Below are positions 1 through 64,000 of a stretch of 64,000 nt of DNA, piece after piece. Below the pieces are notes generated by a model. The model ran no database searches, was not told the origin of the DNA, and worked only from the letters and a program-made list of their open reading frames with translations. The DNA comes from Cafeteria roenbergensis (lineage: Eukaryota > Sar > Bigyra > Bicosoecida > Cafeteriaceae). Each line of letters starts with the position of its first letter. Within the stretch, counting starts at the first letter, position 1. The position numbers and the translations under genes were made by a program. The stretch lies in assembly GCA_008330645.1 (NCBI GenBank), contig VLTN01000012.1, positions 558,001-622,000 of the forward strand, given 5' to 3'.

Positions 1-1824
1 GCGGCCCGAGGTCGACGCCTGCTGCGGGCTCGCTCCGCCAGCGCTTGCCGCGCTGCCGCGGCAGCGCGTGTCGTCGCTGCCGGCCACGCTGATGTCGTCG
101 CGATGGGAGCCGAGCCAGCCCGGGCTGCCGAGTCCCGTCACCCCACCGCCTGCGCCGGCAGCGTCCGCGATGTCCGTCGCGCCGTCAGCGCCGGTGACAG
201 TGGAGCTTCCTGCCTGCCTGCCGCCCCGCGACCCCATCAGCGACGCAATCACGGGCTTGAGGGACGCAGGCAGCGTCTCGGCGCAGCCGAACGGAATGTG
301 GCAGCCGATGGCGCCCCCGGCGAAGGCCGCCGCTGCCTTGAGCCAAGGGGCTGCCACTGGCCCGAGGAGGCGAGCGTTGCAGTGGGCCTCGTGCAGCGGG
401 AGAATTCCCACGAGGTTCAAGTCGCCCGTTTCGCTGCTGCGGACGGCAACTGCCGCAAGCGTGATGGCGGGGACCAGGGACTCCTCCTCGGCCGCCTCGT
501 ACCGCTCGCGCACCTCGGACAGCTCCCACGGCAGGCCGTCGTCCTCGGAGGTGCTCTCGTCGCTGGCGGACGAGGCGGACCCGCTCGAGGCGGCCTGTTT
601 TTTGCATGGCACGACGAGCCGCGACATTGCTCTGGCGGTCTCGGCCACCGCGGAGCGCCGCCCCCCGCGCAAGATCGGCAGCGGAAGCAGCAGCTCCATG
701 CGCTCGTGCTCTGGCCGCCACGCCGCCACGACAGTGCGGGGATCGGCGCGCGCGCGAGCCACTGCCCAGTGGGCGCCCGCCTCGAGCGAGGCCCGCACGG
801 ACCGGGCGTCTGCATCGCGCAGCGGCTTGGGGAGTAGCTCGCGCAGGTGAGTTTCGCTCATGCGCGCTGCGGCAGGGACTGGCGCCGGCGCGGCGGCGTC
901 CTCGCCAGCGCAGGCTGCACGAGACGCGTCGCCGGCTGCAGGGGACACTCCGTCCGTGCCGCCCTCCTGCCCAGCCGTGCCCGCGCGCGAAGCCGCCGAA
1001 GCCGTCGAAGGGCCAGCGCCTCCCCGCTCGCTCCCGCTCTTGGCGCGGCGGGCGCCCGTGTCGGACGCGGTCGGCGGCAACTCGTCCCAGGTCAGCACCA
1101 CGGTCGCGTCAACATCGAACGACAGCTCCGCCGCACGCTCGTAAAACTTCACAGCGCGGGGGAGCCTTCGAGGGTGCAGGGGCTCCAGGATGTCAGCCAG
1201 CGTCCGTGCTGCGGAGCTCGCGGCGGCAGCACTGCCGCTCCCCTCTCCGGGTGCTCGCTGGCTGAGCGGGATGGGCGGCGGAGAGGCCAGCTCGTCGGCC
1301 GACAGCAGAAGCACCAAGGACCAGGGCTTGAGCTTGGGCAACAGCTTGGCCTGCGCCTCGGCAAGCAGCAGCGCGGTCGGGAGCACGAGCGCGAACAGGG
1401 GCAGTCCGTTTTCGTTCAGCACTGAGGTGGCAAACACGAGAGCGCGTGTGGGTCGCCCCTGCCCCTCGTCCTCGGGGCTCGAGCCCGCGAGAGGGGCGCC
1501 GAGCTCGCGCAGCCAGGCTGCGTCCGGGCGAAAGACCGCAGGCCCCGCCGAGCCACCCTCGGCCTGCGCGGCCGGGGCGGCCAGGACGCTGACGGCACCG
1601 GTGCGCAGGGCACGCTTGAACACCTCGGTCATATACGAGTAAATTCCCCACAAGCCGCCCCCGTTGTTCCACAGCTCGCTCCCCTCCGCGTTGCAGCACT
1701 CAGCCGCCCATGTGAGCACATGGGGGGACGCTGCGACCTCCGTGCACAGCCCCTGCCGAGTCGCGCGCGCGGCTTCGCCGGCTGCCCAGACGGGTTGGTG
1801 CTGCCAGCGCGCGCCAAGCGCCAT
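1..1824 (-). CDS. DUF3825-domain protein, C-terminus beyond the window
   Basis: An uninterrupted minus-strand frame starts at ATG 1824 and is still open at base 1, giving 608 codons; an in-frame TAG lies at 1896-1894. The match to DUF3825 rests on a conserved order of elements: an N-terminal block with WNNGGGLWGIYSYMTEVFKRAL, a strand-rich middle (ALVFATSVLNENGLPLFALVL), ELLPKPL followed by an amphipathic stretch, ERMELLLPLPIL near residue 375, and the signature AHCNARLLGPVAAPWL near residue 480. DUF3825 is of unknown biochemical function and I know it mainly from bacterial proteins. Ser/Ala/Gly-rich linkers interrupt the domain, and a further linker runs to the window edge. No intron is evident. 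An upstream exon cannot be excluded. The family call is by recognition of the pattern, without a search. Confidence 0.7.
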   Translation of the reverse strand, partial: MALGARWQHQPVWAAGEAARATRQGLCTEVAASPHVLTWAAECCNAEGSELWNNGGGLWGIYSYMTEVFKRALRTGAVSVLAAPAAQAEGGSAGPAVFRPDAAWLRELGAPLAGSSPEDEGQGRPTRALVFATSVLNENGLPLFALVLPTALLLAEAQAKLLPKLKPWSLVLLLSADELASPPPIPLSQRAPGEGSGSAAAASSAARTLADILEPLHPRRLPRAVKFYERAAELSFDVDATVVLTWDELPPTASDTGARRAKSGSERGGAGPSTASAASRAGTAGQEGGTDGVSPAAGDASRAACAGEDAAAPAPVPAAARMSETHLRELLPKPLRDADARSVRASLEAGAHWAVARARADPRTVVAAWRPEHERMELLLPLPILRGGRRSAVAETARAMSRLVVPCKKQAASSGSASSASDESTSEDDGLPWELSEVRERYEAAEEESLVPAITLAAVAVRSSETGDLNLVGILPLHEAHCNARLLGPVAAPWLKAAAAFAGGAIGCHIPFGCAETLPASLKPVIASLMGSRGGRQAGSSTVTGADGATDIADAAGAGGGVTGLGSPGWLGSHRDDISVAGSDDTRCRGSAASAGGASPQQASTSGR

Positions 1825-2593
1825 GGGCCGGTCAGAGAGGCCCCGAAGCTCCGGGGGCGCCAAGCTCTCTCTCCGCGCCGCTCTAGGCCGAGCCTAGAGG
1901 GAAGGAAGCCGCCCTGAAGTGGCTCGCCAGGGACGAGCGGAGTGCCAGTCATGGGTCGATTCGCCGGCGCCGCCGGACTGAGCTCTCAAGTCTCGCTCTC
2001 CTCGCCCGGAAACGACAGCGTGCTGCAGCCGAACCAATTTGCAAGGGTGGCGACCGCTCAGCGATGCCCTCCCACCCCCCCCCCCCACGCCCGGCCTCGC
2101 TCAATCAGCATCAAGGCAGCGAGAGCACAGGCAGTCGTTGCTGGGACTGGCGTTGCGGCAGCCGTTCGGCCAACTGCCTGGACTGGCCCTCGGCGATGCA
2201 AAAGGATCGCGCCGACGTTCGACGGACTTCGACAGCTGGCAGCTCCGGTGCCTGGCACGCGCGTGGGGGCCTGCAGCGCCCACGAGCCGCGACTCCTGGG
2301 CGTGCCCCCTCGCATACGGCCCATGTGCCGCTGTCCGTCGCCTCGGCGCGCGAGCGGGAGGGACAGGGCCATCAGCAGGGGCACGGCCACTTTGAGAATC
2401 CAGCGCGGGGCCGGTTCGCTTCATCGGGCAGTAGCGCCGATTGCCTCGCGTGCGAGGCGCGCAGCGCAGTCTCGACTGTGGTGCGCTTCGCTCAATTCAA
2501 CGGGCGCCACACGCGTTCATGGCTGCACGGCCGCTCACACCGCTACTGCTCAAGCATCGGCAATCATCGGGCCGTTGCCACAGTTGCAGCAGC
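1825..2593. other. Intergenic stretch between two tandem minus-strand genes
   Basis: This 769-base stretch separates the start of the DUF3825 gene from the stop of the phosphatase gene. It should hold the promoter of the former and the 3' end of the latter. It contains a C-run near 2071-2085 and no reading frame with a recognisable protein. Short open frames on both strands are expected by chance at this GC content. Confidence 0.5.
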
Positions 2594-5500
2594 TCAGGAG
2601 TAGCGCTCCCGAGGCCCGGCTGCCCGCCCTGAATCCTCGCCGCGACGGCCGTACCTTGGCCCTGGCAGCACGGCAGCCGAAGCCTCGCGCCCTCCCCATC
2701 GCACTGCGGGCCCCCCTGCGCCCGCGTCTTCGTCCCCGCGCGAGCCGCGTCGCCCGCTGACGCGGGCCGGAGCCTCGGCCGCGGAAGCCACAATCGCCCC
2801 GTTTGCGCCCCGCTTCGAGCGAGAGGGGCCCTGGAAGCTCAACGCGCCGCGTTCATTCAGAGCCACCGCCGCAGCGCTGTTTGCCGCCCCGGGGGCAAGA
2901 ATGCCCCCCGGCCGAAGAGCCGCCGCAATGCCGCCTGCCGAGTCGAAAGCGGCCCGCTCGCCCCCCCTGCCCCCCTTTCCCCAGTACATGTTGCTGGCGC
3001 CACTTCCCGTTCCGCCGCCCGCCTCGCCGTCGGGGTTGGGGGGCGCCCGGGTGCCCGCCGAGTCCCGCGACCGCGCGTACCGCGAGCCGCCCCGCTCGCC
3101 CGAGTCTGCGCGCCCCGAGGCGCGCCCCCTCGACTCCGCGTCGGACCGGCTTGCGCCCATGCGGTCCCTGTAAGCCTGCCGCGCCGCGCTGATGGCCACC
3201 GCGGCGCTCGAACTGGCGAGCATGGCCGCGGTGGCGCCAACAGCCGCCCGCGGCCCGCTCGAAACTGGCACGGGCAAGGCCTTGAGCGGGTTGCGCCCGC
3301 GGCGGCCCTGGCGCCGCCCCGCGTCACCCTCGCCGCTCTGACCGTCTGCTGGGTCAATGTTCAGTGCGCGCAGGTGCGCGGCCGTGCTCTGCGCGGACCC
3401 AGGCGCAAAGCCGGCAGCGGTGGCACCGAGCATTGGCGGCGCGCCCGCGGCTCCCCCTCCCGCCGATACAGCCGCGGCCGCCGCCGCAGACGCCGCCGTG
3501 GGGGACGACGACCCCACTGGGGCCGCCTTTGCCCCTGCCATGGCCCCCATGAGCATGTGCTCGCGCGCCACGCCTCCCGTCATCACCACAGGAGCGGCGC
3601 CGCCTGAGCGGGGCGAGCCGGCGTGCGACGCGCGCGAGGGGGACTGCGCCGGCGCCGCCACTCCAGCCTGCATCACACCCATGTCGAGCGTCGGCGCCGA
3701 CGCGCCGGACGCCGACCCTCGTCCCCGCCCCGCCCCCACGGCCGGCGACGGCCCCCTCGCCACAGCCCGCATCAGTGCCTGCTCCAGGCGCTCCTCGGCG
3801 CCGCTCGGGATGCCGCCCGACGTGGCAGAGCCGCGCCCCTCCGCAGCGGGCCGCCGCCCGAAACCGACCCGCTCAAACTCCCGCTGGCCGGACGCGCTCG
3901 CCGACACCACGCCATTGGCGTGCGCGCGGCTCTGACGGTCGCGTCCGGGGCTCGCTTGCAGGGACCCGTCGCTGAAAAGCAGCGCGCCACCCCGCGAAGC
4001 CGCGTCTGCGCGGGCCGACGCGCTCTCGCCACGCGCTCTGCCGCCGCCGCCGCCGCCGCCGCCGCCGGCACCGCCGCCGCTTCTGACCGACGTGGCAGAG
4101 CTGCCACTCATAGCCCGGCCGACGCGCCGCGGGTTGCTCCGCCCCGCGGCAGCCGCCCCCACAGTGCCCCCCGCGTCGCCCTCAGCACCGCCCCCTGCGC
4201 CGCCGGCCCGCGACAGCCCCCCGCCGCCGAAGCGACCGCCGCCCCCAGCGGCGAATCGGCTGCCCCCGGCCGCCCCCCCTGCTCCGCCTCCCCCCCCCCC
4301 TCGTCCGAGCGAAGCCTTGGCCGATCGCACTCGCGCTGCCCGGCCACTGCCGCCGATGCCGCCAACCGCGGCACCGCCGCCGCCGCCGCCGCCGCCGCCC
4401 GCTGCGCTTGCGTCGCTGCCGCGGTATCGCGAGCCGGACCGCCCCACTTCGTCGCTCGGGTCCGTCGCTCTGCCGCGGTTTCGCAAACCCTTGCCCTCGG
4501 GCACACTGCCCCGGTGAATGGGCGCCCTCCCGAGTGCCCGATCCCCGCCCCCCCCAGCGGCCGCCTCCGAATCCTCCCCCTGCACTGCCGCTGCGCCTGC
4601 TGGGCCGGCCGGCTGGAGGCCAGCTGCGCCCCACAGCGCCCGCTGCGACTCGCGCAGAGCGTCCGCGTCCGACTCGTCGAACGGGTCAAAGTCGCCCGTC
4701 ACGATGCTGCGGTCGGTGGCGCGAAAGTATGACGTCATCCCGAGGTCCTGGCCAGCCGCGGGCTGGGAGGGGGCCTTGTCAGGGGAGCCTGCCGCGTCGA
4801 GGTCGAACCCGTGGCCGCCGGCGGGGCGGGGAGGGGGCTGCCCGCCTGCGCGCGCGCTCCTTGCCGCGCGCGCCCCGGCGAGGGCTCGCCCTGCCGCATC
4901 CGCGCCGGGAATACGGCTTGCAAGCGACGGGGCGTGGTGTCCCGACGCTGCCACGCGGGTGCGCGAAGCGTCACGGCGCCGGCGCGGCTCGCTCTGCACC
5001 ACGCCCGTGTCGATTTCAAAGTCGCTGCCGCTGGCTCCGTCCCTGCCGCTGGCTCCCGAGCCTGCCGCTGCGCCGGGGCCGTCGGCAGCGCCGGACGAGC
5101 GGTCGGACTGGTGGCGGTGGCTGCCGTGGCGCTTGTGGAGGTGGCGCTGCCCACGGCTAGCCTCGCCCTTGCTGGACGGGGTCTCGGTGCGATTGGACTC
5201 CGACTCCGCGCCGTGCGGCAGCGGCAGCCGCCTAAAGAGCCGGTCCGATCCGCGCCGCGCGGCCGCAGTGTCCCGGGAGCCGGGGGTGGAGGCCACTGCC
5301 ATGGCCGGCGAGCCAGGCGGGGGCCGCACCTGCAGCGCGTCGAAGCGCGGGTCGATCACGTTCGCCGCTGAGAGCAGGTCCGTGTCCTGTTCCAGCCGCG
5401 GGCGGGGGCGGGAGGGGCCGTCCCCGAGCGCGAGGTGAGTGGGCTCGCCGGCCGTCCGGGAGCGGGCAGCGTTGCGAACGGCCCCGCCTGGCGAGAGGGG

Positions 5501-8500
5501 GGCTGGCGGGCGGGTCGGGCCCGCGGACGCGTCGTCGAGGCCCGACGCTTGCCGGTCCGGGAGGGCGGACGACGTGGGGTCGGATACGGCTCTGTGCACC
5601 ATCTGGGGGGAAGGGCCCTGGGCCCCTGACGCGACAATCACCGCGGCGTCCCCCACGGCGCTGGGCAGCGGCAAGCCGCCGTCCGAAGACACGGACCCCG
5701 CCGCCGCGTTGTGCGAGCTGCTGGGGGTGGGGCCGGGCACGCCACGGAGACCCGTGAGCGGGGAGGGCGCGGGCCAGGCCCTGTCATCCGGGCGGGCGGG
5801 GTGCGAGGCGCGGGGCAGCGACGAGTACCGCTCTGCCGCGGCAGAAGGGTCGGACGTGGCAGAGCCGGCAGCGCCCCCGCCTGCGCCCCTGCCCGTGTCG
5901 GAGTCGGTCCCAGCAGCAGAGGCAGCGGTGGCTGGCCCGGCCAAGGATCCGTGCCTCGCTGCGGGGGGGACGCCGAGGGCGCGCCACGCGGACTGTCTGG
6001 ATGCGCCGTCGCCCCCGCTGCCGCCAGCCCGGTTGGCCGTCAAGTCCATTGAGGAGCCGCGCCTGTTGGGGGGCGTCTCGTCGTCCTGGGCGCCGCGGTG
6101 GCGGCCCTGGTGGTGGTGGCGGTTGCGCCGGCGGTCCGGGGCGACCTCTGGACGCACGTCGAGCCCCGGCGACGGCGATTCCGACGCCGGATTGCCGGCA
6201 CCGGCCTCAGCCGAAGTGGCCGGCTGTGAGGGCGATCCGTCGACCGGGGAGGACGTGGGGCTGCTTCGAGGCGGTGGCGATGACACCGGGAGCGGGCTGC
6301 CTGCGCGGCTCTGCCGGCTGCCCCTGGTGGAGCCACTTCGGCCGCTGTAGAGGCGGCGGCCGTGGGCGTCCCTGCCCGTGGCGTGGCCTGCGCGGGAGTG
6401 CCGGTGCCTCGCTCGTCGGTCAGCTGCCGCCGTGATGGCCACGCCGCCCACAGCCGACACGGGCGGTTCTGCGGCGGCGCTGTGCTCCGACCCAGCTGGC
6501 TCCGACGGCACTGGCTGCGCCGCCGCCGCGGCCGTGGCGTCGCCGCCTGGGCTGCCCCCGAAGAAGCCGCCGCGCTTGGAGCCCACGTCGGACGAGGGCC
6601 CGCCTGCGCGCGTGGAACCGGGCCGAGGAGTCACCCGAATGCCCATCCCGGAGCCCAGCGACTCCTCCTCGCCGCTGACCACGTGCAGGTTGCGCCCCGA
6701 TCCGCGGGTTCGAAGCGCCTTGCGGCGAGAGCCGGTGTCGGATCCCGGAGCAGAGCTCTGCGCTGCGGAGTCGTGCCGGTCGCGCGACGCGCTGGGCCGG
6801 CCGGGGCCCGCCGAGGCATCGGTCGCCTCCCCTGCGCCCCCTGCCCTGAGCTTGTTAGCCGCCTCCGGTGTCAGGTTGAACAGGACGACCGAGGCGGTCA
6901 TGTTGTCTCTGGAGCCCGCGTCGAGCGCGTGTTCGACCAGCGCGCCCGCCGCGTCCACAACGCTTGTGATGTGCGCGCCGCTGATGGCGCCCGCCGGGGC
7001 CACGGCGGAGCGCAGCCTGTCCCTGACGAAGCGCACTGCGTCGTCGCTGGAGATCACGTCCCACACACCGTCACAGGCCAACACCAGCAGCTCATCTCGG
7101 GCGTGGCGTGACATGGAACGGACGTCGGGCGCCGCCGTCACCATCTGGGCCTCCGGGCCGAGGTCTCGCCGACCCTTGAACCTGCGTGAAGGGGCCAGCC
7201 GACGGCGCGCCGACGAGGGGGGGGGGGGGGGGGGGTCACACATAGCGACAAGACGCAGCGCGTTTGGGGGAACGATCCGCGGGGGCGCAAAAGCCGGGCG
7301 GCGGCGCGGGGTCTGGAATGGCGGCGGGGTCTGGTGCGAGCGAGCCCGGGGCGGCGCCCCGCCGCCGAAAGTGGCCACGCCGCGAGCGCGGGCCGGGCGC
7401 CGAACGCGCCCGCCGCGGCGGGGATGTCGATATACGCCTGCCGCAAACACTCACCCGTAGTCGCCCATCGCGCGCGAAACCGCCAGCTCTCCGTTGACAC
7501 GGCCCAGGGCGACGGACCCGCCCGCCCTGACGATGCGGCGGCGCTCGGCCGCGTTGGTGGGCTTGTGGTCCTCGCTCATCTCGACCGAGCGGCCGGCCCT
7601 GCCCAGGACGCACCGGCTGTCACCCGCGTTGGCCACGAGAACGTCTGTGGGGGTGACGAGGGCGACGACTGCGGTGGCGCCGGAGCGGTCGTCGAAGTCC
7701 TCGCCCGTCGCCCGGCGGCGCATTTGCGCGTCGAGCGCGATGAATGAGTTGTACAGCACCCCGGACCACTCCTCCGCAGTCTTGGCGGAAGCGAAGCCCG
7801 GGGTGCGCTGTAGGCAGGGAACCAGCTCGGCAGAACTGCAAAAAGCACACACAGCGAGGGCCGGTGCGCGCAAGGGAGCGGTGCGACTCAGGGCACGCGA
7901 GCGCGAGCGAGCGCGCGGGCGCGAGCCCAATTCGCTGCGGCCAGAAGGGCAAGTGAGCCGCGCGGAGGGCCCGGGCGGACCAATGAGCGCGCCGGGCGAC
8001 CCGCCCGGCCGCCTCCGTCGCACGCTCCTGGTGAAAAGCTGTCGCATGGGCACCGAGGCTCACCATCGATGGGCTATTCGGGACCCGCCGTGGCCATCGA
8101 AGACGCCAAATATTGCGCATTCGGGCCTCCCGTCGATTGACCCCACGCAGAGGTGGGCATCCTGCGTGGATGGATGCCCAGAGCGTGCGTCTGGCATCGG
8201 TCGGGAGCTCGCGAGCGGCAGCGCAAGGCCCGCAGCGGCTGGCGTGGCGGGCGCAGTCTGCCGTTTGCTCCGAGACCCGCGCTGGCAAGTCTGACTTGCC
8301 TGGACCGGACCCGACCAAGCGGTCGTCCCGGCAGGTCGGGGCTGCCACGACCGGATCGAGCTGGGTGGTCGCATCACACACTCGCCGTCGCACGCGGCAC
8401 GGGCGCGGAGCGCCGTGCGATGGGGGCGCTGCGCCGGCCGGCGGCCGTTTCGGTCTCACCTCCATCTCCGGCCTCCAGCCTTGCATGGACACGACGCCGC

Positions 8501-8570
8501 ACGAGAGGCCGTTGCCCTCGCACATTTCCGCATCCTTGCTCGTGTCAGGTTTGTCCAGGCCGTTCCCCAT
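2594..8570 (-). CDS. PP2C-family Ser/Thr phosphatase with very long low-complexity tail
   Basis: Four exons: 8570-8460, 8161-8064, 7835-7455 and 7181-2594, giving 1,725 residues. It is a metal-dependent (PPM/PP2C) phosphatase removing phosphate from Ser/Thr. Visible motifs are GWRPEMED (metal-binding Glu/Asp across junction 1), GVFDGHGG near residues 56-63, RSGATAVVALV and VANAGDSRCV in exon 3, SRAMGDYG at its end, then LACDGVWDV near 234 and GSRDNMTASVV near 290. The start MGNGLDKP resembles PPM1A/PPM1B and Gly2 could be myristoylated. The catalytic domain ends near residue 300. The remaining roughly 1,400 residues are one open exon rich in Ser, Ala, Gly and Arg with poly-Gly tracts and no recognised domain; tail length far exceeds usual family size. 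Donors are GTGAGA, GTGAGC and GTGAGT; frame closes at 1,726 codons. It diverges from the carboxypeptidase gene 160 bases away. Confidence 0.9.
7217..7235. repeat. 19-base G homopolymer inside PP2C intron 3
   Basis: An unbroken run of G on the plus strand lies inside intron 3 (7454-7182). On the gene strand it is a C-run 30 to 50 bases before the acceptor at 7183-7182, where a polypyrimidine tract is expected. It is a likely hypervariable and assembly-error-prone site. Confidence 0.9.
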
Positions 8571-8730
8571 CGGCCCCAGTCCCCTGGCGGCGTGGGCCGG
8601 CTGTCGCCGCACCCCGCCCGCCGGCTCTGCCCACCGACGCAACGACAATTGCGGCAGCCGCCGCACCAGAGGGGGCAGCCACTTTGCTCTGGAGCGGGGC
8701 TCAGCCCGCTGCGGGGCGCGTCGTCCCGAA
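8571..8730. promoter_or_regulatory. Divergent promoter region, PP2C / carboxypeptidase
   Basis: Only 160 bases separate the two start codons of oppositely oriented genes, so transcription of both must start here or within their 5' ends. I see no TATA-like box. Confidence 0.5.
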
Positions 8731-10977
8731 ATGAGCGGAAAAGGCGGCCGGCTGCTGAGCCGCCGGAGCCCGGCCAAGAGCTCGCCCCGATGCCGCTGCC
8801 GCGCCTTTTGCGTGCTGGAACAGCGCGAGAGCGGTCTCGCGGTGGTCGTGCAGCACCAAGCCACCAAGTCCGCCCAGGTGGCCTCTCTCACGAAGCTCAC
8901 GTGCGCGCTGACCGCCGTTCGCGCCGGCGTCCTGCTCCCGGGGCTGCTGGACGAGGATCTGCAAGTCTCCGTCGAGGTGGGTGTTCGCGAGCCATCTTGA
9001 TTGCGTCGAAAACGTCATTGCAATTGCGGCAAGTGCGAACGAAGTCTCTGACGCTTGCGCCTTCCCCGTCCTCCTCGCCCCCCCCCCTCCTCCTTCCAAC
9101 ATACACTGGCTCCGCAGGCAGCGAGCGTCATCGGGACCAGCGCCAAGCTGCGGGCGGGCGATGTGCTTCCGGTTCGGGAGGCGTTGTTCGGGCTGCTGCT
9201 GCCATCGGGAAACGACGCTGCGATGGCCCTCGCGCAGCACATCGGGGCGAGGCTGCGCGACGCGCGCATCGGCGCCGAGCGCTTCAACGACGAATTGTTC
9301 AACGACGGGGCGCAGGGGGCTGGGTCCCTCCCAGAGGGCCGGGCAGGGACGGACGAGCGACTTGGCAGCAGGGACAGCGCAACTCGCGAGATGGACAAAA
9401 ACCGCTTCGTGGAGGCCATGAACGCGGTTGCTGCCTCCCTGGGCTGCCACGGGACCGCGTTTCATAACCCGCATGGGCTGGACACGCGCCCCCGCCTGGC
9501 GCACCGCTCTACGGCGCTGGACGTGGCCAAGACGCTGCTTGCAGCCTCGCAGCACCCGCTCCTGGAGGTCATCACCGCCTGCAAGCTCCGCCGCTGCACC
9601 GTGCGACGGCGCCCCGAGGCGGCAGCAGCCCCGCACCGCCCGCCGTCCCTCCCCGCCGCCCCCTCGCCTCGGCGAACCACGGCGGACGCCCCGGCGCTTC
9701 GGTCGATGCCCTCGGGCACGCCGTCCCAAGCCACCGACTCGCTTGATTCCGGCAGCTCCATGTCCGTTGCGAGCCTTGGCGAGGAGGCTTCCGTGGCCAG
9801 CTCTCCCTCCGTCGCGGTGGTGCGCCGCCCAATGCACCCTTGCCCCCACCAGCCCTCGTCGCCAGCACCGGGCCCCGCATCGCCCCCCCCCTCGTCCTCG
9901 GCGGCGGCGCCCGTGGCAGCGGCCGCACCCGTGGCTCCACGGCGGCCGTCCGCCCGCAGGCGGCCCACAATCCCTCGCCCAGCTCCCTCTTCCCAGGGAG
10001 GTGCGCTGGACTGCGACGGTTTCGCCCGCCCTGCGGCGGCACGGTGCTGTCCTGCTCCGCCGTCCCCCGCACGAGACCCCGGCGTCGCCACTTCCCCGCC
10101 GGGTCGGCCTGACTGCGCCCGGCCGGCCACCAATGACACCAGTACGGCGCAGCAGGGCAGCCTGCCGGCACAGAGTCGGCAGCAGCCACCGTGTGCGGCC
10201 ACCATGCCTTCCAGTGACTCGCGGCCCGGACGCCAGCTGGAGTGGCGCAATACCCACCAGCTTGTCCAGAGCGACGGCATCGTGAGCGTGCGCCTGGGGA
10301 AGACTGGCGTCACGCCGGGCGCCGGGCCGTGCCTAGCTAGCCTGGCCACAGCGGGCGGGCGCACCTTTGCCGTCGTGGTGCTAGGTTGCTGCACTCGCGA
10401 GGCTCGCTACAGCGACACGCTCGCTCTCATTCGGTGGGTGCGGCGGTTTCACCTTCGAGCACCGGTCGGCACAGACGAGGCTGCTGCTCGCCCCAGCACA
10501 GCCAAGCCCAGGGCGGGCTCGACTCGTGGCTGTGCGGGGCCAGCGGGCGCGGCTGTAGCGGAAGCCAGGGAAGCTTCCCCCAGCCCGAAGCGCCGGGCAC
10601 GCGCCGTGCGGAAGCCGACGCGGGGCAAGGCCGCCAGAGGCCGGTCGCGCGCCCGCTCCCGCTGCAACGCTTCCCCCACTCGCAAGCCCCGTGCGGCCAA
10701 GGCAGCAGCCAGCGAGCAGGCAGCGCCAGTGGATCGGGCTGCAGCAGTGGCGATGCGACCGTGTGCGCCAGCTGCGCCCAAGCCATCGCGCGGGCCGAGG
10801 GACAGCTCCGCCCGCCGCATTCGGCCACAGGGCCCTCGAAAGACGGCCACCCCCCCGGCTGCGCCGGGGTGTGTCGGCCGGAATTCCGTTCCCGCCTCGC
10901 AGGCAGCGATGTGCAGGCAGCCGGTCGGGCTGGCTGTGGTTCCGATGCGAATGGTGCCGTCCAACTGCGTGTGGTGA
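8731..10977 (+). CDS. S11-family D-alanyl-D-alanine carboxypeptidase homologue
   Basis: Two exons, 8731-8976 and 9118-10977, encode 701 residues; the intron has a GTGGGT donor, the only non-GTGAG donor here. All three active-site motifs of serine DD-peptidases are present in order: SLTK at 52-55 (SxxK), SGN at 112-114 and KTG at 477-479. Family blocks around them are clear: LLLPSGNDAAMALAQHIG, FHNPHGLD, and GGRTFAVVVLGC after KTG. In bacteria these enzymes trim the terminal D-Ala of peptidoglycan peptides. Between the block ending near residue 245 and the strand leading to KTG there is an insertion of about 200 residues rich in Pro, Ser and Ala, and a low-complexity tail follows. No signal peptide is visible at this start; a missed upstream exon is possible. 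Intron and codon use match the neighbours, so it is a resident gene rather than contamination. Confidence 0.88.
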
Positions 10978-11091
10978 CTGCATCTTCTGTCGCTGGGAGC
11001 CGCTGATGTGAGAAATTCTGTTTTCATCGATTCGATCGTGGTTCTCCAACAGCATGTGCGACACTCGGCAACTGGCGCGTTCCTGCCAAAC

Positions 11092-11097
11092 AATAAA
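11092..11097 (+). terminator. Candidate polyadenylation signal AATAAA
   Basis: A perfect AATAAA lies 115 bases after the carboxypeptidase stop codon, in an unusually AT-rich patch (about 11000-11110) between convergent genes. It is the only AATAAA I noticed near a gene end in the window, so it may not be the general signal of this genome. Confidence 0.45.
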
Positions 11098-11172
11098 CGA
11101 TGAACGAATGTCCCTTGCTTTGCGAGGCACAACAATCTGCGGGCTAGAAGCAACGCGCTTGCCGCCTTGGCT

Positions 11173-13276
11173 TCAAAGCAGCTCGGTGGGCAGCGCGGAG
11201 CCGCAGGGTTCCTGCGCTAGCCCAGGCGGCGGCAGAGGCGGAACTTCGGGGATGCGGGACTTGGCAGCAAGCCCCTCAATTGTGGGGATGACACCGTGAT
11301 GAGTGAGCAGCGCATCCCCGCCCAGCAACACAAGCCAGACCCCGGTGCTGGCGAGAGCACCACCGAGAAGACCAGTACCCAGAGGGGCCAGAAACACGAA
11401 GAACGAGATGAGCGGGATCACGGGCATCACGAGAAGGAGCCGCGGGACTACGGGGAGGTAGTGGACCGAAACGCCCCTGTATCCAGGCACCAGGAATCGG
11501 TTCCGCACCAACCGCGAGAAGAGAGTGAACGCAAATACGGCGCCGCCAAGCAGCGCCACAAAGGGATTGAGCACAGCGACGCCAAGGATGAATGCCAACG
11601 ACAATTGTGACACGCCCCAGTGCTCCCTTGAGCCGTACAGGGTGCGCGGGCGAGGCAGGCGCCGTGCAATCACCTCTGGAAGTGCAGCACCGGCAATGTC
11701 TGAGGCCCAGCGGAGCGCCTGCGATGTGACAGTGCTGAGCCACAGAAAGGCGAACACTTCGCGCCCGGCCCCGTGGACGAGGTTGAGGTGCGCGACGATG
11801 GCAGCCTCATCCAACGGGTCGTTCACATCGAGCGGATACTTTTGCGGGAAGCTCCACAGCAGTCCCGAGAGGAACGCAAGGTACGCGTTCAGCAGCGTGA
11901 ACACTGCCTGCTGCGCAATGATTGTGGTCTCCTTCAGCACGACGTGGTCGCGCAGAAAGTGCTCGCCTCCCATGCGAACCACAGTAAAAGCCAGAGCATT
12001 GGTTCCGTAAACCAGCATGCAGAAGGCGACCCTGTTTTTGTCGAACGGGGGAATCACGTTCAGGAGTGCCTGGACCGAAACCACGACGAACAGGAAGATG
12101 GCCATGACGATCCAAAGAGCCAGCGCCCGCCTGGCCAACGTGGGAGTCACGCCGTGCGATGCGTGCGACACCCGGGACGAGCCCGTCAGTGCACCGGGCA
12201 GGCTCGGAGACACAGCTGGCGACACAGTCGGGGACTTGGTCGGGACCCGATGCGTGCGCGTTGCGGTGTCAGGCACAGCGAACACGCTGTCTGCCGGGAA
12301 CCATCCCCGAAGCAGCCACGAGAGAATCACCGGCACGCAGGTCAGCAGGAGCATCACCACGACAGGCGCGGTTGGCTGCGCTGCGATGCTGTGCGATAAC
12401 AAGGGCGTGGGCTGTGCGGCCGGTGGCGTTGACACGGCCTCAACCATTGGGACCGTTCCATCCGTCGGCACCAGGGCGTGCAGACCAGGCACGGACGTGG
12501 CAGCCAGGCCGTCGGCAACATCAGCAAGCAGGGACGACAAATTGAGGACCATGGCAAGCCGAGCTGCCTCGTGAGCCGAGGCGACCGAGGGCGACGTCAC
12601 TTGCGCGATTCCAGCGCGCCAAAGGCACGCGAACGTGTCAGTCTCGGCAAGCTCGAAGCCAGCGGCTGCCGCCCGAACCGCGACCGCCGAGCTCACGGCC
12701 ACGCAAAGCCGAGATGCGTTGGAAAGCTGCTGCGCTGCGATGCCCAGAGGCCTCCACGCAGTCCGGACTAAAAGCCTTGGTCGCGGCGGTGGCGCGGCCG
12801 GCCACAGCTCGAAGGTCAACCCCATCCTGCGAAAATCTCAGGCGGGGGCGAGCCTGACCTCGGCTCATCGCTGGCAAGTCGGCACAGTGCCGGAATTGCC
12901 AGTGTTTTGCTAAGGCGAGTGAACCCTCGGGCGCAGCTTGAAGAGGTGCAGCGTGGGAGCGGGGAAAACAGCTCCGGGGCCAAGGCGACACAATCCCGCC
13001 GTGAGCTCACGGGAATGATGCGGCTGGCAGCTGCGCCCCCAGATACGCTGCCACCGCGACCGAGCCCGTCAGAAAGCACACCAGCATTACCGTGACTTCC
13101 CAGGCAAAGAAAACCCTCAGCGCGCCGCTCTCTGTGACCGCTGCCCACGCCTTGGAGGCTTCGCGGGCAGGCGACCGCACGGCGCGGCCGAGCACCCCGA
13201 GCGGCCCCAAGACCGACACGTCCTCCGTTGAGCCGAAGGGCTCGAGCTCGACGCTCCGCGACGGCTGGCTTGCCAT
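11173..13276 (-). CDS. Polytopic membrane protein of unknown function
   Basis: Two exons, 13276-13011 and 12826-11173, encode 639 residues; the donor is GTGAGC and the junction is phase 2. I do not recognise the family. About eight or nine hydrophobic segments are visible: one in exon 1 (VTVMLVCFLTGSVAVAAYL), then APVVVMLLLTCVPVILSWLL, ALWIVMAIFLFVVVSVQALL, FCMLVYGTNALAFTVV, AVFTLLNAYLAFLSGLLW, FAFLWLSTVTSQAL, LAFILGVAVLNPFVALLGG and two near the C-terminus starting LLLVMPVIPLISFFVFLAP. A charged stretch (KYPLDVNDPLDEAAIVAH) lies between the middle segments. An exon 1 loop of about 60 residues precedes the first helix and is probably cytosolic. The upstream ATG at 13276 was chosen because frame and splice phase extend the protein by a full helix. 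A distant relation to large channel or transporter families is possible but unproven. Confidence 0.75.
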
Positions 13277-13581
13277 CTCCGGGTCGGGCTGCGGCCGCCC
13301 AGGGAGAGGTGCTTTGCGGGCAGCCGCTCCTGCAACTGCGTGAGCAGCGGCAACAGCGGATCAACATGGTTCCTGCCTGTTTCGCGCAGCTCTGTTGGCG
13401 CGCAGGCGCGCGGCGCAGCGCACCAAGCGCCCGTCGGGGACGCTGCGCTCCCATGAAGGCATGCCGGCTGCGACATCGGGGGTCGGGCTGAGGAAGCGTG
13501 TGCGGCAGTCCCAGCGTGTGCGGGGTTTGGGTGGGGGCGAATCGCAACGCACAGGCTGGTACGCTTCACATCCGCAAACCG
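13277..13581. other. Intergenic stretch
   Basis: About 305 bases between two minus-strand genes. They should contain the promoter of the membrane-protein gene and the 3' end of the helicase gene. I see no conserved element or coding frame. Confidence 0.45.
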
Positions 13582-16500
13582 TCAAGCTCGGAACGAGAGT
13601 TGCGTGGACAGCGCCGCGTCAATGCGCAGGCTGGCCCAGAGGTCGAGCAGCTCCGCGTCGGACAGAGGGCGGTGAGGCTCGTGCCTTGGCGGCGCCGCCT
13701 GCTGCGCCGCAACGGCAGGGGCTGCCTGCTGGGGGCTCGGCGCAGGTGCTTCCAGCCCCAGCACGTCTCCCACACCAAGGTCCTGCCAAGGATCGTGGAC
13801 TGCTTGGGGAGCTGGCGCAGGCGTTGCTCCGAGGCCGGCCTGCTTCGCGGAGCTGCTGGTTGCATGCAGCAGCGGCCCGGCTTGGTCGCAGCTCGCCGTT
13901 GCCCGCCGAACGCCGTCCGCCGCGTCGCGCAGCCGCTGCGTGAGCCCCGTGCAGCGCGAAGACCCCTCAGACCTGCCAGCCGCAATGGCCATGGCTTGCT
14001 TCGTGCCAACGACCACGAGAAGCCGCTTCGCTCTGGAGAGAGCCGTGTACGCGAGCCCCCTCGAGAGCATCGGGAAATGAGATGTGTGCATGGCCAGCAC
14101 GACCACGGGCCACTCTGACCCTTGGGCCTTGTGAACAGTCATCGCATACGCCAGCTCCAAGTGCTTGCCAGCCTGCCCCCCGAAGTACTCGGCGTCCACG
14201 CCCTCTCCCATGGCCCCGCCGCCCCCTGCCGCTTCGAAGCGCACACCGACCACATAGCCGCCTCGGCCCTTGCCGCCCCGCTTCGCCGGCTGCCACCGCA
14301 CGCTCGTGACCGTGCCAACGTCACCGTTGATGACCCCCCGGTCGTAGTCGTTGGAGCGCTGCAGCACCAGGTCGCCAGGCCGCAGCGTCGCGGCGAAGCC
14401 GCTAGCTTCAGGCTGGGCCACACCTGCGGCAGTCCCCCCGTTCTGCCCGTCCGGGTTGAGCTCCGCACGGAGTCGCTCGTTGAGAGACGAGGTTCCCATG
14501 GGGCCCCGGCGCATCGGCGACAGCACCTGCATGTCCGTCAGCGGGTCGAAGCCAAGCTCTCGAACGAGCGTGAGCACGCGCCCTGCCACGTCATCCGCGC
14601 CACTCGCGCCGTCGCGCGCGTCGATCCAGACGCACGAGCCCGGGTGTTCGGATGCCGGCTGCAGCGCGCGGGGCAGCCGCGCAAGCAGCGGCGCGACGTC
14701 GTGCCGCACCGTTCCGCCGCCCGGTGCCCGCGGCTTGGCCGGCGCCACGGCATCCCAGTGCAGGAAGTCTCTCGGCACCTGTCCGGAGTTCATGGCGTGG
14801 GCGTTGCGGACAATGGGCGAGGCTGCCGCCTGCCGGAACACCTCCGTCAGGCGCGTCACGTGAGCGACGCCGCTGTCGATGACGTCAGCAAAGACGCGGC
14901 CGGGGCCCACGGAGGGCAGCTGGTCAGCGTCGCCCACCAGCATCAGGCGAGGCGGGGGCAGCCCGGGCGTGGGCGCGCGCACTGCCGCGAGAAGAGCTGT
15001 GGCCAGCCGCGCATCAACCATGGACGCCTCGTCGACAAGCACCGCGTCGGCGTCCAGGGGGTTCCTCGGCCCCCTGCCGAACCCGCGACCGTGCAGCGAC
15101 CCCCCCCCGCCCCCGCCCCCCCCGCCGGCGACGCCGCCGCCGCCGGAATGCGAGGTCGCCGCCGCAGCGCCGAAGCCCAAAGGCGCCGATGTGATGTCCC
15201 AGTCAGCCTCTGTCGCCCGCTGCCACGCGCCACCGCGGTCGGGCTCCGCCTCCGACTCGCTCGCCGCAACTCGCAGACTCATCGCCCCGGCGTCAGCAGC
15301 GCCGCCGAACGTGCCGCCGGCGACGCTGGCACCAGAATCGCCGGCGCCGGAGCCGGCGCCGCCGTCGTCGACAGCCCCAGAGGGCGGAAGCCTCAGAAAG
15401 GCAGCCGCCTCCTCTGCCTCGCCGGACTCGCCGGCGCGAGCCGCTGCCGGACCATCCGCACCGGAACCCGCCCCCGCAGCAACAATGCCCCCGCTGCCTC
15501 CACCAGCGGTTTCGCGTGGCGCCGCGAGGGGATTGCCTCGCTGCCGCCAGCTGCCGAACCCGGACAGCCTGATTGCCCCGAGACCCGCGAGGCGCTGGCT
15601 CGCGCCGCGGCCCTCGTCCCCGCCAGCGCCCGTTCCAGCGCCCGTTCCAGCGCCCGTTCCAGCGTCCGCCCTTCGGCCATACTCAAGCAGGCGGTGCAGC
15701 GTGACCGCCCTGGGGAAGGGGACCCCCTTGCGGGCCCCCACGGAGGCCCCCGCCGCGTCGGCGCCCCCACGCCTCACCGCCTCCAGCTCTGCCGACCACT
15801 CCCTCCGCTCCGGCTCCAGCATCTCGTTCAGCCGGTGCGCCGCTCTGGCCGTCGAACAGGCGAGCGACACGCGCAGGCCGCTCCGCAGCCAGGCCCGCAC
15901 TACAGCGCGCGTGGCGAAAGTCTTGCCCGTGCCAGGCCCTCCGCAGAGCACCGCCAGCCGGTGGGTCAGCGCAGCGTGAACGGCGCGAGCCTGGTCCCGG
16001 CTGAGCCCCCCCCTGGCGACGTCGTCATCGCTTCCAACGTCGGCCACACCCTCGCTGGCAGAGCCCTCGGCATCGCTCAAGCCGGAGGTGCCGGCGGGAT
16101 CAGCAGCCGAGGCCGACTCAGCGCTCTCCCCAGGGGGCCGCGGCGTGGCCAGGTCCGCAGCCAGCACCGCCAGCGACACGGCCAAACTATCCTCCGTTGA
16201 GGCCGCCCCGGGGGAGAAGGCTGTTCCGTTGAGCTCCCACCAGCCCGCGGCGGATTGATCCGCCGGCGCAGGCGTGCCCGGCGCGAGGCCTTGAGCCGGC
16301 CGCAGCACGGCGCCGGTGGCAGGATTGACCGGCAGGGCCGGGGCTGACGCGGGGCCTCCGGCCGGCGCGGGGTTGGGCGCCCAGACGACGTCGCCCTCAT
16401 CGATCATGCGCTGAATGGCTGTACGCACCGCCGTGTAGGCCGCGGTGGGGGCCGGGCCTGTGGCGCCAGGCGCTGCTGCCGCGGTCGCTGCCGCGGTCGC

Positions 16501-17760
16501 TGCCGCGGGAGCGGGCTGAGCCGGCGCCGCCCTGAGCCCGTGGGCGGCGAGCGCGGAGGCCAGGTCCCTGCCGCCGTCGGCGCCGCCGGCCCAGGCGGGC
16601 AGCCCCAGCTCTGCCGGGGAGGACCCGGTGTCCCTGGCGGGGGCGGGGGCGGGGGCGCGCCTGCCTGCTGAGAGGAGCAGAGTGATGGTCTGGGCGACGA
16701 GGGTCGCGCCCGGAAGGCCCGTGTGACCGCTTGCCACGCACGCTCGGAGCGCCAGCCGAACGGCAGCCTGCACGCGGGCGGGGTTGAGCTTGCCCAGAGA
16801 GAGGCTCCCGTCCAGCTGGCGGGCCGCTACGTCGTCCGCTGAAGCCAGCGACATGCCAGCGATCCTGCCAACGCTGTCGTAGGGGTCGCCTCGGAGGATG
16901 TCCGCGGCCGCTGCCGCGCCCAGCCTCGATGAAGCCCTGGCCGCCACGTCCAGGGGCATGCCCATGCCGTGCAGCTGCAGGGCGAGGCGCCCGCTCCCGC
17001 CGTCAGCGTCCCAGCCGCCCCGCATGCGTTCAAGCGACTTTTGGCCGATTCCCTTCACGGCCAGCAGAGCGGACCAGTCGTCTCCCATGAGGAGCTCCAC
17101 GGACCCCGCAGGGCCGAGCGCCTCCACGATGCGCTGCGCAGTGGCCGGGCCCACGCCCTTGAGCACGCCGCTGGAGAGAAACCCGACGGCAGCGGCCGGC
17201 GTGACAACCCCCAGCACGGAGCCAGGAGTGCTTGCGCCTTCAGCCCCGGCCGCGCCCGCCGCTGGCGCAGAGGCTGGGCCCCTGCTGCCGGTCTGCTGGG
17301 TGCGCTGCACCCGTGTGGACTTGACCTGCATGCCGTACTTTGGGTGCTGGACCCAGCGGCCGGACACGCCGATCACCTCGCCCTCGAGCACGTCGCCGGC
17401 GCCAGGGCCCGCGACGCGCACGTCCTTGTCGCCCACCCGCACCGCGAGGACGCCAAACGCGCCCCCGGTGCTAGGGTCGCCCCGGAAGTAGGACCTTGTC
17501 ACCGTGCCAATGAACTCTGCGGCCTTGCCGGCCCGGGGAGCGCTCGAGTCCGAATCGCTCGTCGAGCCCGCATTGGGAGCGGCCTGGGTGGCAAGGAGTC
17601 GCGATGCAACGCCTGGGCATGCAAGCGCGTCCGCCCAGGGCGCCAGGCCTCGCGCTGGCGGGGCCAGCGGGCTGCTGCCGAGAAGTCCGCCACGCGCTTG
17701 CGCAAATGCTCGAGCAGCCACCCTTGCAGGCCCGCTCGGCCGGGCGGCCCGCGCGCGCAT
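13582..17760 (-). CDS. RecD2-type SF1B DNA helicase, putatively organelle-targeted
   Basis: A single exon encodes 1,392 residues. The layout is that of bacterial RecD2: an OB-like N-terminal region (GTVTRSYFRG to LEGEVIGVSGRW, residues about 85-140), a helix-hairpin-helix part (GVLKGVGPATAQRIVEALG, then VKGIGQKSLERM), Walker A GGPGTGKTFATRAV near 606, Walker B VLVDEASMVDA near 907, motif III LMLVGDADQLPSVGPGRVF, MQVLSPMRRGPMGTSSLN, and the UvrD-C-like end TVHKAQGSEWPVVVLA and AYTALSRAKRLLVVVG from about 1210. RecD2 unwinds DNA 5' to 3' and acts in repair and fork rescue. The first 60 residues are Arg/Ala-rich without acidic residues (MRARAARPSGPARVAARAF), as in mitochondrial presequences. Ala/Gly/Pro linkers enlarge the protein well beyond bacterial length. 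The absence of introns in an intron-bearing neighbourhood would fit acquisition from bacteria. Confidence 0.92.
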   Translation of the reverse strand: MRARAARPSGPARVAARAFAQARGGLLGSSPLAPPARGLAPWADALACPGVASRLLATQAAPNAGSTSDSDSSAPRAGKAAEFIGTVTRSYFRGDPSTGGAFGVLAVRVGDKDVRVAGPGAGDVLEGEVIGVSGRWVQHPKYGMQVKSTRVQRTQQTGSRGPASAPAAGAAGAEGASTPGSVLGVVTPAAAVGFLSSGVLKGVGPATAQRIVEALGPAGSVELLMGDDWSALLAVKGIGQKSLERMRGGWDADGGSGRLALQLHGMGMPLDVAARASSRLGAAAAADILRGDPYDSVGRIAGMSLASADDVAARQLDGSLSLGKLNPARVQAAVRLALRACVASGHTGLPGATLVAQTITLLLSAGRRAPAPAPARDTGSSPAELGLPAWAGGADGGRDLASALAAHGLRAAPAQPAPAAATAAATAAAAPGATGPAPTAAYTAVRTAIQRMIDEGDVVWAPNPAPAGGPASAPALPVNPATGAVLRPAQGLAPGTPAPADQSAAGWWELNGTAFSPGAASTEDSLAVSLAVLAADLATPRPPGESAESASAADPAGTSGLSDAEGSASEGVADVGSDDDVARGGLSRDQARAVHAALTHRLAVLCGGPGTGKTFATRAVVRAWLRSGLRVSLACSTARAAHRLNEMLEPERREWSAELEAVRRGGADAAGASVGARKGVPFPRAVTLHRLLEYGRRADAGTGAGTGAGTGAGGDEGRGASQRLAGLGAIRLSGFGSWRQRGNPLAAPRETAGGGSGGIVAAGAGSGADGPAAARAGESGEAEEAAAFLRLPPSGAVDDGGAGSGAGDSGASVAGGTFGGAADAGAMSLRVAASESEAEPDRGGAWQRATEADWDITSAPLGFGAAAATSHSGGGGVAGGGGGGGGGSLHGRGFGRGPRNPLDADAVLVDEASMVDARLATALLAAVRAPTPGLPPPRLMLVGDADQLPSVGPGRVFADVIDSGVAHVTRLTEVFRQAAASPIVRNAHAMNSGQVPRDFLHWDAVAPAKPRAPGGGTVRHDVAPLLARLPRALQPASEHPGSCVWIDARDGASGADDVAGRVLTLVRELGFDPLTDMQVLSPMRRGPMGTSSLNERLRAELNPDGQNGGTAAGVAQPEASGFAATLRPGDLVLQRSNDYDRGVINGDVGTVTSVRWQPAKRGGKGRGGYVVGVRFEAAGGGGAMGEGVDAEYFGGQAGKHLELAYAMTVHKAQGSEWPVVVLAMHTSHFPMLSRGLAYTALSRAKRLLVVVGTKQAMAIAAGRSEGSSRCTGLTQRLRDAADGVRRATASCDQAGPLLHATSSSAKQAGLGATPAPAPQAVHDPWQDLGVGDVLGLEAPAPSPQQAAPAVAAQQAAPPRHEPHRPLSDAELLDLWASLRIDAALSTQLSFRA

Positions 17761-18034
17761 GGTGGCAACGCGCTGTCCGGCACAGCCGCTGCAGGTGCGT
17801 GCGTGTGGGGGCTGGTGGAGCTCTTCTGTGCGTCACGGGTGCGCGCCGTGGCGGTGTGCTGGCTGCGGGCCAGTGGTTGCAGAGCGCTGTGCGCGACCAG
17901 CTCAGACGCGCCGGCCCTGGTCGCGCGCAGCGGACGGGCAAACCGCGCCCTTGCTGGCGACCGCGGCTCGAGACCCTGCCCCTTCGTGCCGGCGGCAGCA
18001 CACGCAGCGTCGCGCAATCCGCCATTGCGCCCGC

Positions 18035-19199
18035 TCACACGCCGGCCAAGCTCACCGCTGCTGCCGCGCGCGGCCCCATTTCCTCCTCCTCGCGGCGCCT
18101 GTGCGCTGCGCGCCACAGCGAGCCCACCCCGAAGCCAGCGAGGCCCAGGCCGGCGCAGCACAGGCCCACGCAGACGGCGCTGGCGACCCACGCCGCCTGC
18201 TCCCAGCTGGCGGCCATTGCGGGCAGGCTGGTGGTGGTGACCGCGGCCGGCATGCCGCCCTCTGCCAGGAGTCGCAGCTGCCCAGACGAGTCGACCCAGG
18301 CCCGCCCGATCACAGTGAGCACAGTGCCCGTGGTCAGCCCCCGCAGCACGACCTCGCGCCCCGTGTACACCTTCGTGCTGCTGCCCTGCGGGGCCGGCTT
18401 GCCCAGCATCAGGGCGCCCAAGTCGTCGCCGGTTTCGCGCTGCGGCAGGACGTCCTCCCCCCCGCCGAGCATGCGGGACACCCGCCCGATCTCGGTCAGC
18501 GGCGGCGCGGGCATGGACGCCGCGTCCACGTGCGCGACCCCTGAGCTGTCCTCAATGCCCCACGGCACGCTTCGTCTGTCCGTCGCCTCGCGCTCTGTAG
18601 TGCGCACCAGCGAGGGGGCGGGCTCCTTGTGGGCGTTGTTCACGCGCCGGCCGTGGAGCCTGCGGCCGGCCTGCTGGTTGTTCGGAGCCTGCTTGCCCGG
18701 CTTCATCTCCGTGATGTGCAGCAGCGATTCCGCCTCGAGCACCAGCACGCCGCTGCGCTCCCCGCTGCTCGTCCTCACGCTCAGCGTGCCTTGGCGAGCG
18801 TTTTCGGCGCCGGATCCGTTGCTGTCATTCGATTTGTGGGCGCGCCCGGGCACGGCCGCGCCGGTGATGGCGACCAACGACGGCGGCGACTCACTCGAGG
18901 CCAGTCGCGCAGCCTCGGCCACGCCCACCACGCTGGCGCCGCGCAGCAGCTGGGCGCTTGCACTGGGAGGGGGACACGAATCCAAACAACGCGCCACGAC
19001 GGAAGCGGCCGTCGTGCCGCGCAGCGACAGGCACGCGCGTATTTCTTCGCGCCGGCAGCGCGCCTCCAGCAAAGCTCCCGGCGCAGGCTCACGACGAGCT
19101 TGCGGCCGACCACCCAGCGATGGCGCCGCCGAACAGCGAGACCCCGCCAAGGGCCAGAAGCAGCCACCCGTCGTCGCTCCCATGGTTGGACTTTGCCAT
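18035..19199 (-). CDS. GIDE-domain (MUL1/SP1-like) membrane protein, no RING seen
   Basis: Two exons, 19199-19093 and 18962-18035, encode 344 residues. The N-terminus has an anchor helix (WLLLALGGVSLFGGAIAGW), then the substrate-facing domain of MUL1/MAPL-type proteins: GVAEAARLASSESPPSLVAITGAA, VLVLEAESLLHITEM, VPWGIEDSSGVAHVD, a strand block ending VLTVIGRAWVDSSGQLRLL, and a second transmembrane helix (AAWVASAVCVGLCCAGLGLAGFG). MUL1 is an outer mitochondrial membrane E3 ligase, SP1 its plastid counterpart. Both end in a RING finger; here the chain stops 29 residues after helix 2 and I find no Cys/His cluster before the helicase gene. A GTGAGC near the stop could be a donor, but no plausible exon follows. 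An alternative ATG at 19292 would overlap the Dim1 start and is less likely. Confidence 0.75.
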
Positions 19200-19264
19200 G
19201 GCCTCCGTGTGGCGCCGGCGGCCACTCCGGGAAACTGCGGTGCAGAGCCGCAACCATCGCTGCC
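19200..19264. promoter_or_regulatory. 65-base divergent start region, GIDE protein / DIM1
   Basis: The two start codons face away from each other with 65 bases between them, the tightest head-to-head pair of the window. If the downstream Met of DIM1 at 19316 is the true start the gap is 116 bases. A shared bidirectional promoter is the simplest reading; I see no TATA box. Confidence 0.5.
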
Positions 19265-21101
19265 ATGAGCGGAGAGAGCGTGCCGCCCCCACACAGCCGC
19301 CAGGCCCGGGGCACGATGAGGAGAGCGGGCAGAGTTGCAGTGTCCCGGCTCCACCAGGGCGCTGCGCTGGCCCCGGCGCGGGTGGGCGCCCGCGGGGTGC
19401 GGACCCAGCGAGGCAGAGTCCTTCAGAAGGCTCTTGGCCAGCACCTGCTCGTGAACCGCGACTCGCTCAGGGGCATCATCGACGCCGCCGAGCTGCTTCC
19501 TACAGACCACGTGCTTGAGGTCGGGCCCGGGACGGGGAACCTCACGGTTCTGCTGCTGGAGCGCGCCGCTGCTGTGACCGCAGTCGAGCTGGACAGCGAC
19601 TTGCACGCGCTCCTCGAGGACCGCGTGCGCCGAATGTGAGCGCGGGCGCCTGCCGAGCTCGGGGGAGCTGGCTCGCGCGAGTGCGTGCGCGAGTGGCGCG
19701 CCCTGAGGCCGCGGGCCGCTTCGCCGCCGCGACGCCGCTGCCGGTGCGCGCGCGTGACGTCATCCGCGCTGCCGCGCCAGCGCGCTCCCGCCGACCGCCA
19801 CCCCCGAAGCGCACCCCGCCCCCCCCCCCGCGTCGTGGCCCTTCCCGCAGCGGGCTGTCCGAGCGCCTGCACGCCATTCGCGGAGACTTCCTCAAGACGC
19901 CCCTGCCGCGGGCAGACGCCCTCGTCGCCAACGTGCCCTACCAGATTTCGTCGCCCCTGGTGCGACGCCTCTTCTCCCTGGACCCCGAGACCGCCCCCAG
20001 CAGGAGCGTGCTGCTCTTGCAGAAGGAGTTCGCCGACCGCATGGTCGCCCAGTGAGGCGCCAGGCTCGCGGCGCCCTGCTTGACCGCCCGACACGCCGTG
20101 TCCGCTCGCGCTGCCACGCCCCTCAGTCGAGCCCCACGCCCAGCGTTCGAGCCGACCCGAATCTGACTGACCGCTGACGCGCTTTGGACTGTCCGCAGAC
20201 CCGGGACGTCGGCGTACTCGCGCCTGAGCGTGACGTGCTCGCTCTTCGCCGACGTCCGCATGGCTCTGCATGTCCCGCCTTCGCACTTCCGCCCGCCCCC
20301 CAAGGTGGAATCGGCAGTGGTGGTGGTGCGCCCGAAGCCCCTGCCGGAGGCGTTCGAGGACGTAGACTTCCACGTGAGAGGCCTTGGCCGCATGCATGCG
20401 CCGCTGCTGGGGCCCGGGGCTCTGCGCTGCGCCGGCCCACCTCCGCCCGCGCCCCCAGGCCACCCGCGCAGTCCAGCCGCCGTGCCGGCAGCCTCCCCCC
20501 AACCGCTCTCACGCCCCCTCCCGCCCCCTCTCATCTGTTTATCCAAACCACACCCCGCCCCCCAACCGCTCTCACGCCCCCTCCCGCCCCCTCTCATCTG
20601 TTTATCCAAACCACACCCCGCCCCGCCGCCCCCCCCCCCCCCCCCCCCCGACCCCCGCCTCCGCCTCCGCAGGAGTTCGAGTCGATGCTCCGGGACTGCT
20701 TCACGGGCAAGAACAAGACTCTCAGGTCCCTCTTCCTGCGGCGCTCCTTCGCGGCCCGCTGCCTCTTCAGGGAGCAAGCCCCCGTCACGCCCGCTCAGGC
20801 GAGTGTGCGGCGGGCGACGTCCACGGGGCGGTCCGGGCTCGACCCAGCCGACATAGAGCGGATGCGCGAGCGCCTGGCCGCGGTGCTGGACGCCGCGGGC
20901 GTGGCCCAGCAGCGGCCCAACGCAATGCCGCTGGAGGCGTTTCTCCAGCTGTACGGCGCAGCGCGGGATATGGGCCTGCGCTGGACGGAGGCCCCAGCCT
21001 ACGCCTCCAGAAGGCCAGAGGCAGAGCCAACGGCAGAGCTGGCGGCAGAGCCGGCGCAGGATCAGGGCACAGGGGCGCAGGGGGCGGGGGGGAATGCGTG
21101 A
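19265..21101 (+). CDS. DIM1: Dim1-type 18S rRNA (adenine-N6,N6) dimethyltransferase
   Basis: Four exons, 19265-19635, 19851-20051, 20199-20373 and 20673-21101, encode 391 residues. The enzyme dimethylates two adjacent adenines near the 3' end of small-subunit rRNA using S-adenosylmethionine. Motifs in order are LGQHLLVNRDSLRGII, the SAM-binding LEVGPGTGNLTVLLLE, AVELDSDLHALLEDR, GDFLKTPLPRADALVANVPYQIS (catalytic N-P-Y-Q), LLLQKEFADRMVAQPG, YSRLSV, HFRPPPKVESAVVVV and CFTGKNKTLRSLF. The last motif and the C-terminal helical segment match nucleolar Dim1 better than bacterial KsgA. The Arg/Ala-rich first 40 residues (MRRAGRVAVSR from the alternative ATG at 19316) could instead be a mitochondrial presequence, as in TFB1M. 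Donors are GTGAGC, GTGAGG and GTGAGA; all junctions keep frame. Confidence 0.92.
20501..20626. repeat. DIM1: Two tandem copies of a 63-base unit in DIM1 intron 3
   Basis: Two copies of 63 bases (20501-20563 and 20564-20626), both beginning AACCGCTCTCACGCC and containing CATCTGTTTATCCAAACC, are nearly identical. They lie in intron 3 just before its C-rich acceptor tract, so the unit looks like a recent local duplication without effect on the protein. Confidence 0.9.
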
Positions 21102-21480
21102 AGCCGCGGCGGCGAGGCGCGGTGCTTTGGGTGGCTCGTGCGCTGTGTGTGGCCGCCCGGCGGGGGTCCGTGCCTCCCCCCTGGCAGTCTCAAGCTGCGT
21201 GTTGCGCCAGGAGCTGGGCCCCGTGTGTGCATGCGTGTGTTTTTGTTTGTGTGTGTCAGTGAGAGAGCGCGCGTGACGGGCGCGCTGCTGCCCGTTGCTT
21301 GCGTTGGCCTGGCTCGACCGCTCTCCGGCCACCAGCGCTGGATACGAATCGCTACAGTTGTGAGTGCGCCACAGAGCAGCGCAGAGGTCAGGCGGGTGGG
21401 AGGCAGCGAGCGTGCCAACACGCACGGCAGCTCGCGCTGCAGTCTCCGTGTCGACGCCGCTGCACCACGCTGGCTCTCGC
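21102..21480. other. Convergent intergenic stretch with GT-rich tract
   Basis: The 379 bases between the stop codons of DIM1 and the RMDN gene hold no coding frame. At 21223-21257 there is a GT-rich tract that begins GTGTGTGCATGCGTGTGT and continues with T-rich GT steps. Alternating purine-pyrimidine of this kind can adopt left-handed DNA. It may serve as the U/GU-rich downstream element of polyadenylation for DIM1. Confidence 0.5.
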
Positions 21481-23009
21481 TCACTCGATGAGCTTGCGAA
21501 CCCTTGAGATGGCACTGGTGTTCCCCTCCACCGTGGCGGGCACGGGGTCGCCCCGGAAGCCGTCTGTGCGCTGCTCCACCGGCACGGGCACCTCGGCGTC
21601 GTCCAGAGCGCGCTGGGCGCCGTCGTCGATGGCGTCCTGGTACCGGTCGGGGCTGAGCGTCTTGAGGAGCTCCAAGGCGGCGGCGTGCGTCTTGAGGTCC
21701 TCTGGCGTGGCGATGGCGCCGTGCAGGGCGCGGGCGGCCCACTGGGCAGCGCGCTCCGTCTCACCCAGCTTCTCGTACGTGCGCCTGCGGGTGTAGCAAC
21801 GGGCGGAAGGGGGTGGGATGGGGGTGGGGTCGAGGCGTGACCAGCGGCGCGGCAGATGAAACCGCAGGCAGGTCGACAGGCGGGCAGATGAAACCGCGCT
21901 CAGGCGCCGCGGAACCGGCCCGGACCGCGGGGTCACGAGGCCACGCTAGCGGCTTGACGCAGGGGCGAGCAGAGGCCATGCGGGCACAACAGAGGGGCAG
22001 CGCGGGGGGGGCGGCGGCGGCTCACGCTAGCATGAGCTGGTTCTTCTTCCAGGCGCCGGGTGCGATCCGCTCCGCGGCTGCGAACGAGTCGCGGGCGTCG
22101 GCCCACGTGGCGTCGGGCGGCGTGGCGTACACGGCCGAGATGTACCAGCGGTACCACCAGCTCCAGGCGGCCTGGTCGTAGGCCCAGCACCCGAGGAGGT
22201 GCTGCGACTCCGCGTCGCTCGGCTCGATTTCGATGGCCTGGCGCCACTCATCGCTCGCCTCGAAGGAGGCGTTGACTTGCTCGGCGGCGGTCTGGAACTC
22301 GGCCAGGGCGACGACGATGAGGCCCGTCCAGCGGTGGATCTCGAAGTTGTTGCGGTCCAGCGTGATGCACCGCTTCATGATCCGGTACGCCTCGCGCAAC
22401 AGGCTCTGACGCTTCTCCGCCGGCGTGCCCGCAACCATGGCCAGCTCGTACGCCGCGCGGGCCTTGCGCCACTGCAGCATCACGTCGTCCATCTCGTAGT
22501 CCGTGGCCGTCAGCTCGCACAGGTGGTCGTACACTGTCTGGCGCGAGTACAGCTGGGGCAGGCTGTGCATCTCGTCTGCGGGGCAAGGAGGAGGCATGGC
22601 GGGGCGCGAAACGACACAGGGAGTGGCGCATGGGCACCGAACAACGCAATCCCCCGCAAAGAGCAGGGCGCGCGCGGCACGCAGCGGGCTGGCAGCGCCG
22701 GGGACAAGCGCGCACACGAGCCCCATTCGCGGGCTCACCGACGACGCTGATCGAGGCGAGGCCGGGAAAGGCGTGGGCCTCGCTGGACCCCGCGACGACC
22801 GCAGCTGCGGCTACCGCGGCTCCTGCCACAAACGCGGAGGACGCCCAGTCCCGGCCGGCGCGGCCCGAGGAGCCGGCGGTCGAGGGCATCGATGCCATTG
22901 ATCGGGCTCCGCGCGCGGACATTGCGGGAGGCTTGGGCCTTGTTGCGACCCGTGGGGCCACGAACGCATTGACGCGGACGAGTTGCCTGCTGGCGCGTGC
23001 GACGGCCAT
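21481..23009 (-). CDS. RMDN (regulator of microtubule dynamics) family TPR protein
   Basis: Three exons, 23009-22739, 22575-22026 and 21784-21481, encode 374 residues. The helical-repeat core matches RMDN1-3 proteins: LQWRKARAAYELAM, EAYRIMKRCITLDRNNFEIHRWTGLIV, WRQAIEIEPSDAESQHLLGCWAYDQA, WYISAVYATPPDATWADARDSF, AAERIAPGAWKKNQLMLA and a last repeat YEKLGETERAAQWAARAL. Animal members associate with microtubules or mitochondria; PTPIP51/RMDN3 tethers mitochondria to the ER. The N-terminus (MAVARASRQLVRVNAFVAPRVATRP) is basic and looks like a mitochondrial presequence, followed by an Ala/Val-rich hydrophobic segment (SAFVAGAAVAAAAVVAG) that could anchor it. Donors are both GTGAGC, phases 1 and 2. 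Mitochondrial location is inferred. Confidence 0.87.
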
Positions 23010-23280
23010 CGCTGGCAGCAGTTGGAGAGTGCGGACAGCGGGGCGCCGGCCAAGTGTTCTTGCCGCATCGAGCATTCGCCGTGGATGCTCTGCCGCCTGT
23101 CGCACGCTTCCAGATCCGACTGCGCGGGCCCGCCACCCTCGCGCGAGCGCCCCAGCCAGCAAAGGCGCGTCAATGTGTGAGGCGCAGGGCGAAGCTTGTC
23201 GGCGGGGCGAGGGCTCGGGCACAGCGACGCAGGCGGAACGCAGTGATATTGCAGCGCGGGCGCGCGCGTCACGCAATCGC

Positions 23281-24213
23281 TCAGCGCAGGTACCGGTGCA
23301 CGCGCTTGGCGTGCGCCGAGCCGAGCTCCGCCAGTGCAGCCTCCAACCGCGCCTTGATGAGCGCCAGCGTGGCGTAGTCGCACTGCGCGTACTTGCTCTG
23401 CGTGCTGACGCCCGACGCGTCGTCGGCTCCGCCGGCCGCGGACGCGGACGAGGTCGCTGTGAGCGTGTCAAGCCGCAGCAAGAAGCTGGGAACGCCGATG
23501 CCCCCCGCAGCGGCCGCGCTGCCACCTGCCTCGCCGCTCCCCTCGGCGGCCGCCCCGCCCGCACCCGTCGCTGCGGGCCCCTCAGCGTCTGCCTTGGCCG
23601 CGCCCCGCCGCGCCCGCGACGCAAACTCCACCTCCAGCCGCCACTCAAGCCCCTGCAAGCGAGGAATGGCCGACGTGGACCGGCTGGCAGCGTCCTCGAG
23701 CTCCACCCTCGAGCCGTCGTACGCCTGCCAGAGAGCCTCGGCGGTGGCCGCGGGGAGGTCGGCCTCTCGCAGCGACGCCACGAAATCGCGCTCCCCCAGC
23801 TTAAGGCGCGCCGCCTCCAGCATCACGCGAGAGGCCGCAGCAACGGCCGCCTCCACAACCTCCGGGTCCACGCCAAGGCGCCCGGCAACGCGCTTGAGGG
23901 CGGCGGGTTTGGCCGATGCCGCCAGGAACCGGGCCGCCGCCCCGCCGAATTCCGCCGCCGCTGCGAGGTCGAGGGAAAGGGCCGCACGACCGCGGGAGCA
24001 AGGTCTCGCGCAGGATCTCGCACTGCCGGGGACGGCTGGGCCGTGGGGTTCGTGGGTGCGCGCGTGAGGGGATGGTGAGCTGGAGCGCACTGTCCCAGCA
24101 CCGCCCGCGAGCTTTCGGCAGGTGCCCAAGCGTCATTCCTCACTCTCAGCAGGCACCGTGCCCAGGAATGCCAGGTCGCCCTTGACGCTCTCATCGAACG
24201 TGACGACGGGCAT
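23281..24213 (-). CDS. COMMD2: COMM domain-containing protein 2
   Basis: Two exons, 24213-24144 and 23960-23281, encode 249 residues. The N-terminal helical domain begins MPVVTFDESVKGDLAFLGTV and continues AAEFGGAAARFLAASAKPAALKRVAGRLGV, which tracks COMMD2 (LAFLPQV, VAEFGRIAVEFL). The C-terminal COMM domain is seen in LQGLEWRLEVEFASR, a strand PSFLLRLDT, and the final helix DYATLALIKARLEAALAEL. COMMD proteins form the ten-member ring of the Commander complex, which recycles membrane proteins from endosomes. A Gly/Ala-rich insertion of about 45 residues splits the COMM domain after the first strand. The intron has a GTGAGG donor and lies between codons for Glu and Thr in phase 1. Choice of COMMD2 among the paralogues rests on the N-terminal match. 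Confidence 0.87.
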
Positions 24214-24590
24214 GGCTGCCGCCCCTGGGCGACGCTGTGCGCGCCCGAGCCGGAGCGGGCGCCCGTCGGGCAGAGCCTGCTGGGCGCGTGGTTGAAGCAC
24301 AGGCGGCGCACCGCCTTGTGTTCGGGAAGCCTGGCGGGCTGCAGCTGGCGCGGCGCCCCCTCGCGCCCCGCCCGCGATCCGTCGCGATGCATGGGCCGCC
24401 CGTGTGACGAGCGGGTGCATCGGTTGGGGCCGCGGAGGCAGCAACTCAGGCTCGCAATTTCGCCAATGTGAAAAGCTCATCCACTTACACACTCACTCGC
24501 GCCCGCGCCCGCGCACGCCCCTAGCGCGCCAGAGGCGCCTCGCCACAAGCGCGTGCCGCGAGCACAGGAACACCGCTGGTTTCCCCGCGC
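24214..24590. other. Intergenic stretch upstream of COMMD2
   Basis: These 377 bases separate COMMD2 from the stop of the next minus-strand gene. A relatively AT-rich patch (about 24450-24490) could be part of the COMMD2 promoter. No coding frame is credible. Confidence 0.45.
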
Positions 24591-26342
24591 TCACGGGTCG
24601 AGCGAGGGCGCCGCGGGCCCCCTGACGCCCCTGGAGCGCCACTCGCCCAGCAGCCGCGCGCGCTCCACGTCCTCGATGTCGTCGCGCAGGGCCTCCGACT
24701 TGTCGAGCAAGTTCTCCTGCACGTCGGCCTTCATGCGCGTGGCGAAGTGGCCGATGCTGTGCATCTTGACCTGGCAGAGCCCCGTGGACTCCATGGCCAG
24801 CGACAGGGCGGTCACTGCGGCATCAGCCCTGTGGTCAGTCGCCCCCGACACGTCATCCATCGACTGCCTCGTAGCCTGCAGCGCCCGCACGAAGGCGTGC
24901 CCCATCCCGAGGAAGCACTCGTCGCCCTTGCTGTGCCGCCCCTCCGCGCGGTAGGTGCGCATGGCAGCGCAGATGCCGTTGCGAAGGACGTCGACGCTGG
25001 CGATAAGGCTGGTGCGAGACTCGTGCACGCGGGAGGGGAGGCGGCGGCAGTAGCGGCAGGGGAGGCCGAGGCCCTCGCCCAGCGGCTTGCCGTCGGTGCC
25101 GACGAGGTCGTCGTACCTGCGCGGGGGAAAGATACGGCGGTGTCGGCGGGAGGGCAAGTGGAGCGGGAGGGGGCGTGGCGGGCTGCTGGGCGAGGGGCAG
25201 TGCTGGTGCGGAGGCAAGGTGGCTCGGTCTGCGCCGCCGCCAGCGGGCAGGCCACCGGCGGGCTCCACCGGCTGTGTGCGCTGCTCACACAAGGTACGAT
25301 CCAGGGTCGACGATGCAGTCGAGATAGCGGCACGACGTCTCGAGGGACCACTTGCCGAGGTTGATGTAGTTGAACAGCTTGTCGCGCGCGTCGGGCCCCA
25401 TGTGCCCCGCCGAGCTCTCGATGAAGGCGTGGGCGCGGTTCATCTGGCGGGCCAGCTGCGCGCATCAGGGGCGACGGCCAACGGCGCGGGGCGGAGCGAG
25501 GGGGGGCTGAGGCGTGGCGACGAGGGCGCAACTGCTGGGGCGCGATCGCGGGCGACGATGTAAGCAGGCGCGAAGCGGGGCGAGGCGCGCGGCGGGGCGA
25601 GGCGCGCTCTCACCATGGCCACTCCGAGGTTCTGCGCCGGCATGAGCGGGTCGATGCCCGGGTCCACCATCCGGTGAAGGCCCATCTCCTGGCGCTCCTC
25701 CCTGCTCATGGAGATGAACAGGTCGCAGGCCGAGTCGATCTCGTTGTCGAACACGTGCTGCACCCAGGTGGACTCGTCGTAGTGGGCCTGGACGGGCGAG
25801 AGGTGGCTGAGCATCTCGCGGTGCCGCGCCACTGCGCGGTTCACCACCGCGGTGATGCGCTCCTGAGGCGTGTCGCCGTCGTTGGGGAGGAGGTTGGTGA
25901 ACTGCTGCACCCCGGCGTCGCACAAGGAGGCAGTCTCAAAGGTCACAAACGCGATTTCGCCGCCGACCTCGTCGGCGACCTCGGCAATGCTCTTCAGGCT
26001 CGTGTCCGACTGGCCCAGCTCCCGGTCCGGGGTGGTGCGCAGGGCCTCAATGTACACATCGGAGCGCTCCTTCTTGACGCACAGGTGGGGCAGGGTGCGG
26101 GGGGGCCGCGAGAGCTTCTTGCTCGAGTCCATGCGAACGTAGGCGAAGGCGCACTTGTGCTTGGTGTGGGCGCTGTAGGGGTCGTTGCTGTCCTCGCCGT
26201 CCCCCACGCACCGGGTGCAGCTGAAGCTCATCTCGCTGCAGCCAGCCAGTGCCGTGGGCAGGACCGCCACGGCCGCCAGGGCCAGCAGCGCAAGCGCCCG
26301 CCAGCCATTTGGGCGCGCCAGGGCCGCGGCTGGAAGCCGCAT
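24591..26342 (-). CDS. Secreted or ER-luminal protein of unknown family
   Basis: Three exons, 26342-25614, 25455-25289 and 25116-24591, encode 473 residues. I do not recognise the family. The start MRLPAAALARPNGW is followed by a hydrophobic core (LALLALAAVAVLPTALAG), a good signal peptide with likely cleavage before CSEMSF. Just after it comes a Cys-rich patch (SFSCTRCVGDGE, HKCAFAYV, HLCVKKE). Later parts are mainly helical and acidic: SIAEVADEVGGEIAFVTF, WVQHVFDNEIDSACDLFI, KLFNYINLGKWSLETSCRYL, LGLPCRYCRRLPSR and IGHFATRMKADVQENLLDK. About a dozen cysteines in total would suit disulfides. No ER-retention signal or second transmembrane helix is seen. Donors GTGAGA and GTGAGC, phases 0 and 2. 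It is divergent from another signal-peptide gene. Confidence 0.75.
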
Positions 26343-26719
26343 GGTCCGCGCGGTCGAGCAAGGCCTCTTGCCGCGGCAAGCGCACGGCCCGCGCTGCTGC
26401 TAGGCGGCAGGGGGGCGGTCCGTGGGCAGCAGGCCCGGCCGGTGCGTCCCGGGCGGCGCTCGGGCCGGCGCCTGCGGCTGCTGAGCAACGCGCCGTCTCT
26501 GCGCCGCCGGCTCTGCCAGGCGACAGGCAGCCACTGGCAGCGGAAGGGCGACGGCGCGCGAGAGCGCTCTCGCGGCGCTCGGGCCGGCCCCCCTGCGCAC
26601 ACCGCGCTCCCGGGAATTTGACCGAGCCCGGTCGTCGCCGCGCAGGGACTCGGGCCGGGGCAGAGTCGGGAGCCGCGATGCGGGGATCGTGCGCTGCGAG
26701 CAGGCGGGCGGACACGGGC
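26343..26719. promoter_or_regulatory. Divergent promoter region between two secreted-protein genes
   Basis: The 377 bases lie between start codons of two genes whose products both have signal peptides. It contains an 18-base perfect palindrome at 26557-26574 (CGCGAGAGC and its complement) and a 17-base direct repeat, GCGGCGCTCGGGCCGGC, at 26453-26469 and 26572-26588. Function as a shared control region is inferred. Confidence 0.45.
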
Positions 26720-28198
26720 ATGGCGATGCGTCTTCCGGTTGTCGCAGTTGCCGTGGCAATCCTTTCTCTGGGAGCCGTGGCGGCCGGCCCCGACCGCGAA
26801 GCCGCGCTCGAGCTGCGGGTGGCGCAGCTGGAGCGCCGCCTAGCACGCGTGGAGGCGCTTTGCGGCGCTGCGGCGGGCGCTGGCGACGGGCTCGGCGCTG
26901 ACCGACGGCGGCTTGCAGCGGCGGCCTCGAGAGGCCGGGGCCTGGCGGTGCCGCCTCCCGGGCTCCCTCCCGCGGCGGAAGATGTCCCTCTGCAGGAGGG
27001 CGAGGACGCTGCCGCGCTGGTTCGGGCGTTCCCGTCGTCCGAGGCCGTGCGGAGCCTGGGCCTGGGCGAAATGCTGATCGACCCGACGAGCCGCCAGCTG
27101 CAACTCGAGGGGCCGGAGGACGACGCCATTGTCGTGGAGCAGCCCGGCGCCTCACTGGCGCTGGCGGGGACGAGTGGCAACGGCACCGGTGCCGCGACCG
27201 AGGCCCGGCTGCGGGCGCTGGGCGTGCCTGCAGGCGGGTACAATCACACGGCGGCATTGCGCGCCGCGGTTGGCCCTGACGCTGTCCTGCCCGCCCCGAG
27301 CGCGCTGTCGGCGCTGGTGTCGTCGTCTCCGCTGGCTGCGCCCAACGTGGCCGCCATCGCGTCAGCTCTGGCTGCTGTCGTAGACTCGATGGGCCGGCTG
27401 GCCAATGCGGTGCCGCGACTGGCGGCCTTTCCAGGCGAGATCCGGGCCTTTGCCGCCGCGGCAGACGGCCTGCCTCGCGGGTGGGTTCCGGCCGACGGCC
27501 GCTGCTTCGCCGCCGGGGCCCTGCCCACGCTCTTCGAGCGGCTCAGCACCACGTTCACGCCGTACAAGCCCACCGGCTGCGCCGAGGGCACGCCCCACGC
27601 GTCCAAGTGCACACCGGGCTCACCGGTGGACGCGAACGGAACCTTTTGCGGGGTCCCGCCTCTCCTGGTTTGCGGCATGGACCCCCGCGTTGTTCTCCTC
27701 AAGTTTGCGCGAAACCGCACATTCTGCGTTCCAGATCTACGAGGTCGCAGCGTCGTGGGGGGCAGTGGCGATCCTCCCTTGAGCGATGCGCTGCTCGGCT
27801 CTGCATGCGTGCAGGGCAGCTCCTGCTCTCAGGCAACGCTCCTCAGCAGCGAGACGACGATGCCTGCGGCAGCCGGTCTCTCCGTGGCCAGGACGGGATT
27901 CGTGGGCGGCACGCAGACTCGCACGCTGACGCAGACTAACCTGCCAGCACACGCGCACTCTGTGGAGGAGCAGCTGCCCGCGAGCACCACCAAGCTCATG
28001 TACCTGCCGTCACCGAGCAGCCCCGACATGGAGTATTGCGCGGACAGCTTCACGTGCGATCTCGGGGGCTTTGGCCTCAGCCGCGCTGGGCAGCTCCTGG
28101 CGACGAAGCTCAAAACTGCCACGGTGGGGGGTGGGCAGCCGATTGATATCCAGGACCCGTACGTGGCGCTGACCTGGGCAATTTTCACTGGCGCATGA
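26720..28198 (+). CDS. Secreted protein with phage tail-collar-like C-terminal domain
   Basis: A single exon encodes 492 residues from ATG 26720 (an in-frame ATG at 26678 would add 14 residues before the signal peptide). The N-terminus MAMRLPVVAVAVAILSLGAVAAG is a clear signal peptide. A short coiled coil follows (ALELRVAQLERRLARVEALC). The C-terminal 240 residues look like the tail-collar / microcystin-dependent protein fold: GWVPADGRCF near 253, PTLFERLSTTF, FCVPDLRGRSVVG near 334, TRTLTQTNLPAHAHSV, and DPYVALTWAIFTGA at the very end. In phages this domain sits in tail fibres or baseplates; bacterial relatives occur as secreted proteins. Here it is joined to a eukaryotic secretion signal and a coiled coil, with ten or more Cys. 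Nothing else viral is near. A role in adhesion or a cell-surface fibre is only a guess. Confidence 0.82.
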   Translation: MAMRLPVVAVAVAILSLGAVAAGPDREAALELRVAQLERRLARVEALCGAAAGAGDGLGADRRRLAAAASRGRGLAVPPPGLPPAAEDVPLQEGEDAAALVRAFPSSEAVRSLGLGEMLIDPTSRQLQLEGPEDDAIVVEQPGASLALAGTSGNGTGAATEARLRALGVPAGGYNHTAALRAAVGPDAVLPAPSALSALVSSSPLAAPNVAAIASALAAVVDSMGRLANAVPRLAAFPGEIRAFAAAADGLPRGWVPADGRCFAAGALPTLFERLSTTFTPYKPTGCAEGTPHASKCTPGSPVDANGTFCGVPPLLVCGMDPRVVLLKFARNRTFCVPDLRGRSVVGGSGDPPLSDALLGSACVQGSSCSQATLLSSETTMPAAAGLSVARTGFVGGTQTRTLTQTNLPAHAHSVEEQLPASTTKLMYLPSPSSPDMEYCADSFTCDLGGFGLSRAGQLLATKLKTATVGGGQPIDIQDPYVALTWAIFTGA

Positions 28199-28832
28199 CG
28201 CTGCATGCGCGGATCCGCCGCCGTTCACGCTTGGGTCTCAGCACCATGCTTGGTATGTTTAGTTCGTAGCCCCGCCGCGGAGCCCACCGCCCACTGCTGT
28301 GGAGTCACCTGCTATTTTTTTCGTCTTTCTGGCTCGCACGTTTGGCGCGCTGCGTTTAGCGTGCCCTCGATGTGCTGCACAACTCAACTTTTTGCACTGC
28401 TGCTCCGGTGCAAGGCACATCATGACATGGCATGGCATGGTATGGCATGACATGACAACTGCACGCAATCAAGTATCCACGCACTCTCAGGAAAGCACGC
28501 TGCGACGAGCGGCGTTGCGGGCTGCGGGCGAAAGCTGCAGCTGTCGGGACCACCGCGACGCACTGGCCCGCTCGCAGCAAAGGGAGGGGCCACGGCAGCG
28601 CACGGGGTCCATCGTTGCAACGATCCACGGGTCATTCGCAGGGGGAGTTGGGTCTTCAAATCACAACGCGCACTCCAAACGCATGCCAGCGCGCAGGCCG
28701 CGAACCGGGGCCGGCTGCGGTGTTCAAACCTGGTCTTGCGACACGACATGCCAACGGGCAGGCGTCGCTGGGCCCGCGCAGTGGCCTCTGCCGTGTGCCG
28801 GTGCCGTGGCTGGGGCGGTCGGCTCCCTGTGG
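28199..28832. other. Convergent intergenic stretch, relatively AT-rich
   Basis: The 634 bases separate two convergent stop codons. The left half is AT-rich for this genome, with CTATTTTTTTCGTCTTTC near 28310, suitable for 3' ends. A pentamer microsatellite lies at 28421-28455. No coding frame is credible. Confidence 0.5.
28421..28455. repeat. Pentanucleotide (CATGR) microsatellite
   Basis: Seven consecutive five-base units read CATGA, CATGG, CATGG, CATGG, TATGG, CATGA, CATGA. They lie between convergent genes, so length changes should be harmless. Confidence 0.85.
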
Positions 28833-31800
28833 CTACGCATCGTCCGCCGACGGTCGCGACTGCGGCCACGCGGAGTCAGCAGGGCGAGACGGCCCCAGTC
28901 CCGAGGCCGCGTCGCTGCTGTCGGCGACGGCGGGGGGGCGGCGCCGCCCCGTGAGCCACGGGTGCTGCAGGGCCTTGCGAGCCGTGAGGCGGCGCTTGGG
29001 GTCGCGCTTGAGCAACTGGCGCATGAAGTCGAGGCCGTTCGCCGACCAGGAGTCCCAGCAAGCGTCGTTGAACGACACCCTGGCCTCAATGATGCCGCGC
29101 ACCACCTCGGAGTGGTCATCGCTGTCAAAGGGCAGCCGGCCGCGCACGACCAGATAGAGGATCACGCCCACCGACCACAGGTCGGCCTGCCTGCCGTAGC
29201 CCTGCATGGACAGCACCTCCGGGGCCACGTAGGAGAGGGTGCCGCACGGCATGGTCATCACCTCGTCCGGGTAGACGAGCTTGCTGAGGCCAAAGTCCGC
29301 AATCTTGAGGTCCTGCAGGCGCCTGCCGCAGAGAATGTTCTCGGGCTTGATGTCCCGGTGCACGATGCCGAGCGAGTGCAGGTACGCCACCGACTCGATG
29401 AGGGGCTTGGCAACGGTGCGCGCCTCCTCCTCCGAGAAGCGCTCGCGGCCCACGATGCGGCCGAAGAACTCGCCCCCCTCCAGCAGCTCCATGACGATGA
29501 ACATTGTGGCGCCGGTTTCGTACACGTTCTCCAGCCGGATGATGTGCGGGTGCTGCACCAGCTTGAGGACGGCGATCTCCGTGCGAAGCAGCTCCCGCTC
29601 CGACGGCTTGAGCTTGGTCTTGTTGATCACCTTTACGGCGTAACGTCGGGCCGTCTCCTTGTGCACGGCCTCGCGCACCACGCTGAACTGGCCGCGGCCG
29701 AGCTCCCTGCCCAGGTTGTACACCTCTTCAAACGGCACCGCCTTGCACGCCCGCCGCAGCGCCGCATACCACTCGTCTCGCTGCTCCCGGGAGGCGGCAA
29801 AGAGGGTGCGCGTGCGGTCGCCGTGCGCCGACGACGTGTGCACGTCCAGACCAAAGTACCCCTTCGTCTCCAGGGCAGGGTCGGAAATCTGCGTCACATA
29901 CGAGTCCTCGAGGAACAACACGCCCTGGGGGTGGCGGTGCGGGGCGCGCGACACGCCGTCCCGCCCGCCGGGCGCCGCCGCCCCGTCCGTGCCCTTGGCT
30001 CGCTCGCGCTTCGAGTACCAGTAGAGGAAGTTCTGCTGCAGGAAGTACCACCGCTTGGTCAGGAAGCCGGTGCGGGAGCCGCGCTTGTAGAGGTAGCCCT
30101 CGTGCTCGACCATCTCGCCTCCCCGGCCCTGCAGAGCCAGGGCTCTGCCGGACCCCGCCCCGAGAGCGACGCGTCGCAGCTGCGGCATCGACATGAACGA
30201 GCGCACGCTGCGGGCGGCGCCGCGGCTGCCCGCGGCACCGTCACGCGCGGCAGGCGGGCCCACGATGGGCAAGCCTGTCAGCTCGTCCTTGACAGGGGCG
30301 GCGGCGGCGGCGGAGGCGGCGGAGGCGCCCGCGCCCAAACTGGCAGCGGCGGCGCCCGATGTGGCGGCGCCGCCGGCGCCGCTGGCAGGCGGGGGCGCGG
30401 CGAAGCGGAGGCGGCGCTGGATTGCGGAGACGGCGGAAGGGGCGCGCGACCCCACGGCGCTGGGCACGGGGACTGACCCGGCAGTGCCCGCCCCCGCACC
30501 AGCGGCCGCGCCCGCACCAGCGGCCGCGCCGGACCTCGGGGGGCCGTGCCCAGTCGAGGAGCGCGACCAGGGTGCCACGGCGGGAGGGGGCGCGCCGGCG
30601 CGGTCTGCAGAGGCTGCCGACGCGGGGGCGCCCATGCGGTCTCGGGCGGAGAGCGGTGTTGCGGCGTCGGCGCCGCGGGGGGGCGGGGGGTGTCCCAGCG
30701 CGCCCGGTCTCGTGACGGGTTCGACGGAGGGGAAGAGGTGCGAGTGGCCGGAGGAGATGCCGTACTCGCGACGCAGGCCGCCGAAGCCGCCCCGGCCCGT
30801 GGTGTTGGGGGGCGAGGCCTTGAGGGACGACCCCGGGGCGAAGGAGGGCGCGGCCGCGGACGCCCCCAGCGCAAAGTCGGAGCCGAGGGTGGGCGGGAAG
30901 GGCCGGGACTGCGTGAGCGTGGCTGGCGAAAAGAGACCGGCGAGGGAGGGGGAGGGGGGCGGGGGCACGTTGCCGAGGGCCGAGCCGGCCGCGCCCGAGT
31001 CGGGGTTGGCGCCGATGCTGAGAGAGGGGGCGGCCGGGCCAAAGGCGGCGGGCGACGTGCCAATGTCGTGCACGGGGGGCGCGGTGGAGGCCGGGGGGGA
31101 GGGGCCGGATCCGGAGGCGGCCACCGATCCAGGGGCCGAGGCGACGCGGTGGCCGGCCTGCGGCGGGTACCCGGGCGCCTGCGCCGACGACGCGCTCCTG
31201 CCCAGCGCCATCCAGTCTGGCTGCGCCCGGCGCCGCGCGCACACGGGGCACCGACGGTGCACGGTCACGGGCCCGAAACCGCAGGCGGAGAGGAGGATCT
31301 GCGCCGCGGCCTGCGCCCGGGCCACCAGCACGGCGGGGGCCGGCCGGCCCGGGGAGCTGATGTCGCGCGGCGAGGGCACCGGTCCGGCAGAGCCGGGCAG
31401 AGCCGCCGCGTGGCCGAACGGGGTGGAGGTGTTCACGCGGAGCGACGGCGCGGGGCCAGACACGGCCGACGCCGAGGTGATGTCCGAGGGACCGCTCTCG
31501 ATGCCGGCAGAGCTGCACTGCGAGTCCCGCTTCCGGCGACGCCGCTCGCGGCGCCGGCGCGCCTGGAGCACGGAGCTCGTCTCGGGGTCCGCCGCCAAGG
31601 GCGCGCCGGCCGGCCCAGCCGCCTGGTCGGCGGTGATGTCGTGGCCCCGCCACGGCGCCATGGCAGGCTGCCGCACCGTCGCTGGGAGCGAGGCGCCGGT
31701 CACGGGCTCGTCCGCCACCAGCGTCTGCGTGGCCGCGCGCGGCCGGCCTGGCGGCAGCGGTACCGGTAGAGCCGATGCAGAGCCGGATCCTTCCACTGCG

Positions 31801-34800
31801 ATGCCGTTTCCAGCTGCGCCAGGGTCAGCAGAGCCGCCTGCCGCGGAGGATCGCGCCACGTCATCGGGGGGGCTGCGGTGCTGCCGCGGGGGCGACGCGG
31901 AGGACCCCTGCCTGGCGGGGGTCATCTGCGGGGACGACGCCGCCCTAGCCAGGGTCGCCGGGTGCACCGGGGGCGAGCCGGCAGCGGAGCCACTGAGGGC
32001 AGACTGGGCTGCCGCAGCCGCAGCGGAACGGGCGCCGGCCGACGGGGGGGCGGCAGAGCCGGCGATGCCGTCGCTCGAGGTCCAGCTGGCCGCCCTGTTG
32101 CCCAGCCCCCTGGTCATGCTGCCCGCCCGCGACCTGCCCAGGGGCTGGCGGGCCGCCGCCTCCGCCCCGCCCCCGACGACGTCTGCCTCGGAGCTGTCGC
32201 CGCTGTCGGTGCAGTCCTCCGTGTCCGTCGTGTTGACGTCGTCGTCGGCGAACTCGTGACCCTCCCACAGCGCGTCCAGGTCGTCGCCGTCGTGGAACGC
32301 GGCCATGCTTGCAGGGAGCCGCTGGTCCTCGAGCAGGTTCTGGAGCGGCGGCGCGAGCGTGTTGTTCGACCCGAAACCCGTTTCGTCGGACCTGTAGCTG
32401 CCCCCGCCCAGCGAGCGCCTGCCCGCGTCGTCCGTGCCGTCCGCGCTTGGGTCGGCAGAGCTGCCGCCGTCGGACTCGCCGCCAAACGTCTCCCCGGGCG
32501 CAGCGCCCGCCGAGGGGGGCGGGCGAAGCGCCCCGTCTGCCGGGACCGGCAGCGCGCCCGACGGCGAGGGAGCACCCGTCGCCGCGGCCGGGACCGAGCC
32601 GAACGAGGCGGCGTGGCCGATGCCCCCCTGCACCGCCAGCGAGGACGCGGCAGTGTGAGCGGCCGCGCCGGGGGCGGCGGTCGGGCCCTGCTCGGCCCCG
32701 CCCGCGCCGGCTGCGCGGCCCCCCCCGCCCCCGGACTGCGCCCGGGCCCTGGCCCGGCGCGCGGCCTGCTGCTCACCCTCGCTGCCGCTCTCCGTGACAG
32801 AGCTGTCCTCCTCAGTGGCCACCAGCCCGGGCATGACGGGCGGCATGGGCGGGCCGCGCAGCTGCGGGACGTCGCCGGCAGAGCTGGACCGAGCGATGCC
32901 GGGGGAGCGGGGGAGGCCGGAGCCGGGCGAGCCGTGGGCGCGGGGGGGGCTCGCGTGGCCGGCCGGCGGTGCGGAGGACTGGGCGCGGGGGTGGGCGCGG
33001 GGGTGGGCCATGCCGTGCGAGCCACCGTCGGAGGCGGTGCTGTAGGCGCGGGGACGGGCCGTGTGAGGCATGGCCTGCGACCCGCCGACTGCAGGGTCAG
33101 AGGCGGCCGCCGACGCAGGGCCCCCGGCGGGCGGCGAGATGTCCGTTGCGCCGCTGGGGTCATCCGCCTTGCCGGAGCTGCTGGTCGTGCTGCGATGGTG
33201 GTGGTGGTGGTTGCTGTGGTGGTGGTGGTCGTTGCTGTGGTGGTGGCCTTGCGAGTCGGCAGCTGCGGACGCGGGTGCAGCGCTGGCCCCCGTGGCCGAC
33301 GCGGGGCTCGGTCCCGCGCCCGTGGGGGCGTGCACGGGCGCTGGCTTGGCCGGCGCGCCCGTGGAGCGGGAGAGGTCTTCGTGCAGGAGCAACCGCCGGC
33401 CCATCTCGACCTTGCCGGCGGCGGTGCGGGCGTCGTCCGCCGCCAGGGCTGCGCGCGCGCCTGCGCTCAGCTGGCCGGGGCCGGCCCCCTTGCGGAGGCG
33501 TCGGCGGGAGGAGGACGGCCCGCTGTGGGCGGGCCGGAACGCCGGGGAGGCGATGGCGCTGGCGGCGGACAACGCTGCCGCCGCCTGCGTCGCTGCTCCG
33601 GCCGCGGACGACCGGGAGCCGCCGCCAGCGCCAGCGCCGCCACCGCCGCCGGGGAAGCCGCGGCGCAGCGACGCGCCCGCGGGGGAGGAGGTTACGCGTG
33701 AGTGGCCCGCGGGTGAGGCCGCCATGGGATCCATGAGACCGGCCTGACGCACCGCCTCAGCGAGCGCATCGGGGGAGAGGACGGAAGCCGCGCGGGTGTA
33801 CGCTGCGGCCAGCGCGCCGGAGAGGGCCGAGTTGCCCGGCAGGCGCGGGGGCGGGCCGGAGCGGGGGGAGGGGGTGGCGGGGCCTCCGGGCTGCTGCTTA
33901 GCGCGCAGCGCCGCGTGGACGCCGCTGCTGGTGGGGTCAGCTGACGCGATGAGCCAGGCGCCGGCTCGTGGGTCCCAGGCCGCGAAACTGCTCTTGTCGA
34001 AGGGCATGCCCGTGACGGCGCAGTGGCAGAGAGCGACGCGGCAGTAGCTGCAGCGAAGGCAGCGGAGGCCACCGAGCGAGTCGTCGGTAGAGCCGCCCGA
34101 GGCAGAGGCGGCGCCGCGAGCCACGGCGGTGGAGATGCTGCGGGAGGCTGGTCCGCTGGCGGCAGCCGCGACGGCGGCGGCGGCGGTGCCCGGGGCGGCG
34201 GCGGACGAGGCGGCTGCTGCTGCGGAGCCCGCTGAGGCGGGGGCGCGGGCTGCTGCCGAGAGGGCTGGTGCTGCTGTGGCTGGCGGGGGGGCAGCGGGCA
34301 GAGCGGAGGGGGCGCTGGCCGCCGCGGCCGCCGACGTCGCAGCTGACGCGGCGGCCGGAGCGGTCGCGGCGGCCGGCTTGGCGCCCGTGCCTTGTGGCAG
34401 GGGGGCCCTCGAGCCGCGCACCGCCGATGCCGGGGCGCTGCGCGTGTGGGCCTGGGCGTGGGCCAGAGCGCGGGCGCCCGGGGTGAAGGCTTGACCGTTG
34501 CCGGCAGCGGCGCCGCGCGCGGGGGTGCTGAGCGGCTCAGCGCCAAAGTACCACGGCGGGCGGAGCGCCCCCGCTGCCCCCAGGTACAGCGCCTCATCTT
34601 CGTCGTCGTTGTCCTCATGGGGGCGCGGGCCGGGGGTCGGGCGGGCTGCGGCTGGCGGCGGCGCCGCTGCCGCCGCGCCCGCGGCTGCCTCGCCCGAGGG
34701 CTGGCACAGCTTGGACCGTCTGCCCGCGCCGGCGGCGGGCCTGGGGCCGGGCCGCGCCGCAGGCTCCCCGTCCGGGCCGGTGAGCGAGTGCTGGCTCAGC

Positions 34801-36853
34801 GTGCGCGCGATGTCCTTGAGCTGGATGAGGCGCGCCGTGTGCAGAGCGGGGGCGTCGAGGGCGCTCCTGCCCAGGGCCGCGGAGGGCCCCACGCTGGGGG
34901 GAGGGCCCGCCTTGGGGTCACCGCTTGCAGGCGGCGGGGCGGCTGCGGCGGCGGCTGCGGCGGCCGCTGGCGGCTGCCCTGCGCCCATGCCAGCACCGCC
35001 GTTGGTTGCGGGGCGGTGGTGCTTGCTGCCTGTCTGGGGCGGGTTGGTCAGGACAACGTGGTCCTCGTCCGCGTCGTCGCTGTCGCCGCTTGACGCGCCG
35101 ACGATGGCGAGCTGATGGGCACGCCTGCCTGCCTCGCCTGGCAGGGCGTGCGCGTCGTCGCCCTTGTCCGACGAGTAGGGGAACACGGCCTCCAGGAAGG
35201 CCATCACCTCCGGGGCGTCGTGCAGCCAGCGCTTGAACGCCTCGAACCCTAGGCGCGCGCTCTCGTCCCCGCGGACGCCGCACTCGCGGAAGGCGCGGTC
35301 CACCAGCTCGGACACCCATCGCTCCGAGGAGCGCACGAGGCGCGAGGCGGTGCGCAGGTCCCGTGCCTCCCGCGCCTCGGAGCGAGCCACTTCCCGCGGC
35401 GTGGCGGCGAGCGCCGGGGCACCGCGGGGGGGGCCCAGGGCCGAGGCGCCGGAGCGGGGGGTGTCTGCCGCGGAGCGCGTGCTCTCGCACGGCGTGAAGG
35501 CGCCGTCGCTGTTGTAGCCCGTCGACGCGTCGGCGGGACAGCAGGCGTCAGAAGGCGGGTCGCTGTCGCTCGCCTCCGAGAGCGGCGTGTCCATGCCCCC
35601 GCGCGGGCGGGCCGACCCCGCTGCCGCGGCGTGCTCCGCTGCAATGATGCGGAGTTCCGTGGCGCCGCTGCGGCCGGCGCGACCGCGCGCTTCCGGCGCC
35701 GGCTTTGACGCCGCCTCCTTCCGGCCAGAGTGCGTCACAGACCGCAGCACAGGGCGGGGCAGGTGGTGCAGCAGCGTGCGCAGCTCGGCCCGCGACACGG
35801 AGCCGTCCCCCGACAGGTCGTGCACCTCAAAAATGAAGCGCATGCGGTCGTCCACGGAGCCGCGACAAACGCGCGCCAGGCCCACGATGAACTCCTCGTA
35901 GTCGACGGCCCCGGTCTTTTTAGTGTCGAACATGTCGAAAAGGCGCTCTGCGGGGGGCGGGTGGGAGGGCAGCGCGGAGCGCGAGGGCGCGAGCAAACAC
36001 AACAGCAGATGGCTTATGCGGGCGGTGCGGAGGAATCGCCTTCTGCGCTCGTCCTGCTGCAGCGCGCCAGCCAAGCAGCTCACCGCCGAGGAGCCCCGGC
36101 CAGGGAAACGCCTTGAGGAAGGTGTGCTTGTCGATCGTGGTGCCCGGGCTTCGCTCAGACAGCTCCTGCGGAGACGGGGCATTGCGGGGCAGCGCGAGAC
36201 AGCGTGGCAGTCCGCCCGAGCAGATGCCAGTGCGTTTCCCCGCCTGGCGGATTGCCCACGCCGGGACCCCGACGGGCCCTGCTCGCGCAGCGAGCGGCCT
36301 GGCGGCTTCCCAGCGGCGAGCTGAGGGGGCGGGGCAGGCACGTGGGGCGAGCGCGGCGCGACGAGGGCGGCCGTCGGAGCCGCGCCTGCTCGTCGTGCGA
36401 CGGAACGCCGCAGACCGCGCCGGGCCGCTGGGCGACGAGCGCCCGCCGCCTGCACCGGGAAGGGGAGGTCCGCGCTGCCCATACGTGCCCGGGGCGGCGG
36501 GGCCCGTTGTAGTCAGCAGGCTCGGCCTGGGCCGGCCCCGTCCTTGCCGGCAAACCGGCCGTGTTTTGGCTTCCGCATCCCTCACATTGAAGGTGGACCT
36601 GAGCACGGTCAGCTCCGACGCCGTGACTGCGAGGCGCAGGGAGGCGGGCGGGGTGGCACAGCTGGTCTCGCTCGGCGGCGCGCCCTGCCAAGGGGCGCGG
36701 CGGGGGGAGCCCGTGGCGCCGACTGGCTGCTGCAGGCGCCGGCCGCAGTTGCAGCCCGCCGTCCACTCCGCGAGCCTCGGGCCGCTCACACTGCGAGACG
36801 CCGCGCCGAAACTCATCGGACCCGATGCTGTCGCGGGTCGCCGCATTGCCCAT
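28833..36853 (-). CDS. Giant EF-hand / PH / CAMK-like protein kinase
   Basis: Four exons, 36853-36790, 36626-36586, 36165-36084 and 35947-28833, encode 2,433 residues. The first 130 residues resemble calcineurin-B-like EF-hand proteins: MGNAATRDSIGSDEF with Gly2 suited to myristoylation, ASELTVLRSTFN, TTIDKHTFLKAFPW, ERLFDMFDTKKTGAVDYEEF and IFEVHDLSGDGSVSRAEL, the last two being good calcium loops. A further EF-like segment lies near RWVSELVDRAFRECG. About 1,700 residues of Ser/Ala/Pro/Gly-rich sequence follow, with a His tract and two Cys clusters (RCLRCSYCRVALCHC, HRRCPVCARRR). A PH domain (EHEGYLYKRGSRTGFLTKRW to REQRDEWYAALRRA) starts near 2006. The kinase domain has GRELGRGQFSVV, YAVKVI, HRDIKPEN near 2259, DFGLSK near 2278 and VAPEVL, all catalytic residues intact. 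PH plus kinase resembles PKD. The combination suggests a calcium- and lipid-gated kinase. Confidence 0.88.
33196..33247 (-). repeat. CAC/CAT triplet tract encoding a His-rich segment of the giant kinase
   Basis: On the plus strand the tract reads as repeated GTG and GTT triplets; on the coding strand it gives a run with twelve or more His broken by Ser, Asn and Asp. It is an in-frame triplet expansion in the disordered middle of the kinase protein and could bind metal or be length-polymorphic. Confidence 0.85.
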
Positions 36854-37278
36854 CCGGTGGTGGTGCCCCCGCTTGCTTTGCGCGGCGGTGCGGCGCGCTC
36901 GTGTGTGCCGCGTGCAGCGCGTTCGATTGGCGGGCGCAGGGCAGAGCCTCGCGCCGGCCGCGTGGTGCGCCGTGCGCCTTGCCAGCGGCCCTTCCCTGCA
37001 GCGGCGAGGCAACGAGGCTTCCCAGCGCATCCTGGAGCGCCAGCAGTGTGTCGTGCCTGCTGAGGGGTGGCTTGGGGGCATTCGGCGCGTGCGCCACCTG
37101 TCACACGCGTGCGCTTCGGCGCTGGCAGCGCTTGCTTGGAAAATCGCACGCACAGCAGCGCAGCGGGGCGCGATTGGCAGCGCACACTCCGGGAAACAAA
37201 ACGCACCCTACCGACACGGAGAGCAGTGTTGGTTCCGGCACATGCGAGCGAAACACATTCGCTCAGCGCCCCGCCGCC
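36854..37278. other. Intergenic stretch upstream of the giant kinase gene
   Basis: The 425 bases lie between the kinase start and the Rab stop, both on the minus strand. They should include the kinase promoter. No coding frame or repeated element is evident. Confidence 0.45.
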
Positions 37279-38408
37279 TCAGCAGCACCCCGATCCAGCA
37301 GCCGGCTTCTCCGCACCGTCGTCGTCGTCGTCGGTGACCCGCACCGTCCGACCGCCCTTGCCCGCGGGCGCCGAGCTGGCCGCCGCTCTGGCGGCCAGCA
37401 CGCGGTCAGTCAGCTGCTGGAACAGCTCGTTCACGCCCGCGCCGCTCCGGCAGCTGACCTCGACGAAGGCAGCGGCGCCCACGGACTCCGCCAGCTCGCG
37501 CCCGCTGGCCTCCGTCACCTGCCTCCGCGCCGCCAGGTCGGCCTTGTTGCCCACGAGCAGCACCGCCACGCCGTCCCCCACGCGGCCTCGCAAGTCCCGC
37601 ATCCACTGGCGCACGTTCTCGAGGCTCTCGCGCACCGTGATGTCGTACACCATGACCACGCCCTGCGGGGGACGCGGGCGGCGGGGCGGGCGGAGGCGGC
37701 AGGGGGGCAGCGCTGGCGGGGCGCGGGGAGGGGGGGGGGGGCGGGCCGTCTGTTGCGCCGCCGGCCTCACGCTCAAACAGCCTCCAGCGCGCGCTGCGTG
37801 CAAGGTACAAGGTGGCCGTCGGGAGTGGCGCCGGCCTTGGCTCACATCGGACCCCTTGTAGTACCCCGCGGCCATGGAGCGAAACCGCTCTTGCCCGCTG
37901 CGGACGCGCAACCGAGAAAAACCACACCCGAGCGCGGGCAGCGCGACGTCAAGCCAGGCGGTGTGCGCGGGAGGGCCCTCGCTCGGCCGACCCACGCGCA
38001 CGAGCCGCCCCCCTTCCCCCTCCCAGAGAGCCGGGGCGTCAATCTCGCGGAGTGCGGCGCGCTGCGGCTCACGCGGTGTCCCAGACAGTGAGCTTGACGG
38101 GCGACCCGCCGCTGTCGATCACCTTGGTGGCGTAGTCGATGCCGATGGTCGAGGTCATTCTGCGCTTGGCGCCAATCGGAGTCCCGCCGCGGGCTGGCGT
38201 CGGGGCAGCGTCGCAGCGGCGCGGCAAGTGCTTGGGCAACGGCCGAGCAGGCCGGGCTGCCGAGGCCGCCAGAGCGAGCCAGAGGACCACCTCACGAGGG
38301 GCTGAACTTGTTGTCAATGAACCGCTTCATGATGGAGCTCTTCCCCACCCCGGAGTCGCCGAGCATCAGGATGCGCAGCGAGACCTTGGGCTCCGCGGCG
38401 GCGGCCAT
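37279..38408 (-). CDS. Rab-family small GTPase
   Basis: Four exons, 38408-38296, 38159-38073, 37897-37846 and 37662-37279, encode 211 residues. All G motifs are present: P-loop GDSGVGKSS (18-26), effector Thr in MTSTIGIDYA, WDTAGQERFRSM, GNKADL and a weaker fifth motif in EVSCRSGAG (usual ETSAK). Rab-specific strands IGIDYATKVI and KLTVWDTAGQERF and the stretch YYKGSDGVVMVYDIT place it in the Rab1/8/10-like group. The C-terminus GSGCC offers two cysteines for geranylgeranylation. A basic-acidic tail (RTVRVTDDDDDGAEK) precedes it. Rabs direct vesicle traffic between membranes. Exact subfamily cannot be fixed by eye. The gene has three introns, donors GTGAGG, GTGAGC and GTGAGC, and diverges from the repeat protein gene with 272 bases between. 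Confidence 0.93.
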
Positions 38409-38680
38409 CGCGGAACTGCACCTGCAACGGCGCCACGGACTGGGAGGCGGGGCGGAGGCAAGGCGCCGTGTGGACTGCGCGCGCGGGCTCCCGGCGCCCT
38501 CGCCTGGCGAGCAGCCGCTGTCCGTGTGCGCCCGCGCGGCAAGGACCACGGCCGCCCGTCGCACGCACGGAAACACCTATTTGGTCCGCACCGCTCTGCC
38601 GAGAGAACACCGCCGCAAACTCGCCACGTGGGGCGAGGTGGCACTCCCGGCCGCTCCGCAGCGGACCGTTCTGCGCCCAG
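38409..38680. promoter_or_regulatory. Divergent promoter region, Rab / repeat membrane protein
   Basis: 272 bases between start codons of divergent genes. I see no TATA-like box; the sequence is GC-rich throughout, with CACGTGGGGCG near 38625 as a possible E-box-like site. Confidence 0.35.
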
Positions 38681-40318
38681 ATGGCTGACGCCGAGCCGAA
38701 CCCACCGGGAGCGGCGGCCACTGGTTCTGCCGCAGTGGAGGCGGTCTCGGAGCTGGCTCGCGGCGTTGCGTCCGTGCCGGCCTCCTCCGAGCTTGTGGCT
38801 GCGTTGAAGGGGCTGCACCAGCGGGTCGCCCTGTCGCCCAACGTCCTCCAAGCGGCCGAGGACGCCGCGCACGTTGCATCCATCATCATGGAAATGCGCA
38901 AGCCAGGCGGCGAGGCCGTCGGCCCGCGGGTTGCATTTCCCCTCGTCCTGCTCGAGAAGCTTGCGGAAGCGCACGGGGACGACGCCCCGTGGCTCGCGGC
39001 GCAGGTGGGAACCGCCCCGCCAGCTCCTGTTCTGGAGGCCAGCCCCGAGGCCCAGGCTGCGTTCCGGCGCGCGCAGGCGGAGGAGCGCCGAATGCTCTCT
39101 CGCCGAGGCGCCGTGTCGGTCGCGGCCGACGGCGACGACGGCGGGGGCCAGCGGCGCGGCAGGTTCGCCATGCCCGCGCCCCGCGGCCCCGTTGCCGTGG
39201 CCATGCTCGTGGCGAGCTCCGCTGTGGCGGTGGGGGCTATCGCGGCACTGCTCGCGTCCGGGGGGGGCAACTACGCCACCGCAACGCTGCTCATGGCCGC
39301 AGGGGCGATCATAGTCGACGCGCTGCTCGTCACGCGCATGATGTGCACACACGACCCCGCCGCCGTCGATCAGTCCGCCAGGGGCGCCGGGAAGCGGCCC
39401 CGCCCCCACGGCGACCCCGCCGCCGCCGATCAGCCCGCCAGGGGCGCCGGCAGCGCCGAGGCACCGGCCACCCCTGCCCGCCCGTCCCCCGGGACCACCC
39501 TCCTCCGCCGCCGCGCCGCCGCCGCCGGCGCCGCCGCAGCCGCCGCAGCCGCAGCTGACAGCCCCACCAGCGCGGCCGGCACCCCCGCCTCTCTCGCCAG
39601 CACCGCCATCGGGCCGTCGCCCGCGCGGAGCGCCTCCCTCTCCCCCGCCACGGCCGCTCTCATCGCCCAGGAGGCGCGGGCATTCATCGAGCAACGCAAC
39701 ACGCGGCGGGAGGCCGTTGCTGCAGCTGTGGCTGCGGACCCGCCGAGCGAGGCCGCGCAAGCCGCGGACGCAGCGACAGCAGCAGCAGCAGCAGCAGCAG
39801 CAGGGGGGGGAGGGGCAGGGCCAGGAGCGGGAGCAGACGCAGCTGCCGGTGACGCTGTCGGCAACGGCGCCGCTGCTGCTGGTGATCGTGACGGCGCTGC
39901 TACCGCTGGTGATCACGACGGCGCTGCTGCTGCTGGTGATCGTGACGGCGCTGCTACCGCTGGTGATCGTGACGGCGCTGCTGCTGCTGGTGATCGTGAC
40001 GGCGCTGCTACCGCTGGTGATCGTGACGGCGCTGCTGCTGCTGGTGATCACGACGGCGCTGCTGCTGCTGGTGATCGTGACGGCGCTGCTACCGCTGGTG
40101 ATCGTGACGGCGCTGCTGCTGCTGGTGATCGTGACGGCGCTGCTACCGCTGGTGATCGTGACGGCGCTGCTGCTGCTGGCGAGCACGGCGCCGACGACGA
40201 CGTCGCGGGCGAAGGGGCAGAGGAGAGCTCGGCGCCACGGAGCCCTCGTGCCTCCCCGCCGCCGCTGACGGAAGACGGGTGGGAGGTGGTGCACTCGCCG
40301 GAGCGCGCCCCTCGCTGA
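38681..40318 (+). CDS. Two-helix membrane protein with 9-residue acidic/Ala repeat
   Basis: A single exon from ATG 38681 encodes 545 residues. I do not recognise the family. The N-terminal 160 residues look folded and helical (ELVAALKGLHQRVALSPNVLQ, AEDAAHVASIIMEMRK, FPLVLLEKLAEAHGDDAPWLAAQ). Two adjacent transmembrane helices follow, VAVAMLVASSAVAVGAIAALLA and YATATLLMAAGAIIVDALLV (residues about 170-225). Two copies of a short Asp-Pro-Ala-Ala/Arg-Gly-Ala-Gly module come next, then Ala-rich linkers, then 12 copies of a nine-residue unit (residues 396-503), then an acidic Ser-rich end with EDGWEVVHSPERAP. A hairpin insertion in a membrane with both ends on one side is likely. The repeat is described separately. 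The start is the first ATG after the divergent promoter; frame is open further upstream but antisense to the Rab gene. Confidence 0.72.
   Translation: MADAEPNPPGAAATGSAAVEAVSELARGVASVPASSELVAALKGLHQRVALSPNVLQAAEDAAHVASIIMEMRKPGGEAVGPRVAFPLVLLEKLAEAHGDDAPWLAAQVGTAPPAPVLEASPEAQAAFRRAQAEERRMLSRRGAVSVAADGDDGGGQRRGRFAMPAPRGPVAVAMLVASSAVAVGAIAALLASGGGNYATATLLMAAGAIIVDALLVTRMMCTHDPAAVDQSARGAGKRPRPHGDPAAADQPARGAGSAEAPATPARPSPGTTLLRRRAAAAGAAAAAAAAADSPTSAAGTPASLASTAIGPSPARSASLSPATAALIAQEARAFIEQRNTRREAVAAAVAADPPSEAAQAADAATAAAAAAAAGGGGAGPGAGADAAAGDAVGNGAAAAGDRDGAATAGDHDGAAAAGDRDGAATAGDRDGAAAAGDRDGAATAGDRDGAAAAGDHDGAAAAGDRDGAATAGDRDGAAAAGDRDGAATAGDRDGAAAAGEHGADDDVAGEGAEESSAPRSPRASPPPLTEDGWEVVHSPERAPR
39866..40189 (+). 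repeat. 12 tandem 27-base units encoding GAA(A/T)AGD(R/H)D
   Basis: Twelve in-frame units of 27 bases encode nine residues each. Variation is limited to Ala/Thr at position 4 and Arg/His at position 8, and units alternate mostly as Ala then Thr types, giving a 54-base higher-order period. The last unit is degenerate (ends GEHG). Near-identity at the DNA level means recent expansion or gene conversion. The other frames of the same DNA are also open, one being strongly hydrophobic. Confidence 0.95.
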
Positions 40319-41005
40319 GCCGCTTTGGGGCCTTGCATAGGCTGTGTTTGGCGTAGCTCAGCAGTGCGTTGGCTGAATGAACGCGCCGTGGATGCGTGCC
40401 ACGCAGATGCGACCAAGCGCGAGCAAGCCAGCTGTGCGCGGCTCAACAATGACTTCCCGGTCAAAATGAAATCGGCAATGCTTGCGCTCAAAGCCACTCG
40501 CGACTAGTAGGCGGGGCAGGATGGGTCGAGCCCAACCGAGCGGCCATTCAGCGAGAGGTTTCAACGCGTGTTGCTCCCACGGCTGAATTCTCCACTGCCT
40601 GGCTGAGGCTGAGCAAGTCAAACGCATTGCGCGGGTGCTGCAAGCGGGTGCCTGTTCTCTGAGTGTTGCCATGGTCACTTGGTTGCTGAATTGCTCTCCC
40701 AACCCCTCCCCCGCACTCACAGTCGTGGTCGTCGCGAGCCAACCATGCCCCTCGCCGCTGCATGCCCCGCATGAATTGCCGCGCCAGCGGTGTGTCGCCG
40801 CAGGGGCCGCGCACCGGCGAAGGAAGCTCGCGTTGGGCGTTCCGCTTCGCAATCGCACCCATTCCCCAATGCAGCGGTCCTGCGTGTCCGTCTCTTCCGG
40901 GAACGGCGGAGCGAGGCGTCCTCCGCCCCCCTGCGCCCCGGGCACGCAGAAGCGCCGGTAGCGAGCGGTTCAGCGCATCCAGCCCTGGACCACCGCGAGC
41001 GGGGT
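40319..41005. other. Convergent intergenic stretch
   Basis: These 687 bases separate two convergent stop codons and are less GC-rich than the genes. I see no credible coding frame or RNA gene; GGCGTAGCTCAG near 40350 looks like the start of a tRNA but no matching B box or acceptor stem follows. The right end holds a copy of the thioesterase 3' end, listed separately. Confidence 0.5.
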
Positions 41006-41040
41006 TCAGCGCAGCCAGCCCTGGACCACCGCGAGCGCGT
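40965..41040. repeat. 36-base imperfect tandem duplication across the thioesterase stop codon
   Basis: The segment CAGCGCANCCAGCCCTGGAC with flanking bases through ACCACCGCGAGCG appears at 40969-41000 and again at 41005-41037, period 36. The right copy encodes the last residues VVQGWLR and stop of the thioesterase; the left copy lies just past the stop. They differ at one base in the core, so the duplication is young. Confidence 0.85.
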
Positions 41041-41932
41041 CGCGCAGCTCCTTCATGTTGGCGCCGTGGTCGAGGCCGGCGTAGACCTTGCGGGAGACGG
41101 CGCCCGCGCCCTCGAAGCCCTCGCGCGACTTGGTGACCTGCTCCTGGGCGTCGGCGCCCCACTCCGGCAGCACCACGCCGTCGCTGTCGCCGTGGCAAAA
41201 GTGCACCGGGATGGTCTTTCCGGCGTCGGTGGCGCCCTCGAGGGCGGCCTCGAGCGCGGGGAGGTAGCCGGAGAGGACGAGGCACCCGGCGAGCGCCTTG
41301 CTGCTCTGCATGGCCGTGAACAGCGACAGCGCGGCGCCCTGGCTGAAGCCCGCGAGGACGACGCGGCTGTGCGGGACCTTCCCGTCCTCGGGCTCGTCCC
41401 CGTCGGTGGCGAAGCGCGCCACGATGGCCTCGATCTCCTTGCGGGAGTCCTGGATACCGTCCGAGCGCTCCTTGGACCGATCGGCCGCCAGGGACCGGAT
41501 GTCGTACCAGGCGGGCATGGGCATGCCGCCGTTGAGCGTCACCGGGCGGGTCGCCGCCGTGGGGAGCACGATGCGGGTGTAGGGCATGGCGGGGGCGAAG
41601 ACATGGACGGCGGCGTCGAGCCAGCCCATCGCGGTGTCGCCGAGGCCGTGCGAGATGACCAGCAGGCCGCTGACGGGCGAGCCGCGGGGCTCGAGAATGA
41701 CCATGGGCCGGCCCTCGTCGCCCTCGCAGGGCTCGACGGACACCTTGTGGGTGGGGAGGACTTGCGCGGCGCGGGCCGCGGCTGCCATTGCGTGGTCGAC
41801 GGTGACCTCGTAGAAGGAGCTTGAAGCGGCGCAAGTGCCAAAGGCGCACACTCCGGCGAAGAGGTGCGAGAGCGCGCGGCGGGGTGCTGCGACTCGAGCG
41901 GTTCTGCGCAGCGCCGACTGCACGCGGAGCAT
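41006..41932 (-). CDS. Acyl-protein thioesterase (LYPLA/APT family)
   Basis: A single exon encodes 308 residues. APTs are alpha/beta hydrolases that remove palmitate from cysteines of cytosolic membrane-bound proteins. The oxyanion and nucleophile blocks are clear: LVISHGLGDTAMGWLDA, IVLPTAATRPVTLNGGMPMPAWYDI, and the nucleophile elbow GFSQGAA with Ser197. The acid is in HGDSDGVV (Asp near 250) and the base in GLDHGAN (His near 287). GLGDTAMGW and the MPAWYDI block are diagnostic for APT rather than general carboxylesterase. The family is usually about 230 residues; here an N-terminal extension of about 70 (MLRVQSALRRTARVAAPRRALSHLF) is Arg-rich and free of acidic residues, like a mitochondrial presequence. 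Mitochondrial APT1/ABHD10-type activity is known in animals, but location here is inferred. A later Met before AAAARAAQ could give a cytosolic form. Confidence 0.92.
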   Translation of the reverse strand: MLRVQSALRRTARVAAPRRALSHLFAGVCAFGTCAASSSFYEVTVDHAMAAAARAAQVLPTHKVSVEPCEGDEGRPMVILEPRGSPVSGLLVISHGLGDTAMGWLDAAVHVFAPAMPYTRIVLPTAATRPVTLNGGMPMPAWYDIRSLAADRSKERSDGIQDSRKEIEAIVARFATDGDEPEDGKVPHSRVVLAGFSQGAALSLFTAMQSSKALAGCLVLSGYLPALEAALEGATDAGKTIPVHFCHGDSDGVVLPEWGADAQEQVTKSREGFEGAGAVSRKVYAGLDHGANMKELRDALAVVQGWLR

Positions 41933-42243
41933 GCAGAGGCGCGCCGGGGGGTGGGGGGGGGCAGGGCCGCTGGTGAGCGATGGCCGAAATGCTGCGCGCC
42001 CGCGCGCCGGCCCATAGTCAGCGCAGAGTTGGCGGCGCGGTCGGCAGAGGCGCTCGCTCAGAGTTGCCCGATTGACGCGGGAGTGATCTGGGAGGCCTGT
42101 GTCGCACCCCGCTTTGCGCCGAAAACCCCGCCCGTCGCTGGCCCAATTCCCCCGGGAGCGGGGAGTGCGCCCCGGGTACTGGCCACCTGCGGAGGCCTGC
42201 CGCGGTCGCGGGCGCGTCCCGCGCTGGCGGCACGGCGGAGGCA
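41933..42243. promoter_or_regulatory. Divergent promoter region, thioesterase / CaaX protein
   Basis: The 311 bases lie between start codons of divergent genes. The pairing is notable because one product depalmitoylates proteins and the other ends in a palmitoylatable and prenylatable cysteine pair. No specific site is recognised. Confidence 0.35.
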
Positions 42244-43071
42244 ATGGCCACGGAGGGAGGCGCGCAGGCCGGCAGCCAGCGTGCCGATTCCCGAGTTGAG
42301 CCGGGCCGGTCCGCCTCCTCGGGCGCCGGCGAGGCTGCCGAGCCGCAGCTAGTGCCCGTCGCAGCCGCGGCGAGCAGTGGCGGCGGTGCGGGGGCAGGCG
42401 CAAGCAGCCAGCCTGCAGCGGCTGCCCGCAGCAGGGGCGCCAAGCCAAAGACAGAGTCGGTTGCGGACGCCCCCTCGCCAGAGCGGTCCCGGGCGCGCCC
42501 AAAGGACCGGGCCGACGGCCGCAAAGGGCAGGGCGGAGGAGCAGGGCTGTCGCCTCCCCCCTCGGCGTCGGGCGGCCCGGGGTACGACCACGGCGGCGCC
42601 GCCGCGGACCGCGCGACGACGAACGGACGCGCCGGCAGCCCTGCACAGCACAGGCACGACCAGGCCGCCGGGCACAGCGCCAAAGTGCGGCCGGCAGCCG
42701 GCCCTCGCGGCGCCTATTTCCCGGCGGACGAGGGGCACTTGCGGGACCCGGGGGCGATCGATATGCTTGGGGGCGAGGCCCAAGCAGACTTGCAGGGCGC
42801 AGACGCTCCAGGTCAGATTTTGTCAGGGCCAGAGGCCTACCTCCCGCACCAGCTGGGTCCCGAAATGCAAATGGGCGGCGTGATCCCCCCGGCGTACGGG
42901 CAAGGGCCAGCAACCACGTTTGCGGTGCCGGGGCACGGCACGCGCGTCACCTGGTCCGACGAGATGGGAAACCCGCTGGCCGAGGTCTTTTACTCGGCGC
43001 ACCTGCACTACAGCTCCGAGTGGCGCATGGACGAGGCCGAGCACGGCAGCGTGTGCTGCACTGTTATGTGA
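42244..43071 (+). CDS. Disordered protein with C-terminal CaaX box, unknown function
   Basis: A single exon encodes 275 residues from ATG 42244. The first 180 residues are low complexity (Ala, Ser, Gly, Pro) with basic patches (RSRGAKPK, RSRARPKDRADGRKG). The last 60 look conserved: GTRVTWSDEMGNPLAEVFYSAHLHYSSEW followed by an acidic segment and the terminus CCTVM. CTVM is a good CaaX box with Met at the end, which favours farnesylation, and the preceding Cys could be palmitoylated, as in many Ras-like proteins. A motif of the type V-x-W-x-D-x-x-G-x-x-L-x-x-V recurs in uncharacterised eukaryotic proteins; I cannot name the family. The protein is expected to be a peripheral membrane protein on the cytosolic face. 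Confidence 0.75.
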   Translation: MATEGGAQAGSQRADSRVEPGRSASSGAGEAAEPQLVPVAAAASSGGGAGAGASSQPAAAARSRGAKPKTESVADAPSPERSRARPKDRADGRKGQGGGAGLSPPPSASGGPGYDHGGAAADRATTNGRAGSPAQHRHDQAAGHSAKVRPAAGPRGAYFPADEGHLRDPGAIDMLGGEAQADLQGADAPGQILSGPEAYLPHQLGPEMQMGGVIPPAYGQGPATTFAVPGHGTRVTWSDEMGNPLAEVFYSAHLHYSSEWRMDEAEHGSVCCTVM

Positions 43072-43628
43072 GCCGCGGCGCCGCCTCCCCGCTGGCGGCG
43101 CCGCGGCCGGCCAGGGGAGGAACTCCCCACCCTCGTCGCACCTTTCGCGAGCGTTGCCGAGGCCCCTCTGCCCGCTTCTGCCGGCGCCACCGTCCGAGCC
43201 TGCCCTCCCTGCTGCTGTCCTTCAGCCCCCCCCCCGGGCCCGCGGCTTTGGCGATGCAAGCCGGCAGTGTCTGCTCGTGGCGGGGCGGGTGGGGCTGCTC
43301 TTGCTTGTGGAAAGGAGCGCGCGGCGGCGAGGCGACGAGATGGCGCTCCCTCGTTTTTCGTGGGTTTGCGGCAAGTTTGTGTGCTTTGTTCCTCTGAGTT
43401 GAGTGGGCGCGCCCGCCCACGAGTGCGTTCGGCCTTCCCAGAACAGGTTCTTCGTGTCCCGAGCTCGTCCGTCGGCGAGTGCGAGTGCGCGCGCGCGCAC
43501 CCAAGCCACGCAGCCGCCTTGATGTTGATTTCTAAGAGACTGCTTGTCAGGGTGGTCGCGAGACCCGCCAAGACAACGCGAGACGCGTCAAGACAACGCA
43601 CCCAAACGCGCCCGCGGCGGCGAACCCG
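43072..43628. other. Convergent intergenic stretch
   Basis: The 557 bases separate the CaaX-protein stop from the channel stop. A T/G-rich patch (about 43350-43400, TTTTTCGTGGGTTTGCGG) may contain 3'-end signals, and GCGCGCGCGC occurs near 43490. No coding frame is credible. Confidence 0.45.
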
Positions 43629-45644
43629 TCACCCAGTCGCCTCCCCCGCGGCGTCGCGGCCCCACGCGCCGCGCCTCGCCACGCCGCCCTCGTCGCCAGC
43701 CGCGTTGGCCATGCCCTCGGGGCCCGCCTCGTGGCCGATGCGGCCGGCGTCTCCCAGGCCCGGCTCGCGCGGCTCGGCGCTGAAGACGCCGTCGCTGGCG
43801 TGCGAGTACCCGTCTGTGTCCCCGTGCCCGCGCCGCAGCAGCGGCTGAGCGGGCGACGCCCCCCCCGACGCAACGCCGCCGGCGCCGCGCAGCCCCGGCG
43901 CTCTGGGCTCCAGCTCCGCCACGCGCTGGACCGCGCAGCAGCACAGCAGAGGCCACCACCCCGCCCGCTCGGCGCCCGGGCCAAGCGTGAGGATGTCCGC
44001 ATCGCGGCCGCGAACCGTCGCCGTGCCCTCCGCGTGCGCGGCCGAGGGCGGCAGCGGCCCCCCCGTGAGGCCGGCACGCCGGTCCGCCTCCGCCTCCGCA
44101 AGCGCTGTGGCCCGCGACGCGTAGCACTGCCGGGGGCAGCATGCGTCCCCGCACTCGTCCATGGCAGCGCAGGCCCTCGGGACGCTGGCGCCGCGCCGCA
44201 GCCATGCCGCGTACCGTCTCGTCCACCACCGCCCAGACGCGCCCCCGGCCGGCCAGGGAATGCCCCCGGCGGACGGAGGCGCGCCCGCCGCCGCCGCCCT
44301 CCCCGCAGCGACGGTGGACCCCTCTTCGTCCTCGTCCTCCGCCGCCGCCGCCCCTGCAGCCGCCGCCTCCTCGTCCTCCTCAAAGGCGGCGCCACGAGCG
44401 CCCCGGGAGTCCTCCCCGTCCCCGCCGCCCTTGCCGCCCTTGCCCCACGGCCTGTACTGCGAGGGGTGGCGCCCCGTGAGGTCGTGGTAGAGGCTGCCTC
44501 TGCCCGCGCACCAGCGCAGGAGGTGCATCATCACGTCGAAGGCGCCCGTGCCGAACACGAGGCCCATGATGCCACCGAGCTCCGCCCCCAGGTCCAGCAG
44601 CGAGTACCGCGGCAGCTCGCTGATGACCGTCTCGGTCATGGAGCCGTAGTGGAACCCCATCACCACGGTCTGGTCGGGGTCCCCGAAGGCCTCGCTGAAG
44701 TTGGACACGCCCGAGACGGTGTCGCGCGCCTCGAACTGGGAGTCGGACGTGCCGTTGAGGAAGGTCTGCGTCAGGCGGCGCATCCGGAAGAACTTTGGCT
44801 GCCCCGGGGAGGCCAGAAGCACGTTGGAGAGCTCCTGCGGGCAGGTCTTGCCGTGCTCGCACTGCGGGTGCAGCGACACGTGGACCCCGACGAAGCGCGA
44901 GGTGGGCGGGTACTTGTCCCGGTGGATGCGCAGCATGATCATGAGCGTGTCGGCCAGCCCCGTCTTCTCCGTGGTGTAGAGGCTGCCGTTGAGGTGGTTG
45001 TTGAACGCGAGGCAGTGCGGCATTCCAGGCGGAACCACGGCGGCGCAGCGCGTGGTGGCGTTGGAGACGTACGAGCCGCACCAGACCCGCTCCAGCGGGA
45101 CGTGCGGGGCCATGTTGCACACGGTGATGGCCGGGAAGGGCAGGTTCTCGGCCGCGCGCATGTGCACGGCCGTCGTCGGCTGCTCGTGCTGCATTTCGCC
45201 AGTCCGCCGGATCAGCACGCTGGTCATCCACGACGTCAGGATGATAAACCCCGTCAGGGCCACGCTGCGGTCGCGAGGGGGCGGCGCGGGGGGCAAGATG
45301 GGCGCTGCAACTCGAGCCCGCACGCGCACACCTGCCCACCTTCACAGCGGCTGCCGCCCACAGCAAGACTGAGACGCGCAAGTAGTGACCGCCTGCAAGC
45401 GGCGCCTTGCACGGCCGGCTGCAGCCTCCCAGGGCGGCCCCTCTCACGCTGCGATCAGCCGGTCGAGCCACAGGTCGGCATCCGCCGGCAGCCACACCAG
45501 CTTGGTCCGCTCCCGAACGCGGCCTTCGCCGCGCCCACCTCCTGGCATCTCGGCCCTCCTTGCCAGGCCGGTGCGGAGCGCTGCAGGGGTGGTCGCGCGC
45601 GCGCCCTTGCGGCCGCGGCTCCGGGCAGAGCCGCAGAAGGCCAT
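43629..45644 (-). CDS. DEG/ENaC/ASIC-like cation channel subunit
   Basis: Two exons, 45644-45448 and 45264-43629, encode 610 residues. The topology is that of degenerin/epithelial sodium channels: short basic N-terminus, helix 1 (AVALTGFIILTSWMTSVLI, residues 66-84), an extracellular part of about 200 residues, and helix 2 (LGAELGGIMGLVFGTGAFDVMMHLL, about 290-313). The signature just after helix 1, ENLPFPAITVCN, matches the family's F-P-A-V-T-I-C-N. GGIMGLVFGTG corresponds to the GGxxGLFxGxS pore motif with Gly where Ser is usual. Extracellular cysteines and N-x-S/T sites (SNAT, LNGS, LNGT, SNFS) support an outside location. The extracellular domain is shorter than in animals. The C-terminal 290 residues include acidic and Cys-rich pieces (DECGDACCPRQC). 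The N-terminal His-Gly gating motif is not seen. Intron donor GTGAGA, phase 2. Confidence 0.83.
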
Positions 45645-46062
45645 CGTCGTGACGACTGACGCAAATATGACAGCGCCCCCCCGAAAAGGTCGCTCCGCCC
45701 ACAACAGGCCGCCGGCCCGAGAGGCGGTCGCGACCAGCCCGGGAGCTGGGGTGCTGGCTGTGCCGCCGTCGCCTGCAGCGACTGTGCGAGCGCGGGCATG
45801 CGTTTCGTGCGTGTTTGCGCGAGAGCACCCCAACCTCTCTGCGCAAAGCCGAGCCAAATCTGTTTGGTCCGTGCCGCCGCCGGGGCGCTGGCCCAGCCGC
45901 CTTGCCCAAGCGTATCCACACTTGCGGGCGCGCGGGCTCCAACACGGGGCGCCAGAAGGCAGCAGAGCGCGCGCCATAGGGGTGTGTCAGCGCGCGCTGG
46001 GGGCAGACACGCACAGGACGCGCGGCCGAGCACCAACGCATGCTTGTGAAGAAAGCCTAACC
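45645..46062. other. Intergenic stretch
   Basis: The 418 bases separate two minus-strand genes and should carry the channel promoter. No coding frame or structured repeat is recognised. Confidence 0.45.
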
Positions 46063-47160
46063 CTACCCAGAGGGGGCCCCGACCGCCTTTTCCGCCGCGT
46101 CGAGGCCCAGCTCCCACATGGCCTTGAACGCCGGCATGGCATCGCCTCCGTCGTCCGGCACGAAGGGCACGGAGGCGTGGGCCCCCGCGAGCCGCTCCGC
46201 GGGGGCCCAGCGCCTGCACATGCGGTCGACCGACTCCCGCACGGCTGCGGCGCTGCCCGTTTGGACCACGCGGTGCGTCCGGTACACGGGCAGCTCTGGG
46301 CGGCGGAAGGACCCGGCCGGTTTCGTGAGCTTGAACCAGAGCCTGCCGAACCAGCTGGGCTGCTGCTCAGCCGGGGCCCCGGCCGCGTAGCCGGTGTAGG
46401 CCGCGTCGGCAGCAATGAGCGTGCGCGTGGGGCCGTGGAAATGCACAATCTCGTTCATGGCCTGCGGGGCGCCCTCGAGCAAGCAGCCCTCCAGCTCGTC
46501 GCAGATGGAGTGGAAGAAGCGCTTCTCGCAGCCCACGGCGGCGGAGGCGTCCACCAGCGGCAGCACCTCCTGGTCGGGCATCTTGTCCTGCAGCGACTCG
46601 CCCATGGCGCTGGGTGCCCCCATAACCGTGGCGGCCGGGAACAGCGCCGTCCACTGCTCCGCAAACAGCCAGTGTTGCAGGTTGGGAGCCACGACACATC
46701 CCACTGCGCGATCCGGCTCGAGCCCGCTGGCGAGGGCGATTTCGCGAATGGCCGATTGCGCGGCGGCGGTGGCGGGCGCCGGGGAGATCAACACCAGGCA
46801 AGGAGCTCCGTCGCCGTCAGTGACGCCAGTGCTCGCCAGAACAATGGCCATGGTGGTGTCGAGCACAAATGGGGCCGGCTCTCCAGCACGCAGTCGCTCC
46901 ACAGCCTCCGCTTCCTCCGCAAGCTCCTCTTTCGTGCTCTCCTGCCCGTCGGCCGCCGCGTCCAGCACCCATGGCTTGGCGTCAAGCAGGCCGAGCAGCC
47001 GCGCGCGCAGACCCGAGTACGTCAACCCGCTCGATTGCCCCTCGCCGAGGTGGAACCAGCCCTTGAGCAGCCACAGGCCCTTGCCGCACGGAACGAGCAC
47101 TTCCGGGCGGGTGTCGTCGGCCGTGCCGCCGCAGCAACAATCGCTCTCGCTTGCCGCCAT
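46063..47160 (-). CDS. DUF4336-like (metallo-beta-lactamase-fold related) protein
   Basis: A single exon encodes 365 residues from ATG 47160; the frame is open to an ATG at 47301, which would add a very basic 47-residue leader and is less likely. Recognisable DUF4336 elements in order are VPCGKGLWLLKGWFHLG, VGCVVAPNLQHWLFAEQWTALFPAATVMGAP, and NEIVHFHGPTRTLIAADAAYTGYA. DUF4336 has a degenerate metallo-hydrolase fold and unknown function in bacteria, fungi and algae. The VAPN-x-x-H-x-x-x-x-x-W motif resembles the remnant of a metal site. Cys are clustered at the N-terminus (SDCCCGG). No signal peptide or transmembrane segment. It is head to head with the mitochondrial-protein gene. Confidence 0.72.
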   Translation of the reverse strand: MAASESDCCCGGTADDTRPEVLVPCGKGLWLLKGWFHLGEGQSSGLTYSGLRARLLGLLDAKPWVLDAAADGQESTKEELAEEAEAVERLRAGEPAPFVLDTTMAIVLASTGVTDGDGAPCLVLISPAPATAAAQSAIREIALASGLEPDRAVGCVVAPNLQHWLFAEQWTALFPAATVMGAPSAMGESLQDKMPDQEVLPLVDASAAVGCEKRFFHSICDELEGCLLEGAPQAMNEIVHFHGPTRTLIAADAAYTGYAAGAPAEQQPSWFGRLWFKLTKPAGSFRRPELPVYRTHRVVQTGSAAAVRESVDRMCRRWAPAERLAGAHASVPFVPDDGGDAMPAFKAMWELGLDAAEKAVGAPSG

Positions 47161-47417
47161 TCGCCCCGGGCTGCTCCCGGTTGTGCGCCCGCCGGAGGCC
47201 AGCTGCAACCGAACTATGGCCCTCAGATGTGCCGGCTCTGCCCTGAGTTGCGCCCGCAACTGAGGGCAGCGCCGTCGTCGTCGCTTGCGCGTCCCGGCCA
47301 CGCCCGTCCCCGGCAGGCCCCGAGGCGGCCGCGCTGCTGCTCCGGCCCGCGTTTGCGAGGACCGCCAACTCGGGCGTCCGTGCGCTGCGCGTCGAGCTTG
47401 CCTCGTCAGGCGCCGTG
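47161..47417. promoter_or_regulatory. Divergent promoter region with strong inverted repeat
   Basis: The 257 bases lie between divergent start codons. At 47240-47267 an inverted repeat has 13-base arms, GCCCTGAGTTGCG and CGCAACTGAGGGC, with one mismatch and a two-base centre. A third half-site, CCCTCAG, lies at 47220-47226. Such a symmetric element in the middle of a shared control region is a candidate binding site for a dimeric regulator. Confidence 0.5.
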
Positions 47418-49526
47418 ATGCTGTCCCGCGCAGGGCGCTTCGCCGGCGCGCCAGCCCGCGCCGCTGCCGGGCTGGCCCGCCCGCGCGCCGTCCGCGCGCC
47501 CGCCGTGGCGGTGCGTCGCTTTCACGCGGCGAGGGCTGCGCGGAGCGACGCGGGGGCCAAGAGCGGGGCGACCAAGGCGGCGGCCGAGGCCGCCGAGCCC
47601 AAGCAAAAGGCCAAGGACAAGTACGAGCCCACGGCCCTGGACACGGTGGCAGACTTTGTGTTCGACAACCCGGGCCGCATCATCGGCGGGCTGCTCGCCG
47701 TGTTCATGGGGTACGTTCTCCGGTCGTGGATGGACGACACGGAGCGCGGCGGCCACGAGGAGGCACTCGACGCCGAGCGGCTCGTGTCCGGCCCCGAGTG
47801 GCGCGACCTGCGCGCGCTCAACAGGCTGACCGCGGCGGAGTTCTCGCGCATCGTCGCGCACTGCCTGGAACTCTTCCCCGAGGGCGAGGCCTCCCCGGAC
47901 GACTTCCTGTGGGTGGTGGACGCGGCGCTGGCCGAGCTGCGCGCCGAGCAGGCCGACCTGGAGGCAGAGCAGGCCGCGGACAGGGCCCGCGCGTCGGCGG
48001 TCGAGGCCCGTCGCGGGGAGGTTGCCCAGCGCGAGCTGGAGCGCCGCCGCCGCCTGGCCCAGCTGCGCGCCGCCGAGGCCGAGGAGGCGGCGGAGCGTTC
48101 CCGGGCCTGGCTGCGCGCCGTCACGATGGGCCTGCTCGGGGGCCCCGCGCCCGGCGAGTCCGGCAAGCAGGGATCCTCGCTCGGCCCCGGCGGCGCCCCC
48201 GCGGCCCACGGGGGCGGGTCAGGCGCCTCCTTCGGCGCCGACGTCTACGCCGACGAGGAGGAGGCAGAGGCCGTGACGGAGCCCTGGACGGCAGCGGCGG
48301 CCTTCCCGGGCGCGGCCGGCTCGCCGGATCCCGCCCAGGAGCCCTCGCCGTCGGGGGGCGGCGGCAGGTCCGCCGAGTCCCTGCGCCAGGCTCTGGCCGC
48401 ATGGGAGGCCGCCCTGCCTGCGATGCCAGACCCGGACATGGCAGCCGACATGGCGGCGCAGCTCCGCCGCGCCGCCCTGCCCCCCGCCTCCCTGCGTGAC
48501 CGGCACGTGATGGAGCGCCTCCTCGTCAGCGTCGCCACGGGCCAGCGGCGCGGCGACGCCGGCGCTGTGGACGGCGCAGGACTGCCCTCCGCCCCCCAGC
48601 CGGCGGGCATCCTCCTCCCCGTCATGCGCCTGGTCCGGCGCGCCGAATCCCTCCTGCGGGGCACCGGGCCAGACCAGAGCAACGGTGCCGCCGTCGGGGT
48701 GGACACCTCCGCCGCCCGGCGCGACACCCTGCCCCTCCCCCTCCTGCTCACCGCGCTGCTCAACCTCGTCGACGAGGGCGCCGACGGCCGCATGGACCTC
48801 CTCCTCGCCCTGCACGCCGACACCCACCCCCTGCTCGCGGGCCCCGCCGCCGCCGTGGCCCTCCCCGCCGGCTACGCCGCCGCCCAGGTGGACTTCCGCC
48901 GCCGCGCAAGGTCCCTCGGCTTCGCAGGCACCTTCCGCGGGGACGCCAGCGACGACGTCCGGTCCGTTGCGCCGGAGACGCGCGCCGCTGTTGACGGCGT
49001 GGAAGCCGACGCCGCTGCCGCGGCAGCCGACGCGGCACACGCAGCCGACGCCGCCGCGGCCGCTGGCGCCGACGCCGCCGACGCCGCCCCGGCTGCCGCG
49101 GCCGCAGTGGCGCGCGCAAGCGTGTTCGAGAACGCCGAGGCCGCCGCCGAACGCCTCAAGCTCCGGGATTCGCCCACCGACCCCGCCGCGCCCCCGAGGC
49201 GGCCCCCCGTGTGCCCGGCCGTGCTGCGGCAGCGCGACGTCACCTCTGCGATCGCCGCGCTGCAGGCCACGTGGCAGCTCTCCCCAGTGGGGGGCGTGCA
49301 GCGCGCGCGCTCATGGCCCGTCCCCGAGTGGCGCCGCCGCGACGCCGCCGCCAGCATCAGCGCGGCGTGCGCCGCCCAGAGCATCAAGCCGCTCCCCGCG
49401 CCTGGCACCGGCGACGCGGCCCTCTCCCGCGCCGACGCCATGCGCCTGGTGTGGAGTGACGACGTGTGCCCCTGGGGCGAGTGTCGGCACGTGCGTGGCC
49501 CCATCATGGCAGCGGTCAGCGACTGA
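47418..49526 (+). CDS. Mitochondrial membrane protein with coiled coil, unknown family
   Basis: A single exon encodes 702 residues from ATG 47418. The first 45 residues form a textbook mitochondrial presequence (MLSRAGRFAGAPARAAAGLARPRAV, then RRFHAARAAR with no acidic residue). One transmembrane helix follows, GRIIGGLLAVFMGYVLRSW, near residues 93-111. Next comes a helical part with an EF-hand-like rhythm (NRLTAAEFSRIVAHCLELFPEGEASPDDFLWVVDAAL) but without a canonical calcium loop, then a charged coiled coil (ELRAEQADLEAEQAADRAR to LRAAEAEEAAERSRAWL). The C-terminal half is Ala-rich with acidic spots and an apparent folded end (WPVPEWRRRDAAASISAACAAQSIKPLPAP, LVWSDDVCPWGECRHV). I do not recognise the family. 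An inner-membrane anchored protein is the likely form. Confidence 0.72.
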   Translation: MLSRAGRFAGAPARAAAGLARPRAVRAPAVAVRRFHAARAARSDAGAKSGATKAAAEAAEPKQKAKDKYEPTALDTVADFVFDNPGRIIGGLLAVFMGYVLRSWMDDTERGGHEEALDAERLVSGPEWRDLRALNRLTAAEFSRIVAHCLELFPEGEASPDDFLWVVDAALAELRAEQADLEAEQAADRARASAVEARRGEVAQRELERRRRLAQLRAAEAEEAAERSRAWLRAVTMGLLGGPAPGESGKQGSSLGPGGAPAAHGGGSGASFGADVYADEEEAEAVTEPWTAAAAFPGAAGSPDPAQEPSPSGGGGRSAESLRQALAAWEAALPAMPDPDMAADMAAQLRRAALPPASLRDRHVMERLLVSVATGQRRGDAGAVDGAGLPSAPQPAGILLPVMRLVRRAESLLRGTGPDQSNGAAVGVDTSAARRDTLPLPLLLTALLNLVDEGADGRMDLLLALHADTHPLLAGPAAAVALPAGYAAAQVDFRRRARSLGFAGTFRGDASDDVRSVAPETRAAVDGVEADAAAAAADAAHAADAAAAAGADAADAAPAAAAAVARASVFENAEAAAERLKLRDSPTDPAAPPRRPPVCPAVLRQRDVTSAIAALQATWQLSPVGGVQRARSWPVPEWRRRDAAASISAACAAQSIKPLPAPGTGDAALSRADAMRLVWSDDVCPWGECRHVRGPIMAAVSD

Positions 49527-50107
49527 CGCGGCCGCTGCAGCCGAACGAGAAAGCAACAAGCACGGAACACCAGACACAAGCACGGAACGGCAGCCTCAAG
49601 CACGGAACACCAGCCACAGCGACGATGCTGGTCCTGACACCGCCCCCGCTGACCCCCCGGCCCCCGATGAACCGCGCGCGCGGTCAAGCCCTCCAGTGTG
49701 GATTGCTGCTCGCATACTCACACGCACAAGCATGCACAAAGGTCAGTGATAGCTCCACACGCGCTCGCTGCTTGCATGTATCTACCGCCCCCAGCAAAGG
49801 CCTGCTGCCCAGAGAGGCGGTCGTGCCACCGGTGGGGGGCCTAGCAGACACCCCGCCCGTTTCCGCTCCAGGCGTGCCGGCCCTTGCAGCCAGTGTCGGC
49901 GGCCTCGCCGCCACCAGCCGCCAGCTAGTTATGCAAGCGCCAGCCTGATGTGCGTGCGCGGGCGAGTGTGACGGTTAGAGCGGGCCGGGGGGGGGGGCAA
50001 GGGGCGCTGCGATGGCGTTTGCGCGCCGCGGGAGGGCATTCGGGCGGGCAAACGTTTCGCCGGCCGGGCTGTCGCGCAGATCAAATTGGGCCAGAGCAGG
50101 GGGCAGC
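49527..50107. other. Convergent intergenic stretch
   Basis: The 581 bases between two convergent stops contain a three-copy 20-base repeat at their left end and a G-run near 49990. No coding frame is credible. Confidence 0.45.
49557..49616. repeat. Three tandem copies of a 20-base unit
   Basis: Units begin CAAGCACGGAAC at 49557, 49577 and 49597, with the second unit slightly diverged after the core. They start 31 bases after the mitochondrial-protein stop codon, probably within its 3' UTR. Confidence 0.85.
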
Positions 50108-51809
50108 TCAGAGCGCGGGGAAATCAGCCAGCGTGGTCGTGGTGTCGGAGTAGTCGACCGGCAGGCTCACCCCGGCGGCCTGCCGTGCTGCCAGGCTGGC
50201 TGCGCCGAGCGCCGCCGTCACCCGCAGCCGCACGAGCCGCACCCCGCACCGCAGCCCCGCGCCCTCGACGGCGCCCGTGCCGGCAGAGGGGTCCGCCTCC
50301 GCGGCGCGCAGCGCCTTGGAGCGCGGCCCGTCGACGAAACCGGGCTGTCCCGGCATCGCCAGCGCGATGGGGTCCGCCCGCGCCGCGGCCTCAAACGTCC
50401 CGGCCATGAGGTCGAACGCGTGCCACACCGAGCCCACGGCCACGACCACCACCTCTGGCACGCCGGCCGCGCGCATGTGCGGCGCCAGCGTGCGGACCAC
50501 GCCGCCCAGCTGCCGCCCCGCCGCCTGGAACGCCTCCACTGCGATCGCGTCGCCCTTGTCTCGCGCCAGCGCCGCCAGCGGTTTCGCGAGCGCCGCCACC
50601 CTGGACTTGTCGAAGCCCTCGCCGTAAAAGTCTGCCAGCAGCTGGGACTTGGTCGATCGCCCAAGCTCTGCGCAGGCCAGCGAGAGCACGGGCCGGGGGT
50701 CCGGTGGCGTGACCCCCGGAGTCTCGTCGAAGCCGTCATCGGCCCTGAACGCCGCCGCAAGCGCTCGATGGACGATCCAGTAGCCGCCCGCCTCGTCTCC
50801 CAGCATGTGGCCCCAGCCGCCGCACCTGTACGCGCGGCCATCGGGCAGAAACGCCTCGCCCATGGTGCCTGTGCCGCAGATGAGGACGAGGCCGCCCGAG
50901 GGCGCGGCGGTGAAGGCTGCGCCCACGGTGTCGTTGCCGATGACTAGGGCGCTGGCCCGCGGCACGAGCGACGGCCTGGCGGCCATGATGGCGGCGCGGA
51001 GGCGGACCTGGTTGGCCTCCTCGGCGCAGCCGGACACAGACAGCCCGGCGGAAGCGAGGGCGGCGGTGGCGTCGGCGCTGGCGGGGCCGGACCCAACGGG
51101 ACCGTTGGCCGCCGCGCGAGCGAGGAGGGCGGCCAGCGCGGGGTCGGCGGCGGCCTCCGGGCCGGCCTTGGCCTGGTCGAACGCGCGGTCCACCAGGTCG
51201 ATGACGCGCGCACAAGCCACGTCCACGCCCACCAGCTGCGTCGGGGAGCGGGGAGACGATGGCGGGGGCGCAGCAGTGGCCAGGCATCGGCGCCTCGCTC
51301 AGGCGCGAAGCGCGGCCGCTGCCGCCGTCGAAGCAGTGTTTTGGCGCCTGTGCGCTGAGCTGCGATGCACGCCTGTGCCACACTGCACTTTCGCCGTGCG
51401 CCCCGCCGCGGCGGCAAGCGCGCCTGCACTCACCCACGGGTTGGACGCCTTGCCGTTGACAGTTGCAAGGATGCGCGCCTTGGAGTCAACGAGGCAAAAA
51501 GTCGTCTGCGTGCCCCCGCTGCGAGGCATTCATGGCGTGGAAGCGAGAAGCGGAGCCGCGCTCGCAGCCGGCAGCGCGCGCCCCCCGCGACGGCTGCCTC
51601 CCGCGAGCGACGGCAGTTGCGATCCCAGGGCGTGCTCACCCCTCGAGACCCATGTAAAGCTCCAGCGCGGACGAGCACTCCGCAGTCGCCGCTGGCGCCA
51701 CCGCTGGCCCGTCCGCGTCGAGATGCCGCGCAAGCGCCCAGAGCCCCGCTCCCAGAGCAAAGGCCCCAGCCACAAGCGGGCCCGATGGATTTGGAACGCT
51801 CTCCGCCAT
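50108..51809 (-). CDS. NAGK: N-acetylglucosamine kinase (BadF/NAGK family)
   Basis: Three exons, 51809-51640, 51518-51434 and 51235-50108, encode 460 residues. NAGK phosphorylates free GlcNAc at O6, feeding it into UDP-GlcNAc synthesis or catabolism. ASKHA-fold motifs are in place: phosphate-1 loop GLEGGGGTQTTFCLVDS spanning junction 1, ASNPWV, GLSVSGCAEE, VIGNDTVGAAFTA with the catalytic Asp, phosphate-2 ICGTGTMGEAF, YRCGGWGHMLGDEAGGYWI (strong NAGK signature), VVVVAVGSVWHAFDLM, and the end AALGAASLAAR followed by LPVDYS. Animal NAGK is about 345 residues. Here 50 extra N-terminal residues include a hydrophobic helix (PLVAGAFALGAGLWALARHL) that could be a signal anchor, which is odd for a cytosolic enzyme. 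Donors GTGAGC and GTGAGT; frame closes exactly. It diverges from the RAD7-like gene. Confidence 0.93.
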
Positions 51810-52210
51810 CGGCAGCCAGCCAGATCCTTTCCCCGGCTTGCAAGCCCCCGTGCAACAGGGCGAATGCTGCCGCAGCTTTGGAGCAATGTTTGCGGCCTCC
51901 TCAATATTGCCGCAGTGCAACTCCGGTCCGCGCAGCCCCCCGGCCCCGGAGGCCGGCCGCGAGACCGACGATGGCGCCGCAATCCGGGCCAGGGGCCCAG
52001 GCGGCTATTGTTGTGCCAGGCTCGCGGGGAGTGGGCGGCCCTGCGCCGGACGGCGCTGCCCCGTTGTGATATTTCTGCCGCGGACCACGTGCGCGTTGCC
52101 AGAGCGCGCAGAGGCGCCCAGTCGCGACACGTCCGCGCCCGGCGCGCAGCTGCGCGCGCCACTTGGGACTCTGCGTCCCCGCCCCTCCCCCTCGGGCCCC
52201 TCGCGCGGGC
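51810..52210. promoter_or_regulatory. Divergent promoter region, NAGK / RAD7-like
   Basis: The 401 bases lie between the start codons of divergent genes. The only relatively AT-rich patches are CTCCTCAATATTGCCG near 51900 and GATATTTCTGCCG near 52068; either could position transcription. The frame of the RAD7-like gene stays open upstream to 52163 but without an ATG. Confidence 0.35.
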
Positions 52211-55200
52211 ATGCCCGGCCGCCGCGTCACTCGAAGCAAGCGGGCGCGGGAGCGCGAGGCCGAGTCGTCCGGTGACGAGGCCGGGAGCCATGCCGAGCCG
52301 GCCGCCCCCGAGCGCCGCTCGCGCCGGTCCCGCGCCCCGCGCCAAGAGTCGCCGTCTTCGGACCGATCCGGGTCGACTGCGAGTCCCGGGGCCGAGAGCG
52401 CGAGCGACGATTTCGCGTCTGCCGCAGTGACGTCCGCGCCCCTGACCAAAGGCGCAGCGCGCATGGCCGCGATGCGAGAGCGGTTCAAGGACATCGCCAC
52501 GCGCAGGGCTGCCCACTTTGCCAGGGGTGGCGGCGCGGCGGAGCCCAGGCCGCGCAGGAAGCGGCCGGCGCGCAGCCCGGCAGCTGGTGCCACCGGCGGC
52601 GCCTCGGCCGATGCGTCCGGGGCAGGCGGCGGCGTCGACGACGAGGAGGAGGAGGAGAGGGAAGCAGACGGCGGCGGCGGAGGGGGCAGCCGTGGCGGCG
52701 CTCCCCCCGGTGCCCAGAGCGTTGCGTCCCGCTCCCGGGGCCGTCGCTCGATCGATGCAGCCGGCGCCGCGGCTGCCGCTGGTGCAGCTAGCGGCGGCGG
52801 AGACGACGACGGCGATGACGGCGCCAGGCCGGGGCGGCGGGCTGGAGGCCCCACGGCCGCCAGCGCCGCCAGCGACTCGGACGGCGACGGGTCGACCTCC
52901 TCCGCCAGCGAGCCGGAGCCAGAGGGGGGCGCGTGGCCTGGCCCGTACGCCACAGCGGCGCGCCTCATCCGGCAGCGAGAACGCGCTCTCCGGCGGCGAC
53001 GGCGGCGCCAGCGGCGCGCCGCCGCCTCGGGCACGGACGTCGGCCCCGATCCGGACTCGGCGGAGGCGCAACGGCAAGCCGACCCCGACGCCGCGAGGGT
53101 TCCGCTGCCGCCGCAGTGGATGCCGGCCGACGCCGACACGGCCGCTGCCATCGCCGCCGAAACCGCCCGCGCCCGGCACCGTGCCAGTCAGGGCGAGGGG
53201 GCGACACGCCGTCGCGGCGCCGTCGGCCTCAGCCTCTCCCAGGCCGAGCTGGCCCCGCTGCCGGCCGGGGAAGGCGCCGTGCCGTCGCTCCAGTCCCTGT
53301 GCGTGGCTCTGCTGGCGCAGTTCGCCGACTGTATCGAGTCGCTGGGCCCGGTGCCCGACGGCCCGCGCCGCCGCCTTGCCTGGGGTCTGGCCCGGGCGCG
53401 TAAGCTTGACGCGCAGGCGCTGGCCCTGCTGGCAGCGGCGCCGGCCACGTCGCTCTGGGCGCCCGACTGCTCCTTGATAGAGGACGTCGACCTGATTGCA
53501 AGCCTCAAGCGCGCCCCCGCGGGCGGAGCGCAGGCCGGTGCCGCGGAGCTGCTCCCCGAGCTGGCGGCGCTCGACGCGCCCCACGTGCCTGCCCCCGCCG
53601 GGCAAGACGGCGAAACCGCGTTTGGCAGGGTGGCTCCGCTGCGGAGCGTGAGCCTCGGCGCCGTGGGGCGAGGCATGACTGACCGCGCCGCGAGGGCCCT
53701 GGGCCCCGCGCTGGCCCCCGCCATCGAGGACCTTCATCTGGGGGCCCCGTACCGCCTCGACGACGCGGGGCTCTGCGCTCTGCTGGGGTCGACGCTGCCC
53801 ACCTCCCCGGGGGCCCCCCGCTTGCGGCAGCTGTCGCTCACGGCCGCCTCCTCCGTCAGCGGCTCTGCCATGCGGGCTCTGCCGGCTCTGCTGCCGGCCT
53901 TGCAGCGTCTGAGCCTCGACGGGTGTCTCAAGGTGGGGGACGGGGCGCTGTCAGCCGACGGCGGCGCAGACGGGAGGCGACACGGCGCGGAGGCTGGGTC
54001 CTCTGCATCGGCGTTTCTTCCGGCAGAGCTGCTGGCAGGATCCGGGACAACCGTCACGGTCGCGCCGGGAGCCGTGGTTGCGCTCGGTCCGCTGGCCGCG
54101 CTCTGTGCCAGGCCCGCGGGGGTCACCCACCTGCGGCTTGTGCGGCTGCCGCTGCTGTCAGACGCAACGCTTGCGCCCGCACTCGCGGCCGGGTCAAGCC
54201 GGTTTGTGGCCCTGGAGCTGGCAGAGCTGGCGCTGGTCACTGACCGGTCGCTGATGGCACTCGCTGACCCGTCGCTGGAGGCGGCCGCGGCGGCCGCGGG
54301 GCCAGGCGCCGTCAGTGGCAGCAGTGGTAGCCATGGTGAAACCAAAAAACACAGCAACGGCAGCAGCAATGGCAGCAGCAGCGGCAGCAACGGTGCCAGC
54401 GGCAGCGGCGGCAGCAGGGGGGGCGCAGCGGCCGGCCCGCCCATGGGCCGGCTTCGCAGCCTCGTGCTCTGCCGACTGCCTCGCGTGTCGGATACGGGCT
54501 TGCTGGCGCTTGCTGATGAGAGCGCGTCGCAGCCAGACGGCGGCGACACGGACGCCGAGGACTCTGCGCGGCGCCGGCCGCTGGCGCTGCGGCAGCTGCG
54601 GGTAGAGCACTGCGCTGGCGTCCGTCGGGAGGGCACGCTGGTGTGTCTGCTGGAGGCAGCGGCTGGGGCCGGCGCCGCCGGTGCGGAGCTTGCCGGCAGC
54701 GCCGCGGCCCACAAGGCGTCGTCGTCGTCCTCGTCCTCCTCCTCTTCGGCGGCGGCGGGGGCGGCGTCTGCAGAGACAGCTGCCGCGCCGGCCCCGGGTG
54801 TGCCGCCTCTGTCGCAGGCGTGGGCCCGCGGCGTGGCTGCGGCCGGCGGCGCGAGGGCGAGCGCGCGGGCTGCCGCGGCCTTGTCAGTGGCGCTGGAGGT
54901 GGCCTCCGCGCAGGCGCCCTCGCAGGGGCTGCGCCAGCTGAGCATGGCCGGCGGCGGGCGGGCGGCGGGCCGCGCGGCTCTCGCAGCCGCGGGCAAGCTT
55001 CACGGAGCCTCGCTGGAGGAGCTTGACATTTCAATGTGCCGCGAGGTGACGGACGACGACGTCGGGGCGCTGTTGGACCAGTGCCCGCGCCTTCAGCTGC
55101 TCGAGGTGTGGGCGAACACCCAGCTGGCGGGAGAGGGGGCGGCCGACCCGCTGGCGATGCACACGCGCGCACTCGCAGCTCGGGTGCTGGACAGCTGCGA

Positions 55201-55387
55201 GCCGGCGCTGGTTGCCGAAGCGGCCGCTGCGCTGGGCTGCTCGGCCGCGGAAGCGGACGCCGCGTCCATGGCTCCTGCGCTGCGCGGGCCGCGGATCGTC
55301 GGCCGCCCGGGGGCGCGTGTGCCCAGACCCGTGGAGGGCAAGGGCGAGTCGGCGGGAGCGCCCGACTGGTCGTGGGCGGACGCGTGA
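52211..55387 (+). CDS. RAD7-like leucine-rich-repeat protein
   Basis: A single exon encodes 1,058 residues from ATG 52211. The first 370 residues are highly charged and disordered (RRVTRSKRAREREAESSGDE, KDIATRRAAHFARGG, RQRERALRRRRRRQRR). The segment PSLQSLCVALLAQFADCIESLGPVPDGPRRRLAWGLARARKLDAQALALL matches the block before the repeats in yeast RAD7 and its relatives. Amino-terminal-to-carboxy-terminal LRRs of the F-box/AMN1 type follow: LRQLSLTAASSVSGSAMRAL, LQRLSLDGCLKVGDGAL, LRLVRLPLLSDATLAPAL, LRSLVLCRLPRVSDTGLLAL and LEELDISMCREVTDDDVGALL. Ser/Ala/Gly tracts (for instance 54345-54420) break the repeat series. RAD7 acts in global genome nucleotide-excision repair as part of a cullin ligase in yeast. 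A general F-box-like AMN1 protein is the alternative; no F-box is obvious. Confidence 0.78.
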   Translation: MPGRRVTRSKRAREREAESSGDEAGSHAEPAAPERRSRRSRAPRQESPSSDRSGSTASPGAESASDDFASAAVTSAPLTKGAARMAAMRERFKDIATRRAAHFARGGGAAEPRPRRKRPARSPAAGATGGASADASGAGGGVDDEEEEEREADGGGGGGSRGGAPPGAQSVASRSRGRRSIDAAGAAAAAGAASGGGDDDGDDGARPGRRAGGPTAASAASDSDGDGSTSSASEPEPEGGAWPGPYATAARLIRQRERALRRRRRRQRRAAASGTDVGPDPDSAEAQRQADPDAARVPLPPQWMPADADTAAAIAAETARARHRASQGEGATRRRGAVGLSLSQAELAPLPAGEGAVPSLQSLCVALLAQFADCIESLGPVPDGPRRRLAWGLARARKLDAQALALLAAAPATSLWAPDCSLIEDVDLIASLKRAPAGGAQAGAAELLPELAALDAPHVPAPAGQDGETAFGRVAPLRSVSLGAVGRGMTDRAARALGPALAPAIEDLHLGAPYRLDDAGLCALLGSTLPTSPGAPRLRQLSLTAASSVSGSAMRALPALLPALQRLSLDGCLKVGDGALSADGGADGRRHGAEAGSSASAFLPAELLAGSGTTVTVAPGAVVALGPLAALCARPAGVTHLRLVRLPLLSDATLAPALAAGSSRFVALELAELALVTDRSLMALADPSLEAAAAAAGPGAVSGSSGSHGETKKHSNGSSNGSSSGSNGASGSGGSRGGAAAGPPMGRLRSLVLCRLPRVSDTGLLALADESASQPDGGDTDAEDSARRRPLALRQLRVEHCAGVRREGTLVCLLEAAAGAGAAGAELAGSAAAHKASSSSSSSSSSAAAGAASAETAAAPAPGVPPLSQAWARGVAAAGGARASARAAAALSVALEVASAQAPSQGLRQLSMAGGGRAAGRAALAAAGKLHGASLEELDISMCREVTDDDVGALLDQCPRLQLLEVWANTQLAGEGAADPLAMHTRALAARVLDSCEPALVAEAAAALGCSAAEADAASMAPALRGPRIVGRPGARVPRPVEGKGESAGAPDWSWADA

Positions 55388-55607
55388 TGCGTGTGAGCCT
55401 GCTTCGCGCCTTTGCACAGCCGCTTCTCGCCACCACAACCCCAAACAGTGAACGTTTGCGCAGCGCACCGCGGTGCCACGCAGCGCCTCGCCCCAGCACG
55501 GCCGTGGCAGCTGCCGCGGCCGCACAGAAGCCGCCGCTCAAAGCAGAGCTTCGCGGAAACGCGCGGACGACCACTTGCCAGGGCCTGCGGTCGCCCTCGT
55601 CGGAACC

Positions 55608-56201
55608 ATGGCGACTGTGGCAGCCGGTCCCGCGGCAGCGCGCAGCGCGCGGCGCAGGAGTAGCCTCATGCGGCGGGACACCGCGGACCGCATCTCGAAC
55701 AAAATTCACGCCGCCCTGTGGGTCGTGGGCGCGGTGCTCACGCTGGTGTACACCAAGCTAGTGGACGTGGTGCTTGCCAGCCCGCTCGTTGACAGGTGAG
55801 CATGGTGCTTGGCGCCACCCAGCCCGTTCGGAGGTCGTTGCGCCCAGCCTCGCGGCGCTTGGCGCTCGAGTCGGCCGCGGCAACGGGAGAGAGCAGCGCG
55901 CGCCGCATGTTGGCTTGCACCCCCCCGCAGGCTGTGGTTCAACCTCGGCGTCGTCTGCTTCGTCGTGAGCTTTGGCGTGCTTGTGTACATGACGTTCTGG
56001 CTGCGCTACGTGGAGGGAATCTACCTCGAGTGGGAGGTCGTTTGCCCCAACCAGCTCAAGCTCGGGGCAGTCTCGGGAGCGCTCGCCTTTGTGTTCCTGA
56101 CCATCGGGCTGTGGCCAGTGTACTCGCTCTTCACGGTGGCTATCCTTGGGGTGGTGTTTTTCGGCGGCATGATGCTGACTCACTTCGTACCTGCCTGCTG
56201 A
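55608..56201 (+). CDS. TMEM128: TMEM128-like four-helix membrane protein
   Basis: Two exons, 55608-55795 and 55931-56201, encode 152 residues. Four helices are visible: KIHAALWVVGAVLTLVYTKL, LWFNLGVVCFVVSFGVLVYM, KLGAVSGALAFVFLTIGLW and YSLFTVAILGVVFFGGMMLTHF. The pattern of a helix with KIHAALWV, the loop FWLRYVEGIYLEWE and LTIGLWPVYSLFT corresponds to TMEM128 of animals and plants (YLEW, IALWHVWSFFT). TMEM128 is an ER-resident protein of unknown function. The N-terminus is basic and Ala-rich. Junction 1 is phase 2, donor GTGAGC, acceptor after a run of C. It follows the RAD7-like gene by 220 bases on the same strand and converges with the next gene. Confidence 0.85.
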
Positions 56202-56529
56202 GGCGCGGCGTGGCTGGCGGCCAGAGCTGAGATGAGGCGAGGCGAGGCGGCGCTGGCGCCCGAGGTGGGCGGCGGCGCGGGCTGGTGGGAAGCGATGGTC
56301 GATTGCATTGCGCCTACGGGAGGGGAGTGGGTCGTGGCGCGTGCCTGCGGGAGCGCCTGGGTTTGCACGTGTGAGCGGGCGGTCGTGTTGGAGAGAGGCA
56401 GCTCCAGGTGCGGCTGCGACAGCATCGGCACTCGACTGAGAAGGACGCCCCTCGGTCAAGAGGGCGCGCCACGAAGCCACGCGCCAAGCACTCGCCGCAC
56501 CCACCACTCTCCCAGGCGCAGGGGCAGCC
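56202..56529. other. Convergent intergenic stretch
   Basis: The 328 bases separate the TMEM128 stop and the stop of the giant gene. It includes GAGGCGAGGCGAGGCGGCG near 56230, a short GAGGC repeat. No coding frame is credible. Confidence 0.45.
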
Positions 56530-59500
56530 TCACGCCATCGCCGCTCGCGCTGCCAGCGCAGACGCTGCGGCCCTCGAGCCCCAGAGGCGCGAGCCGTCAG
56601 CACCCGCGCCGGCCGCCGCGGCGGCGGGCGCGAGCGCCTCGGCCAGGGCCGCGGCGTAGGCCCCAGCAGGCGGCTCGCCGCCTGGCCAGGGGGCGTCCTT
56701 CCCGGGGGCCAGCAGCGCGGCGCCGACGGCCTCCGGGGCGAACGCTGGCCCCGCTGAGAGCAGCGCCGCGGTTGCGGCGGCCGCGGCGGCTGAGACGCCG
56801 GGAAGCTCCCACGGCGCAGCTCGGAGGGCCAAGACGATCCTGCCGGCGAGGTCGTGCGCGTCGGCACGTGCGTCCAACGGGCTGGAGCCGGCCGCCGCGG
56901 CGCCGCTGTCGGGAGATGCGGACGCCGTCGCGACGCGGCGGGCGGCCACTAGCCCGCGCGCGGCACCCTCTACGGCGACGGCCCACGCCTCGCCGAGCGA
57001 AGAGGCGGCAGCCTTGGCATCCGAGCCAGGACCGCCACCGCCGCCACCGGAGGCCACGCCGCCGGTGAGAGCGGGTGATGCGATGGCCCGGGTGCGCGCT
57101 GCCCTGCGAACGGCGTCCACGGCGTCGCCGTGCCTGCCCGCGTCCGTGAGAGCGCGGGCCAGCTGCGGCCAGAGGGCAGCGTCGGCCACGCCAGCGTCGG
57201 CGAGGAGGCTGGCAGCCACGGCGACGGTGGCGGGGTCTCGCTGGCGGTCGCGCCACAGCCCGCGGGCCACGCCCGACGCTGCCAGCGCGGTCGTGAGCCG
57301 CTCTGCAGGCAGCCTCACTCGGAGCCGCTCGCCAAGCCACTGGTACCAGAGCCGCGCGGCCATTCCGGCCAGCTCGGCGGCGGTGCGAGGCGGGGGGAGC
57401 AAGGCCGTCCCGTCGCCCCCCACTGCGTCGGAGGCAGCAGCGGCGGTAGCGGTAGCGGCGGCGGCGGTGACAGGAAGCCGCTCGCACACTCGGCGCAGCG
57501 CCGCCGCCACGTCGGCCGGGTCGGCTAGAAGCAGCGCGGTGCGCGCTGCCCGTGAGCGGAGCATCGGGCCGTCGGTTCCGGCAGCGCTCGGCGCCAGGGC
57601 CACGGCCAACAGACGCTCCACCGCAGCAAGGGCGGCGGCCGACGCCTCGGCCGCCTCCGCCTCCGCCTGCTCGTCGCCTGCCCACGCCCGGTCGTCCTCG
57701 GCAGACCAAACGGGCTGGCGGGCGGCGGCGGCGGCTGTCGCCGCAGCGGCGGCCGCCGAGCCAGCCGCCGAGGCCGGCACGACGTATCCAGCGAGGGGCG
57801 CGCCGCGTGGCCCAGCACGCGCACAGCCAGGGGGCGGCCGCAGCAGGAAGGCAGCGCGCCGCTCGAGCTGCGTCTCCCGCAGCGCGGTGGCGGCCAGCGC
57901 CGGGGCGAGGCCCGTTGCGCCGGCTGTGACGGCGCCGGCGTCTGCTGGCAGCTGCGACCCGGGGCCCAGCGGCGGCGTGGCCGCATACGCCTCCGCGACG
58001 CGGCGTTGCACCTCAGCAATGTCAACGCCCAGCCGGTGGGCGGCGCGTGCCGCCAGGGCGACTACGGCCGCGGGAGGGATCGAGGCGGAGCGGCCGCCGG
58101 ATGCGGCCTCCGCCGCGCGAGCGACGAGGAAGGCAACCAGCGCGACGGGCTGCGGCACGAGGCGCAGGAGCGCGGCAGCGGACGCCGCGGCCAGCGGGTC
58201 CAGAGGCGGGGCCTGGCCCTGGGCGCGAGCGCCCGCGGAGGACGCCTCCTGCGCGGGTGCCGGCGCCTCTTCGAGGGTGGCCAGGGCCACAACGCCTCGG
58301 CCAGCGCGCGGCCTGGGCCGCGGGGGCCTGGCGCCGGTGCCCCCCGCCTGCGCCGCCTCGTCGCCAGCGGCAGCGGCAGCGGCTGCCGCCATGGCTCGCT
58401 CCACGCCCCGGGCGATGCTCTCGGCGGCGTCCCGCTCGTCCCAGACGGCCGCGCTGCCGCCCTCCCCGGCCAGGCGAGAAGCGCGCGACCGAGCCGAGAC
58501 GACAGTGCCGCCGTCCTCCGACGCGGCTCCGTCGCCGAGCCGGGAGCGTGCCGCAGCCTCGGCAGCTTCCGCGTCCGTCCCGGCGAAGCGGCCGGCCCGC
58601 GCAAAGTCACGCCCGTCCAGGCGCAGCAGATCCACGCGGAGCTCCGCAGCCACGGTCGCGGCGCGCAGCCGCGCGATGGCCCCCTCCGCGAGGCGGAAGG
58701 CGTCTCCGGTTTCGCCGTCGTCTGCCCGAGCGGCGTCCTCGCCCCCCGCGATGCGCGTCAGCCAGTCTCGCCAGTCAGACGCGCAGCGCAGCGCGAGGGC
58801 CGTGAGGCGCAGCCGGCACATGGCCAGGGCTTCGGAAGCCTCCGCGGCCACGGTCTGGGCGGCCAGGGCGGCGCCGCCCACGGCCGCCACGTCGGCGGGC
58901 GACGCAGCCGCTCGGTCGAGCCACGGGTCGAAGCGAGGCCGGCGCCACGCCGGGCCGAGCGCCCCGCCGTCGCCGCAAGTTCCGATGTGCCCGCCGCCCA
59001 GCAGCGCCCACATCCGCGCCGACGCAGACGGGGCCACAAGCTGCGCCGCGGCCTGCGAGAGCACCGCCGGGACCGCCCGGTCGCGCACGGCATCGCAAAA
59101 GGCAGTGCCGAGCTGCGGCGTGGGGGCGCAGCCGGCGCCCTCCTGGGGCGGGGCGGGGGCGCCGCCGCCGTCGACGGCTTGGGCAAGCGATTCCGAGTCG
59201 GCGGCTCCGAGGGACAGGGCTGCAGCGAGCGCGGTGGGCGCGTGGCCGTGGCGGCCCGCTCGCCAGGCCGCAGCGGGCACGCCGTCCGTCCCCGACACGG
59301 TGAGCGCGTCGGCCAGCTCCGGGCACAGCGCTTGGAGCTCCACCCAGTCGCACGGCACCTCGTTGGCCGCTGCTTCCGCCGCGAGGACCCTGGTCTCCGG
59401 GTCCCTGACGGCGTCCACCGCGGCGGCCACGTCGCTGACGCCCAGGCCGCCGGCCAGGCCTGGGCACGCGGCCTGCGGCACCACCAGCTCCCAGTCGCAC

Positions 59501-62500
59501 TCCACCGCCGGGCCAGCCGCCGCAGCGCCCTCCGGGGCGGCAGCGCCCGGCGCGGGCAGGAGGGCGGCACGCTCCGCGTCGCTCAGGGCACGAGCAGCGC
59601 TGGCTGCCTCGCTGCGGACCAGCGCCTGCCGCAGCCGCTGCCGGACGAGGGCGCGAGCTGTCCGGCGAGCAAGCGCCATGGCGAGCGCGTCCGCGTCGTC
59701 CGGCGTCCCGCCCACGAGCGGGAGGCACCGCGGCAGCGCCGACAGCGTCAGGTGCCTGCTGAGGGCTTCTACGGGCCGGTCCAGCAGGTGCGTGAGGGAG
59801 AGGCGGGAGGCCGCGTCCGAGAGCAACCGCAGGCCAGCCGACGCCGGCAGCACCGGGGCACGGCGCAGCGCGGAGGAGGCCGTCGCGGCGGCGTCGGCCT
59901 GCTCGCTCCCAGCGCCGTCCCAGTCGGCGTCCGCCGCCTCCGCGACGGGAGGGGGCGCGGTGCCAGCCCCCGCCTGGCGACAGGCGGCCTGCCGCAGCGC
60001 GCCCAGCAGCGCGTCCGGCGTCGGCGCGGCGAGCAGGACGGCGGCGGCCTCCTCCAGGGCGGCGAGGCGCGGGTGCGGGCAGGGCTCCGGGTCGCTGTCC
60101 GCGTCGCAGTCGAGCGCGAGCCGCCGCGCCGCCCACACTGCCGCGACCACTCCGTGCCCCGCCTGGGACGCGCGCGCCGCTGCGGCCCACGCGGGGACGG
60201 GGACCTGCGTCAGGCGGCCCGCGCTGCCCGGCTCCGACCCGGAGGCGAACCCGGGGCAGGCGCCCGCCGGAGCGAGGATCGCCCACGCGGCATCGGCCAA
60301 ACGCTGGCCCGCAGGCGTCGTCGGGTCGGCGCGCGGGCCGTCGCTGGCCCCGGCCGGAGAGCGTGGCAGCGCCCCGCGCTGAAGGAAGCGAGCAGCCACG
60401 GCTGCCGCTGCCTCTGGGCAGGCGAGCACGACCGCCAGCGCCGCGGCCGCCGAGGGGGGCGCCGCACGGCGTGGCGCAGCAGGGCTGGAGAGCAGCACCA
60501 GGGCGGCCCTGGCGCGGCCGAGCGACGCGTCCGCTGGCAGCAGGGCCGCCAGGGCGGAGCAGGCGAAGGCGAGGCGACGGTGGTCGAACGGGGCGATGGC
60601 GGCCAGCGACGCGTTGAGCTCGGCCGCCGCGGCGTCGCTCGGGAGCGCCGCAAGCGCCGCCGCGCAGGGGGCCTCGAACCCCGCGAGCCCAGCGCACGCC
60701 GGGTCCGTGAGCAGGGCCCTCGCGAAGGAGGCCAGGGGGCCGGCAGGGTCGACTCGCTGCGCGCCGGCGAGCACCATGGCGGGGCCCAGCCGTGTGCCCG
60801 CGGCGGCCACCAGCGCCTGCGCCACGCGCGCCCGGTAGGCCAGGCTGTCGAGGGGCTCCGCCTCGGCGTGCTGCGGGCCGCCGTCCTGGCCCGGGCTGAG
60901 CACGGCTTGCAGCGGTCCGGCGCCGGGCGACGCCAGGCCGATGCGGGCAGCAGCCCCTGCGCCTCGCCTGGTCTGGAGGCTGCCGCCGGACGACGGCTTG
61001 GTGCTCGCGGTCTGGGTCGAGGCCTCCCCCTGCCCCCTCGCCCACACGGAGCTGTCCACCGGCACCCCCACAGCCGCGAGCCGCGCCCACCAGCGGGCCG
61101 CCCCCGCCACCGCCGCGCACTCGCACGCGAACGCCGGCTCGTCCCAACACACGGCCGCATCCGCCCCGACGCAGGCCGCGTCGCTCATTCGCTGGAAGGC
61201 CGCCTGGACCTTGAGCCGGGAGGCAGACTCGCTGCGCCCCGCCCCCGACACCGCCTCCCGCGCCGCCGTGGCAGCCGCCCGAATCTCGTCGCGAAGCACC
61301 TGCGCTGCGTCCCGCACGGGCACCGCGAGGAGCCAAGCCAGCGCCGCGGCGCCGTCCGGCCGGCGCGCCCCCATGGCCTCCTTGGCGGCTGCCAGCCCGA
61401 GCTCCTCCTGTGCCGCGGCAGCAAGCTCGTCCTCGGCGGCGGCCGCGACGGCGCCCCCGGCCTCGCCCCCCGCCCCGCCCACGGCCACGCCCAGCGCTGT
61501 GGCGATGCTTCCGCCCGCCCGGAGGTGCGCCACGAGGTCGCGCCTCGCCGACCGTGCCTGCATGCCTGCGACGTCCCACCCCGTGGAGCGCGCCTCCAGG
61601 CCGCGGCTCCGACGCCGAGGCTGCCTGCTGGAAGCAGCGGCCGCTAGCACAGCGCCGCTGTCTGCCACGCACGCCATACGCACCGCCCACGCGACGGGGT
61701 GCGCCCACGCCTCGCACGCGCGCCGAGCGCTCACGAGGGTCATCGCCTTGGTCATCGCAGGCCCGCTGTCGAGCACCATGCCGCCCTCCCGCCACCACGC
61801 GCCGTACGCCACCCAGTCCGCGCGCGGAGCCATGCCACGCGCGAACCCGCCCGCCCCCGCATCCGCGGCCCGCCCGCGAGGCAGGGGCGGCGGACCCGCT
61901 GGGAGCGCGCCCGGCGCCGCTGCCGACGCCGATGCGGCGCGTGAGCCCCCGCCTCTGGAGCGGCCCCGCGCCCCCGCCCCGGCCTCTTCCGCCGCCGCCC
62001 CGCCGTCTGCCTCATCGTCGTCGTCCGCGTCGTCCTCTTCTCCGAAGATTGCGGACGCGAGCGAAGTCGCCTTGGAGCGCACCCGCCGCCCGTCCGCGGC
62101 GTCGCTGCCTGACGCCGGGCCGCGCCCGGCCGTGCCCATGGCGCGGAGCAGGCGCTCCCCCTCCGTCCCAGCCTGCGCTTGCGCCGCGTCCCCGGCCTCC
62201 GCCTCCGCCTCGGCGCGGGCAAGAACGTCCGCCACGTCTGTGCGCAAGGCCACCGCGCACGCCACGTCGGCGTTGGACCAGCCGTCCAGGCCAGACGCGA
62301 CGGCGGCCGCAGGGCCGCAAGCGATGGAGCTTCCCGCCAGCCTGCGAGCCGCCATGGCCGCGCGCGCCGGCCCCTCGGCCCCCGCTCGCCCTGCTGCGCC
62401 GTCGCCCCCGGCGGCGAGCGCCGCGCCAAGCAGCGACCGCGCCGCCCGCCTCAGCGCGGCAGCGTCCTGGGACGCACCGGGCTGCGCCGCCGCGGCGCTG

Positions 62501-64000
62501 ACGATGCCGCGGGCGCGAGCCAGCGCGAGCCCCACCTCGCCTGCCCGCCGCCCCACGAGCGCGCCGCTCTCTCCCGCTGCGGCCTTGCCGCTGGCCCGCC
62601 CGGCAGTCGCCGCGGTCGCCCAGCGAGTGGCCACGGCCGCCGCCCCGGCATCGTGCCGGCGCTGCCTCGCCGCCGCGGCCCTGAGCGCGGGGCCGAGCTG
62701 CGCGGCCGCTGCGCCAGTGGGGTTGGACCCGGCCGCCGCGGCCACGCGCGCGAAAAAGGCCGCGTCGCCCGGCAGCCCCCGCCGCGCCGCCGACTCCGCC
62801 GCCGTGGAGCGCAGGCCGGCAGTGCCGCCGCCGAGCATGTCGGCGGCAAGCCGGCTCCGCGCAAGCATCCCGGCGCCCTGCCCCGAGCAGGCCGCGACAG
62901 CGGCGAGCAGCCGCCTCCGCCGGGCAGCGGTCGCAAGCGCGGACGGCTTGGCCGCCGCGAGGCCCTCGCGCAAGAGGCCGCGCGCCACCGACGCCGTCCA
63001 GGCCACGGCGTGCGAGCCGGCCGACGTGTGGGCCCCTGCGCCGTCGGCGACGGGGGGGCACACGGAGCTGGTGGGCGGCGGTCGGGCGCTCGCCAGGCCG
63101 GCCAGCCCCGCAGCAGCCGCAACGCGAGCGCCCCAGCCGGCCGAGTCGCCGCCATCACGGCGCGCCAGGCGAGACGCCGACTCCGCAGCCAGCCACGCCG
63201 CGGCGAGGGCTCGCCACGCGCCAGCAGCCGACCTGGTCTCGCCGGCGTCCAGGGCAGGGGCGCCCGGCAGCACCGCCGGAAGGGAGTGGCGCGCGGCGGC
63301 GTCGGCGTCCCACGCGCGCACCACGCAAAGCCTGCCTGCGTCGGGGGCGGAGCCCTCCGGCAGCGCAAGCGCCCACGCCGCGTCCCCAGCCCCGCGTTTG
63401 GCGAGGCTGCCAGCGCGGAGCAGGTCGCCGCTGGCGCGAGCGAGCAGCGCGGCCCAGGAGGCGGCGGCGGCGGCCTTGGTGCCCCCGGCCATGGCCACGG
63501 CGCGCGGGGGGCATTCCGCCTCGAGACTGGCCAGCGCCTGCGCGCACGCCGTCTCAAGCAGGCTCGTGTCCTCGCCAGCGCTCCAGCCCTCCACCGCGTC
63601 GGCCGCCTCCCGCGCCCGCGCCTGCAGCAGCGCGAAGAGCACCCTTCTCGCAGCGGCCAGCTCCTCGGCGGAAGACGCGTCCTCGGCGGCCGGCTCGGCC
63701 GCCGTGGCTGCCACCAGCTCTGCCACGGTCGGAAGCGACAGGAGCGCCGACCGCACCGCCTCCGCCGCAGCCTCGCGGACGGAAACCGCAGCAGGGTACG
63801 CGTCGCAGAGCGCGGCAACGCCCCGGGTTCCCGCGCTGCCTGCGCCCGCTGCGTCGTCTTTGCCGCAGCAGGCGCCGCTGCTCGGCGTCACCGCCCGTCG
63901 GGCTGCCACAGTGCGCAGGAGCGCGCCGGCAGCGCGGTCAGACAGCAGACGCCGGCTGGCGGCAGACGCTCCGGCTCCGGGCCCGGCTGCCCCATCCGCC
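56530..64000 (-). CDS. Very large Ala-rich, mostly helical protein, N-terminus beyond the window
   Basis: One frame is open from the right edge (first full codon at 63999) to the stop at 56530, 2,489 residues in view. I do not recognise it. The composition is extreme (Ala dominant, with Arg, Glu, Leu, Asp) and most of it reads as amphipathic helices with regular spacing, as in alpha-solenoids: for example SVREAAAEAVRSALLSLPTV, RVLFALLQARAREAADAVEG, RLSLTHLLDRPVEALSRHL and DAGVADAALWPQLARALTDAG near the C-terminus. An acidic stretch (EEDDADDDDEADGG) sits near 62030. Large solenoid scaffolds such as ROD/KNTC1, spatacsin or NBAS have comparable size and style, but no diagnostic motif lets me choose. 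No intron is evident over 7.4 kb. An ATG was not seen near the edge, so the gene starts beyond it. Confidence 0.7.
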   Translation of the reverse strand, partial: ADGAAGPGAGASAASRRLLSDRAAGALLRTVAARRAVTPSSGACCGKDDAAGAGSAGTRGVAALCDAYPAAVSVREAAAEAVRSALLSLPTVAELVAATAAEPAAEDASSAEELAAARRVLFALLQARAREAADAVEGWSAGEDTSLLETACAQALASLEAECPPRAVAMAGGTKAAAAASWAALLARASGDLLRAGSLAKRGAGDAAWALALPEGSAPDAGRLCVVRAWDADAAARHSLPAVLPGAPALDAGETRSAAGAWRALAAAWLAAESASRLARRDGGDSAGWGARVAAAAGLAGLASARPPPTSSVCPPVADGAGAHTSAGSHAVAWTASVARGLLREGLAAAKPSALATAARRRRLLAAVAACSGQGAGMLARSRLAADMLGGGTAGLRSTAAESAARRGLPGDAAFFARVAAAAGSNPTGAAAAQLGPALRAAAARQRRHDAGAAAVATRWATAATAGRASGKAAAGESGALVGRRAGEVGLALARARGIVSAAAAQPGASQDAAALRRAARSLLGAALAAGGDGAAGRAGAEGPARAAMAARRLAGSSIACGPAAAVASGLDGWSNADVACAVALRTDVADVLARAEAEAEAGDAAQAQAGTEGERLLRAMGTAGRGPASGSDAADGRRVRSKATSLASAIFGEEDDADDDDEADGGAAAEEAGAGARGRSRGGGSRAASASAAAPGALPAGPPPLPRGRAADAGAGGFARGMAPRADWVAYGAWWREGGMVLDSGPAMTKAMTLVSARRACEAWAHPVAWAVRMACVADSGAVLAAAASSRQPRRRSRGLEARSTGWDVAGMQARSARRDLVAHLRAGGSIATALGVAVGGAGGEAGGAVAAAAEDELAAAAQEELGLAAAKEAMGARRPDGAAALAWLLAVPVRDAAQVLRDEIRAAATAAREAVSGAGRSESASRLKVQAAFQRMSDAACVGADAAVCWDEPAFACECAAVAGAARWWARLAAVGVPVDSSVWARGQGEASTQTASTKPSSGGSLQTRRGAGAAARIGLASPGAGPLQAVLSPGQDGGPQHAEAEPLDSLAYRARVAQALVAAAGTRLGPAMVLAGAQRVDPAGPLASFARALLTDPACAGLAGFEAPCAAALAALPSDAAAAELNASLAAIAPFDHRRLAFACSALAALLPADASLGRARAALVLLSSPAAPRRAAPPSAAAALAVVLACPEAAAAVAARFLQRGALPRSPAGASDGPRADPTTPAGQRLADAAWAILAPAGACPGFASGSEPGSAGRLTQVPVPAWAAAARASQAGHGVVAAVWAARRLALDCDADSDPEPCPHPRLAALEEAAAVLLAAPTPDALLGALRQAACRQAGAGTAPPPVAEAADADWDGAGSEQADAAATASSALRRAPVLPASAGLRLLSDAASRLSLTHLLDRPVEALSRHLTLSALPRCLPLVGGTPDDADALAMALARRTARALVRQRLRQALVRSEAASAARALSDAERAALLPAPGAAAPEGAAAAGPAVECDWELVVPQAACPGLAGGLGVSDVAAAVDAVRDPETRVLAAEAAANEVPCDWVELQALCPELADALTVSGTDGVPAAAWRAGRHGHAPTALAAALSLGAADSESLAQAVDGGGAPAPPQEGAGCAPTPQLGTAFCDAVRDRAVPAVLSQAAAQLVAPSASARMWALLGGGHIGTCGDGGALGPAWRRPRFDPWLDRAAASPADVAAVGGAALAAQTVAAEASEALAMCRLRLTALALRCASDWRDWLTRIAGGEDAARADDGETGDAFRLAEGAIARLRAATVAAELRVDLLRLDGRDFARAGRFAGTDAEAAEAAARSRLGDGAASEDGGTVVSARSRASRLAGEGGSAAVWDERDAAESIARGVERAMAAAAAAAAGDEAAQAGGTGARPPRPRPRAGRGVVALATLEEAPAPAQEASSAGARAQGQAPPLDPLAAASAAALLRLVPQPVALVAFLVARAAEAASGGRSASIPPAAVVALAARAAHRLGVDIAEVQRRVAEAYAATPPLGPGSQLPADAGAVTAGATGLAPALAATALRETQLERRAAFLLRPPPGCARAGPRGAPLAGYVVPASAAGSAAAAAATAAAAARQPVWSAEDDRAWAGDEQAEAEAAEASAAALAAVERLLAVALAPSAAGTDGPMLRSRAARTALLLADPADVAAALRRVCERLPVTAAAATATAAAASDAVGGDGTALLPPPRTAAELAGMAARLWYQWLGERLRVRLPAERLTTALAASGVARGLWRDRQRDPATVAVAASLLADAGVADAALWPQLARALTDAGRHGDAVDAVRRAARTRAIASPALTGGVASGGGGGGPGSDAKAAASSLGEAWAVAVEGAARGLVAARRVATASASPDSGAAAAGSSPLDARADAHDLAGRIVLALRAAPWELPGVSAAAAAATAALLSAGPAFAPEAVGAALLAPGKDAPWPGGEPPAGAYAAALAEALAPAAAAAGAGADGSRLWGSRAAASALAARAAMA

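Follow-up and report, generated by a model that had tools for sequence, protein, structure and literature searches.

The 64-kb window of Cafeteria roenbergensis DNA analysed here, the whole stretch considered in this study, contains a gene whose product carries N-terminal EF-hands, a very long linker, a PH domain and a C-terminal protein kinase in a single open frame. By this architecture the protein is likely to be a CDPK7-type kinase, CDPK7 and PITG_08008 being compared through their published descriptions. A preliminary description of the same DNA had held that no protein of this order was known. That claim fails because the order EF-EF-linker-PH-kinase is already in print for PfCDPK7 of Plasmodium falciparum (PMC3227725), TgCDPK7 of Toxoplasma gondii (PMC7909640) and PITG_08008 of Phytophthora infestans (PMC3019232); rather than a new architecture, the protein appears to be another example of the CDPK7 layout. 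Since C. roenbergensis, a bicosoecid flagellate, is a free-living stramenopile, it would be a further stramenopile case beside PITG_08008.

The gene comprises four exons encoding 2,433 residues and a stop (Table 1). The spliced translation has no internal stop and the three introns, of 163, 420 and 136 bases, are all of the GT...AG type, so that the four-exon model and its coordinates, as originally proposed, hold. When exons 1–3 were added to the query, matches to calcineurin B chains in the PDB rose in score (6tz6_B from 35.5 to 47.1 bits, 6tz8_B from 39.0 to 50.2, 1aui_B from 39.3 to 43.0), KChIP2 (7ukh_I) gained 1.2 bits, and 4il1_A, GCAP1 (2r2i_A) and NOX5 (6sz5_B) lost 0.6, 2.2 and 2.4 bits, respectively; the queries with and without these exons differ at the C-terminal end too, and the sequence support for exons 1–3 is modest and mixed. 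The frame of exon 1 is open upstream to a stop at 37210. Because it contains two further in-frame ATGs, at 37030 and 37081, the MGN start reported earlier is not forced: the model does begin with it, but it is one of three possible starts. A search of the entire window against Rfam gave no matches.

Table 1. Features of the gene and its predicted product; positions are those of the window
Feature	Residues	Positions	Strand	Basis and remarks
Whole gene	1–2,433	28833..36853	-	EF-hands, long linker, PH, kinase; spliced frame, GT-AG introns, Pfam
Exon 1		36790..36853	-	begins MGN; putative N-myristoylation site if that ATG is used
Exon 2		36586..36626	-	part of degenerate first EF unit; GT-AG borders; calcineurin B and KChIP PDB alignments cross it
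Exon 3		36084..36165	-	remainder of degenerate first EF unit; GT-AG borders; PDB alignments cross it
Exon 4		28833..35947	-	EF-hands, linker, PH, kinase, stop; single open frame
EF loop 1	70–81	35892..35927	-	Asp at position 1 and Glu at position 12 kept; Lys at 3, Thr at 5; by eye; EF-hand_1 match 64–87
EF loop 2	106–117	35784..35819	-	canonical by eye; EF-hand_6 match 97–124
Possible degenerate last EF unit, after insertion	280–325	35160..35297	-	by eye
Cys cluster 1	692–705	34020..34061	-	five Cys; sequence
His tract	964–980	33195..33245	-	sequence
Cys cluster 2	1629–1632	31239..31250	-	CxxC; sequence
PH domain	2009–2131	29742..30110	-	Pfam PF00169, 52.0 bits (cut-off 25.1); further search puts PH at same place
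CAMK-type kinase	2139–2394	28953..29720	-	Pfam PF00069, 256.2 bits, model 1–263 of 263

The Pfam scan of the full-length model, suggested as a check in the preliminary description, found the EF-hands, the PH domain and a full-length protein kinase. In the N-terminal module, EF-hand_1 and EF-hand_6 each match two stretches above the curated cut-off, at approximately residues 64–124. Two good EF loops had been noted there; inspection by eye bears this out for loop 2, whereas loop 1 is poor on account of the residues at its positions 3 and 5. Among the PDB matches of this part, calcineurin B, KChIP and neuronal calcium sensors rank ahead of CBL, and on the four-EF plan of the calcineurin-B/NCS type the matches span units 1–3. 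A PDB sequence search with the candidate fourth unit returned designed helical repeats alone. Single-sequence structure predictions were of low confidence and unusable for both the EF part (mean pLDDT 49.4) and the PH-kinase part (36.2).

The PH domain, which matches PH domains in the PDB weakly (best E 0.0012), lies directly before the C-terminal kinase. The latter has intact catalytic motifs (the Gly loop, VAIK Lys, HRD, DFG and APE), and its best matches among solved structures are CaMK1 (E 9.5e-66), CaMK4 and DAPK1. In a canonical CDPK the EF-hands would follow the kinase; here the chain stops 39 residues past it. Assignment to the CIPKs (SnRK3), of which the NAF domain is the mark, was likewise rejected, no NAF match being found after the kinase in Pfam at E up to 1. 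The preliminary description drew a comparison with CBL and CIPK, which are two separate proteins. For the kinase this comparison does not hold: it is nearest to the three structures just named and to PH-bearing kinases of its own genome. On the EF side, CBL ranks behind the sensor families named above. Protein kinase D resembles the Cafeteria protein in that a PH domain precedes a CAMK-group kinase, but it has C1 domains and is not known to carry EF-hands, whereas Pfam found no C1 domain in the Cafeteria protein. One review ranks CDPK7 as the parasites' closest PKD1/2 ortholog. SCAMK, described as a single-chain sensor-kinase fusion of Metakinetoplastina, has its kinase N-terminal and its EF-hands C-terminal; it and CBL-CIPK share with the present protein the combination of calcium sensor and kinase, and the descriptions compared mention a PH domain for neither.

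PfCDPK7 (PF11_0242) is entered in a 2011 kinome table as EF.EF-long linker-PH.KD (PMC3227725). It shares with the Cafeteria protein the paired EF-hands, the very long linker, a PH domain right before a kinase near the C-terminus and a similar length (2,265 versus 2,433 residues), although it belongs to a parasite of another phylum and the likeness is one of described architecture. TgCDPK7 (TGGT1_228750) is reported to have two N-terminal EF-hands, a long linker, a PH domain beside the C-terminal kinase and a putative myristoylation motif (PMC7909640), to which the optional MGN start would correspond. According to the same report it binds PI4P and PI(4,5)P2, whereas lipid binding by the Cafeteria protein is a prediction. 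Its length is 2,133 residues in one report; an older table gives it 1,346 residues and no EF-hands (PMC3227725) and SnCDPK7 is also given without them (PMC5371900), so that published accounts do not assign EF-hands to all CDPK7 proteins. PITG_08008, from the potato-blight organism, was described in 2010 with RT-PCR (PMC3019232) and shares the N-terminal EF-hands, the intervening PH domain, the CAMK kinase and a stramenopile source; its EF-hands were called weak and, in the cited account, bound no 45Ca, whereas one loop of the Cafeteria protein is canonical. Among the literature matches listed (in one search, the best 8 of 3,113), no paper dealt with the Cafeteria gene.

Within the same genome, the best scorers against the window kinase, among loci taken from the matches listed, are two PH-bearing CAMK kinases (202.9 and 195.1 bits) at loci C37, where PH domains flank the kinase on both sides, and C46; neither has Pfam EF-hands. 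In a tree limited to this genome the two group with the window kinase with support of 80/81, on a branch that is not starred. The tree started from 26 matched stretches in 23 loci picked from the matches listed; of these, the 15 that spanned 225 or more model positions entered the tree with the window kinase and 11 were dropped. EF-hands following a kinase in the same open frame occur at C8, in three kinases at C18 and at C16. Because the three C18 kinases are among those dropped, the tree is weak on placement relative to canonical CDPKs; the C8 kinase, which was kept, has a long branch. No light-harvesting proteins were matched in this genome, which speaks against a photosynthetic host, and a search of viral contigs for relatives of the PH-kinase part gave two pattern matches, neither confirmed.

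The linker (residues 341–2005) invites the objection that two genes, one for an EF-hand protein and one for a PH-kinase, are joined by chance, as long open frames persist easily in GC-rich DNA: two of 737 and 720 codons lie on the other strand of this region, and Pfam recognises no domain in the linker. Its 1,665 codons, however, contain no stop in the gene frame, as against 10, 15, 8, 8 and 24 in the other five, an absence with a chance of about 2e-7 on base composition alone; third-position GC equals or exceeds that of the first and second positions in all 17 blocks of the model (with one tie), and PfCDPK7 and TgCDPK7 are described with the same long linker. Because of the missing stops and the pervasive third-position bias we read the linker as coding, and the two-gene explanation is very improbable. 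What had been called 1,700 disordered residues is a long low-complexity linker of about 1,660 residues, 61% of them Ala, Gly, Ser or Pro, a composition that suggests disorder. The His tract and two Cys clusters noted earlier are present; none matches a Pfam family at E up to 1.

We tentatively suggest, as a quite possible history, that EF-linker-PH-kinase proteins form one orthologous family older than the split between stramenopiles and alveolates; parasite CDPK7 would therefore have been inherited from free-living ancestors, its original job lying in general membrane traffic or signalling. The layout might instead have arisen separately in stramenopiles, by fusion of an EF module to a PH-CAMK kinase independently of apicomplexan CDPK7. 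The authors of the PITG_08008 report argued that their protein arose by fusion from an ancestral PH-kinase resembling PITG_06259 (PMC3019232), and the EF-less C37 and C46 kinases could be read in the same way, but their grouping comes from sequences of one genome, and the order, the long linker and the direct PH-kinase junction are all shared with CDPK7, for which two fusions are the less simple account. We regard separate origin as unlikely. A loss of the calcium response, leaving the EF module structural or docking and the kinase under the control of lipid and phosphorylation only, has more in its favour, though it is on the whole doubtful: loop 1 is poor, the PDB search gave no support for the additional EF-like stretch and the Phytophthora protein is reported as 45Ca-negative, yet loop 2 is canonical and above the Pfam cut-off, and the thermal stability of TgCDPK7 is reported to shift with calcium.

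Most likely the Cafeteria protein works in the way proposed for CDPK7: its PH domain would bind membrane phosphoinositides and so place the kinase, myristoylation of the MGN end, where that start is used, may provide a second anchor, and the EF module, with its one canonical and one poor loop, may tune activity or partners. Lipid binding, myristoylation, a calcium response and any membrane-traffic role are properties that we infer, whereas the domains and their order, the single open frame and the intact catalytic motifs are read from the sequence itself. The protein had been proposed to be a single-chain calcium-to-kinase switch at membranes. A membrane-associated kinase with a built-in EF module is a fair description, in keeping with that of CDPK7; calcium control is plausible but unproven, the two relatives with calcium data give a mixed picture, and PMC7909640 states that there is no evidence for calcium regulation of CDPK7.

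If the proteins are orthologous, the CDPK7 plan is found in a free-living bicosoecid as well as in an oomycete, which suggests that it is not a parasite invention and that its calcium and lipid control could be studied in a harmless, culturable flagellate. Should the single ancient family prove true, this culturable bacterivore could reveal the original job of CDPK7. In addition, the Cafeteria protein has one EF loop that is canonical by sequence, to set against the oomycete protein reported as non-binding for calcium.

Judged by its domain order, EF-hands followed by a long linker (aa 341-2005), a PH domain and a kinase, the gene belongs to the already described layout of the apicomplexan kinase CDPK7. 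The preliminary description was largely right in its observation and wrong in its claim to novelty, since the order it thought undescribed is in print for PfCDPK7 of Plasmodium falciparum (EF.EF, ~1,600 residues, PH.KD; 2,265 aa; PMC3227725), for CDPK7 including TgCDPK7 of Toxoplasma gondii (two N-terminal EF-hands, long linker, PH adjoining the C-terminal kinase; PMC7909640) and for the RT-PCR-confirmed PITG_08008 of Phytophthora infestans (N-terminal EF-hands, PH, kinase; PMC3019232). Two entries speak against uniformity of the CDPK7 family: SnCDPK7 is described without EF-hands (PMC5371900) and TgCDPK7 likewise in an older table (PMC3227725).

Features of the gene and of its best-scoring listed match in the same genome
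Feature	Position	Strand	Remark
Gene model exons	36853-36790, 36626-36586, 36165-36084, 35947-28833	minus	spliced: 2,433 codons + stop
EF-hand stretches	aa 64-87 and aa 97-124	minus	Pfam
PH domain	aa 2009-2131	minus	Pfam, 52.0 bits
Kinase domain	aa 2139-2394	minus	Pfam Pkinase, 256.2 bits, full-length match
C37 kinase, PH-kinase-PH	L013:1191-4391 (G000:C37)	minus	

The exons proposed previously were reproduced, with three GT-AG introns of 163, 420 and 136 bases. The window has 69 to 80% GC per 4-kb block. GC-rich DNA opens long frames by chance, and the strand opposite the gene carries open frames of 737 and 720 codons over the same region. Against a chance origin, the gene's own frame has no stops in the 1,665 linker codons (chance ~2e-7, computed from base composition; the other five frames have 10, 15, 8, 8 and 24), and in all 17 blocks of the gene model neither of the first two codon positions exceeds the third in GC. 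Support for exons 1-3 is mixed in sequence comparisons with the PDB: their addition lifts calcineurin B chain matches by 4 to 12 bits (6tz6_B, for example, from 35.5 to 47.1) but lowers some neuronal sensor and NOX5 matches by at most 2.4 bits.

Two good EF loops had been described; by eye, loop 2 (aa 106-117) is canonical, whereas in loop 1 (aa 70-81) position 3 is Lys and position 5 is Thr. The MGN start is only one option, since upstream of it the frame continues without interruption as far as a stop at 37210 and includes further ATGs at 37030 and 37081; if used, the MGN end would conform to the N-myristoylation rule. Residues 280-325 resemble a last EF unit by eye only; in the PDB this region matched designed repeat proteins alone, and the predicted structure model covering it was of poor quality.

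The domains, their order and the catalytic motifs are directly observed. As previously reported, a PH domain and a complete CAMK-type kinase were found by the Pfam scan, the latter retaining the glycine loop, VAIK lysine, HRD, DFG and APE motifs and matching CaMK1 best in the PDB (E 9.5e-66), then CaMK4 and DAPK1. The PH domain alone gave weak PDB matches to PH domains (nine sequences at E <=0.1, best 0.0012). Two linker Cys clusters on the minus strand, 34020-34061 (five Cys in 14 residues) and 31239-31250 (CxxC), matched no Pfam family and are possible metal sites.

Among the 98 matches listed in a search of the same genome for relatives of the PH-kinase part, the best after self was C37, a CAMK kinase flanked by PH on both sides (202.9 bits with the window kinase), followed by C46, a kinase with PH far upstream (195.1 bits). 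Both group with the window kinase in a 16-row tree from this genome (support 80/81, a branch that is not firm). Kinases followed by EF-hands in one frame scored far below C37 and C46 in the comparison with the window kinase, at 92.3 (C8), 56.3, 53.1 and 50.8 (three in C18) and 51.5 bits (C16), several being partial. This agrees with the account given for P. infestans, in which a PH-kinase and an EF module were combined; the kinase of PITG_08008 has another PH-kinase as closest relative (PMC3019232). No light-harvesting genes were found in the genome of C. roenbergensis, a bicosoecid stramenopile.

Only 39 residues, without EF-hands, follow the kinase; the canonical CDPK switch, with EF-hands after the kinase, is thus absent, which leaves phosphorylation or the N-terminal side as the source of control. 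CDPK7 is reported to bind PI4P and PI(4,5)P2, and TgCDPK7 has a putative myristoylation motif (PMC7909640). By analogy, the PH domain would recruit the kinase to membranes rich in phosphoinositides and the EF module would be the regulator, with a possible additional lipid anchor at the N-terminus. The single-chain calcium-to-kinase switch at membranes suggested earlier is, on this analogy, plausible for a CDPK7-type kinase. A thermal shift of TgCDPK7 that depends on calcium is reported (PMC9436416); according to PMC7909640, calcium control of CDPK7 has not been demonstrated, and PMC3019232 gives the PITG_08008 EF-hands as weak, with no 45Ca binding.

A Rab-like GTPase (Pfam Ras, 84.7 bits; top PDB match Rab1A) forms the end of the next gene upstream on the same strand (37282-38118, minus); the visible exon spans the C-terminal half, with CC as final residues. 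TgCDPK7 is reported to act on Rab11a; the adjacency here may be chance. On the plus strand of this eukaryotic nuclear contig, an open frame at 26225-28195 includes a domain of the phage tail collar family (Pfam Collar, 30.9 bits against a cut-off of 24), and one long open frame at 13585-17832 (minus) encodes a bacterial-type RecD2-like helicase with OB, helix-hairpin-helix, AAA_30 and UvrD_C_2 domains.
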